From Amycolatopsis sp. 2-15 (GTDB taxonomy: Bacteria > Actinomycetota > Actinomycetes > Mycobacteriales > Pseudonocardiaceae), in the NCBI RefSeq assembly GCF_030285625.1, contig NZ_CP127294.1, positions 7,534,001 through 7,598,000 on the forward strand: a stretch of DNA of 64,000 nt. The letters run 5' to 3'. The notes beneath the pieces are model-generated. The model did no database searches, was not told the origin of the DNA, and worked only from the letters and a program-made list of their open reading frames with translations. Position numbers and translations under genes: made by a program. Below are positions 1-64,000 of this stretch, piece after piece (the stretch's first letter is position 1; every line of letters begins with the position of its first letter).

Positions 1-68
1 GCCACGGACGTGGCGCGGCGGGGCCGGTTCTGATTCCTCCGAACGAACGCCGGAATAACTCGGCCGGT

Positions 69-109
69 ACCGGACGACACCGCCGGGCCGGCCGGCGGTG
101 TCGTCCGGT
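69..109 (-). terminator. Strong hairpin terminator after the exported hydrolase
   Basis: An 18-bp perfect inverted repeat (69-86 and 92-109, arm ACCGGACGACACCGCCGG) encloses a 5-nt loop. It begins 6 bp past the hydrolase stop codon (115-117). No U-tract follows, as is common for high-GC actinomycete terminators. Given its position and stability, a terminator for the minus-strand hydrolase is the simplest reading. Confidence 0.75.
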
Positions 110-114
110 TCACG

Positions 115-999
115 TCACCGGGTGCCTGCGACGGCCCGTTCGATGAGGTCGACGACGATCCCCGGGTTGGTCACTTGTGCTGCGTGGGGAGTGTTGGCCT
201 CGACGATGTGGGAGTGGGCGCGGGTGGCCATGAAGCGCTCGGCGGCCGGTGGGATCAGGTGGTCGTCGTCGGAGACGAGGTACCACGAGGGGATCTTCTC
301 CCAGGCCGGCTCGCCGGAGGTGTTCTCGCCCAGGGCCGTCGAGGCGACGGGGTTCTGCGTGGCGGCGAGTTCCGCGGCGGTGGCCACGGAGACGCGGTTG
401 CTCAAGAACAGGTCCCGGTACTGGGCCGCCTTGGCGTACAGCACGATCTCGGGCTTTTCGTCGGGTGTGAGGTAGGGGACGGGGACGGGGGTGAGGGCAG
501 TGGGAACGGGCGCGTTGGGATCGTTGGTGATGTGAGTGCCCGGGAATCGCGCGGTCAGGGCCGAGGCGTTTTCGCCCGTGTCCGGCGCGAAGGCCGAGAT
601 GTAGACCAGAGCCTTGACGTTGGGGTTGCCCGTGGCGGCACTGGTGATGACGGATCCGCCGTAGGACTGCCCGACCAGGACGATCGGGCCCTGGATGGTC
701 TGGAGGTAGGAAGCCAGCAAGGCGGAATCGCCGGAGAGGCTGCGCAGGGCCGTCGGCGGGGCGACTACCGGGTAGCCGGCCGCCTGCAGGGGCTTGATCA
801 CTTCTTGCCAGCTGTCCGAGCTCGACCAGGCTCCGTTGACGAGGACGATCGTCGGTTTCGGAGCCTTGGCCGGGTGCGCGAGCGCGACAGGCGCAGCCTG
901 GGGGGCCGGCGTGGCCGATGCCAGCGTGGTCACGCCGGCGACGAGGGCGATGCCGGTCGCGCCGAGGACGGCGGAGCGGAAAACGCGACGTTTACGCAC
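115..999 (-). CDS. Secreted alpha/beta hydrolase
   Basis: Alpha/beta-hydrolase-fold esterase-like enzyme of 294 residues, probably exported. The start was set at GTG 999 because AAGGAG lies 5 nt upstream; the longer open frame to 1092 has no such site. Residues 1-30 form a signal peptide: KRR, a hydrophobic core, then an ASA-type cleavage region. The oxyanion strand is IVLVNGAW (51-58). The nucleophile elbow is GQSYGG with Ser112, the acid is in VSDDDHLIPP, and the histidine is in TPHAAQ near the C-terminus. The family acts on small esters; the substrate cannot be read from sequence. A strong hairpin follows the stop. The neighbouring hydrolase on the same strand is related in fold but not exported. 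Confidence 0.85.
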   Translation of the reverse strand: MRKRRVFRSAVLGATGIALVAGVTTLASATPAPQAAPVALAHPAKAPKPTIVLVNGAWSSSDSWQEVIKPLQAAGYPVVAPPTALRSLSGDSALLASYLQTIQGPIVLVGQSYGGSVITSAATGNPNVKALVYISAFAPDTGENASALTARFPGTHITNDPNAPVPTALTPVPVPYLTPDEKPEIVLYAKAAQYRDLFLSNRVSVATAAELAATQNPVASTALGENTSGEPAWEKIPSWYLVSDDDHLIPPAAERFMATRAHSHIVEANTPHAAQVTNPGIVVDLIERAVAGTR

Positions 1000-1135
1000 G
1001 GTTTCTCCTTGTTTGAAACGGTTGTCATTGCAGTCCGCAGACATCTCAGCCTGCGGGGGTTCGTGGTGGTGGGTTCGGAGGCGGCCGCCCACGCCCGGAG
1101 CGGGCGTTGTGCCGGGGCGGGCGCAGGCGTCGACG

Positions 1136-1954
1136 TCATACCCGGGCGGGGGCGTGCTCCTCGGCCCAGTTCAGCGCGTATTCGGCGACTTCCTGCCAGC
1201 CGTCCTGGCCGATGATGAAGTGCGAGCGCCCCGGGAATTCCTGGTACTCGGTGACGGCCGCGGACTTGCTGGAGAGCCGCCAGTTGGCCTTGTTGACCTT
1301 GGGCGGCACGATGTGGTCGGCCTCCCCCGCGATGAACAGGAGCGGGACCTGGCGCTTGCGGAAATCGACCCGGGTCGCGGCGCGGGGGTTGAAGTTGGCG
1401 AACGCCCCCTGGAAGAGCACACGGGCCGAGCCAGGGACGGCATACCGCTCGTAGCGGGCAGCGGACTGGCTCTCGGTGAGTGTGTTGGTGACGGCGTAGT
1501 GGAACTGCTCCGGCGTCAGCAAGACCGCTTTGTTCTTGTTGGCCGGGTTTCCCAGGACCGGCCAGGTCGACTTGAGGGTCGACAGCGGCAGCGGAAGGAC
1601 GCCCTTGACGGCTGCCGAGTCGATGGCGACGCCGACGCTGCCCAGCCCGCGGTCGAGCAGGATCTGGACGACGGTGCCGCCGAACGAGTGGCCCATGATG
1701 ATCGGCGGTCGATCCAGCGCGCGGATGATGTTCTGGTAGTGGTCGACCACCTCGCGAAGGCCGACTCCCGCGATCCCCGCGGGGTCCCGCCGAAGCTCCT
1801 CCACCTCGCGGTCGAGCCCCGGCCAGGCCGGGGTGAGCACCCGGTACCCCCGAGCCTCGTAATGGTGTTTCCACCCCTCCCAGCTACGCGGATTCACCCA
1901 GAGGCCGTGAACGAGCACAATCGTGTCGGCCTCGTCGGCGGAGAAATCATTCAT
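1136..1954 (-). CDS. Cytoplasmic alpha/beta hydrolase
   Basis: Alpha/beta hydrolase of 272 residues without a signal peptide. The start chosen is ATG 1954, preceded by GGGAAGG; a longer open frame reaches 2227 but its N-terminal extension is low-complexity Arg/Pro sequence typical of non-coding GC-rich DNA. Visible motifs are LVHGLW (oxyanion hole, residues 14-19), GHSFGG (88-93, nucleophile Ser90), the acid in GEADHIVPP and the histidine in GRSHFI. The organisation resembles lysophospholipase- or haloperoxidase-like esterases; the substrate is unknown. It lies 136 bp upstream of the exported hydrolase and could be cotranscribed with it. Confidence 0.82.
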   Translation of the reverse strand: MNDFSADEADTIVLVHGLWVNPRSWEGWKHHYEARGYRVLTPAWPGLDREVEELRRDPAGIAGVGLREVVDHYQNIIRALDRPPIIMGHSFGGTVVQILLDRGLGSVGVAIDSAAVKGVLPLPLSTLKSTWPVLGNPANKNKAVLLTPEQFHYAVTNTLTESQSAARYERYAVPGSARVLFQGAFANFNPRAATRVDFRKRQVPLLFIAGEADHIVPPKVNKANWRLSSKSAAVTEYQEFPGRSHFIIGQDGWQEVAEYALNWAEEHAPARV

Positions 1955-2865
1955 GCGGACCTTCCCTTGGAATAGGACGCTCTGTTCACCGGAGCAGGCC
2001 TGACCGGCGCTCCCCGAAAGCCGCCTCGGTGCGGGTCGAGCACGCGTCCCGCGGCGGGCTCCCAGGATCCCGTGCGGCTCTGCCTGCCCGCTTCTGTCGG
2101 ATGGCCACAGGGATTCGGCGCCGTCGCGTCGTTTCGGACAGTCGTTCGACAGGTTCGGTGTTTGCGCAGCTCGGCCGCGCGTGGCGGCGCGTGCCCGACC
2201 CGCTCCCGTGCCGTGCCCGTTCCGCATCCGCCGGTCTTCGCGGCCGGCCGCGGTCGACCGGAGCCGCGGTCATCCGCACAGTCAGTTGACTTAAACCGGG
2301 CAAGGCGGAACGCCGACCCACCGCCGCGCCGCAGCTGCGCGGTCCGTTCGAACTGCGTGGCAACCCGCCTGCGGCGATCGGGAGTGGTGGAGGGCGGTCC
2401 GGGCGGCACCTCCAGCAGGATTCAGCAGGGGTCGTGAGTGGACAGTGGGCCTTGAACAGGAGCCGCGGGCGCAGGCGGCGACAGTCGGATGACGGTGACC
2501 CCGAAGGTCGCGGATTCGGCACCGTCGGGCGGAATGTCCGCGTTACCTCCGCGTCGAGAGTGAGGATTCATGTCGAACGAGCCGGTCGTTCTGCTACACG
2601 GCTTCATGCGCATCTGCCACAACGCAGCACACGAGCCGACCGAGCAATCCGCTGTAGCTGTCGCAGCTGAAGTCAGGCGCTCACCTCGGAGCCTGCGCCT
2701 GGTCGGCATTCAGCTGCTGCGCTCGCCACCCAACGCAACGGATGGCGTGGCGATTTCCCGGCGACGGCAACCCGCGACGACCGGGCCGAACCCGCCCCTC
2801 CGGGGAGCAACCCGGGCCCACGACCTGCGATAGCGCGCATTTTGCCCGGCCGAATGGCGTGTCAC
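1955..2865. other. Gene-poor stretch, no intact gene
   Basis: No frame here carries a convincing full-length protein. The only recognisable coding trace is a short plus-strand frame starting at 2570, reading MSNEPVVLLHGF: the first beta-strand and HG oxyanion motif of an alpha/beta hydrolase. It then degenerates. The stretch leads into the tRNA/integrase remnants and is probably decayed DNA at an element boundary. Confidence 0.5.
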
Positions 2866-2866
2866 A

Positions 2867-2915
2867 CGTCCCTGACACGGAAGAGGCCACTGGTTCAACC
2901 CAGTACCGCGCACCA
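2867..2915 (+). pseudogene. Degenerate 3' half of tRNA-Val (GAC), candidate attachment-site scar
   Basis: Positions 2867-2883 form an anticodon arm (CGTCC / loop CTGACAC / GGAAG) with anticodon GAC at 2874-2876; one stem pair is mismatched. The variable loop follows, then a T-arm ACTGG/CCAGT with the loop TTCAAC (6 nt, one short). The acceptor strand ACCGCGC, discriminator A and encoded CCA end at 2915. Upstream there is no matching D-arm or aligned 5' acceptor, so this is not a working tRNA. Retention of only the 3' half is what remains at one end of an element integrated into a tRNA gene. Confidence 0.6.
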
Positions 2916-2959
2916 GCTGAAACCGCAGGTCAGAAGCCCTGCCCCTACCCGCCGGGACC

Positions 2960-3153
2960 GAAGGTGCGGGAACCATGACACCGGCCTTCGCCCGCTCCCC
3001 CAGGTACGGGGGATGCCCCCGATCCGCCGGCACATCGAGGATCTGGTTCACCATAACCGGGGTCACGTGGTCGTAGACGCAGGCGATGCCCTTCGTCTGC
3101 CCGAGACGCGCCAGTCTCGGGCAACCTCCAGTGCCCCGTCCCCGGTCAGCCAA
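2960..3153 (-). pseudogene. C-terminal remnant of a tyrosine integrase
   Basis: On the minus strand, 3090-3031 encodes IACVYDHVTPVMVNQILDV. This matches the C-terminal block of phage/AICE-type tyrosine recombinases, in which the Tyr before xH is the DNA-cleaving nucleophile. The tail continues with a GERAKAGVMVP stretch like the usual ERAK...VP end of these integrases. The upstream catalytic Arg/His boxes are absent. The remnant reads towards the tRNA-Val fragment about 45 bp away, the normal geometry of an integrase next to its attachment site. Confidence 0.6.
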
Positions 3154-3953
3154 GTGCTGTGCGAGTGCCGACCTCGGCCGGCTTCCACTGTGGTCTGGGC
3201 GAAGGGATCAACGGACCCGGGGCCACGCTACTTCCGGTCGAATCTCGACGCACTCGCCAACTGCCTCCGCGCCACGCCTGCGGGCAAGCGGCCGGCTGCG
3301 CTCCTGCGGGACGGTTTCTCCTTGGCTGCCGAATCCCTGGGAGCCGAATTCGTCGACGCCGTCACGGCAGTCCTGGGTGAATTCGGAGTGGACGTCGAAA
3401 GCCCGGTGAGATGTGACGGCGTGCCGTTGGTGGGCGGCTGCTCGCTACTTCCAGTTCCTGGCCGGCTGGTACTTGAGCCAGTGCGACGAAGACTGCGAGC
3501 ATGAGATGGGCGTCCGCCGGGCGACGCTGAACAACCCTGGCTTGCGGCTGCGCGTCGACATCGTTGGCACCAGTGCGGAGGGCCGTGTGGAGCCGAGGTC
3601 CAAAGAGGACCTTGGAACTGGCCGGCGGCCTGGGCGTCAGCGGACGCGAACGCCACGAATCCTCGTGCGGCGCGCGGTCGCTTGATGTGCTGCTGGCCGC
3701 TTGCCGCAGGTTCGTGTTGCCATCGACTCGCGGTGGCCTTTGCCGCCCCGTCCCTCGATGGGCTCCTCCGTGTTGACGCACGAGTAGTTTCGCTGGCGGC
3801 TTCCGCTGTCGTCGAGCTGGGAACCGGCTTTCCGAAGACGGCCGTTACTTCTTGCTCAACGGGGTCCGGCGCGGCAACTCGATGCCGAGCAGAAACTAGG
3901 GTCCCGTTCAGCTTCATGGCTGACGTGCCTTGGGACGCGCGACCGGCGGCCGT
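3154..3953. other. No identifiable gene
   Basis: Several overlapping short frames exist on both strands, but none has a recognisable domain or a good ribosome-binding site. A plus-strand stretch at 3229-3430 (reading ALLRDGFSLAAESLGAEFVD) has protein-like composition, yet no start and no family that I recognise. It probably belongs to the same decayed element as the integrase remnant. Confidence 0.4.
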
Positions 3954-5108
3954 TCAGTCGAGCATGGCGCGACCCAGCCAGTCGTCGGCATCCCGTACGC
4001 CGGGCAGGGCGAAGAAGTAGCCGCCCCCGAAGGGCGAGACGTAGTCGACCAATGGTTCGTCGATGAGCAGCGTCTGGACGGCGACGAACTGGCGGTCGAG
4101 GTCGGCGTTGAAGCAGATGAAGATCATCCCCATGTCGAGCTGGCCGTTGCGCTCGATGCCGGCGCTGTAATTGAAGCCTCGGCGCAGCATCCGTCGATCG
4201 TCGGCCGTGCCGTCGTGCGGGTTGGCGAGCCGGATGTGCGCTGTCAACGGCACCGTGTTGCCGTGCGCGTCCCTGTGGTAGCTGGGGATCTGGAACTCCT
4301 CCGGGCCGGCGACTCGTTCGCGCCGGCCGGACAGCGGCGCGCCGGTGTCGCGGTCACGGCCGAAGATCCGCTGCTGCTCGTTGATCGAGATCCGGTCCCA
4401 GAACTCCACGAACATCCGGATCAGGCGGACCACGTGGTAGGAACCGCCGGTCACCCAGTCTGGTTCGTCGCCGCCGCTCTTGGTCCACACCAGCTGATCG
4501 ATGAGCTCGGCACGGTCGAGGATCTCCTTGTTGGCTGTGCCGTCCTTGAAGCCGAACAGGTTGCGGGGCGTCCCGCTCGGCCGCGGCGGGCTGGTGAAGC
4601 CCTCCATCTGCCACAGCACCTGAAGGTCGGCCCGAGTCGCGCGCATCAGGATGCGCAGCGCGTGCAGCACGGTGTCACGGTGATCGGCGCAGATCTGCAA
4701 CAGCAGATCGCCGTCGCAGTGCTCGGGGTCGAGCGCGTCGTTCGGGAACTCGTCCATCGCGCGTAGCCGGGCCGGTTTGACACCCGCAAGATCGAACCGG
4801 TCGTCGAACAGGCTCGCACCGACACTGACCGTGACGGTGAGACCGTCCGGCACCGTGCCCGGGCCGAGCACGCCGTTCTCGTACGGCGTCGACACGAGCC
4901 CGTCGTCGCTGCCGCGCCCGGTCGGTGCGTCGCCCCCGTCGACCAGGTAGCGGATCGTCGCCGTCAGCGTCTGGAACATCCGCCGCAGCGCCGGCCGGTC
5001 GGCCGCGGTCACGAGGAACGCGACGACGACCGCCGCGCGCTGCGCGGGCTCGAGAATGCCGGCCTGGTGAACACCTTCGAAGGGAACGGCGATGTCGTGG
5101 TCAGTCAT
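3954..5108 (-). CDS. efeB: Dyp-type peroxidase / EfeB-like deferrochelatase
   Basis: Haem-dependent dye-decolourising peroxidase of the EfeB class, 384 residues. The diagnostic GXXDG motif is GFKDG at 186-190, within NLFGFKDGT. The probable proximal haem ligand is His291 in TAHIRLANP, and an RRGFNYS block follows near 309-315, as in EfeB. Family members oxidise substrates with H2O2 or take part in iron acquisition with EfeO. Unusually, no Tat signal is visible: the protein starts MTDHDIAVPF directly at the Dyp fold, although EfeB is normally exported. The start overlaps the efeO 3' end by 8 bp, so the two are translationally coupled. No EfeU permease lies nearby. Confidence 0.88.
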   Translation of the reverse strand: MTDHDIAVPFEGVHQAGILEPAQRAAVVVAFLVTAADRPALRRMFQTLTATIRYLVDGGDAPTGRGSDDGLVSTPYENGVLGPGTVPDGLTVTVSVGASLFDDRFDLAGVKPARLRAMDEFPNDALDPEHCDGDLLLQICADHRDTVLHALRILMRATRADLQVLWQMEGFTSPPRPSGTPRNLFGFKDGTANKEILDRAELIDQLVWTKSGGDEPDWVTGGSYHVVRLIRMFVEFWDRISINEQQRIFGRDRDTGAPLSGRRERVAGPEEFQIPSYHRDAHGNTVPLTAHIRLANPHDGTADDRRMLRRGFNYSAGIERNGQLDMGMIFICFNADLDRQFVAVQTLLIDEPLVDYVSPFGGGYFFALPGVRDADDWLGRAMLD

Positions 5109-6312
5109 GGGTGATCGGGCCTCGGTCGCGGGTGGCGTTGCGCGGGTCGACGACGACCGCGGTGTGGGAGAGCAATTCGACGCTGTGCTGGACTGCCGCG
5201 TTGACCGCGGCCCGCTGCCGAACGGTCAGTGACGCCAATCCGGCCCAGCCGTCGGCGTGGTGGTGGCTGCGGACCAGCTGCTGGGTGAGCCGCAGCTGCT
5301 GGTCGGTCTGGTCCAGATACGGGTTCTGCTTGCGCAGTATCGGCCGCAGCGGGTCCAGCGCCTGCCAGACCCCGGTGAGGTTCGCGTCCACGGTCGCCAG
5401 CTCGGTCTGGCTGCCGGCATCGCCGATCCCGTTCAGGTCCCATTGCAGGGCATCCTCGAGGATCTCGTGAGCCCGCCGGCCCATGTCGATCGGCGTGATC
5501 GCGTTCGGCAGCGCCAGCTCGTCGGCGAGCCGCCCGATCGCCTCGAGCAGCGCATCGACGTGCGGCACGATCGTCGCCACCGGCCGGTCGCGCCACAACA
5601 TCGCCTCGATCTTGCGGAAGCCGGTGAAGTCCGCGTCCGCGAGGCGGGCGGGGGCGACGCCGCGCGGCGGGTCGGCGTTGATGTCGTCACCGGTCTCGTC
5701 GTAGACCCGGTAGGCCCCGCCCAACGTCTCGTAGGTGAGGTGCGCGACCAGCCAGTCGTCTTTGGCGGCCACCACGTCGCCGGCTTGCAGGTCGCTGCGC
5801 AGCCGGCTGACCTGCCGGGTGAGCGCGGGCAGCTGTCCGGTGAGCCAGCCGACGTAGTTGTTGATCGGGATCCGCAGGTCGAGCCCCGTCACGGGGATGA
5901 TCCCGTACACGTCGTGGGGCAACGGGTCACCTGTGACGACGACCGGCAGGCTGTACTTGATCGTGTAGTCGGTGATGCAGACCCAGCGGTAGGTCCCGGG
6001 CGGCACCGATGCCGTGACCGTGCGGCTGACGCCGCGGCCGAAGTGCTCGACCTCGACGTAGACCCGCTCGGTCGCGGGGTCCTCCAGATAGATCTCCGCG
6101 CCGGCGCCCTCGTTGTTGACGAACACGAAGTCGTAGCGGCCGGCCGGTCCGCCGAGCCAGTCGTCGATGCCGTAGGGCGAGCCGACGACCAGCACAATGG
6201 GCTGCGGCCGGCTCGACGGCAGGGATGGGGTGGCCGCCCAGGCCGTCCTGCTGCTCACCGAGCCCAGCCTGGGTGGCGGTCGTGAACGCATTCGATGATG
6301 CCGATTACGCAC
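5101..6312 (-). CDS. efeO: EfeO-like iron uptake protein (cupredoxin-like plus imelysin/M75 domain)
   Basis: EfeO/imelysin-family protein, up to 403 residues. After residue 40 comes a beta-rich cupredoxin-like region (DFVFVNNEG, then PPGTYRWVCITDY), then a helical M75-type domain containing HLTYETLGGAY (HXXE, a proposed metal site), DFTGFRKIEAMLW and AHEILEDALQWD. Partner of the downstream Dyp peroxidase in ferrous iron or haem handling. The N-terminus is doubtful: from GTG 6312 the first 35 residues are Arg/Pro-rich with no signal peptide, although EfeO proteins are exported. GTG 6258 is an alternative start. Either the start is wrong, an N-terminal indel hides the signal, or the pair is cytoplasmic. 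Confidence 0.75.
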   Translation of the reverse strand: MRNRHHRMRSRPPPRLGSVSSRTAWAATPSLPSSRPQPIVLVVGSPYGIDDWLGGPAGRYDFVFVNNEGAGAEIYLEDPATERVYVEVEHFGRGVSRTVTASVPPGTYRWVCITDYTIKYSLPVVVTGDPLPHDVYGIIPVTGLDLRIPINNYVGWLTGQLPALTRQVSRLRSDLQAGDVVAAKDDWLVAHLTYETLGGAYRVYDETGDDINADPPRGVAPARLADADFTGFRKIEAMLWRDRPVATIVPHVDALLEAIGRLADELALPNAITPIDMGRRAHEILEDALQWDLNGIGDAGSQTELATVDANLTGVWQALDPLRPILRKQNPYLDQTDQQLRLTQQLVRSHHHADGWAGLASLTVRQRAAVNAAVQHSVELLSHTAVVVDPRNATRDRGPITHD

Positions 6313-6462
6313 CAGTGAACAGCGTGTGACCGGCCAGGCAGGTCGAGATTGCGGACGTCCTGAGACTTTCCGGAACGTTCATGACCTGATTCTCGCGGCG
6401 TCAAGACCTGCCGCAGTTGACTTTGCGGGACTCCCCAGCACGAGAGGCCAGGTACCAAACCC

Positions 6463-8637
6463 ATGTCTGACAACGATTCGGCATCCGCGGACGGCAACAG
6501 AGCGACCACGGAACGCAACCGGATCAGCCGGCGCCGGTTGATGCAGGCCGCGGGCGCCGCCGGCGCCGCGGTCGCCGCCGGCGGGCTGTCGGCCGTCCCG
6601 GCCGAGGCCGCAGTGGACGGCAAGCCCGGCTCGACGCCGGCGCAGGACCCGCGTCGCGACCCGCATCGCACCGGCACGATCAAGGACCTGAAGCACGTCG
6701 TGATCGTGATGCAGGAGAACCGGTCGTTCGACCACTACTTCGGCACCCTCGACCTGGCCGGCGCGCGCGGCTTCGGTGACAAGCAGGTGCTGACCTGGCA
6801 GAACGGCCAGACGATCTACTACGACCCCAACAGCCGCGCCGAGGGCTACCTGCTGCCGTACCACGCTGACAGCCTGAAGTACAACGCGCAGAACACCAGC
6901 GCGCGCAACCGGTACTTCAAGGAAGCCGATGTGCCGTGGCACCACGCGATCGCCAAGGCTTACACCATCGGTGACCACTACTTCTGCTCGCTGGACACCA
7001 GCACCAGCCCGAACCGCATCATGATGTGGGCCGGCACCAACGACGCGGCCGGCGTGCAGGGCGGTCCGGTCATCAACAACAACGGCGACTACGGCTACGC
7101 CTATAAGTTCAAGACCTACCCGGAAACGCTGCAGGACGCCGGCGTCAGCTGGCAGATCTACGTCAACAACGACACCGACGACAACTTCCTCGGCGACTAC
7201 ACCGACAACACCGTCCGTTCGTTCGCGGCGTTCGACCCGGCGAACGCGACCCCGCAGAACACCCAGCCCCGCAAGGGCCTGCTCGCCCGCGGCAACGTGG
7301 TGCACGCCCACACCACGCAGCCCGCAGGCATCAAGAACGACACCTCCAACCTCGACTACGTGTTGGGGGACTTCATCGCCGACTGCGAGTCGGGCGACCT
7401 CCCCGAGGTGTCCTGGGTCGTCGCGCCCGCGGCGTGGACCGAACACCCGACGTACGCTCCGAACAACGGCGCGGTCTACACCGACCGGGTGATCCAGGCG
7501 GTGCACGACAACCCCGAACTGTGGGAGTCGACGCTGATCATCCTGAACTACGACGAGCCCGACCACGCGAACCGCATCGGTGAAGGCGGCTTCTTCGACC
7601 ACGTCGTCCCGCCGATCCCGGAGGTCGGCACCGTCGGTGAGCGCGCACCCGGAATCAAGCCCGGCTTCGGCGGTCGCGTGCCGTTCGTGCTGATCTCGCC
7701 GTGGACCCGTGGCGGCTTCGTCAACTCCGAGGTCTTCGACCACACCTCGACGATCCAGCTGATCGAGGAGTGGACCAAGAGCCTCGGCAAGCCGGCCATC
7801 TGCAAGAACATCAACGACTGGCGGCGCAGCGTCTCCGGCAACCTGCTCTCGGCGATCGACTTCGGCAACTTCGACACGTCGTTCCCGAACCTGCCGAAGC
7901 CGGCCGACCTGCTCAAGTCGGTCGTCGTCGACGCCAGCCTGCCGGCAGTGCCCCAGCCGGCCGTCGGTGCGCAGGTCATGCCGACCCAGCAGATCACCGG
8001 CAAGGCGAAGCGGAGCCCGCTGTCGTTCCAGCCCAACGGCGTCCTCGTCGAGAACCACAACACCGGGACCGCGACCGCGACCTTCACCGTCGAAGGCGGC
8101 CCCAGCGGCAAGGCGGTCAACCTGGTCGGCCTGGCCGACAAGTACGTGCCCGCCCTCGCCGGCGCCGAGCCGCTGGGCATCGGCCAGGACGCGCTGCCCC
8201 TCACGGCCAGCAACCACCGGTCGAAGTCGTACACCTGGGACACCAAGGCGACGAACGGCAAATACGCGTTCACCTTCCACGGGCCCGACCACTTCATCCG
8301 GTCCTTCGCCGGCACCGTCGTCCCGGCCGACGACCGGACCTCGGCCCAGCCGCGGGTCGACGTCCGGCTGGTCAAGGGGCACACGCGGCCGGACGGCCGG
8401 GGCAAGTCGGCCGACGCGACTGTCGAGTTCACCCTGTCCGCCGACGGCCGCCGGTCAGTGACCTACACGCTGACCGCGAACGACTTTGCCGGGAGGAAGA
8501 CGACCATCCAGGTGCCCGCCGGCAAGCGCAGCGTCGTCACCTGGCCGACCGAGGACGGCTACTACGACGTGATCATCACCGCAAAGGAGTCTGCCGACTT
8601 CATGCAGCGGTACGCCGGTCGCGCCGCGGAAAAGTGA
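6463..8637 (+). CDS. Tat-exported phospholipase C family phosphoesterase
   Basis: Non-haemolytic phospholipase C (acid-phosphatase-superfamily) enzyme of 724 residues. A twin-arginine signal occupies 1-50 (ISRRRLM at 21-27, Ala/Gly-rich core, AEAA). The catalytic N-terminal block VIVMQENRSFDHYFG (80-94) holds the metal/phosphate residues. Further conserved parts are the SPNRIMMWAG and LIILNYDEPD blocks and a final GGRVPFVLISPW segment. The C-terminal third contains two beta-sandwich repeats typical of actinobacterial phospholipases C. It hydrolyses phospholipid head groups outside the cell and is often linked to phosphate scavenging. It is transcribed alone, divergent from efeO (150 bp apart), and is followed by a hairpin. 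Confidence 0.9.
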   Translation: MSDNDSASADGNRATTERNRISRRRLMQAAGAAGAAVAAGGLSAVPAEAAVDGKPGSTPAQDPRRDPHRTGTIKDLKHVVIVMQENRSFDHYFGTLDLAGARGFGDKQVLTWQNGQTIYYDPNSRAEGYLLPYHADSLKYNAQNTSARNRYFKEADVPWHHAIAKAYTIGDHYFCSLDTSTSPNRIMMWAGTNDAAGVQGGPVINNNGDYGYAYKFKTYPETLQDAGVSWQIYVNNDTDDNFLGDYTDNTVRSFAAFDPANATPQNTQPRKGLLARGNVVHAHTTQPAGIKNDTSNLDYVLGDFIADCESGDLPEVSWVVAPAAWTEHPTYAPNNGAVYTDRVIQAVHDNPELWESTLIILNYDEPDHANRIGEGGFFDHVVPPIPEVGTVGERAPGIKPGFGGRVPFVLISPWTRGGFVNSEVFDHTSTIQLIEEWTKSLGKPAICKNINDWRRSVSGNLLSAIDFGNFDTSFPNLPKPADLLKSVVVDASLPAVPQPAVGAQVMPTQQITGKAKRSPLSFQPNGVLVENHNTGTATATFTVEGGPSGKAVNLVGLADKYVPALAGAEPLGIGQDALPLTASNHRSKSYTWDTKATNGKYAFTFHGPDHFIRSFAGTVVPADDRTSAQPRVDVRLVKGHTRPDGRGKSADATVEFTLSADGRRSVTYTLTANDFAGRKTTIQVPAGKRSVVTWPTEDGYYDVIITAKESADFMQRYAGRAAEK

Positions 8638-8668
8638 GCCTTTCGCCCACCGTTTCGAGCTAGTCGTG

Positions 8669-8702
8669 ACGTGCCCGCGTTCCCACCGGATCGCGGGCAC
8701 GT
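8669..8702 (+). terminator. Hairpin terminator after the phospholipase
   Basis: Inverted repeat ACGTGCCCGCG (8669-8679) / CGCGGGCACGT (8692-8702) with a 12-nt loop, 31 bp past the stop codon at 8637. No U-tract. Confidence 0.6.
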
Positions 8703-9046
8703 CCGCGATCCGGCAACGCCTTGGCCACGCTGACGAGGCTTCGAAGTTGTGGCGTGCGGTGGGGGTGCCGCGGTCGAGTGGATCATCCTCAGCCGCGAAC
8801 GCCGCGGCACCTGGAGCTGGTACAGCCTCGTTTCGGAGCCTCTGGAGAGCCTGCAGGCACTACTGCAGGCCGGCGGCCCGCTGAGGCCACCGGCCTGCGT
8901 CGATGCCCTCGGTGAACTGTTCGACGGCGCACGCCACGCGGCTATACGCGCGCGGACTCACTACGAGGGCTCCCAGATCTGCGGCGGCCTGGCCGGCCAC
9001 GGCCAGCGCCCGCCCGATCCCGGAACCACTGATGGCCGCGAGGCGG
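8703..9046. other. Intergenic spacer between convergent genes
   Basis: No supported gene. A minus-strand frame at 9040-8860 (reading ALAVAGQAAADLGALVV) has protein-like composition but no start codon with a ribosome-binding site and no recognised family. The stretch contains a candidate terminator for the PKS operon at 8865-8898. Confidence 0.5.
8865..8898 (-). terminator. Candidate terminator of the PKS operon
   Basis: Perfect 9-bp inverted repeat GCAGGCCGG (8865-8873) / CCGGCCTGC (8890-8898) with a 16-nt loop. It lies about 150 bp beyond the last gene of the minus-strand PKS operon. Confidence 0.4.
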
Positions 9047-9826
9047 TCAGTGAACTGTTTCGTGGTCGGTTCTCTCCGCGAGCAGGTGGTGCCACGCCTC
9101 GGCCCGAGCGAGGTCAGCCGTGGTGAACGGCGAGCCCGCCCACGCGGACACCGGACGAATACCGTGCAGCGCGTTGAGCGTCCACACGTCGGCTCCGGCC
9201 AGCTCGGCCGGGGTGGACAGTTCGGGCCGGAACTCGATCCCGCGCTGCGCCGCGAGCGCGAGCACCTCCGCGCGAGTGACGCTCGGCAGGATCGCGGCGG
9301 TCTCCGGCGGGCCGCACAGGACTTCGCCACGCCACCACAGCAGGCTCGTCGTGCTGCCCTCCAGCACGTGTCCCTCTCGTGACAGCAGCACGGCCTCGTT
9401 CGCGCCCGCCTCCGTGGCAGCGTCACGCAGCTGTGCGAGCGACGTCAGGTCCGGGCCTTTCACCCGGGGCCTGGTCCGCCCGTCCGGCGATGGGGAAACC
9501 CACAGCCGCACGGTCTCCCCGCGCGGCGGGGCGGGGCGCAGCCAGAGGGTCAGCTGCGGATTTCCCTCAGGCGACGCCATTTCCACCCGGGGGAACCACC
9601 GGCCGGCCGAGGGGATCCGCTCCTGCACGGCGTCGAGGAACGTCCGCACCCGGTCGGGCCGCAGTCGCGGACACGCGGCGGTGAACCGTGCGGTGTGACG
9701 GTCGAAAGCGCGCGTCCGCCCGTCGTCGACCAGCCACGAGTCGACGACCTCGGGACGGAACGACCGGGTCTCCGGCACGAACCGCTCCGAGTCCCCGAGC
9801 CAACGCAGCCAGAATGAGTCCCTCAT
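9047..9826 (-). CDS. Class IV PLP enzyme, aminodeoxychorismate lyase-like
   Basis: Fold-type IV PLP protein of 259 residues, related to branched-chain aminotransferase / 4-amino-4-deoxychorismate lyase (PabC). The probable PLP lysine is in RVKGPDLTSLAQLRDAA, followed by the GANEAVLL and EGSTTSLLWW blocks that match the cofactor-binding motif. The N-terminus (DSWLVDDGRTRAFDRHTARF) is typical of the short actinomycete subgroup. The start is ATG 9826 with GGGAGGG upstream, overlapping the type II thioesterase stop by 1 base, so it is the last gene of the PKS operon. Its role in the polyketide is unclear: it could make an aromatic amine precursor or aminate the product. No PabA/B partner is present in the window. 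Confidence 0.75.
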   Translation of the reverse strand: MRDSFWLRWLGDSERFVPETRSFRPEVVDSWLVDDGRTRAFDRHTARFTAACPRLRPDRVRTFLDAVQERIPSAGRWFPRVEMASPEGNPQLTLWLRPAPPRGETVRLWVSPSPDGRTRPRVKGPDLTSLAQLRDAATEAGANEAVLLSREGHVLEGSTTSLLWWRGEVLCGPPETAAILPSVTRAEVLALAAQRGIEFRPELSTPAELAGADVWTLNALHGIRPVSAWAGSPFTTADLARAEAWHHLLAERTDHETVH

Positions 9827-10575
9827 CAAGCCCTCCCATGCCGTGACGCGACCAGGTCGACGATCCTCGACGCGTGGTCCACGACGAAGAAGTGACCGCC
9901 GGGGAACTCGACCAGCTCGCAGGGCGCCGTAGTATGCGTCGCCCAGTCCTGGGCCTCGGCGACGGTCGTGTGTGGATCGTCCGTGCCGATCAAGGCGGTG
10001 ATGGGTGAATCCAGCGGCTTGCCCGCGTCGAAGCGGTAGGTCTCGACCGCGCGGTAGTCGGCGCGCACGGCCGGCAGGATCATGGCCCGGATCTCCGGTT
10101 CGCGCAGCAGCCGGGTGTCCGTGCCGCCGAGGGATTCGATTTCCGCGACCAGGCCGTCGTCGTCGAGTCGGTGAACGCGACCGGGCCGGCTCAGTGCGGG
10201 CGAAGGGCGGCCGGACGCGAACAGGCGGACCAAGCGGAACCGCGGGTCGTCGGCCAGCCGGCGCGCCACCTCGAACGCGACGACGGCGCCCATGCTGTGC
10301 CCCAGGAACGTCAGCGGACGGTCCAGGATTCCGTCCATGGCCGCGGAAATGCCGTCGGCCAGGTCGCTGATCCGGTCCATCGGCGGTTCGTGGCGCCGAT
10401 CCTGACGCCCGGGGTACTGCACGGCCACTACGTCGACGTCCGGGGCCAGCGCCAGTGCCATCGGTTTGAAGAAGGGCGCGGAGCCGCCCGCGTGCGGAAA
10501 GCACACCACCCGGTGGTCGGCTCCTGCGGCGCCGGCGAACCGCCGGAACCACAGGCCCTCGTCGGTCGAGGTCAC
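9826..10575 (-). CDS. Type II (editing) thioesterase
   Basis: Stand-alone RifR/TEII-type thioesterase of 249 residues that hydrolyses wrong or stalled acyl groups from carrier-protein arms. Motifs: CFPHAGGSA (25-33, oxyanion region), GHSMG (92-96, nucleophile Ser94), the acid in [10 protein letters not shown] and the histidine in PGGHFFV. The length is normal for the class. GTG 10575 overlaps the stop of module 6 by 4 bases (GTGA), so it is coupled to the PKS. An editing function would matter here, because several module defects predict stalled intermediates. Confidence 0.9.
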
Positions 10576-13500
10576 GCGCTCTCCTCCCCTGCATCAGCCT
10601 GCTTCTCGTCGAGCCAGGCGAGAACCGCGCGTGCCGTGACGTCGACGGTTCTCTCCATGATCTCGTAGTGGTCGCCGAGGGCGTCGGCCGTTCGCGACAC
10701 CGACTCGAACGACGCCTGCCAGTCGCCGGTCATGCCGCGCATCGGCTTCGTGGCCCGGACGAGGAGCGACCGGAACGGCACCGGCGCCGGTTTCCAGTCC
10801 GCGAAGGTCTCGAAGTACCAGGTGTGGGCCGAAAGCCGGGTCCCGTTGAGCGGCGCGGCCGGATTTTCCCGCTCCCGCATGTGCTCGAACACTTCGCGCT
10901 GGAAGTCGGCGAAGTACTTGTTCCCGTCGTTGATCTCGTAGGTGTCGACGAAGACGATGCCCTCGGGCGCGCTGCCGCGGTCGGCGAGGACCAGCGCCAG
11001 CTCGTGCGCCAGGATCCCGCCCGACGAGTATCCACCGAGGAAAAACGGCTTGCCGTCGGCATACTTCGCGGCGGCCTCCGCGAGCACCTCGATCACGGAT
11101 TCCCGGCCGACCGGCAGCTTCTCGCCTTCGGCGAATCCCGGCAGCTCGAAGGACGAGACGACAGCGCCCGGCAGCGCCGCGGCGAACCTCGTATACAGGT
11201 GAGCGCCGGTCAAGGCGACCAACGGCGGCACCAGGATCAGCCGCGGACCGGAACCCGGCGGTGACAGCGGCACGATCCGTACCCCATCGTCCAGTTCGGA
11301 CGCCGTGCTGAACGTCGGGCGGAGCTTCGCGACGGTGCGCGCGAGCTCGACCCCCTCGTCCACTCGCCCGGTGTCCACCGCGGACCAGAACGCTTGGCCG
11401 AGGACGTCGAACGAACCCGCGCCGGCGGACACGGGGCTCGCCTTCGTGGTGCCGACAACGCCGCTCAGGTATTCCGCCAGTTTCGCGGGACTCTCGTGGT
11501 CGAAGATCACGGTCGCCGGCAGCCGCAGCCCGACGAGCTTGCCGAGCCGGTTGCGCAGCTCGATCGAGGTGAGCGAGTCCATGCCGAACTCCTCGAACGG
11601 CACGGTGAGCTCGATGTCGTCCGGTGACCCGTGCCCGAGCACCTCCGCCAGCTGGGCGCGGACCAGGTCGGCCAGCGCCCCGATCCGGTCGCCGGAGTCC
11701 ATCGTGGAGAGTTCTGGGGCCTCGGCGCCGGCTCGTGCCGGTGGCGGGGTGACCAGCGACTCGAGCAGCCGATACGGCCGGGTGGACCGTGCCGTGTCGT
11801 CGAGCCGCGTCGCGGCGACGAGTGCTTCGTCGACGGTCACGGCCCGGTCGAACAACGCGAACCCTTGCGCCGCGGTCATCGGCGCCAGGCCCGCGCTCGC
11901 CAGGCGCTGCAAGTCCTGACGGGACAGGGTGCCGGTCATGCCGCCTTGCTCCGACCACGCCCCCCAGGCCAGCGAAAGGGCCGGAAGGCCCTGCGCCCGC
12001 CGGTACTGGGCGAACGCGTCGAGGACGGTGTTGGCGGCGGCGTAGTTGCCCTGCCCGGCCGCGCCCAGCAGGCCCGACAAGGAGGAGAACATGACGAAGG
12101 CGGACAGCTCGGTGCCCCGGGTGAGCTCGTGCAGGTTCCACGCGCCCCGCACCTTGGGCGCCAGCACCCGGACGAGCGCTTCGGGGGTCAGCGACTCGAT
12201 CGTCGCGTCTGCCAGCACACCAGCGGCGTGCACGACCGCGGTCACCGGCCCGTGGTCGGCCAGGACCCCGGCCAGCTCGGCCCGGTCGGCGACGTCGCAG
12301 GCCGCCATCGTGACCTCGGCACCCAGGTCGGTCAGCTCGGCCAGCAGCTGCGCCGCACCCGCCGCCCGCGCGCCTTGCCGGCTGAGCAACAACAGGCGGT
12401 CCGCGCCGCGGTGACTCACGAGGTGCCGGGCGAGTGCGGCGCCCAGTCCGCTGGTACCACCCGTGATCAGCACCGTTCCGCGCTTCCAGCGCTCGGGATC
12501 CGATGGCGTTTCGGAGGCCCGCTCCAGACGCGGGACTACGATCCGGTCACCGCGGACGGCGAGCTGAGGTTCCGCGGTGGCGAGGGCGGCGGCCAGCACG
12601 GCGGGCGAGGGCGGCGTGTCGTGGTCGAGGAGGACGAAGCGGTCCGGGTGCTCCGCCTGGGCCGACTTGACCAGCCCCCACACCGCGGCGGCGGCCAGGT
12701 CCGGGCTCGGTTCGGATTCGGTCGTCCGGACGGCGTAACGGGTCTGGAACACCAGCCGGGTGTCGGACAGTCCGGGGTTCGCCAGCCAGGAACGCAGCAG
12801 GTCCAGTACCTCGACCGTGCCCGTGTACACGGCCTCGACGATGTCGTGGTCCGGGTCGGTGCCGCGCTCGTACAAGGGAACCAGCACCGCGTCCGGGGCC
12901 GTGCCGACGAGGTCCGCCAGCTCGATCGCATCACGCACCCGGACCACGTCGAGTTCGCGGCCGGGGTGGGTGTCGACGCCGACCCAGCCCAAGCGGAGGA
13001 GTGCACCTTCCTCGGATGCTCCGGTGTGGACGGTCGGTGCGGGGACGTCCGGCCAATAGCGCCGGCGTTGGAACGCATACGTCGGCAGGTCGATGCGACG
13101 GCCTCGGACCCCGATCACCGCGGGCCAGTCCACGTCGATTCCCGCGACATGCAGGTGCGCGACGGCGGCGACAGCTCCGGCGGCCTCGTCCCGGTCCTTG
13201 CGGACCGCGGCGACGACGGTCGTCTGCTCCGGATCGAGGTCGGAGTGGATCATCGGGGACAGGGTGCTGCGAGGTCCGGCTTCGAGGAACACCGTGGTGC
13301 CGTTTTTGTGGAGCGTGGTGACACCGTCGGCGAAGCGCACCGGCTCGCGCACGTGCCGGACCCAGTAGTCCACAGTGGTCACGTCACCACCGGCCACAGT
13401 GGACACCAGGGGAATGACCGGCTCGTGGAACGTCATCCCCCCGATCGCCGCGCGGAACCCGTCCAGCATCGGATCCATGCGAGCCGAGTGGAACGCGTGG

Positions 13501-15737
13501 CTGACCCGCAGCCGCGAAGTCCGGTAACCTCGCTCCCCCAGCACGCGGCGGAGATCCTCGATCGTGTCCTCAGCCCCGGACACCACCACAGCCTCCGCGG
13601 CGTTGACGGCCGCGATGTCGACCTCGTAGCCGACCAGGACGGGTGCGAGTTCGGTTTCACCGGCCGCGACGGCCAGCATGGCCCCGCCGCCCGGCAAAGC
13701 CTGCATCAGATTGGCCCGCGCCGCGACCAGCGTGCACGCGTCCTCAAGAGAGAACACACCGGCCACGTGAGCCGCGCTGATCTCACCGATCGAATGCCCC
13801 ATCAGAAAATCAGGCCGAACCCCCCACGACTGCAGCAGGCGGAACCACGCGCTCTGCCAGGCGAACAACGCAGGCTGCGTATAACCCGTCCGATCCAGCG
13901 AATCCGCGTCCGCGAACATCACCTCACGCAACGCGTGTTCGCCCGCCAACAACGGATCCAGCAACGCACACACCTCAGCCAAAGCTTCAGCGAAAACCGG
14001 GAACCGAGCCGACAACTCACGACCCATCCCCACCCGCTGCGCGCCCTGCCCGGAAAACGTCATCGCGACGCGGCCCACGGCCCCCGTCGCCCCGGATACC
14101 ACAGCCGGATCGGTCGTACCGGCGGCCAACGCCTGCAGCCCCGACAGCGCCTCGGCCCGGTCCGCGGCCACCACCACCGCGCGATGACCGAAACTCGTGC
14201 GCGTGGTCGCCGACGACCACGCCAGGTCCGCCACTCCGACCTCAGGACCCCGCTCCAACACCGACCTCAGCCGGCCTGCCTGGTCACGCAGAGCCTCCTC
14301 AGACCGGCCCGACACCAGCACCGGCCTCGGCGCACCGTCATCCGGCGTCGCCGCCAACTCGGCAGACTCGGGTGCCTGCTCGAGAACGACGTGGGCGTTC
14401 GTGCCACTGATCCCGAACCCCGACACCCCCGCCCGCCGCGGCCGGCCCGTCTCCGGCCACGGAACCCGCTCGGTCAGCAACCGCACCGACCCGGCGCTCC
14501 AGTCCACATGGGTGGTGGGCCGGTCCACGTGCAGCGTCTGCGGCAAGACGCCGTGGCGCATGGCCTGGGTCATCTTGACGATGCCCGCGATCCCCGCCGC
14601 GGCTTGCACGTGCCCGATGTTGGACTTCACCGACCCGAGCCACAGCGGATGCCCTTCCTCCCGCCCCTGCCCTAAGGTGGCGAGCAGCGCCTGGGCCTCG
14701 ATGGGATCCCCGAGCCGGGTGCCGGTGCCGTGGGCTTCGGCGGCGTCGATCTCCGCCGAGGTGAGTCCGGCGTTGGCCAGCGCGTCACTGATGACCCGTT
14801 GCTGGGCCGGGCCATTGGGGGCCGTGAGCCCGTTGGACGCGCCGTCCTGGTTGATCGCCGAGCCCCGCACCACCGCCAGCACCCGGTGCCCCAGCTCCTG
14901 CGCCCGCGACAACCGCTCCACGACCAGGACGCCGGCGCCCTCGGCGAAACCGGCACCGTCCGCGGCGTCGGCGAACGACTTGCACCGGCCGTCGGGCGCG
15001 AGTCCGCCTTGGAGGGAGAAGTCGATGAACACCTCCGGCGTGGACATGACCGAGACACCCCCGACCAGCGCCAGATCGCACTCGCCGAGGCGCAGGGACT
15101 GGGTGGCCCAATGCAGGGCGACCAGTGACGCCGAGCACGCGGTGTCCACCGTGACCGCGGGTCCTTCCAGCCCCAGCAGATAGGCGACGCGCCCCGACAG
15201 CACGCTCGACGAGCTGCCGGTGAGCAGGTAGCCCTCGAGCTCGTCGCGGGCCTTCAAGGAGGTGTGGACGTAGTCCTGCGAGTTCGATCCGACGAACACT
15301 CCGGTCCGGGTGCCGCGCAGCACTTCGGGTTTGATGTCCGCTCGTTCCAGGGCTTCCCAGGTGGTCTCCAGCAGCAGCCGCTGCTGGGGGTCCATCGCCG
15401 TCGCCTCACGCGGGGGGATGCCGAAGAACCCCGCGTCGAACTCGGCGGCGTCGTGGAGGAAACCGCCCCGCCCGGTGGCCGATCCCCCGGCGCGCAAGCC
15501 CGCCGCGTCCCAGCCGCGGTCGGTGGGGAAGTCTGATGTCACGTCCCGGCCGCCGAGGACGACGTCCCACAAGTCCTCGGGTGAGGTCACCTCGCCGGGG
15601 AACCGGCAGCCCATTCCGACGATCGCGATCGGTTCGCGCAGGCCGGATTCGGTCTCGTGCAGGCGGTCCCGCGTCTCACGCAGCTCCGCGATCGCCCGCT
15701 TCAGGAAGTGCCGGAGCTTTTCCTGCTCGTCGCTCAT
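10572..15737 (-). CDS. Type I PKS, module 6 with terminal thioesterase
   Basis: Last PKS protein, 1721 residues: N-terminal docking coiled coil ([20 protein letters not shown]...), KS, AT, KR, ACP, TE. The KS has the normal cysteine (VDTACSAS) and both His motifs ([22 protein letters not shown]). The AT has GHSIGE and HAFH, predicting malonyl-CoA. The KR has [10 protein letters not shown], an LAD motif and catalytic Ser/Tyr/Asn (FSSLSG...NYAAAN), and looks active. There is no DH. The ACP has GMDSLTS. The TE has GYSSGG (nucleophile Ser) and GDHYEIM (His) and releases the chain, probably as a lactone. The ATG has GGAGGAG 5 nt upstream and lies 16 bp after the previous gene, so the operon is continuous. 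Confidence 0.95.
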
Positions 15738-15753
15738 GCTTTCTCCTCCGAAG

Positions 15754-18700
15754 TCAGGAAATCCCGAATTCCTTGCCCATGAGTTCGAACAGCTGGTCGT
15801 CGGTGGCCTCGTCCAGGGCCGCGCCGGATTCCGGCTCTTCGGACCGCCATTCGCTCAGCAGCTGCTGCAACCGGTCGGTGATCAGCGCTCGCTCGGACAC
15901 GTCCACCTCGACGGAGCGCAGGTCCGATTCCAGTGCTGCCACCTTGCCCAGCAGAACCGAGTTCTCGGGCCGGCCGGCCTCGCCGAGCAGCTCTTCGAGC
16001 AGGTGCTGGGCGAGGTCGGTGGGGGTCGGGTAGTCGAAAACGAGAGTCCGGGGCAGATCCAGCCCCGTGGCCATGCTCAGGATGTTGCGCAGCTCGACCG
16101 CGGTGAGCGAGTCGAAGCCCAGATCACGGAACGCCCGGTTCTCCGGGATCGGAACAGAATCGGTGTAGCCGAGCACGGCCGCGAGCTGGATCCGCACGAG
16201 GTCGAGGACCGCCCGCACCTGGTCAGCGTGGGACAGGCCGGTCAACCGGCTCCGCAGCCGGACCGCCGGGTCGAGAGCAAGACCGGCTTCCGGTTGCGCC
16301 GCCGACTGGTTCACCTCGGGCAGATCGCCGAGCAGCGCGCTCGGCCGGGCCGCGGTGAAGATGGCCAGGAACTGCTTCCAGTCCACATCGGCAATCACGG
16401 CGCTGGTGTCGCCGCGTTCGAGCGCCCGGCGCATTCCCTCCACGGCCATGGCCGGCGAGATCCCGATCAGGTCGAAGGTGCGAAGGCTGCGCCGCGTCGC
16501 GCCCTCTCCGCGGCCGTCGCAGGCAATGGACGTGGCGGGAAGTCCTCGCGCCCGGCGGTGGTGAGCCAGCCCGTCGAGGTACGCGCCGGCCGCCGCATAC
16601 GTGCCGAGCCCGACCCCGCCCACGGTCCCGATGACCGACGAGACCATCACGAACATCGCCAGGTTCAGCTCCGCGGTGAGCTCGTGCAGCACCACGGCGG
16701 CATCGACCTTCGGCCGGAACACCGTGGCCAGCTCCTCGCGGGTCACGCCGTCGATGGTCCCGCCCTGCAACACGGCGGCCGTGTGCACGACCCCCGCCAA
16801 CGGGTACTCCGCGGGAATCGCGGCGATCGTCTTCGCCATCGCTTCCCGGTCGGCGGCGTCGCCCGCCACGAAGGTCACCCGCGCGCCGAGCGCATCCAGC
16901 TCCGCCGCCAGATCCTGCGCACCCGGTGCGAGTGATCCCCGGCGGCTGACGAGCACGAGGTGCGGCACCCCGCCCGTGGCCAGCCACCGGGCGGTCTGGG
17001 CACCCAGCGCGCCCGTCGCACCCGTGACCAGCACACTCCCGCCGGTGGGAAACTCCCACGTGGGGTCCTGGACCGGATCGATCGCCCGGTGAACCAGCCG
17101 CCGGGCCCAGAGCCCCGACGGACGCACCGCCAGCTGGTCCTCCTGCCCGCCGCCGGACACCAGGACCTCCACGACCTGCTCGGCTACGGTGTCCGGATCG
17201 GCGACATCGGGGGCATCGGGGACGTCGATCAGGCCGCCCCAGCGCTGGGCGTGTTCCACCGCCGCGGTCCGGCCCCAGCCCCACACCGCGGCCTGCGCCG
17301 GCCGCGAAACCTCCCGCGAGTCGTCGACGGCGACCGCGCCCCGGGTCACACACCATGTCGGCGCCGGCACAGCGGCGTCTCCCAGCGCCTGAATCAGCAC
17401 TGCCGTCAGCGTCAGTCCCACCGGGACGCGACTGTCCTCATCGGACGTTTCGTCCTGCCAAGCCAGGAATGACACCACGCCGGTCGGCTCCTCGCCGGTG
17501 TGCTCCCCGAGCGTCTTGATCCGCGCGGCCAGCGCTTCCCGGTCGGCGTCGTCCGGCTCGACCACCGTCGTGGTCACCGTCCCCCCCGCGCCGGCCAGCT
17601 GCCGGTTCAGGCCGGCGATCACCGGTGAGCCGGCGTGCCCGGCCGGCACGAACAGCCACCACGAACCGGTTGTCCCCGTCGGCTCCGGCTGCGACACCGG
17701 TGCCCACGTGACCTCGTACCCGGCACCGGCCAACGTGGCTTGGTCCTCCTGCCGTCGGCGCCAGGACGACAAAGCCGGCAACAGCGGTGCCAACGACGAT
17801 TCCTCGAGGGCCAGCTCGGCCGCGAGCCGGGTGGCGTCCCCCTCGTCGACAGCGGCCCAGAACTCGGCGTCCACCTCCGATCCCGGGTGGACAGTGTCCG
17901 GCTCCGCCGGGATCTCGGGCCAGTAGCGCTGGTGCTGGAACGCGTACGTCGGCAGGTCGACCGTGCGCCCTCCGGAGAAGACCGCGGACCAGTCGACCTC
18001 CACTCCCGCGGTCTGCAGAGTGGCCAGCGAGGTCAGCAGCCGGTGCGCGGTTCCCTGGCCGCGACGCAGGGTGCCGGTCACGACGGCTCCCGCCGCGACG
18101 GCCTCGGCGGTCTCGCCGAGGGGGACGGTCGTGACCGGGTGCGCGCTCACCTCGACGAAGGCGTGGTGCCCCTCGGCGAGCAAGGTCCGCACGGCGGGTT
18201 CGAACAGCACGGGCCGCAGCGCGTTCCGGTACCAGTATTCGGCGTCCAGCTCGGCACCGTCCAGCCAGGTCGCGTGCACGGTGGAGAAGAACCTGAGGTC
18301 CCCGCTGCGCGGCGCGACCGGCGCGAGCAGCTCCAGCAACTGCTCCCGGTACGGTGCCACGCGTTCGCAGTGCGTCGGAATCGACGCCGGTACCCAGCGG
18401 GCCCGGATTCCAGCGGCCTGACAGTCCGCCATGAACCGGCGCAGTGTCTCGGTGTCACCGGCGACGCCGACCGAGGTGGGCCCGTTGATCCCCGCGATGG
18501 CGAGGCCGTCGACGAGGCGCTGCCGGACTTCGTCCACCGGCAGGGACACCAGGGCCACACCGCCGTCGCCGACCATCGCGGAAAGCACCTGGCTGCGCAC
18601 GGCGATCACGCGGGCACCGTCCTCGAGGGACAGCGCGCCGGCGAAACAGGCGGCGGCGATTTCGCCCTGGCTGTGCCCGATCACGGCGTCCGGTTCGACC

Positions 18701-20520
18701 CCGTAGGACCGCCACACCTTCGCCAGCGAGAGGTTCATCGCCCACAGCACGGGCTGGACCACGTCGAGACGCTCCAGCATCTCCGCGCTGTCGGTACCGG
18801 TGAGCAGATCGGTCAACGACCAGGAAATCCACGGCGCCAAGGCGTCCTGACACTCCTGAATGGACTCCCGGAAAACCACCGACGTCTCCAGCAGCTCCCG
18901 GCCCATCCCGGCCCACTGCGAACCCTGACCGGGGAACACGAACACCAGTCCCCCGGACCCCGTCACCTCACCCGTCACCACAGCCGGTCCCGGCTCGCCC
19001 GCGGCGAGCGCCCGCAGCCCGGACAACGCCTCCTCCCGATCGGCGGCCACCACCGCCGCGCGGTGATCGAACGCCGAGCGTGTCGTGGCCAGCGACCACG
19101 CCACGTCGGACACGACCAGATCGGCGTGACGTTCGACGAACTCGACCAGCCGGGCCGCCTGCTCCCGCACCGCCGGCGCGGACTGCCCCGAAACCACGAC
19201 CGGCACCGGTACATCCGTGACGGCGGTGGCCGCCGGTTCCTCCTGCACAGGCGCCTGTTCCAGGATGATGTGGGCGTTGGTGCCGCTGATCCCGAACCCC
19301 GACACACCCGCGCGCCGCGGCCGTCCGGTCTCCGGCCACGGGATCTGCTCGGTCAACACCCGCACCCCACCGTCGGCCCAATCCACGTGCGTGGTGGGCT
19401 CGTCCACGTGCAGAGTCCGCGGCAGGACGCCGTGCCTGATGGCCTGGACCATCTTGATGATCCCGGCGGCTCCGGCCGCGGCCTGGGCGTGGCCGATGTT
19501 GGACTTCACCGACCCGATCCACACCGGATGGCCGTCCTCGCGCCCCTGCCCCACCGTCGCCAGCAACGCGTGTGCCTCGATCGGATCACCCAGCCGCGTG
19601 CCCGTGCCGTGCGCCTCCACGGCGTCGATCTCCCCCGGCAACACTCCGGCACGGGCCAGCGCGTCCTTGATCACCCGCCGCTGGGAAGACCCGTTCGGCG
19701 CGGTCAACCCGTTCGACGCGCCGTCCTGGTTCATCGCCGAGCCCCGTACGACCGCGAGCACCCGGTGCCCGCGTTCCCGCGCCGTCGACAACCGCTCGAC
19801 CGCGAGCACACCGACACCTTCGGCGAACCCGGTGCCGTCCGCCGTCTCGGCGAACGCCTTGCACCGCCCGTCCACCGACAGCACCTTCTGCCGGCTCAGG
19901 CCGACGAAGACCCGCGGCTGGGACATCACGGAGACGCCGGCGACGACCGCCATGTCGCACTCACCGGCCCGCAACGACTGCGTGGCCAGGTGCAAGGCCA
20001 CCAGCGACGACGAGCACGCCGTGTCGATCGTGACCGCGGGACCTTCCAGCCCCAGCGCATAGGCGATCCGCCCGGACATCACGCTCGAGGTGCTGCCGGT
20101 CAGCAGGTGGGCTTCCAGCTCGTCCCTGAGCGAGCTCTTCTCGTCCAGGTAGCCGTAGTGGGAGGCGCCGACGAAAACACCGGTGCGGCTTCCCTTGAGC
20201 GTACGAGGATCGATACCAGCCCGTTCGAGGGCTTCCCAGGTGGTTTCGAGCAGCAGACGTTGCTGCGGGTCCATCGCCAGCGCCTCTCGCGGCGAGATCC
20301 CGAAGAACCCGGCGTCGAACTCCGCGGCCTCGTAGAGGAACCCACCCACCAGGGTGTCCGAGTCGCCGTCGCGCAGCGCGGCCAGATCCCAGCCCCGGTC
20401 CGTGGGGAAACCGCCGATCACGTCACGGCCGGACGCGACCAGATCCCACAGGTCTTCCGGCGAGCTCACCCCGCCGGGGTAGCGGCAGCCCATCCCCACC
20501 AGCACGACCGGGTCGTCGTC
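15754..20520 (-). other. Module 5: KS-AT(IPTH)-KR(degenerate)-ACP
   Basis: [18 protein letters not shown], but IPTH (18381-18370) replaces YASH, so the extender is uncertain (ethylmalonyl possible). KR: cofactor site [10 protein letters not shown], Ser and Tyr present, but the Asn after Tyr is Gly (TYAAAG, codon 16587-16585). The usual AWGTW block reads ACDGRG and is about 6 residues shorter. Probably no reduction. ACP: GFDSLTA. Confidence 0.85.
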
Positions 20521-23500
20521 GCGGGGCGCCAGGACCGGAGACTCCGCGTCGGTCGCGGCCGGGTCGGCCACCAGGTCCGCGAGCAGGGCCTCGGACAGCA
20601 GGGCGGTCGTGGGGTTGTCGAAGGCGATGGTGGGCGGCAGCCGCAGGCCGGTGAGCTCGTTCAAGCGGTTGCGGAGCTCGATCGAGGCCAGCGAGTCCAG
20701 GCCCAGGTCCTTCAACGCCTGCGTGGGCTGCACCTGATCCGGCCTCGCGTGGCCGAGCACGGCGGCGACTTCGGCGCGAACCAGCTCGGTCAGCCGGCGG
20801 AGCCGGTCGGCCGGCGGCATGGCCGAAAGCCGTTGGGCCAGCGAGGCGCCGGCCGGAGTCGTCGCCGCGGCGACTCGTGCGGGTGTGCGCGTGATGAGGG
20901 CGTCGAGCAGGCGGGACGACTGCGCGGACACCGCGGCGCGGTCGAGCCGGGTGGCGGCCAGCACCGGTTCGTGCGCGGACATCGCCCGGTCGAACAGCGC
21001 GAGACCCGCCTCGATGCTCATCGGCGGGAACCCGGCACGAGCCATGCGCTGGAGGTCCGCCTCGGACAGCGTGCTGGTCATGCCCGTTTGCTGCGACCAA
21101 GCACCCCAGGCCAGTGACACGGCCGGCAGGCCGTGGGCGCGCCGGTGGGAAGCCAGGGCGTCGAGGAACGAGTTGGCCGCCGCGTAGTTGCCCTGGCCGG
21201 CCGCACCCAGGAGACCGGCCATGGACGAGAACGTGACGAACGCCGACAAACCGGCGGCTCGGGTCAGGTCGTGCAGGTTCCACGTGCCGCGAACCTTGGG
21301 TTCCAGGACCCGCGCGAGTGCTTCGGGCGTCAGGGACGTGATCGTCGCGTCCGCGAGCACCCCCGCGGTCTGCACGACGGCGGTCACCGGATGGGCGGCC
21401 AGCACGGCGGCCAGTTCGGCCCGGTCGGCGATGTCGCAGGCCGCGACAGTGACGTCGGCGCCCAGTTCGGTGAGTTCCGTCTGCAGGGCCGCGGCGCCGG
21501 GTGCTTCCGGGCCGCGCTTGCTGATCAGGAGCAGCCGCTGGGCGCCGCGTGCGGTCACCAGGTGCCGCGCGAGAGCGGCACCCAGGCCGCCGGTCCCCCC
21601 GGTGATGACCACGGTTCCCCGCGCCCACAGGTCCGCCGCCGGCTCCGGCGTCGACGCCGGAACCAGCCGGGGCACGGTGACGCGATTCTCGCGGATCGCG
21701 AGCTGCGGTTCCGCCGCGGCGAGAGCCGTGGCCAGCCGGGCTCGGGTCAGCGAGTCGTCGTGGTCGACGAGAGTGAACCGGTTCGGGTGTTCGGTCTGCG
21801 CGGACCTGACCAAGCCCCACACCGCGGCGGCGGCGAGATCCGTGACGGGCTCGCTGTCGTCGGTGCTGACGGCGTTGCGGGTCAGGAACACCAGCCGCGC
21901 GTCGCTGGACTCCGGCCGGGTCAGCCACGCCTGCACCAGATCGAGCACCGCCGTGGTGACCGCCGGCACCTCGGCGGTGACGTCCTCCCCTCGGCCCCGC
22001 ACCGGAACCAGCACCACGTCCGGGACGCCGGCGCCGACCAGTTCGTCCAGGCTGCCCACGACGTCCGCGCCAAACGGGTCGTCGGGGAGATCCGCGAGAT
22101 TCCCGTCCAGCATCACCCAGCTCGCCGAGGGCACCTCGGTGGCCGTCTCCGCGACCGTCCACTCCAGACGGAGCAGCGTGCCCGGTGCGGCCTCGGTCAC
22201 CTGATCGGCGGTGATCGGTCGCAGCACCAGAGATTCGAGCGTGACCACGGAGGTGCCGACCGGATCGGTGGCCTCGACGGAGACCGTGTCCGGACCGGTC
22301 GCCCTCAGCCGGACCCGGAGCGTGGTCGCACCGGCCGCGTGCACGGTGATGCCGGCGAACGAGAACGGCATCCGGCCGCGCTCGACCGGCGCCAGCGGAG
22401 CGAACACGCTGGCCTGCAAGGCCGCGTCCAGCAAAGCCGGGTGCAGACCGAACCGGCCGACCTGTTCCCGCGCACTCGAGGGCAAAGCGACCTCGGCGAA
22501 CACCTCGTTCCCGCGCGTCCAGGCCGATTGGAGGCCTTGGAACACCGGTCCGTAGTCGAAGGCCGATTCCCCGGCCACGCCGGCTTGCTCGTAGAACCCG
22601 TCCAGCGCCACCGCGACGGCGTCCGCCGGCGGCCACGCCTGGTCGGCCCAGCCCATCACGGCGTCGGCCGTCGTGGTCGTGACCGTCGCGCTCGCGTGCC
22701 GGGTCCACGGCTGATCCGCCGCGGTACGCGAGTACACCGAGACCGGCCGTTCGCCATCGTGCTCAGGCGCACCCACCAGCACCTGCAGATCGATCCCGTC
22801 GTGCTCGGGCAGAACCAGCGGCTCGTGCAGAGTGAGGTCGCCGACCCGCGCGCACCCCACCGCCACCCCGGCGTGGCCGACGAGCTCCACAAAAGCCGTT
22901 CCCGGAAGGATCACCACCCCGTTCGCGGCGTGGTCGGCCAGCCAGGAATGCGTGTCCACCGACACCCGGCCGCTGAACACCTGACCGTCCACTCCGGGCA
23001 ACGCGACGCCGGCACCCAGCAACGGATGGTCCACCACATCCAGCCCGGCCGCGCCCACGTCACCCGCGGGCACCACGACACCGGGCCAGAACCGCTCATG
23101 CTGGAACGCATACGTCGGCAACCCGACCCGGCGGCCCTCGGCGTTCATCCCTGTGAACACCGCCGGCCAGTCGAGGTCGGCCCCCGCCGTGTGCAGGTGC
23201 GCGAGGGCGGTGACGGCTCCGGTGATCTCGTCCTGGTCCTTGCGGACCGCGGGGATCACGGCCGAGTCTTCGGAGTCGAGGGTGGTGTGGATCATCGCCG
23301 AAAGGGCGCTGCTCGGCCCGCCTTCGACGAACACGGCGGCGCCTTGGCTGTCCAAGGTGGACACCCCGTCGGCGAAGCGCACCGGTTCGCGGACGTGCCG
23401 GACCCAATAGTCCACAGTGGTCACTTCGCGACCGGCCACGGCCCCGGTCAGGTTGGAGACCAACGGGACCACCGGCTCACTGAAGGAAATCCCCCCGATC

Positions 23501-25806
23501 GCCGCACGGAACCCGTCCAGCATCGGATCCATGCGAGCCGAGTGGAACGCGTGGCTGACGCGCAGCTGCGTGGTCTTGCGCCCCTGGTCCCTCAGCACCG
23601 CACCCAGGCCCGCGACCGCGTCCTCGTCTCCGGAGAGCACCACACTGTGCGGAGCGTTGACGGCCGCGATGCAGGCTCCGTCGACGCCGTTCAGCAACGA
23701 CTCGATGTCGGCTTCGCCGGCCGCGACCGCGAGCATGGCCCCGCCGCCCGGCAAAGCCTGCATCAGATTGGCCCGCGCCGCGACCAGCGTGCACGCGTCC
23801 TCAAGAGAGAACACACCGGCCACGTGAGCCGCGCTGATCTCACCGATCGAATGCCCCATCAGAAAATCAGGCCGAACCCCCCACGACTGCAGCAGGCGGA
23901 ACCACGCGGTCTGCCAGGCAAACAGCGCAGGCTGCGTATAACCCGTCTGATCCAGCAGAGCCGCTTTCGCGGAACCCGCCTCGGCGAACATGACTTCCCG
24001 CAACGCCGTCTCGCCCGTCAGCTGCGGGTCCAGCAGCGCGCACACCTCACCCAGCGCCGCGGCGAACACCGGGAACCGGGCCGACAGCTCACGACCCATC
24101 CCCGCCCGCTGCGCACCCTGCCCGGAGAACACCACGGCCAGCCGGCCCAGGTCGCGGGCCAGGTTCGACACCACGGCCGAATCGGCCGTGTCGTCGGCCA
24201 GCGCCCGCAGGCCCGACAGCACCCCGGCGCGATCCGATGCCACCACGACCGCGCGATGGTCGAAACTCGAGCGGGTCGTCGCCGACGACCACGCCAGATC
24301 AGCCACCGTCAGCTCCGGATCGCGGTCCACCCAGGTCGCCAGCCGGTCGGCTTGGTCACGCAGAGCCCGCTCCGACCGGCCCGACACCAGCACCGGCCTC
24401 GGCGCGCCGTCATCCGGCGTCGCCGCCAACTCGGCGGACTCGGGTGCCTGCTCGAGAACGACGTGGGCGTTCGTGCCACTGATCCCGAACCCCGACACCC
24501 CCGCCCGCCGCGGCCGGCCCGTCTCCGGCCACGGAATCTGCTCGGTGAGCAGCCGCACGTCACCGGCACTCCAGTCCACGTGCGTGCTGGGCCGGTCGAC
24601 GTGCAGGGTCTTCGGCAGGACGCCGTAGCGCATCGCCTCGACCATCTTGATGACACCCGCCACCCCGGACGCGACCTCGGTGTGCCCGATGTTGGACTTC
24701 ACCGAGCCGATCCACACGGGACGGCCTTCTTCTCGCCCCTGCCCCAGAGTGGCGAGCAAAGCCTGGGCTTCGATGGGATCCCCGAGCCGGGTGCCGGTGC
24801 CGTGGGCCTCGACAGCGTCGATCTCCAGCGGCGACACTCCGGACCGGGCGAGCGCGTCGCGGATGAGGCGTTGCTGCGACGGGCCGCTGGGAGCGGTCAG
24901 GCCATTGGACGCGCCGTCCTGGTTCACCGCCGAACCCCGCACCACCGCCAGTACCCGATGGCCGAGCTCCTGCGCGGTGGACAACCGCTCGACCACGATC
25001 ACGCCGACGCCTTCGGCCCACCCGGTGCCGTCCGCGGCCTCGGCGAACGACTTGCACCGGCCGTCCTCGGCCAGGCCGCCGTGGCGCGTGAACTCGACGA
25101 ACACGTCCGGTGTGGACATGACCGTCACGCCGCCCACCAGCGCCAGATCGCTTTCGCCCAGCCGCAGGGACTGCGCGGCCAGATGCAACGCGACCAGCGA
25201 GGACGAGCTCGCGGTGTCCACGGTGACGGAAGGTCCTTCCAGCCCCAGCAGGTAGGAGATGCGCCCCGACAGCACACTCGACGTGCCGCCGGTCAGCCGG
25301 TAACCCTCGAGGCCCGGGGCCTTGGCGGTCTTCTCCTCCAGGTAACTGCGAGTGGTGCCGCCGACGAAGACGCCGGTCCGCGACTCCTTCAGCGATCCGG
25401 CCGGAATCCCGGCTCGTTCGAGCGCTTCCCACGCCGTTTCCAGCAGAATTCGCTGCTGCGGGTCCATCGCGAGCGCTTCGCGCGGCGAGATCCCGAAGAA
25501 CGCGGCATCGAACTGTGTGGCGTCGTAGACGAACCCGCCCAGCTGGGTCGCCGAACCACCGTTGCGCAACGCGGCCAGGTCCCAGCCACGGTCCGTGGGG
25601 AAACCCGCGATCGCGTCACGGCCGGAAACCACCACGTCCCATAGGTCGTCCGGTGAATTCACCTCACCCGGGAAACGGCACGCCATCCCGACGATGGCGA
25701 GCGGTTCCCGCGTCGCCGACTCGACTTCGGTGAGCTGCCGGCGAGTCTGGAGCAGCTCTTCGGTGGCCCGCTTGAGGTAGTCGCGAAGCTTTTCTACGTC
25801 TGACAT
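15754..25806 (-). CDS. Type I PKS, modules 4 and 5
   Basis: Bimodular PKS of 3350 residues: docking helix ([20 protein letters not shown]), module 4 (KS-AT-DH-KR-ACP), module 5 (KS-AT-KR-ACP) and a C-terminal docking segment ending [16 protein letters not shown]. The sequence deviates from consensus at several functional sites. KS4 has Ser instead of the catalytic Cys (codon AGC at 25209-25207). AT5 has IPTH where methylmalonyl ATs have YASH. KR5 has Gly in place of the tetrad Asn, and a shortened, altered loop. All other catalytic motifs, including DH4 and KR4, are intact. The ATG at 25806 is preceded by CAGGAG, and the gene follows the three-module gene by 38 bp. Confidence 0.95.
20521..25806 (-). 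other. Module 4: KS(Cys to Ser)-AT(malonyl)-DH-KR-ACP
   Basis: The KS active site reads VDTASSSS; the nucleophile codon is AGC at 25209-25207. The His motifs ([22 protein letters not shown]) are kept. AT: GHSIGE and HAFH, malonyl. [14 protein letters not shown] and [21 protein letters not shown] and FSSMAG...NYAAAN. If the KS condensed, a double bond would result. Confidence 0.88.
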
Positions 25807-25844
25807 GGATTTCCCGCACTCCTGTTTCTGTCGGCCTCGCGGAC

Positions 25845-40634
<14,790 letters not shown>

Positions 40635-40963
40635 CCCCTCAGCGACGCGGGCGTGATGTTCGCCCGTTCCAGTGCCTCCCAGCTCGTTTCGAGCAGCAGC
40701 CGCTGCTGGGGGTCCATGGCCAGCGCTTCCCGGGGCGAGATCCCGAAGAAGGCCGCATCGAACTCGGGAGCGTCGTAGAGGAACCCGCCCAGCTGAGTCG
40801 CGGAACCACCCTCGCGCAACGCGGCCAGGTCCCAGCCGCGGTCGGTCGGGAACCCGGAGATGACATCCCGGCCGGCGGCGACCACGTCCCAAAGGCCTTC
40901 GGGCGACGTGACCCCACCCGGGAACCGGCACCCCATCCCGACGATGACGATCGGGTCGTCGTC

Positions 40964-43900
40964 CCCGGCCGCGACGGGCCGGACGGGCACGACTTCCGAG
41001 CTCCGGAAGCCGAGGTCGATCTCGATACGCTCACTGAGCTGCGCCGCCGTCGGATGGCTGAAGATCTCGGTGGTGTTCAGCCGCGATCCGAGAGCTTTGT
41101 TCACCCGATCCCTGAGCTCGACCATCATGATCGAGTCGAACCCGAGATCCTTGAAGGTGCGGCGGTCGTCGACCTGTCGCCAGTTCCGCTGCCCCAGCAC
41201 GGCGGCGGTCTCGCGAGCCACCACGTCACGCACGGCCATCGACGGTTCCCGCGGCGGCTCATCGGGGCTGCTCGCCCCCGCCGCCGTGACGACGGGCGCG
41301 GGTACCGGGCTGGTCGACGCAGCCAGCCAGTAGCGCTCGCGCTGGAACGCGTAGGTCGGCAGCGCGACCCGCCGGCCCCGCACGCCGATTCCGGCGAACA
41401 CCTCCGGCCAGCCGAGCTCGATCCCCCCGACCCACAGGCTCGCCAGTGACGTCAGGAACCGGTGCGGCGAATCCTGGTCACGGCGCAAGGTCCCGGTCAC
41501 GACGGCCGGCACCGCGGCCGCGTCGACCGTTTCCGCGATCGGCACCGTGGTCACCGGATGCGGGCTCACCTCGACGAACGCCCGGTGTCCCTCGGCCAGC
41601 AAGGTGGCGATGGCCGGCTCGAAGAGGACGGTCTGGCGCAGGTTCCGGTACCAGTACCCGGCATCCAGGTCCGTGCCGCGGATCCACTCGGCGTCCACGG
41701 TCGAGAAGAACGGCACCTCCGCGAGCCGGGGCTCGATCGGCGCCAGGGCCTCGAGCACCTCGTCGCGGACCTGGTCGACCTGCGGAGAGTGCGAGGCGTA
41801 GTCGACCTCGATCCGACGCACCCGGATGTCTCGCCCGGCCAGCTCCGTCCGCAAACGCTCCAGCGCCGCCGGTTCGCCCGCGACCACCACGGAGCCGACG
41901 GCGTTGACCGCGGCCAGCGACACCTGCCCGCCGTACTGGTCGAGCCACTCCCGAACCTCGTGCCGGGACAGGCCCACCGACAGCATGCCGCCGCGCCCGG
42001 CCAGGGCTCGCAGCGCCCGGGCCCGCAGGGCCACCACTCTGGCACCGTCCGAAAGGGATAGTGCTCCCGCCACGCACGCCGCGGCGATCTCTCCTTGGCT
42101 GTGGCCGACGACCGCGTCGGGCCGGACGCCGCAGGAGCGCCACAGGCGGGCCAGGGAGATCATGATCGCCCACAACGCGGGCTGGACCACGTCGACCCGG
42201 TCCAGTTCGGCGCCGTCGGCGCCGGTCAGCACCTCGGTCAACGACCAGGACACCCAGGGCGCCAATGCCTCCTGGCACTCGAGCATCGACTCCCGGAACA
42301 CGGACGAGGTTTCCAGCAGACCCCGGCCCATGCCCAGCCATTGTGAGCCCTGCCCGGGAAACACGAACACCACTCCATCGGACGGTGCCGCCACGCCGGT
42401 CACCACTGCCGGATCCGGCTCACCGGCCGCCAACGCCCGCAGCCCCGACAGTGCCTCGGCCCGGTCACCGGCCACGACCACGGCCCGATGGTCGAAGGCC
42501 GACCGCGTGGTCGCCGAGGACCAGGCGAGATCCGCCAGCGCCGGTTGCGGATCCCGGCTCAGCGCGTCCGCAAGCCGGGCCGCCTGCTCGCGCACCGCCG
42601 CCTGAGACCGGCCCGACACCACCAGCGGTAGCACCGCGTCGGAAGGCGGAGCCTCGGTGTGGTCGGTCGACGGTGAACCCGCGCTCGGCGACGACAGAAC
42701 GACGTGGCAGTTCGTCCCGCCCACGCCGAACGACGACACACCCGCCAGCAGCGCCCCGTCGGCCTCCGGCCACGCGTCGGTGGACTGCACAACCCGAAGG
42801 TTCCAGTCGTCGAACAGGATTTCCGGGTTGGGCTGTTCGAAGTTCAGGCTCGCGGGCAGGCGCCGATTCCGCACCGCCAGCGCCGTCTTCAGCAGCCCGA
42901 CGATGCCGGCAGCGCTTTCCAGGTGCCCCACGTTGGTCTTCGCCGAACCCACCCACAGCGGGGTGGTCCGGCCCTCGCCCAGAGCCGCGCCGAGCGCGCG
43001 GGCCTCGACCGGGTCGCCGACCATCGTGGCGGTCCCGTGCAGCTCCACGTACCGCACGCGCCGCGGATCCACGCCGGCCCGCCGGTACGCCGCGCGGAGC
43101 AACGCCTCCTGGGCCTCGGAGCTCGGCCGCGTGAACGACTCACCCGGGCCTTCGTTGTTCACCGCGCTGCCCAGCACGACGGCGTACACGTCGTCGCCGT
43201 CTTCCAGGGCAAGGGAAAGCGGCTTGAGCACGACGAAACCGCCGCCCTCGCCGCGCACGTAGCCGTTCGCGCGGGCGTCGAAGGTGAAACATCGGCCGTC
43301 CGGGGACAGGCCACCGAACCGCGCGGCGGTGACAGCGTTATCACCCGCCAGGTTCAGCTGGATGCCGCCCGCCAGGGCGAGTTCCGACTCGCCGGACCGG
43401 ATGCTCTCGGCCGCGAGGTGCACCGCGACCAGCGACGACGACTGCCCGGTGTCCACGGCCAGGCTCGGCCCGGTGAACCCGAACGCGTAGGACATCCGGT
43501 TCGGGATCATCCCGTTGTGCAGGCCGGTCAGGCTGTGGTGCCCGATCGCCGCCGGGCCCTGGCGCAGGCTGAGCAGCTCGTAGTCCGACGCCATCGCACC
43601 GGCGAAGATCCCGACCCGGCGCTCGCGCAGGTGCGCCGGCACGATCCCGGCGTCCTCGAGCGCTTCCCAGCCCAGTTCGAGAGCCATCCGCTGCTGCGGG
43701 TCCATGACCGCGGCTTCGCGTGGCGAGATCCCGAAGAACTCCGCGTCGAACCGGTCCACCTCGTCGACGAAGCCGCCGTACCGCAGGAGCTCGGTATCGG
43801 GCTCGGCCAGATCCGTCCAGCGACCGGCCGGCACCGGCGTGATGCCGCTGCCGCCGGAGCGGAGCAACTGCCAGAACTCACGCAGGTTCGACGCCTTCGG

Positions 43901-43969
43901 CAGCCGGCACGACATGCCGACGATGGCGATCGGGTCGTCCTCGATGTCGGACCCCGACGAATTCACCAC
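40964..43969 (-). other. Loading module: KSQ-AT(methylmalonyl)-ACP
   Basis: KSQ (VDTGQSSS) keeps both His motifs (ELHGTATMVGDP, NVGHLESAAG), so it should decarboxylate but not condense. The AT motifs GHSQGE and VDYASH predict methylmalonyl. Predicted starter: propionyl-ACP. Confidence 0.88.
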
Positions 43970-44822
43970 GAGCTCTCCTGATCAGAGTTCAGTTGTCGAC
44001 CTCGATGACCGGCACCTTCCGAGCAGCGGAAGGCATCGGCGAAATTCCAGGGAACATCGAGGAAATGCCGGGGATTTCAGCCGGCCGCGCCGGTCTACGA
44101 CGTCGACTCCGGCAGGGCGAGCGAAAACCGGCGGATGCCCTCAAACAGGAATGACCGCCTGCACCGAGGTTCCTCGCGGTGCGAGGCCCTCCGCGTGGTT
44201 GCGGAGGACTGGGTTTTCGTTCTCCGTCAAGAAAAAGACGGACCGATCGTGCCAACTTCCCTGGTGTTGCCGGGAAAATCCTGTTCCGGGTTTCCTGAGA
44301 TCAATGTGCCCCCTCCCCTACGGGACGGACCATCTGGTCCGAACCTCCGGTGCTCGCGGACTTTTCCCCTGCGCACCTGCGATCCCCGCACCGTCCGGAT
44401 CGACTTCAAGCTGTACCAAAGACCACAGCGCCAACACCCCGGTAGTGATCCACATCATGATTCACCCGAAATGACTGAGCGTCATCGAACCTTTCGGCGA
44501 CAGAGCACGAACGACGCCGTCACCCGTGCCTTCCCCCACCGCGCGCCGCGCCGAGGCTCACCGACCGTGAACGAAGCTACGCCGAACGGGTGCCGCCGGA
44601 GCATTTTTCCCACCCTGACAAGGACTTCCGCGGCTTCCCGGTCGTACCCGCGCTTTGCCCGTTCAACTCTCGTCCCTGGCCTAAGTCTTGAGGCGTCGGT
44701 AACTTGAAGATCGTCAGGCGTCGAGCCGAGGAGTCGATCCGATCGATTTCCGTGCTGCACCAGGCGATTCCGGCGTCGGCCCGCATGGTCCGCCTGGGTC
44801 ACGGCGAGGGTGAAGGGCCACC
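43970..44822. promoter_or_regulatory. Divergent control region between the PKS operon and the carboxylase gene
   Basis: About 850 bp without a convincing gene. It must hold the promoters for the 35-kb PKS operon (leftward) and the carboxylase beta subunit (rightward). Visible elements: a perfect 7-bp-arm palindrome at 44326-44341, and ATGAC-5-GTCAT at 44471-44485. Short open frames on both strands have no recognisable domains. No unambiguous -35/-10 pair could be assigned. Confidence 0.55.
44326..44341. promoter_or_regulatory. Palindromic candidate operator
   Basis: CGGACCA-TC-TGGTCCG is a perfect 16-bp palindrome of the size used by TetR-like dimers. It sits midway between the divergent PKS and carboxylase starts. 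No TetR gene lies in the window, so the cognate regulator is unknown. Confidence 0.4.
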
Positions 44823-46277
44823 ATGGTTGCCGAAAGTTTCAGTGTGGTGAACAAGAGCTGGACGTCGGACGCGATCTCCACGATGGTCGATCTACGGGAA
44901 ACCGCGCGGGCGCGCGCGGAAATCGCCGCGGCCAGCCAGCACGCCCGCGACAAGCTCACCGCGCGGGAACGCCTCGATCTGCTCCTGGACCCCGGGTCTT
45001 TCCTCGAGGTGGGCAGCTTCGTCCGGACCCGGTCCACCAGTCTCGGGCAGGGCCGCGACCGCCCGCTCGGCGACGCGGTCGTCGTCGGGCAAGGCACGGT
45101 GCACGGCCGTGAGGTGTGTGTCTTTTCCCAGGACTTCACTGTGTTCGGGGGAAGTCTCGGCGAGGTGGTCGGCGAGAAGATCGCCAAGGTCATGGACATG
45201 GCGATGCAGGCCGGCGTGCCGATGATCGGCATCAACGACAGCGCGGGCGGCCGGATCCAGGAGGGTGTGGTCGCGCAGAGTCTCTACGGTGGCATTTTCC
45301 GCCGCAACGTCCGCATGTCCGGCATGGTGCCGCAGATATCGCTGATCCTGGGGCCGTGCGCGGGCGGCGCGGTCTACTCGCCCGCGATCACCGACTTCGT
45401 GGTCATGGTCGAGCACACGGCGCAGATGTTCCTCACCGGGCCGTCGGTCCTGCGCGAAGCCCTGGGCGAGCAGGTGTCGGCCGAGGAACTGGGCGGCGCG
45501 CTGGTACACCACACCCGTTCGGGTTCCGCCCACCACATCGCTGCTACCGAGGAAGGCGCCATCGCCTACGTCCGGGACCTGCTCACCTATCTGTCCACTG
45601 AGGATGCTCGGACCAGAGTGCCACCTGAGCAGCGGCGTGATCACGCCCTCGACGACGTCATCCCCGGCGCCGAGCAGGCCTACGACGTCCGCCGGATCCT
45701 CGACCGCGTGCTCGACGGCGGAGAGCTGCTGCCCGTCCACGAGGGCTTCGCCCCCAACATCGTCACCTGCTTCGGCCGCCTCGGCGGCCGCAACGTAGGC
45801 GTCGTTGCCAACCAGCCGGCCGAGGCCGACGGACAGCTCGACGAGAACGCCAGTATCAAGGCCGCGCGGTTCATCCGCACCTGCGACGCCTACGGCATCC
45901 CTGTGCTGACCTTCGTCGACACCCCGGGCTTCACCGCCACGCCGAGCCAAGAACAACAGGGAGCGATCCGGCGGTTCGCGACGCTGCTGTACGCCTACGC
46001 TGAAGCGACTGTCCCCACTCTCACCGTGATCATCCGCCGCGCGGAGGGCATCGGATACGTCGCGATGAGCTCCCGGCACCTCGGCGCCGACCTCTGCCTG
46101 GCCTGGCCCACGGCCGTCGTCGACGGAAAACCGCCCTACGAAGCAGCCGAGCGCGGGTTGATCGACGAGGTCATCGACCCCGCGACCACCCGCGAACGGC
46201 TGCTGCGCGCCCTCCGCCTGCTCGACACAAAGAAGGCCGACGCCCCGATCCGCAAGCACGACAACCTGCCGCTCTAG
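44823..46277 (+). CDS. Acyl-CoA carboxylase beta subunit (PccB-like, internally shortened)
   Basis: Carboxyltransferase (crotonase fold) of 484 residues that moves CO2 from biotin to an acyl-CoA; propionyl-CoA to methylmalonyl-CoA is plausible given the PKS next door. Seen: DKLTARERLDLLLD (46-59 region), the GGRIQEG and GPCAGGAVYSPAITDF N-domain blocks, and FVDTPGF and LLYAYAEATVP in the C-domain. Two oddities: the second oxyanion motif, usually GGAY, reads GIGY; and the stretch normally between the AWPT block and YxAAERG (MGAEGAAN... to HPYYAAERG, about 45 residues) is missing, replaced by VVDGKPP. No biotin carboxylase or epsilon subunit is nearby, so it would depend on subunits encoded elsewhere. 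Confidence 0.85.
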   Translation: MVAESFSVVNKSWTSDAISTMVDLRETARARAEIAAASQHARDKLTARERLDLLLDPGSFLEVGSFVRTRSTSLGQGRDRPLGDAVVVGQGTVHGREVCVFSQDFTVFGGSLGEVVGEKIAKVMDMAMQAGVPMIGINDSAGGRIQEGVVAQSLYGGIFRRNVRMSGMVPQISLILGPCAGGAVYSPAITDFVVMVEHTAQMFLTGPSVLREALGEQVSAEELGGALVHHTRSGSAHHIAATEEGAIAYVRDLLTYLSTEDARTRVPPEQRRDHALDDVIPGAEQAYDVRRILDRVLDGGELLPVHEGFAPNIVTCFGRLGGRNVGVVANQPAEADGQLDENASIKAARFIRTCDAYGIPVLTFVDTPGFTATPSQEQQGAIRRFATLLYAYAEATVPTLTVIIRRAEGIGYVAMSSRHLGADLCLAWPTAVVDGKPPYEAAERGLIDEVIDPATTRERLLRALRLLDTKKADAPIRKHDNLPL

Positions 46278-46280
46278 CGC

Positions 46281-46343
46281 CTTCCGTCGCCAGGGCGCAG
46301 TACGTGCGCCGCCGCCGCAGTTCGGAAGACCTCGGCGCCCTGG
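46281..46343. terminator. Candidate bidirectional terminator
   Basis: Between the convergent carboxylase and SDR genes, inverted repeats CTTCCG (46281-46286) / CGGAAG (46323-46328) and CCAGGGCGC (46290-46298) / GCGCCCTGG (46335-46343) could form alternative hairpins. No U-tract. Confidence 0.35.
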
Positions 46344-46461
46344 AGCTGCATGAATAATTCACCCACCTCGCGAATGTCCAGTACGAACAGGTCCAACGGC
46401 TGTTCACCTGATCGTCAGCTCGCGGCAGCCTGCGCCCAGGGCAGCGAACGGCGGATCGCCT

Positions 46462-47184
46462 CTACCAGACGACTTCGCCTCCGCTCTCGGCGAGGATCGT
46501 CGGGCGGGGGCCGTCCGCGGTGGCCAGGTAGACGGCGGCCGCCGCGGTTTCATGCGGTGTGGCGAAGCGACCGACCGGGATGCTGCGCTGTCGCAGCGCA
46601 GCGAATTCCTCGGCGGTCGCGGTGCCTTGGGCTCTGGCGAACTGATCGTGTATGGCGGTCAGCAGCGGACTCTCGGTGCAGCCGGCGCAGAGGGCGTGGT
46701 ACGTGACGTCCTGGTCACTCGCTTGGCCGGCAATGTGCCGGATCCAGCCGACCACCGCGAACTTCGACGCGCTGTAGGCGGCGTTGTCGGGTTCCCCGAC
46801 CAGGCCCGCTTGCGAGGCGACGGCGACGAACCGGCCACGGCGGCGTCGCAGGGCGGGAAGGGTGGCCTCGAGCAAGGCGAGCAAGGATTCGAAGTTGATC
46901 CGCATGACGCGTTCGGTGAAGGCCCGGGTGAGGTCGGCCAGCGGGGCGGATCCGGGGATGCCGTGGGCGGCGATCACACCGGCCAAACCACCGGCCGAGG
47001 CTTCGCGGATGATGTCTTGCCCCTCGGCGGCAAGGAGATCGCCACCGATCCACTGCACGATCCCGTCGCAGGACGGGGTGCGGATGCTGCGTCCGTGTGC
47101 GATGACGGTTTCGGATCGGGCCCGCAGCTCGGCGACGATCGCCGAGCCGATGGCGCCCGTCGCACCGGTCACGAGGTAGGTCAT
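46462..47184 (-). CDS. Short-chain dehydrogenase/reductase
   Basis: Classical SDR of 240 residues. Cofactor motif TGATGAIG (6-13), a substrate-site serine in VASQAG, and the YSASK catalytic pair are present. The start ATG 47184 shares one base with the stop of the preceding gene (TGATG), so translation is coupled. Last gene of the minus-strand arm headed by the GntR regulator and a TIM-barrel isomerase-like gene. Probably oxidises or reduces a polyol or keto-sugar; the exact substrate is unknown. Confidence 0.82.
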   Translation of the reverse strand: MTYLVTGATGAIGSAIVAELRARSETVIAHGRSIRTPSCDGIVQWIGGDLLAAEGQDIIREASAGGLAGVIAAHGIPGSAPLADLTRAFTERVMRINFESLLALLEATLPALRRRRGRFVAVASQAGLVGEPDNAAYSASKFAVVGWIRHIAGQASDQDVTYHALCAGCTESPLLTAIHDQFARAQGTATAEEFAALRQRSIPVGRFATPHETAAAAVYLATADGPRPTILAESGGEVVW

Positions 47185-47559
47185 CAGGGCCTCCGCAGGT
47201 CGATCGTCGCGCCGGTGACATAGCCGGAACCGGAGCCGGCGAGGAAGTCCAAAGTCGGCTGCAGATCCTTTTCGGACTCCGCATCGCACACCACGGTGTT
47301 GATGCGGATCCGCGCGCCCAGCTCCCGCGCGAGCGACTGCGCGACGCCGCGGACGGCTTCGGCGAGAGCCGCTTGGCCGGCGTCGTTCCCAGGGGTGCGT
47401 GGTGACCAGGGCGACCCTGAGCGGCCCGGCTTGATCGTCGTGAGCGGCCAGCAGCTCCCGCAGAGTGCTGAATGTCTCGACGATCTCCCCCGTCACCGTC
47501 GCGGCTTCGGTCGAGACGGAGACGACGTGCAGGGACTGTGCCGGCGAGTGGACCTTCAT
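47184..47559 (-). pseudogene. Short SDR-like gene with a 1-base frameshift
   Basis: Reads MKVHSPAQSLHVVSVSTEAA... from ATG 47559, which overlaps the upstream stop as ATGA. At the C-run 47392-47395 the frame is lost. Removing one C joins it to GNDAGQAALAEAVRGVAQSL, then RIRINTVVCDAE and GYVTGATIDLR, the C-terminal signature of SDR proteins, ending at 47184. The joined product is about 124 residues, half the size of a normal SDR, without the GxxxGxG cofactor motif. It is either a small SDR-derived partner of the next gene or a decayed remnant. The indel may be a sequencing error. Confidence 0.6.
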
Positions 47560-48419
47560 CGAGCGGACGCCAGGAGGTCGGCCGCGGCCGCCGCGGCCTG
47601 CTTGGTCGCGGTGCGCACGTCGAGCGTGCGGTGGTCACGCGACATCATCTCCACACCCCACGGTCCCGTGAAGCCTAGGCGCCGCAACGACTTCACGAAG
47701 GAAACGACATCGAAGGCCCCCTCGCCGCAGTACAGCCGGTTGTCGAAGGTGTCCTCGAACAGGGTTCCGGTCACCTCCCGGTACCCGTCGTTGATCTCGA
47801 CGGCGAAAACGTACTCCGGTGGCAGGATGCGCTCCAGGTCCTGATAGGACATCGAGCTGCGGTAGACGTGCCAGATGTCGACGAGTAGCCCGCCCGCCGG
47901 ATGCGCCACGTCCCGGAGCAGCCGCGCCGCGGGCTCGATCGTCGTCATCATCGAGAACGCGGCGGGCTCCAGGGCGATCCGCGTGCCCACCGCCTCGGCT
48001 TCTCGCGCCAGCGCGGCGAACTCCGCGCGCAGCACGTCCGGCTCGACGGTGTCACCGGTCTGCCCGGCGCCGGCCTTGATGTGCGAGGCACCCAGGGCTT
48101 CGGCGGCGTGCAGGAGATCGGCGCGCACCACGTCCGATCGTGAGCGCCGCTCCCCCGAGCACCACCAGTCGTCGATGTACTCAACCTCGACGGTCGTGAT
48201 GCCGTGGTGCTCGAACTCCCTCGCGAGCGAGGGAAACCCGATGCCGTCGCGCACCGCGACCAGGTCGGTGTGCGTGATCCCGAACCCGCTGAACCCCGCT
48301 TCGGCGGCCGCCGCGACCCGGTCTCGGATGTCGAACGGACTCAGGTCGCCGTTGCGCAGCGGCATCACATCACCCGCGGAGGTCCAGCACGTGCTCAGCA
48401 AGGAATCGGGGTTCGGCAT
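47556..48419 (-). CDS. Xylose isomerase-like TIM barrel protein
   Basis: AP-endonuclease-2/xylose-isomerase-like TIM-barrel protein of 287 residues. Family features: the RVAAAAEAGFSGFGI opening helix-strand, ALGASHIKAG, ALEPAAF (metal-site Glu), GLLVDIWHVYRS (metal-site Asp, His), FAVEINDGYR, GEGAFD and a final GVEMMSRDHR. Members isomerise or epimerise sugars and keto-sugar acids, or dehydrate related compounds. The gene lies 16 bp after the GntR regulator and overlaps the short SDR-like gene by 4 bases, so the four minus-strand genes form one operon. The substrate probably matches the compound imported by the divergent ABC transporter. Confidence 0.82.
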   Translation of the reverse strand: MPNPDSLLSTCWTSAGDVMPLRNGDLSPFDIRDRVAAAAEAGFSGFGITHTDLVAVRDGIGFPSLAREFEHHGITTVEVEYIDDWWCSGERRSRSDVVRADLLHAAEALGASHIKAGAGQTGDTVEPDVLRAEFAALAREAEAVGTRIALEPAAFSMMTTIEPAARLLRDVAHPAGGLLVDIWHVYRSSMSYQDLERILPPEYVFAVEINDGYREVTGTLFEDTFDNRLYCGEGAFDVVSFVKSLRRLGFTGPWGVEMMSRDHRTLDVRTATKQAAAAAADLLASAR

Positions 48420-48435
48420 GGCGGAGAGTCTCTTC

Positions 48436-49152
48436 TCAGTCGGTGGTCGCGGCTTCCCGGGCGGCGTCGAGCTTGTCGATCAGGCGGTCCATGACATTGC
48501 GGATGTGGGTGTCGACGGCTTCGCCCATCGCCCGGGTGTCGCCCGCTTCCATGGCCTCGAGCATCGCCCGGTGCTCCTTGTACGCCAGCTCCGTGTGCTC
48601 GTGGAACTGCCCGGCCCAGTTGATGATGCGCTGGATGTGCCCGCGCAAGCGGTGAATGTGGTTGACGAGCAGAGGGTTGCCGCAGTTGAGCACGAACAGG
48701 TCGTGGAAGTCGAAGTCGGCGACGTTGAACGGTTCGAGGTCGCCCCGATCGATCGAGTCCCCGATCAGGTCCATGCGTTCACGCATGGCGGCCAGCGCGT
48801 CGGACGGGATCCGGGTGGCAGTCTCGGCCGCGGCCACCTCGAGTGCCCGGCGCACGGTGTAGACCTGCCGGACCAGTTCCACCGACAGCGCCGGAACCGT
48901 GAAACCGCGTGGCCCGGAGACGTCCAGCAAGCCCTCGTCCTGCAAACGGCGGATCGCCTCCCGCAAAGGGGAACGGCTGATCGAGAACCTCCGGGCGAGA
49001 TCGTTTTCACTGAGTACGGAACCGGGTTCGAGTTCGCCGGACACGACCCAGCGTTTCAACGTGGCGTAAGTCTGATCCGCCAGTGACGGCGCCCGCTTCG
49101 GCGCGTTCTCGTCGATCCGCATCGTTTCCCACTGCACAGTCGGCTCGCTCAC
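48436..49152 (-). CDS. GntR-family (FCD) transcriptional regulator
   Basis: FadR-subfamily GntR regulator, about 238 residues. The N-terminal winged helix holds GSVLSENDLARRFSISRSPLREAIRRL, a canonical GntR helix-turn-helix. The C-terminal FCD ligand domain has metal-site candidates in DFDFHD and EHRAMLEAME...AVDTHI. The start GTG 49152 was preferred over GTG 49158 because GGGAGGG is well spaced only for the former. Divergent from the ABC transporter operon and leading the minus-strand arm, it probably represses both arms until a catabolic intermediate binds. Candidate sites are the duplicated 16-bp elements at 49269 and 49324. Confidence 0.88.
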   Translation of the reverse strand: MSEPTVQWETMRIDENAPKRAPSLADQTYATLKRWVVSGELEPGSVLSENDLARRFSISRSPLREAIRRLQDEGLLDVSGPRGFTVPALSVELVRQVYTVRRALEVAAAETATRIPSDALAAMRERMDLIGDSIDRGDLEPFNVADFDFHDLFVLNCGNPLLVNHIHRLRGHIQRIINWAGQFHEHTELAYKEHRAMLEAMEAGDTRAMGEAVDTHIRNVMDRLIDKLDAAREAATTD

Positions 49153-49237
49153 GTGCACCCCTCCCGTTCACCCCAGGTCGCACCCGGCTCTCACCACGAT
49201 TCTCACGGGCGGACTTCGACAGCTCCTGCCGGGTGTG

Positions 49238-49266
49238 TTGACACCTTCCGGGAGCCACTCTAGCGT
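49238..49266 (+). promoter_or_regulatory. Candidate sigma70-type promoter of the catabolic operon
   Basis: TTGACA (49238-49243), a 17-bp spacer, then TAGCGT (49261-49266). It lies about 115 bp upstream of the binding-protein start. Confidence 0.5.
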
Positions 49267-49268
49267 AA

Positions 49269-49339
49269 TCGGTCGACAGGCGACAGGCGCCCGTCGCCAC
49301 GGCTCGCCAGACACTCTCAGTGTTCGGTCGACAGGCGAC
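49269..49339. repeat. Two copies of a 16-bp element, probable operators
   Basis: TCGGTCGACAGGCGAC occurs at 49269-49284 and 49324-49339, a 55-bp period (about five helical turns). Each copy contains GTCG-5-CGAC dyad symmetry. The first copy abuts the predicted -10 element. The GntR regulator is the obvious candidate binder. Confidence 0.5.
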
Positions 49340-49383
49340 CGGAGTGGCGCGGAGTCCTGATCGATCTCGGCAAAGGAGCCCAG

Positions 49384-50384
49384 ATGAGAAACCTTCGTTC
49401 GCTGGCAGCGACTGTGATGAGCGCTCTGGCCGTGTCGGCCGGTCTGGTCGCGTGTGGCGGTGCTTCCGGCAGCAACGCGTCTGGCGTCACGATCGGTTAT
49501 TCGACCTACACGCTGTCCAACCCCTTCTTCGCGGGGATGCAGAAGGGCCTGGACGCAGGGACCAAGAAATACGGCTACAAGCTGGTCACCACCAACTCGA
49601 ACGGCGACGCCGCGCAGCAGGTCACCGACATTCAGAACCTGATCAGCCGGGGTGTGAACTACATTCTCCTGTCCCCGCCGACGGCAAGGCGATCGCACCG
49701 GCCGTGTCCGCGGCCGACGCGGCGCACGTACCGATCATCTCGATCGCCGACAGCGTGGTCCCGCCGATCACCGCGACGATCACCATCAACGACGTCAAGG
49801 CCGGCAGCGACGCGGTCGACCGGATCGCCGCGGAGCTGAAGGCCCGCAAGGGTTCTGCGACCGGGACGGTCATCGACATCCAGGGCATCCTGGGCACGCC
49901 GTCGGCGACGCGGCGCGAACAAGGATTCCGCCAGCAGCTGGCCCACTACCCCGGTCTGCGGGTGGCGGCGGCACAGGACGGCGGCTACGACACCGCCAAG
50001 TCGAACGCGCTGATGGTGGACATCCTCCAGGCGAATCCCCAGATCGACGCGGTGTTCGCGGCCAACGACGCCGAAGCTGTCGGCGTGTCGGCGGCGATCA
50101 AGGCACAGGGCCGGTTCAAGCCGGTCGGCGACCCCGGGCACATCATCGTGATCGGCGTCGACGGTTCCAAGCCGGCCATCGCGGACGTGCGCGCCGGCGT
50201 CCAGGACGCCAGCATCAGCCAGAACCCGATCAAGATGATGCAGAAGGCCGTGGACACCGTCGCCGATCTCGAGGCACACAAGTCCGTCCAGAAGCAGATC
50301 GACTGGCCCTCGGCGACCATCACCAAGGAAAGCATCGACTCGACCGAGGTCAAGAGCTACGGGATCTGGTCCGATGAGGTCTGA
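49384..50384 (+). pseudogene. Sugar ABC transporter substrate-binding lipoprotein, frameshifted in this sequence
   Basis: Ribose/allose-type periplasmic-binding-protein family lipoprotein, about 333 residues if repaired. ATG 49384 follows AAAGGAG. Residues 1-24 are a lipoprotein signal with lipobox LVAC, then VTIGYSTYTLSNPFF. At the C-run 49673-49676 (ILLSP) one base is missing. The other frame continues directly with ADGKAIAPAVSAAD, FAANDAEAVGVSAA and VIGVDGSKPA to the stop at 50384. The rest of the fold is complete and the downstream ATPase overlaps it by 11 bp. The gene is therefore probably functional, with the indel either a sequencing error or a very recent mutation. Confidence 0.8.
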
Positions 50385-51864
50385 TGAGCCCGTCCCGGTG
50401 GTGGAGTTCCTCGGGGTGTCGAAGTCCTACCCGGGCATCCGCGCTCTGCACGAGGTGTCCTTGACGCTCGCGCCGGGCACCGTCACCGCGCTCGCCGGGG
50501 AGAACGGAGCGGGCAAGTCCACCTTCATCAAGCTCCTGTCCGGCGCGGAAGCGGCGGACTCGGGGCGGATCCTGCTCCGCGGCCACGATGTGCCCACCAC
50601 GCCCGGAGCGGTGATCGACGCGGGTGTCAGCGTGATCTACCAGGAACTGACCGACGTCCCGGACATGAGCCTGCTCGACAACCTCGTGCTCGGCCGCCAG
50701 CCCGCCCGGCTGGGCGTGGTTCGGCGCGGCGCGGCCAAACGGGCCGCCCGGGCCGCGCTCGACCGCGTCGGGCTGGCCGACCTGCCACTGGACCGGCCTG
50801 TGCGGCAGCTTTCGCTGGCCCAGCGGCAGCTCACCGAGATCGCGCGGTGCCTCGCTCGTGACGCGAGTGTGCTGGTGTTCGACGAACCGACCTCGGCACT
50901 GTCCGAAAGCGACGCCCAGGGTCTGCTGGCCACGATCACGTCGTTGCGCGAGCAGGGTATGGCCATCCTGTACGTCAGCCACCACCTCGACGAGCTGTTC
51001 GAGATCGCCGACACGATCGCGGTGCTGCGGGACGGTGAGCTCGTCGGCGTCGGCCCGGTCGGCGAGTGGGACGAAGCGAAGCTCGTGCGGGCCATGCTCG
51101 CCAAGGACATGGCCCACGCCTACCCCTGGCGGGATCGGCCGGTGGGCGCCGACCGGCTCCAGGTCCGCGAGCTCGACGCACCCGGCGTCAAACGGGCGAC
51201 GCTGCAGGTCAAATCCGGCGAAATCGTGGGTCTGGTCGGCCTCGCGGGCGCCGGGCGTACCGAGCTCCTCAAAGCGCTGGCGGGCCTGTCCGTGCGCTCG
51301 CGCGGGAACGTCGAGGTAGACGGCCATCCCCTTCCCGCGCGAGCGCACGACGTGGTGCGCCACGGCGTGGTGTATGCGCCCGAGGATCGCAAGGCGGAAG
51401 GCCTGGTGCTCGACGCGTCGGTGGTGGACAACCTGTCCTACGGGGTGTACCGCTCGTTCGCCCGGGCCGGCTGGCTGCGCCGTGGCCGGCAGGAACGCCT
51501 CGCCCGAGAGGCCATCGCCGGATTCGGTGTCAAGACTCGCGATGCCCGTCAACCGGCTGGCAAGCTCTCCGGCGGCAACCAGCAGAAGATCGTCCTCGCG
51601 CGAGCCGCCGCGCACACGCCCAAGGTCCTGCTCCTCGACGACCCCACCCGGGGCGTGGACGTGGGTGCGAAAGCGGGCATCCACGAGCACGTGCTGACGC
51701 TGGCCGAGTCCGGCGCCGCGGTACTGCTGACCAGTTCCGACACCGATGAGGTACTCGCGATGGCTGACCGCGTGTACGTGCTGCGCGCCGGGCGGGTGGT
51801 CGGCGAACTGCGCCGAGCCGAGTTCGACCGGGAACGTGTGCTCCAGCTGGCCGCCGCCGGCTGA
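50374..51864 (+). CDS. Sugar ABC transporter ATP-binding protein (two ATPase domains)
   Basis: RbsA/MglA-type fused double ATPase of 496 residues. First domain: Walker A GENGAGKST (42-50), signature QLSLAQRQLTEIAR, Walker B VLVFDEPTSAL. The second domain has the degenerate P-loop GLAGAGRTEL usual for this class, then LSGGNQQKIVLAR and LLLDDPTRGVDVG. It energises uptake through the permease encoded next. ATG 50374 lies inside the binding-protein gene, indicating tight coupling. Confidence 0.92.
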   Translation: MRSDEPVPVVEFLGVSKSYPGIRALHEVSLTLAPGTVTALAGENGAGKSTFIKLLSGAEAADSGRILLRGHDVPTTPGAVIDAGVSVIYQELTDVPDMSLLDNLVLGRQPARLGVVRRGAAKRAARAALDRVGLADLPLDRPVRQLSLAQRQLTEIARCLARDASVLVFDEPTSALSESDAQGLLATITSLREQGMAILYVSHHLDELFEIADTIAVLRDGELVGVGPVGEWDEAKLVRAMLAKDMAHAYPWRDRPVGADRLQVRELDAPGVKRATLQVKSGEIVGLVGLAGAGRTELLKALAGLSVRSRGNVEVDGHPLPARAHDVVRHGVVYAPEDRKAEGLVLDASVVDNLSYGVYRSFARAGWLRRGRQERLAREAIAGFGVKTRDARQPAGKLSGGNQQKIVLARAAAHTPKVLLLDDPTRGVDVGAKAGIHEHVLTLAESGAAVLLTSSDTDEVLAMADRVYVLRAGRVVGELRRAEFDRERVLQLAAAG

Positions 51865-51900
51865 CTCCCCTGACTCGCCTGTGAGAAACGGAAGGCCACC

Positions 51901-52917
51901 ATGGTGATCACGACCTCCACGGAGAAGACGGCAGAAACCCGCAGGCCCGATCCACCTCCGCCGTCCGTGCTGCGGCGCCTTGCCGGGCATCCCCGAACCC
52001 CGATCATCGTCGCGCTGGTGCTGGCCTGTGTGGCGATGGCGTTCCTGTCCGACAGCTTCCTGTCGAGTCGCAATTTCACCAACATTCTCACCCAGTCCAC
52101 AGTGGTGGGTATCGCCGCCGTCGGCGCGACGCTCGTGATCATCACCGGCGGCATCGACCTGTCGGTCGGTTCCAACGTCGCGCTGTCCGGCATGATCGCC
52201 TCGCAGCTGGTCAACGGCGGGCTGGCCGGGTTCCTCGGTGTCGTGGCCTGCCTGGTGATCGCCGCCGCGATCGGTGCGTTCAACGGGATTTCCGTGGCGT
52301 GGCTGCGCTTGGCGCCGTTCATCGTGACCCTCGCCGTGCTCGGGATGGGCCGGGGCCTGACTTTGCAGCTGAGTCAAGGCCAGAGCGTGTACGGACTGCC
52401 GAGCGGGCTCACCTGGCTCGGCGGCGCCACGATCGGCGCTGTCCCCGTCCCGGTGTTCCTCCTCGCCGCGATGTTCCTCGTCGGGCACCTCGTGCTGTCC
52501 CGCACCACGCTCGGGCACCAGATCTACGCGGTCGGTGGCAACCGGCAGGCCGCGCGGCTGAGCGGAATCCCCGACAAGAGGGTGCTGTTCCACGCCTACC
52601 TGATCGCCGGCGCGTGCGCCGGGCTGGCCGCGCTGGTTCTGGTGGGCCGGCTCGGCGCCGCCACCCCCACCGCGGGCACCGGCTTGGAGCTGCAGGTGAT
52701 CGCCGCCGTCGTGATCGGCGGCACCAGCCTCTTCGGCGGCAAGGGCAGCATGGTGGGCACGCTCATCGGCGTCCTGCTCATCGGTGTCATCAACAACGGG
52801 CTGACCCTGCTCAACGTGAGCCCGTTCTGGGTCCAGTTCATCCAAGGCGCGCTGATCCTCGTGGCCGTGCTGCTGGACGCGTTCAACCAGCGAAGGCTCT
52901 CGGTGACCGATGCCTGA
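51901..52917 (+). CDS. Sugar ABC transporter permease
   Basis: RbsC-family membrane permease of 338 residues. After a Pro-rich cytoplasmic N-terminus there are about eight or more hydrophobic segments (e.g. IIVALVLACVAMAFL, VVGIAAVGATLVIITGG, GVVACLVIAAAIGAF). The family loop ITGGIDLSVGS and the ATPase-coupling segment GHQIYAVGGNRQAARLSGI are present. It pairs with the double ATPase and the lipoprotein. The ATG is preceded by GAAAGGCC and lies 36 bp after the ATPase gene. Confidence 0.92.
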   Translation: MVITTSTEKTAETRRPDPPPPSVLRRLAGHPRTPIIVALVLACVAMAFLSDSFLSSRNFTNILTQSTVVGIAAVGATLVIITGGIDLSVGSNVALSGMIASQLVNGGLAGFLGVVACLVIAAAIGAFNGISVAWLRLAPFIVTLAVLGMGRGLTLQLSQGQSVYGLPSGLTWLGGATIGAVPVPVFLLAAMFLVGHLVLSRTTLGHQIYAVGGNRQAARLSGIPDKRVLFHAYLIAGACAGLAALVLVGRLGAATPTAGTGLELQVIAAVVIGGTSLFGGKGSMVGTLIGVLLIGVINNGLTLLNVSPFWVQFIQGALILVAVLLDAFNQRRLSVTDA

Positions 52918-52947
52918 TCCCCATCACATCCACGACAGGAGGCCTTC

Positions 52948-54117
52948 GTGAATCCCCCTTTTGATCACCGGCACCTCGACGATCTCATGGAAAGCGCCGG
53001 GCTCGACGCACTGATCGTGACCTCGAAGCACAACGTCCAGTATTTGCTGGGCGGGCACCGGTTCTTCTTCTTCGACTACATGGACGCCATCGGGGTCAGC
53101 CGGTACCTGCCGACGCTGGTGTACGTCCGCGGCGAGCTCGACGCGACCCGCTACATCGGCAACGCGATGGAATCGTGGCAGCTGGACAACGATCCGGTGT
53201 GGGTGTCCGATGTGGACACCAGCACGTGGCGCGCGCAGGACGCGATCGAACTCGCCCTCGCACACCTGCTCCGAGTGCTGCCGGGACAAGCCGTGGTCGG
53301 CATCGAAGGATCCTTCCTGCCCGTCGAGGCGTACCAGCGGCTGGCGGTCGAACCGTCGATGACGCTGCGGGACGGCCAGTTCGTGCTGGAACGCCTTCGC
53401 GCGGTGAAACGAGTGGACGAGCTGAAGCTGCTCGAAGAAGCGTCGGACGCCATCGTCGACTCGATGCGGGCGACCTTCGGCGGGCACGGCGCAGGCTCGA
53501 CGAAACGCGAGATCGTGCAAACCCTGCGCCAGGAACAGACCCGCCTCGGCATGACCTTCGAGTACTGCCTCGTGAGCATGGGCGCCAGCCACAACCGCGC
53601 GCCGTCGAACGCCAGCTGGGCGCCCGGCGAGGTGCTGTGCCTGGACTCCGGCGGCAACCTGGGCGGCTACATCGGCGACCTCGCGCGCATGGCGGTGCTC
53701 GGCGAACCCGACGCCGAGCTGGAGGATCTGCTGGCCGAAGTCGAAACTGTGCAGCTGGCCGCGCGGGAGCCCATCGCGGATGGCGTGGTCGGCCAGGCGA
53801 TCTTCGACCGGGCAGGCGAGGTGCTGGCCACGAGCCCCCACCGTGCCGTGACCACCTTCGTCGCCCACGGCATGGGACTGATCAGCCACGAGGCACCTCG
53901 GCTCACCTCGACCGGACCGGTTCCCTATCCCAACTACGACGGCCCCCGCGCACTGGCGGCCGGCATGGTCCTCTCGATCGAAACGACGATGCTGCACCCC
54001 CGGCGCGGGTTCATCAAACTCGAGGACACCGTGACCGTGACCACCGAGGGGCACCGCGCGTTCGGCGACCACGCGCGCGGCTGGAACGTCGTGGACCTCG
54101 CAGCCACCCGTGTCTGA
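52948..54117 (+). CDS. M24 family metallopeptidase-like enzyme (Xaa-Pro peptidase/creatinase fold)
   Basis: Pita-bread-fold enzyme of 389 residues from GTG 52948 (AGGAGG upstream). The N-terminal creatinase domain (LDALIVTSKHNVQYLLGG) is followed by the catalytic domain. Metal-ligand blocks: CLDSGGNLGGYIGD (two Asp), FVAHGMGLISHEAP (His), SIETTML and FIKLEDTVTV (two Glu). Members cleave Xaa-Pro peptides or amidine/amide C-N bonds (creatinase, ectoine hydrolase). In a sugar-type operon this is unusual and suggests that the imported compound carries an amide- or peptide-like bond, or that the family label does not reflect the real substrate. Confidence 0.85.
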   Translation: MNPPFDHRHLDDLMESAGLDALIVTSKHNVQYLLGGHRFFFFDYMDAIGVSRYLPTLVYVRGELDATRYIGNAMESWQLDNDPVWVSDVDTSTWRAQDAIELALAHLLRVLPGQAVVGIEGSFLPVEAYQRLAVEPSMTLRDGQFVLERLRAVKRVDELKLLEEASDAIVDSMRATFGGHGAGSTKREIVQTLRQEQTRLGMTFEYCLVSMGASHNRAPSNASWAPGEVLCLDSGGNLGGYIGDLARMAVLGEPDAELEDLLAEVETVQLAAREPIADGVVGQAIFDRAGEVLATSPHRAVTTFVAHGMGLISHEAPRLTSTGPVPYPNYDGPRALAAGMVLSIETTMLHPRRGFIKLEDTVTVTTEGHRAFGDHARGWNVVDLAATRV

Positions 54118-54169
54118 GGCCTTACCCAAGCAGCCCGCCACTCCCGCCCGACCAGCAGAGGAGCAACCG

Positions 54170-55240
54170 ATGACCGACAGCCTGCCCGACACGATGCCCG
54201 CCGTGATCTTCCGGGGCGAGGGCGTGCTGGCCCTGGAGCAGCACGCGGTACCCGTGATCACCGAACCCGACGACATCATCATCAAGGTCGGCGCGGTCGG
54301 CATCTGCGGTTCGGACCTGCACGCCCTGCACACGCCCCCGACCCACCCGGGCCTGCCGGGCGTGATCTTCGGGCACGAATTCTGCGGCGAGATCGTCGCC
54401 GCCGGCCCACAGGCGCGCGGACTGTCGGTGGGCGATCGTGTGGCGGTCGACCAGAACCCGCCGTGCGGCCGCTGCGGCCCCTGCCGTGACGGACACGGCA
54501 ACTTCTGCGAGCCGTTGTTCGACAATCCGCACCTCGACATCCCGTGGCCGAACACGCCAGGGTTCTTCTGGGACGGCGGAATGGCCACCTACGTCAAGGT
54601 GCCTTCGTACTACGCCTACCGCGTGACCGCTGACGTGCCCTACGAGCACCTGGTGCTCGCCGAGCCGCTCGGTTGTGTCCTCAACGGGATCAACAAGGCC
54701 GGAGTCGTGGTCGGCGACCGCGCGGTCGTCCTCGGCGGCGGACCGATGGGCCTGCTCGCCGTCATCGCGCTCAAGCACTTCGGCGTGGAACAGGTCATCC
54801 TGGTCGAACCGGCTGTCAAACGCGCCGAAGTCGCCAAACAGGCCGGTGCGGACCTGGTGCTCGACCCGGCCAGTGTCGACGTACGCGAGGAAGTACTGGC
54901 CGCCACCGGCGGCCGCGGCGCGACGCTGGTGTTCGAGGCCGTCGGCTCGCAGCTGGACACCGCCGTCGACGTCGCGGCGGACCAGGCACGGATCGTGGTC
55001 ATCGGCATCAACAACAGTTACCGCGCGAACCTGTCCGCGATGACCGTGACGATCAAGGAGCTGCGCATTCTCGGCGCGTTCCTGATGCGCTACACCATGC
55101 GCGAATCGCTCGACCTCATCCAGAGCGGCAAGCTCCCGCTCGAACGCGTGGTGAGCCACGTGCTCCCGCTGTCGGACATCCACAAAGGAATCTCGCTGGC
55201 GCAGGCCGGCGAAGGCCTGAAGATCGTCTTCAAGCCGTGA
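54170..55240 (+). CDS. Zinc-dependent alcohol/polyol dehydrogenase
   Basis: Medium-chain (MDR) dehydrogenase of 356 residues. ATG 54170 was chosen because GAGGAG precedes it; a longer GTG start at 54110 overlaps the previous gene and adds a Pro-rich tail. Catalytic zinc ligands are in GICGSDLHALH and GHEFCGE. Four structural-zinc cysteines lie in CGRCGPCRDGHGNFC. The NAD(P) site is VVLGGGPMGLLAV. It resembles sorbitol/threonine dehydrogenases and probably oxidises a secondary hydroxyl of the imported compound. Confidence 0.9.
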   Translation: MTDSLPDTMPAVIFRGEGVLALEQHAVPVITEPDDIIIKVGAVGICGSDLHALHTPPTHPGLPGVIFGHEFCGEIVAAGPQARGLSVGDRVAVDQNPPCGRCGPCRDGHGNFCEPLFDNPHLDIPWPNTPGFFWDGGMATYVKVPSYYAYRVTADVPYEHLVLAEPLGCVLNGINKAGVVVGDRAVVLGGGPMGLLAVIALKHFGVEQVILVEPAVKRAEVAKQAGADLVLDPASVDVREEVLAATGGRGATLVFEAVGSQLDTAVDVAADQARIVVIGINNSYRANLSAMTVTIKELRILGAFLMRYTMRESLDLIQSGKLPLERVVSHVLPLSDIHKGISLAQAGEGLKIVFKP

Positions 55241-55260
55241 CGGGAAATGAGGAGCCGGCC

Positions 55261-56070
55261 ATGGCGCACCAACGGACTGTCGTGGTCACCGGAGCGGCTT
55301 CGGGGATCGGCGCCGGCATCGCACGGTCCGTGCACGAGGCCGGCTACGACCTCGTACTGGTCGACCTCGACGAAGCCGGGCTGGCGCGCGTAGCGACGGA
55401 ACTGGGCGAGGCCACCACGCTGACCGCAGACCTGACCGACCCCGCCTCGGCCACGCGCCTCACCGAGGCCGCCCGAGCAGCACACGGCACCTGGGGTCTG
55501 GTCAACTGCGCGGGGATCTCGCTGATCAAGCACTTCCTCCACAACAGCGAACAGGAGTGGACGCGCATCCTCCGGGTGAACCTGGAGGGCACCATGCGGG
55601 CCACCCACGCCGTCGGCACGGTCCTCACCGAGAACGGCGGCGGCGCCGTGGTGAACATCGCCTCGATCTCCGGCGTTGTCCCGGCCGCTTGCCAGGCGGC
55701 CTACGCGGCGTCGAAGGCCGGGCTGATCGGGTTCGGCACCGGGCTGGCGTTCGACTTCGGCCCCCTCGACATCACCGTCAACACCATCGCTCCCGGCATC
55801 GTGCGGACCCCGATCTGGGACCGGATCCTGCACGAGGACGCCGACCGGACCGGACTGCCGGCGGAACAGATCTTCGCCGAACACGTCCGGCCCATTCCGC
55901 TGGGCCGGGCACAGACCGCGGCCGAGATCGGTGCGCTCACGGTGTTCCTGCTCGGACCGGGCGCGCGGAGCATCTCCGGCGAGACCATCAAGGTCACCGG
56001 CGGAATGACCACCGTGACCTTCGACTTCGCGAAGGCGGCGGACGCGGTCCGTGCGGGGGTGACGCGATGA
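55261..56070 (+). CDS. Short-chain dehydrogenase/reductase
   Basis: SDR of 269 residues starting at ATG 55261 with GAGGAG upstream. Cofactor motif TGAASGIGAG (11-20), NCAGIS, catalytic Ser in NIASISG, YAASK (Tyr and Lys), and the PGIVRTP and GETIKVTGGM blocks. A second alcohol-oxidising step in the same pathway as the zinc dehydrogenase. The stop overlaps the aldolase start as ATGA. Confidence 0.9.
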   Translation: MAHQRTVVVTGAASGIGAGIARSVHEAGYDLVLVDLDEAGLARVATELGEATTLTADLTDPASATRLTEAARAAHGTWGLVNCAGISLIKHFLHNSEQEWTRILRVNLEGTMRATHAVGTVLTENGGGAVVNIASISGVVPAACQAAYAASKAGLIGFGTGLAFDFGPLDITVNTIAPGIVRTPIWDRILHEDADRTGLPAEQIFAEHVRPIPLGRAQTAAEIGALTVFLLGPGARSISGETIKVTGGMTTVTFDFAKAADAVRAGVTR

Positions 56071-56843
56071 CCGCCCATTTCGCGGTGCAATTCAAGGAAA
56101 AGCTTGCCGCCGACGGGCCACTGCTGGGCACGTTCGCGGGGCTCGGCAGCCCGGTCGCGGTGGAGATAGCGGCCGCGGCCGGCGCCGACTGGGTACTGCT
56201 GGATCTGGAACACGGCGGGGGTTCCGAGGAGCTGGTCGGGCCGTCGGTGACCTCGGCGGCAGCCTACGGGGTCCCGCTGATCGTCCGGACGGAAAGTGGT
56301 GACCGGCCGCGGGCCGGGCGGGCGCTGGACGGCGGGGCGAGCGGCATCATGATCCCCCGGATCGATGGAATCCGGGACGCTCAGCACGCCCTGCGGATCC
56401 TCCGATACCCGCCGGACGGCGACCGCGGGGTGGCGACCTACAACCGCCAAGCCCGGTTCGGGCTGCGGCCCGAAGTGCTCGCCTCGCGCAACGACGAGGT
56501 CGTCAGCGTCATCCAGGTCGAGACCGTCGGCGCGCTTCGCGACATCGACGAGATCACCGCGACCGACGGCGTCGACGTGCTGTTCATCGGCCCGGTGGAC
56601 CTCTCCTACGCGCTGGGCGTGCCGTTGGGGTTCACATCACCGGCGTTCCGGCAAGCCCTCGACACTGTGGCCGCCGCCGCGAAACGGCACGGAAAGACAG
56701 CGGGGATCATGGCGCCCTCAGCCGCCGCGGCGGCGGACTACCTGGACCGCGGGTTCCGGTTCCTGTCCATCGCATCCGACGCTTCCCTGCTCGCCAGAAC
56801 CATGCACGACGCCTTCGCGTCGGTCAGAAAGGACCACCCGTGA
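56067..56843 (+). CDS. HpcH/HpaI family aldolase
   Basis: Class II metal-dependent aldolase of 258 residues. Family blocks: LLGTFAGLGSPVAVEIAA, DWVLLDLEHG (46-50 DLEHG), GIMIPRID, VIQVETVGAL (metal Glu) and LFIGPVDLSYALGVP. The family cleaves 2-keto-3-deoxy acids to pyruvate (or oxaloacetate-derived products) and an aldehyde. It is coupled by 4-base overlaps to the SDR upstream and the aldehyde dehydrogenase downstream, so its aldehyde product probably goes straight to the latter. Confidence 0.88.
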   Translation: MTAHFAVQFKEKLAADGPLLGTFAGLGSPVAVEIAAAAGADWVLLDLEHGGGSEELVGPSVTSAAAYGVPLIVRTESGDRPRAGRALDGGASGIMIPRIDGIRDAQHALRILRYPPDGDRGVATYNRQARFGLRPEVLASRNDEVVSVIQVETVGALRDIDEITATDGVDVLFIGPVDLSYALGVPLGFTSPAFRQALDTVAAAAKRHGKTAGIMAPSAAAAADYLDRGFRFLSIASDASLLARTMHDAFASVRKDHP

Positions 56844-58324
56844 GCCCCGTGCAGCTGAACCACTGGATCGCCGGTGCGGCCGTGCCCGGCACCTCCGGCG
56901 CCCACGCGGACGTCACCGATCCCGCCACCGGCGCGGTCACCGCTCACGTGCCGCTGGCCTCGGCGGCGGAAACCGGCGCCGCGATCGACGCCGCGGCCGC
57001 CGCGTTCCCCGCCTGGCGTGACACCTCGCTGGCCCGCCGTACCCGGATCCTGTTCGCATTCCGCGAGCTGCTGAACGCCCGCTCGCACGAGCTCGCGGAC
57101 ATCATCACGGCCGAACACGGCAAGGTGCTCTCCGACGCCGCAGGTGAGGTCGCCCGGGGCCTGGAGGTCGTCGAATTCGCCTGCGGCATGCCACATCTGC
57201 TCAACGGCGAAGCGACGCACAACGCGTCGACCAACGTGGACGTCGCCTCGATCCGGCAGCCGCTCGGACCGGTGGCGATCATCTCGCCCTTCAACTTCCC
57301 GGCGATGGTCCCGATGTGGTTCTTCCCCATCGCGATCGCCGCGGGCAACACGGTCGTCCTGAAGCCATCGGAGAAGGTGCCCGGCGCCGCGTTGTGGCTG
57401 GCCCGGCTGTGGCGCGAGGCGGGCCTTCCCGACGGAGTGTTCAACGTGGTCAACGGCGACAAGACCGCGGTCGACACAGTGCTCGCGCACCCCGGCATCA
57501 AGGCGGTGTCCTTCGTCGGCTCCACGCCGATCGCCCGCTATGTGTACGAAACCGGTACCGCGCACGGCAAACGGGTCCAAGCACTCGGCGGCGCGAAGAA
57601 CCACATGGTCGTTCTGCCGGACGCCGACCTCGACCTGGCCGCCGATCAAGCTGTCAACGCCGGGTTCGGCTCGGCCGGGGAGCGCTGCATGGCGATCTCC
57701 GTCGTCGTCACCGTCGGGGACATCGCCGACGAACTGGTGGACAAGATCGCCACCCGGGCCGCGAAACTCCGCACCGGCGACGGCCGCCTCGGCTGCGACA
57801 TGGGGCCACTGGTCACGAAAGCCGCGCAGGAACGGGTCACCGGCTACATCGCCGCCGGCGAACAGGCCGGCGCCGCACTCGTCGTCGACGGCCGCGGCCT
57901 CGCCGGCGACGGCTTCTTCGTCGGACCGACGCTGTTCGACCACGTGGCCACCGACATGTCGATCTACACCGACGAGATCTTCGGGCCGGTCCTGTCGATC
58001 GTGCGCGTCGACACCTACGACCAGGCGATCGAGCTGGTCAACGCCAGCCCCTACGGCAACGGCGTCGCCCTCTTCACCAACGACGGCGGCGCGGCCCGCC
58101 GGTTCCACACCGAGATCGAGGTCGGCATGGTCGGCATCAACGTCCCGGTCCCGGTCCCGATGGCGTACTACTCCTTCGGCGGCTGGAAGAACTCCCTCTT
58201 CGGCGACACGCACGCCCACGGCACCGAAGGCGTCCACTTCTACACCCGTGGCAAGGTCGTCACCACCCGCTGGGCGGACCCCACTCACCGCGGCATCAAC
58301 CTCGGCTTCCCGCAGACCGGCTAG
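56840..58324 (+). CDS. mmsA: CoA-acylating (methyl)malonate-semialdehyde dehydrogenase
   Basis: Aldehyde dehydrogenase of the MmsA/IolA class, 494 residues from GTG 56840 (GTGA overlap with the aldolase). It shows IISPFNFPAMVPMWFFPIA, LKPSEKVPGAA and FVGSTPIARYVYE. The class-defining GGAKNHMVVLPDAD lacks the usual ALDH glutamate, and GSAGERCMA carries catalytic Cys283. It converts malonate semialdehyde to acetyl-CoA, or methylmalonate semialdehyde to propionyl-CoA, with release of CO2. As the last gene of the operon it sets the end product of the pathway. Propionyl-CoA would be a direct feedstock for the carboxylase and PKS nearby (inference). Confidence 0.9.
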   Translation: MSPVQLNHWIAGAAVPGTSGAHADVTDPATGAVTAHVPLASAAETGAAIDAAAAAFPAWRDTSLARRTRILFAFRELLNARSHELADIITAEHGKVLSDAAGEVARGLEVVEFACGMPHLLNGEATHNASTNVDVASIRQPLGPVAIISPFNFPAMVPMWFFPIAIAAGNTVVLKPSEKVPGAALWLARLWREAGLPDGVFNVVNGDKTAVDTVLAHPGIKAVSFVGSTPIARYVYETGTAHGKRVQALGGAKNHMVVLPDADLDLAADQAVNAGFGSAGERCMAISVVVTVGDIADELVDKIATRAAKLRTGDGRLGCDMGPLVTKAAQERVTGYIAAGEQAGAALVVDGRGLAGDGFFVGPTLFDHVATDMSIYTDEIFGPVLSIVRVDTYDQAIELVNASPYGNGVALFTNDGGAARRFHTEIEVGMVGINVPVPVPMAYYSFGGWKNSLFGDTHAHGTEGVHFYTRGKVVTTRWADPTHRGINLGFPQTG

Positions 58325-58650
58325 GTGAGCTCAGTGCCGCGGTTCGTGCACACCGGAAGCCTGTTTGAGCCCGGCGAAACCCACGGCACCACCGACAGCA
58401 CGTGACCGGTGACTCGAGCTCACACCGCGAATCGCTCCACGGCGGCACCTCGCGACGCGTGCTTGAGATACGGAGCGCCTCGCAGTCCGCGTCGTTCACC
58501 GGCCAGTACCTCGGCAAAGCCCCCGCGGAATCGTCGAGGAGCGCATCGAACCGCAAGCCCTCCCCCGCTCGCCCTGACCCCGAAGACAAGTGCCCGCCGG
58601 AATGAATTCCGGCTGAGCGTTTCGTCCAGTGAAACGGTTCGCTTCGGCTC
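58325..58650. other. Intergenic, nothing recognisable
   Basis: About 325 bp after the aldehyde dehydrogenase. Short frames on both strands have no identifiable domain, and no clear terminator hairpin was seen. Confidence 0.4.
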
Positions 58651-58878
58651 CGCCGGGCGCGCCGAGCCCGGGCGTATCGCGCTCGGTCAGCTTGAGGTTG
58701 TGGTGGTAGGGGTCTTCGTAGCAGCTCAGGTACGCCGAGCCCCGGGGGCGTGCGGTCTCGCGCATGCCCAGCAGCTGGGTGAAGAACCACAGCCTGCCTC
58801 GATGTCCGGGGTGTAGAGCTCGGCGTGCGCCATGTGCGCCAGCTCGAAGCGAGCGCCGGCGATGTCCGATGTGGTCAT
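58651..58878 (-). pseudogene. Extradiol (catechol 2,3-) dioxygenase remnant
   Basis: From ATG 58878 the minus strand reads FELAHMAHAELYTPDIEA, the start of a vicinal-oxygen-chelate extradiol dioxygenase. The frame is broken near 58792-58797. The next frame continues LWFFTQLLGMRETA, AYLSCYEDPYHHNLKLTE and DTPGLGAP, after which similarity ends at about 58651. Only about 75 of about 300 residues remain and the metal-binding C-terminal half is gone. It lies 49 bp downstream of the hydroxylase, consistent with a former salicylate-to-catechol ring-cleavage cluster. Confidence 0.7.
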
Positions 58879-58926
58879 GGTGGTGCGTTCCTTTGCTCAG
58901 GCTTGGAGCAGCAGCTCGCGGTGGTC

Positions 58927-60063
58927 TTACTCGTGGATCCAGCTGAAGTCGTCGACGAGGTCGAGCAGCCGGCGATCGCGCGTGGCCGCGGCGTCGCCGT
59001 CGGGCAGGTGCAGCAGCGCTGAGGTGACCCAGGAGCTGCGCTGGACCTGGCACGTCCGCGAGCGTCGCAAGCGCTCGTAGCCGGCGAGTGCCGTGTGGAC
59101 GTCCTCGAACCGGTTCTGGCAATCGGCGAGGACCGCGGCGTCTTCGATCGTCTGGTTCGCTCCTTGGCCGTGGTGGGGCATCATGGCGTGGGCGGCGTCG
59201 CCGAGCAGCACCGCGCCGTCGTTGCTCCACCGGGCGAGCGGGGGCAGGGCGAACAGACCCCATTGCGGCCCTTGGGGAACAGCGTCGATCATCGTCCTGA
59301 CCGCGGGGTGCCAGCCTCGGAACGCGGCGGCCAGCAGGCCGTCCTCGGTGTTCGCCACTCCGCCCGGCGCGGTCCATCGTTTCGGCCCTTCGAGCACGGC
59401 GAGAAAGTTGATGAACTCGCCGGTCGCGTAGTGCAGCAGATGGGCGCCCTGTCCCAACCAGAACTGGACGGCATCCGGGTCTGGCAGATCGGGCACGTCG
59501 TCGCGGGTGACCAGGCCCCGGAAGCCGCTGGTTCCCGAGTACACGGGGACCACGTCGGTGATCGACACGCGCACGCGCGAGCGGATGCCGTCGGCGCCGA
59601 CGACCAGGCCGGCCGTGGTGCTCGACCCGTCGGCGAAGGTGAGTTCGGTCGAGTCGCCCTGCCGGCACAGGCCGGTCAGTTCCTTGCCGAGATGCAGATC
59701 GGCGGTGCCCCACGCCTGCGCGAGAGCCCGCTGCAGGTGTGCCCGGTGAACGCCCCAGAACGGGGCGCCGAACCGGTCCTCGTACCACGCACCGACGGGG
59801 TGGGCGGCCAAGCGGTCACCATGGGACCAATGGCGGTAGACGAGTTCCGTCGGGACGGCCGAGGTCTCTTCGAGCGCCGATCCGATCCCGAGATCACGCA
59901 GGACGCGAATGCCGTTGGCGGCGAGCGCGACCGCGGCGCCGACCTCGGCGAGTTCCGGTGCCTGCTCGTAGATCCGCGAGCGGATTCCGTGCCGGCGCAG
60001 CGCGAGCCCCAGAGTCAGTCCCCCGATTCCGGCGCCGATAATCGCGATGTCAGATCGGGTCAT
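58927..60063 (-). CDS. FAD-dependent aromatic monooxygenase (salicylate hydroxylase-like)
   Basis: Group A flavoprotein monooxygenase of 378 residues. N-terminal FAD site IAIIGAGIGGLTLGLALRR (7-25), the DG motif GLVVGADGIRSRVR, and the second FAD motif GAVLLGDAAHAMMPHHGQG. It uses NAD(P)H and O2 to hydroxylate (and, for salicylate, decarboxylate) an aromatic ring. It appears intact, although its neighbours, a ring-cleavage dioxygenase and a SnoaL-like gene, are broken. The SnoaL-like stop is 3 bp upstream of its start, so the two were cotranscribed. Confidence 0.88.
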   Translation of the reverse strand: MTRSDIAIIGAGIGGLTLGLALRRHGIRSRIYEQAPELAEVGAAVALAANGIRVLRDLGIGSALEETSAVPTELVYRHWSHGDRLAAHPVGAWYEDRFGAPFWGVHRAHLQRALAQAWGTADLHLGKELTGLCRQGDSTELTFADGSSTTAGLVVGADGIRSRVRVSITDVVPVYSGTSGFRGLVTRDDVPDLPDPDAVQFWLGQGAHLLHYATGEFINFLAVLEGPKRWTAPGGVANTEDGLLAAAFRGWHPAVRTMIDAVPQGPQWGLFALPPLARWSNDGAVLLGDAAHAMMPHHGQGANQTIEDAAVLADCQNRFEDVHTALAGYERLRRSRTCQVQRSSWVTSALLHLPDGDAAATRDRRLLDLVDDFSWIHE

Positions 60064-60066
60064 CGC

Positions 60067-60424
60067 TCACCCGACCTGTGTCGGTGTCGGATCGATGAAG
60101 ATGCGCAGGCCGCCGATGATCCCGTCTCGGTGCTCGATGATCGTCACCACCGGCAACGTGACCTCGCGGCCGTCGGGCCGGACGTAGGTGACGTTGGCCT
60201 CGAGCAGCAGGACCGCACCGGACGACCACAGATTGCGGAACTCGTGGCGCATCCTGCTGTAGGTGGTGAACAACCACTCGAGACCGCCGCGGATCGCGTC
60301 GCGGCCGGCCATCGGGTCGTTGGACCCGTAGGTCATGGTCGCCTCATCGGCGAATCCCTCGAGCACCGGCGCCACTTCGCACGCGTCGACGTGGGCGTAG
60401 AAGTCAGTCAGCCGGCCGGGGCCT
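60067..60424 (-). pseudogene. SnoaL-like (NTF2-fold) protein, N-terminus lost
   Basis: The minus strand encodes an NTF2/SnoaL fold: LTDFYAHVDACEVAPVLEGF, then ATMTYGSNDP and GRDAIRGGLEWLF, ending QVG at 60067. The frame is open upstream of 60375 without a credible start codon; a GTG at 60375 exists but falls inside the first helix. Just beyond about 60425 lies a histidine-kinase fragment on the other strand, so the gene's 5' end and promoter seem to have been cut off by a rearrangement. The original role was possibly as a small partner of the aromatic monooxygenase. Confidence 0.6.
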
Positions 60425-61064
60425 GCACGAGTTTCTCCGCCGTGTTCCGCAACGGACGCTGATCGAGGTGGCGCTGGCCGACCCCGACGCGGGTCCGCAG
60501 CTGCGCAAGCTCGGCGAACACTTGCTGCTGACCAACGAGCGCAGCGAGCGCATGATCGAAGGCCTGCTGGTGCTGGCGCGCAGTGACCGCGGACTGGCCA
60601 CGCACTCGCCGGTGCGGGTGGACGAGGTGGTGGGTACCGTGCTCGCCTCGACCGCCGCGCAGGCCGAGGCCGCCGGGGTGACGGTCGAGTCGAATCTGCG
60701 GGCGCGCACCGTCGCCGGCGACCAGGTGCTGCTCGAACGGCTGGTGACGAACCTGGTGGTCAACGCGATCACGTACAACACCCGCGGCGGCTGGGTCCAC
60801 GTCGAAACCGGCGGCGACCCCGCGCTGACCGTCGGCAACTCGGGCCCGGTGGTCCCTGAGGAGGCCGCGGCCACGGTGTTCGAACCGTTCCGCCGGCTCG
60901 CCGGAGATCGCATCGGCGACTCCCGCAACGCCGGCCTGGGCTTGTCGATCGTGCGCTCGATCGCCCGCGCCCACGGGGGCGATGCCTTGGCGAGCCCGGC
61001 CCCCACGGGTGGCCTGATCGTCGAAATCCGACTGCCCGCCGCCGACTGCCCCACCCGCTGGTGA
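60425..61064 (+). pseudogene. Histidine kinase fragment (second dimerisation helix plus ATPase domain)
   Basis: Plus-strand reading from about 60440: QRTLIEVALADPDAG, NERSERMIEGLLVLARSD, then the HATPase_c domain with the N-box LVTNLVVNAITYN and the G2 box GLGLSIVRSIARAHGG, ending at 61064. The sensor, HAMP and phospho-acceptor His segments are missing: the fragment begins exactly where the H-box would have ended. It cannot autophosphorylate in the normal way. No response regulator gene is adjacent. A GTG at 60468 could start a 198-residue product, but no ribosome-binding site is evident. Confidence 0.75.
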
Positions 61065-61435
61065 CCGAAAGCAGGCCTGGCCTCTTGCCCGAGCTCGCAC
61101 ACGATCGGCACCGGCAGCTTGCGCAGCCGTGTGCAATCAAATCAGCGCCGCCGACAACTCACCGACACACCCCGCACCACGGCCCGGCTATCCAAAAAGG
61201 ACAAACGGCCGGGCTGGCTGTTTCCTGACCTCACACCTCGCGGCATGACGCACCGGGCTCTGATCGAAGTATCGCCGCCGTGCGACTCGTGATCTCCCGG
61301 GATCTTCGGGTGACTGTCCGTAGCAGTCGAGACCGGGGATGATGAGCCATGCGGGGGGTTGGTCTGCTATAACCACCCTGCACGAACGCCGGCGTTACAC
61401 TGTTGGGGCGCAGGCGATCCGAGGGGGAGGACGGC
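61065..61435. promoter_or_regulatory. Upstream region of the Trypco2-trypsin operon
   Basis: About 370 bp without a gene. The extended -10 sequence TGCTATAAC (61365-61373) lies about 62 bp upstream of the predicted TTG start and is the best promoter candidate; no consensus -35 was found. Confidence 0.35.
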
Positions 61436-61732
61436 TTGGACGAGATCGGGTTGGCGGAGGCGATCGACCACCTGCGCTTCCAGTTGGGGGTGGCCCAGGA
61501 TGCCGGGCTGAATCACCAACTTCGGTTCGAGGTGCTGGAAGTCGAGGTCGAGCTCCTCGTCGAAGCGCGCCGGGAGAAGACCGGAAAAGTCGATTTCAAG
61601 GTCGTCGGCGGCGATGCGAAGGGCACGAGCGCGAACAGCCACAAGGTGAAGCTCAAGCTCAACGTCAAAGACGCAGCGCTCGGCGGCGAACGCGCGGTAG
61701 TCGCCAGCAGCAAGCATCTCGACATGGAGTAG
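61436..61732 (+). CDS. Trypco2 (trypsin-co-occurring domain 2) protein
   Basis: Small protein of 98 residues. TTG 61436 was chosen because GGGGGAGG lies 7 nt upstream; an in-frame ATG at 61403 has no site and adds only a charged leader. It begins DEIGLAEAIDHLRFQLGVAQ, then LRFEVLEVEVELLVEA and a beta-rich tail KVDFKVVGG...HKVKLKLNV. This matches the Trypco2 domain known from NTPase-linked conflict systems, where it accompanies a trypsin-NTPase protein and probably acts as a sensor or adaptor. The stop is 3 bp before the trypsin gene start, confirming the two-gene unit. Confidence 0.75.
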   Translation: MDEIGLAEAIDHLRFQLGVAQDAGLNHQLRFEVLEVEVELLVEARREKTGKVDFKVVGGDAKGTSANSHKVKLKLNVKDAALGGERAVVASSKHLDME

Positions 61733-61735
61733 CCG

Positions 61736-64000
61736 GTGCAGCGGACGAGCCTCGTCGACATCCGGGTCGGCACCGGCGGGCGCAGCACGAGCGTCGGCTC
61801 CGGGTACCTGATCAGCCCGACCCTGGTGATCACGGCGCGTCACGTTGTCGTCGAACGGCAGATCGACGGTGGGCCCGAGCCGGCGGCGGATGGCGCCTCG
61901 CCCACGATCAAGGTCAGAGTGGGACACGTCGACGACGAGGCGTCCCTCCACCGGTCCGATGCGACCGTCTGCTGGCACCGCCCCGACGTCGATGTCGCCT
62001 TGTTAAGACTGGCGAGGCCGGCGCCCTTCCGGCCCGGTGTTCGCTGGGGGTCGCTGGTCACGAACGCGAGCGGCGAGTATTCCGGTGTCGGGTATCCGGA
62101 CTTCGCGATCTACGACGACAATGTTCGTTCCGTTGAGCAGCTCGGGGGCAGGCTCGACCCGCTGTCGTCGGGCCCGAACGGCACCTATGTGCTGCACCAG
62201 GGTTCGTCCCCCGACCTCCGCGGGGGCCACGAATGGAGTGGCATTTCGGGCGCCGCGGTCTTCTGCGCCGAACTGCTCGTCGGCATCGTGGTCCAGGACG
62301 ACAACCACCACGGAAACCGGCGGCTCTACGCGACGCGGGCCCGCAAGCTCCTTCAGGATCCCGAGTTCGTCGAGATCGTCGAGGGAGAGTCGAGTGAACC
62401 GGTCGAACTCGAATCGGTCGAGTTCCGGCACCTGGTGGAGCCCGCGCCACCGCGCCGCGAGTTCGCCGCCCCGAGTATGGTGCTGCGTCCGGACGCCGAG
62501 GCCGTGCCCTTCCACGGCCGCGCCGCCGAACTCGATGAACTGACGGACTGGTGCCTCGACCGGAGCCGCTTCAGCGTGCACGTCGTCACCGGCCCCGGCG
62601 GCCAAGGCAAGACCCGGCTCGGCCGCGAGTTGGCGAGGCGGTTGCGCCGGCGGGGTTGGGTCGCCGGACTGGTCAAGCGCGACGCGAAGGTCGATCGGGA
62701 CAGCCCGGGTGGAGTTCAGGAACCGGTCTTGCTGATCGTCGACTACGCCGAGACCCAGCCGGAGCTGCTTCGGAACCTTTCGGCCTGGGCGAGCGGGGCC
62801 ACGCACCCGGTGCGCCTGCTGTTGCTCGCCCGCGCCCGCGGTGAATGGGAGCGGACCGCCGAAATCCGGGTGCGGACCGAGACCCGGCTGCGTGCTCTCA
62901 GCGATGACGGCAGCGACCACGCGGGCTGGTTTCGCGAGGTGGCCCAGGGCCTCGCCCGGCATCTGCCCGCCGTCGACCGTTACGACCGAGTCGAGTGGTC
63001 GCGCATCGCGGCGGACCTCGTCGTCCCGCCGACGGCCACGCGTGGTGAGACCGCGTTGAAGGTCGAGATGGGCGCCCTCGTCACCCTGTTGCGCCAAGGC
63101 CTGGACGGCAGTGGCCCGGCAAGCGGCGACTCGGTCGAGGAAGAGTTGCTGTTCCACGAAAGAAGGTATTGGCGTGCGCGGTCGGCCGAGTCCGACCTCG
63201 GAAAGCGGGCGGACTGGATTCTTGCTCGGGCGGTCGCGGCGGCGGTGCTGTGCCCCACCCGCACCCGGAAGGAATCCGAGCAGACCATCGGGCGGGCGTT
63301 GCCGCAGGACCCGAGTTCGACCGTCGAAGAGGTCGTACGGGTGGTGCGGGATCTGTACCCGCCGCCGGCCGAGCGCTACTGGGGCCAGCTGGAACCGGAT
63401 CGGCTCGCGGAATTCCACGCGAGCACCGAGGTGCTGGCCGACGAAGAGTTCCTGCCGAGCCTGTTCGGTGGCGCGACGGACGAGCAGCGCACGCACCTGC
63501 TGACGGTGCTGGCGCGGGCGGCGGTCGCCCACGCGAACGACGGGCGGAAGGACCAGGCGGCGCGCCTTGTCGTCGCGCTGGGCAACGTTCTCGGTCAGCC
63601 GGCGCCGGACCGTCCGTTGACGGTCGCGATGATGCGCGGGCACTCGGACGCCCTTCCGGAAAAGTCGCACGTGCTGCGCGACTACGCCCTCGACGTCGCC
63701 GTGCGGCTGCGCGACTTGACCGAGGCCGCGGACGGCTCGTCCTCCCGCGATTACGCCGCGGCAGTGCAGAACCTGGGCCGACGGCACGCTGCCGTCGGCA
63801 ACTGGGCGGCGGCCGTGCAGGCGTCCGAGGAGGCGGCGAAGATCCGTGCGGTGTGGGCAGGGCCGGAGGGGTCGATCGCCGATCGGGCCGCGCACGCGGA
63901 ATCGTTGGTCGCGCTCTCCGAAGCGGCGCGCCTTTCCGGGGACCGGCATGTGGCGTACGAAGCGGGCAGCGAGGCGCTGAGTATTTCCCGCACCCTGATC
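61736..64000 (+). CDS. Trypsin-like protease fused to STAND NTPase, with C-terminal repeats (runs off window)
   Basis: Open from GTG 61736 to the window edge, at least 755 residues. Residues 1-210 are a trypsin-fold protease: His36 (ITARHVV), Asp86 (DVDVALLRL) and Ser171 (WSGISGAA) form the triad; no signal peptide, so it acts in the cytoplasm. Residues 255-600 are a P-loop NTPase with Walker A GPGGQGKT (286-293) and Walker B VLLIVDYAET (331-340), as in STAND ATPases. From about 650 it is helical and TPR-like. With the Trypco2 gene before it, this is the architecture of bacterial conflict/defence systems, in which ligand sensing by the repeats drives NTPase oligomerisation and protease activation. 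The remaining C-terminal part lies outside. Confidence 0.85.
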   Translation, partial: MQRTSLVDIRVGTGGRSTSVGSGYLISPTLVITARHVVVERQIDGGPEPAADGASPTIKVRVGHVDDEASLHRSDATVCWHRPDVDVALLRLARPAPFRPGVRWGSLVTNASGEYSGVGYPDFAIYDDNVRSVEQLGGRLDPLSSGPNGTYVLHQGSSPDLRGGHEWSGISGAAVFCAELLVGIVVQDDNHHGNRRLYATRARKLLQDPEFVEIVEGESSEPVELESVEFRHLVEPAPPRREFAAPSMVLRPDAEAVPFHGRAAELDELTDWCLDRSRFSVHVVTGPGGQGKTRLGRELARRLRRRGWVAGLVKRDAKVDRDSPGGVQEPVLLIVDYAETQPELLRNLSAWASGATHPVRLLLLARARGEWERTAEIRVRTETRLRALSDDGSDHAGWFREVAQGLARHLPAVDRYDRVEWSRIAADLVVPPTATRGETALKVEMGALVTLLRQGLDGSGPASGDSVEEELLFHERRYWRARSAESDLGKRADWILARAVAAAVLCPTRTRKESEQTIGRALPQDPSSTVEEVVRVVRDLYPPPAERYWGQLEPDRLAEFHASTEVLADEEFLPSLFGGATDEQRTHLLTVLARAAVAHANDGRKDQAARLVVALGNVLGQPAPDRPLTVAMMRGHSDALPEKSHVLRDYALDVAVRLRDLTEAADGSSSRDYAAAVQNLGRRHAAVGNWAAAVQASEEAAKIRAVWAGPEGSIADRAAHAESLVALSEAARLSGDRHVAYEAGSEALSISRTLI

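Follow-up and report, generated by a model that had tools for sequence, protein, structure and literature searches.

A serine replaces the catalytic cysteine in a conserved mid-line extension ketosynthase of an Amycolatopsis polyketide synthase

The ketosynthase (KS) domain that heads module 4 of a type I polyketide synthase (PKS) in Amycolatopsis sp. 2-15, here KS4, carries a serine at the position of the catalytic cysteine, and does so in a second Amycolatopsis strain as well. Our leading explanation, to which we give a probability of roughly 0.45, is that KS4 is a real, evolutionarily fixed KSS that heads an otherwise intact extension module and still works in the line. Judged from its sequence and that of its relatives, KS4 is most likely a Ser-type extension KS kept by selection. 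A more specific proposal, which we advance slightly more tentatively, is that chain elongation by this modular cis-AT PKS includes an extension KSS with Ser as its nucleophile, one that selection has maintained in two or more Amycolatopsis lineages and that the second-shell changes Glu377, Val378, Ser380 and His242 have tuned.

The window analysed here, a stretch of 64,000 nucleotides, encodes a three-protein type I PKS line (PKS A, PKS B and PKS C) on its minus strand, with the following features:

40544..43969, minus strand: PKS A, first reading frame, with the loading KSQ-AT-ACP and the start of KS1
25845..40931, minus strand: PKS A, larger reading frame, with the rest of KS1 and modules 1-3
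15754..25806, minus strand: PKS B, a 3350-aa ORF with modules 4 (KS-AT-DH-KR-ACP) and 5 (KS-AT-KR-ACP)
25708..25806, minus strand: N-terminal docking helix of PKS B (PF08990), conserved in the orthologue P0121
24442..25707, minus strand: KS4 domain of extension module 4, residues 34-455 (Pfam and alignment)
24973-25707, minus strand: PF00109 match within KS4 (Pfam)
25207..25209, minus strand: Ser200 codon (AGC) at the nucleophile position of KS4, with the same Ser in P0121
24802..24804, minus strand: codon of catalytic His335 of KS4 (alignment)
24682..24684, minus strand: codon of catalytic His375 of KS4 (alignment)
24676..24678, minus strand: codon of Glu377 of KS4 (column comparison)
23227..24141, minus strand: AT4, limits approximate (GHSIG...HAFH)
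22192..23028, minus strand: DH4, both catalytic motifs present
21082..21621, minus strand: KR4, cofactor and Ser/Tyr/Asn motifs intact
20572..20799, minus strand: ACP4 (LGLDSL)
19237..20514, minus strand: KS5, with Cys (Pfam and active-site motif)
10572..15737, minus strand: PKS C, with module 6 (KS6 with Cys, AT, KR, ACP) and a thioesterase

The docking helix of PKS B presumably accepts the chain that PKS A delivers. A 515-aa protein encoded at 9047-10594 on the minus strand has a class IV aminotransferase domain confined to its C-terminal half; as the start of its gene overlaps the stop of PKS C, the two are probably in the same operon. An acyl-CoA carboxylase carboxyl transferase (PF01039; 44823-46277, plus strand), encoded divergently from the PKS genes, perhaps supplies extender units.

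Like an extension KS, KS4 has both PF00109 and PF02801 and the two catalytic histidines; unlike one, it lacks the catalytic Cys. The plus strand reads GCT at 25207-25209, and the AGC of the coding strand specifies Ser200 of PKS B, confirming the Ser-for-Cys replacement at the head of module 4 that had been noticed in the sequence-only reading. That reading had also described the Ser as odd among the extension KSs of the cluster and the His residues as intact. Both descriptions hold: the five other extension KSs all carry Cys, in the motifs VDTACSSS (KS1, KS2 and KS3), IDTACSSS (KS5) and VDTACSAS (KS6), and His335 and His375 are both present. The loading KS of the cluster is a KSQ with the motif VDTGQSSS.

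Ser is also rare at this position beyond the cluster. A motif filter recovered 433 KS active sites from 120 homologues of the start of PKS B, of which 401 carried Cys, 32 Gln and none Ser. With a similar filter, 1217 KS sites in 333 proteins, a set that includes the window's own PKS A (P0125), comprised 1165 Cys, 45 Gln, 6 Ala and 1 Ser, and this sole Ser belonged to the orthologous KS4 of P0121. No loading KSS was found among these 333 proteins, which the length limits of the search restricted to long ones, leaving out the short loading PKSs in which known KSS domains reside. The six Ala sites (VDTSASSS) lie near residues 171-179 in the first KS of P0278, P0298, P0300, P0318, P0323 and P0333; because these long proteins all carry the site before residue 180, the six are apparently loading domains of the KSA type. 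At the DNA level, a pattern for AGC-Ser KS sites gave three matches in 390 genomes of the family, namely the KS4 of the window and two non-KS stretches, a search of incomplete sensitivity as the Cys form of the pattern recovered four of the window's five Cys KSs and TCN serine codons lie outside it. Among the matches listed for a DNA search of 80 genomes of the genus, including the strain's own, none in the other genomes exceeded 75% identity to KS4, and with part of module 1 as the query, none of those listed in the other genomes exceeded 74%.

The best match to the whole of PKS B was P0121 from Amycolatopsis sp. NPDC051903, a protein of 3335 aa with 88% identity over 100% of the length. It had been suggested that relatives be inspected for the same change, and at the protein level P0121 indeed carries Ser at the position matching Ser200; the Ser is known in these two KS4 sequences only. 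P0121 agrees with KS4 at all 35 positions compared one by one; these include Ser380 and the 31 KS4 residues seldom seen in other KSs (Glu377, Val378, His242 and Glu141 belong to them). As many rare residues occur in 1.3% of Cys KSs; KS5 has 30, KS6 has 26, and KS2 and KS3 have 20 each. Between the window and P0121, KS4 is identical at 406 of 416 positions and is the best-conserved domain of PKS B by identity (KS5, 398/416; AT4, 84.9%; DH4, 87.5%; KR4, 91.7%; ACP4, 92.1%). Its 10 differences in 416 positions compare with 82 in 1248 for KS2, KS3 and KS5 pooled (Fisher p = 0.0007, the three pooled KSs not being independent samples). Gene conversion or a structural role may account for part of this high conservation. 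The motifs of AT4, DH4, KR4 and ACP4 are intact in both the window and NPDC051903, and the docking ends are conserved. The idea that module 4 stalls, raised in the sequence-only reading, is hard to square with these data: KS4 is more strongly conserved than the Cys KSs beside it, and the remaining motifs of its module are intact.

To place KS4 among its relatives, a tree was built from 78 KS rows, comprising the KSs of the cluster and its orthologues, nearest and random Cys KSs, random KSQ domains and the six Ala KSs; its bootstrap had not settled. The two Ser KSs form one branch (100/100) inside a clade made up of the cluster's own extension KSs (100/99), whereas a separate branch (100/100) sets apart 15 KSQ rows, with KS4 outside the KSQ clade. 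The stem leading to KS4 has a length of 0.24, compared with 0.2 for KS5, 0.22 for KS6 (a single row) and 0.058-0.1 for KS1-3, and the KS4 tips are short (0.0014 and 0.027). PKS A has orthologues in NPDC051903 (P0215) and in A. rhabdoformis (P0216). For KS1, KS2 and KS3, these two group together against the window (support 99/89, 100/98 and 100/95, respectively); the KSQ domain gives a different topology, in which the window joins P0215 with weak support (89/44). Because KS1-3 group NPDC051903 with A. rhabdoformis against the window, the simplest history would be a single gain of Ser before the three lineages split, a history that predicts Ser in the PKS B of A. rhabdoformis as well. The A. rhabdoformis PKS B was absent among the 120 matches listed for PKS B.

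Condensation through Ser is our first choice over decarboxylation or bypass, a preference drawn from the domain content of module 4: KR4 and DH4 would otherwise be idle, as an intact pair makes sense only with a beta-keto chain on ACP4. The conserved docking ends would let PKS A deliver the chain on ACP3 to KS4, where Ser200 would take it up as an oxyester. The two His residues of KS4 would then promote decarboxylation of malonyl-ACP4 and, putatively, condensation, and the new beta-keto group would be processed by KR4 and DH4. Condensation usually suffers when the Cys of a KS is changed to Ser; Gln377Glu, next to His375, and other changes of this kind may compensate by helping the weaker nucleophile. 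The claim of the sequence-only reading that a Ser KS should not condense normally may be too strong a premise: among the available passages of a paper on loading KSS domains, one describes reduced condensation activity, though another describes decarboxylation only (PMC12843615).

At Glu377, KS4 resembles KSQ domains, a likeness to which we give little weight. Two residues after the second His, 1121 of the 1135 Cys sites that could be parsed have Gln and not one has Glu (a further 30 Cys sites did not parse for this position), whereas Glu occupies it in 44 of 45 KSQ domains and in both KS4 and P0121. None of the six Ala KSs has Glu there, and neither do the four further KS genes examined from this genome, in which the residue is Leu, Val or Phe. 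Two Cys KS domains of 7zma do carry Glu at the equivalent place, so the residue is not exclusive to KSQ; moreover, as the KSQ domains form one group in the tree, their association with Glu may count as few events. Going by this residue, Glu377 could point to decarboxylation: KS4 would act as an internal KSS/KSQ-like decarboxylase that turns malonyl-ACP4 into acetyl-ACP4, and module 4 would be a second or mixed start point for modules 5-6. In line with this, we take the AT4 motif GHSIG...HAFH to be of the malonyl type. In the sections available, a decarboxylase role is proposed for the KSS domains that load polyene PKSs (PMC4540446, PMC12843615), although in NysA the Ser that replaces Cys is reported to be less important than Ser413 (PMC4540446). 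Against decarboxylation, acetyl-ACP4 would be no substrate for DH4 or KR4, yet the motifs of both are intact in the two strains, and the docking ends shared with PKS A have been conserved. Of 37 columns diagnostic for KSQ as against Cys KSs, 3 show the KSQ state in KS4, within the range of Cys KSs (0-4). With its nesting among the extension KSs, this led us to reject a transplanted KSQ as the origin of KS4. We rate a decarboxylating KS4 as rather unlikely, though ahead of the other alternatives to a condensing one.

More doubtful still is that module 4 is bypassed, with KS4 serving as a non-condensing scaffold for dimerization or docking while the module is skipped or KS3 or KS5 works on ACP4. 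KS4 has lost the usual nucleophile, and module skipping is known to occur in type I PKSs. However, a scaffold would need neither both His residues nor conservation above that of its Cys siblings, and a skipped module should in time lose its KR, DH and ACP motifs, all of which are intact here.

We consider it improbable that the assembly line of this strain is defunct or in decay, with Ser200 as one of several lesions. KS1, and with it PKS A, is split into two frames by a frameshift of one base, which the sequence-only reading had not mentioned and which lies at a run of five G near 40620-40640. Assembly errors are common at such runs; the frame continues past the site in P0215 and P0216, and the PKS A of NPDC051903 is a single intact frame of 6032 aa. 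The frameshift could stem from the assembly or from a recent mutation, and it has no bearing on Ser200 because Ser200 is common to that other strain. The second candidate lesion lies in KR5 (16477-16653), which reads TYAAAGA in the window and SYAAANA in P0121, and CDGRGEG in both, where active KRs usually carry a Trp-Gly motif, so KR5 may be weak or inactive in the window strain. A further difference between the strains is found in AT5 (18320-18400), which reads IPTHC in the window and IATHC in P0121, at a position where methylmalonyl ATs usually have YASH. As for KS4 itself, of 121 columns with a conservation of 97% or more across 382 Cys KSs, it departs at three (C200S, Y354L and Q377E), compared with one or two in KS2, KS3, KS5 and KS6; 10.5% of Cys KSs depart at three or more, and at position 354 Leu is also found in four extension siblings and Val in KS5. 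Despite these three changed columns, we rejected decay of KS4, because the two strains differ less in this domain than in KS2, KS3 and KS5. Decay of this strain's line, even if real, would also leave the older Ser unexplained. The sequence-only reading had also allowed for a single-base mutation or error. A sequencing or assembly error is by far the least probable account: TGC and AGC are one base apart and the same cluster has an apparent frameshift, but we rejected it since P0121, an independent record of a different strain, shows the Ser too. The shared Ser likewise contradicts a fresh mutation.

KS4 shares features with several known systems. DEBS chains are among its best PDB matches by sequence, and with the extension Cys KSs of actinobacterial cis-AT PKSs such as DEBS it shares the domain families, the place in the module, both His residues and the clade; these differ in having Cys at position 200, and the Glu377 of KS4 was unseen at the 1135 parsed Cys sites. 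As in such an extension KS, KS4 is followed by an AT, reductive domains and an ACP with intact motifs, and has a docking end to the upstream protein. The KSQ loading decarboxylases likewise lack the nucleophile Cys and have Glu two residues past the second His, but they carry Gln at the nucleophile position, form their own clade and sit in loading modules, whereas KS4 has Ser and belongs to the extension clade.

Closest in the nucleophile itself are the loading KSS domains of polyene PKSs (NysA for nystatin, RimA for rimocidin and the natamycin loading PKS), in which, according to the accessible parts of two papers, Ser replaces the catalytic Cys as in KS4 and decarboxylation is proposed (PMC4540446, PMC12843615). 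In NysA, Ser170 and Ser413 are 243 residues apart, as are Ser200 and Ser443 of KS4, a mapping by spacing only; Ser443 is also normal in Cys KSs (375/382). The polyene KSS domains reside in loading modules (KSS-AT-ACP), whereas KS4 heads a KS-AT-DH-KR-ACP module and is preceded by a docking helix, and the line has its own KSQ loading module further upstream. DpsC of daunorubicin biosynthesis, a KSIII-like priming enzyme with a Ser-His-Asp arrangement that self-acylates through Ser, resembles KS4 in being ketosynthase-like and using Ser, but as described in the excerpts available it is free-standing, has an AT-like triad and transfers the acyl group to its own ACP (PMC12664062). None of these Ser precedents, KSS or DpsC, is an extension KS, and in a literature search over titles and the starts of abstracts of the papers listed, with few papers from subscription journals covered, no Ser KS in an extension module was recognised. 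With the known KSS domains located in loading modules, a mid-line KSS would be new.

Under the rules by which products are predicted from PKS genes, a KS that lacks Cys counts as inactive or, in a loading module, as a decarboxylase; a conserved mid-line Ser KS breaks this rule. If KS4 condenses, the Cys of an extension KS would be replaceable in nature, and KS4 would indicate which partner residues allow the replacement. If it instead decarboxylates or is bypassed, the line would contain a natural mid-line start or skip.
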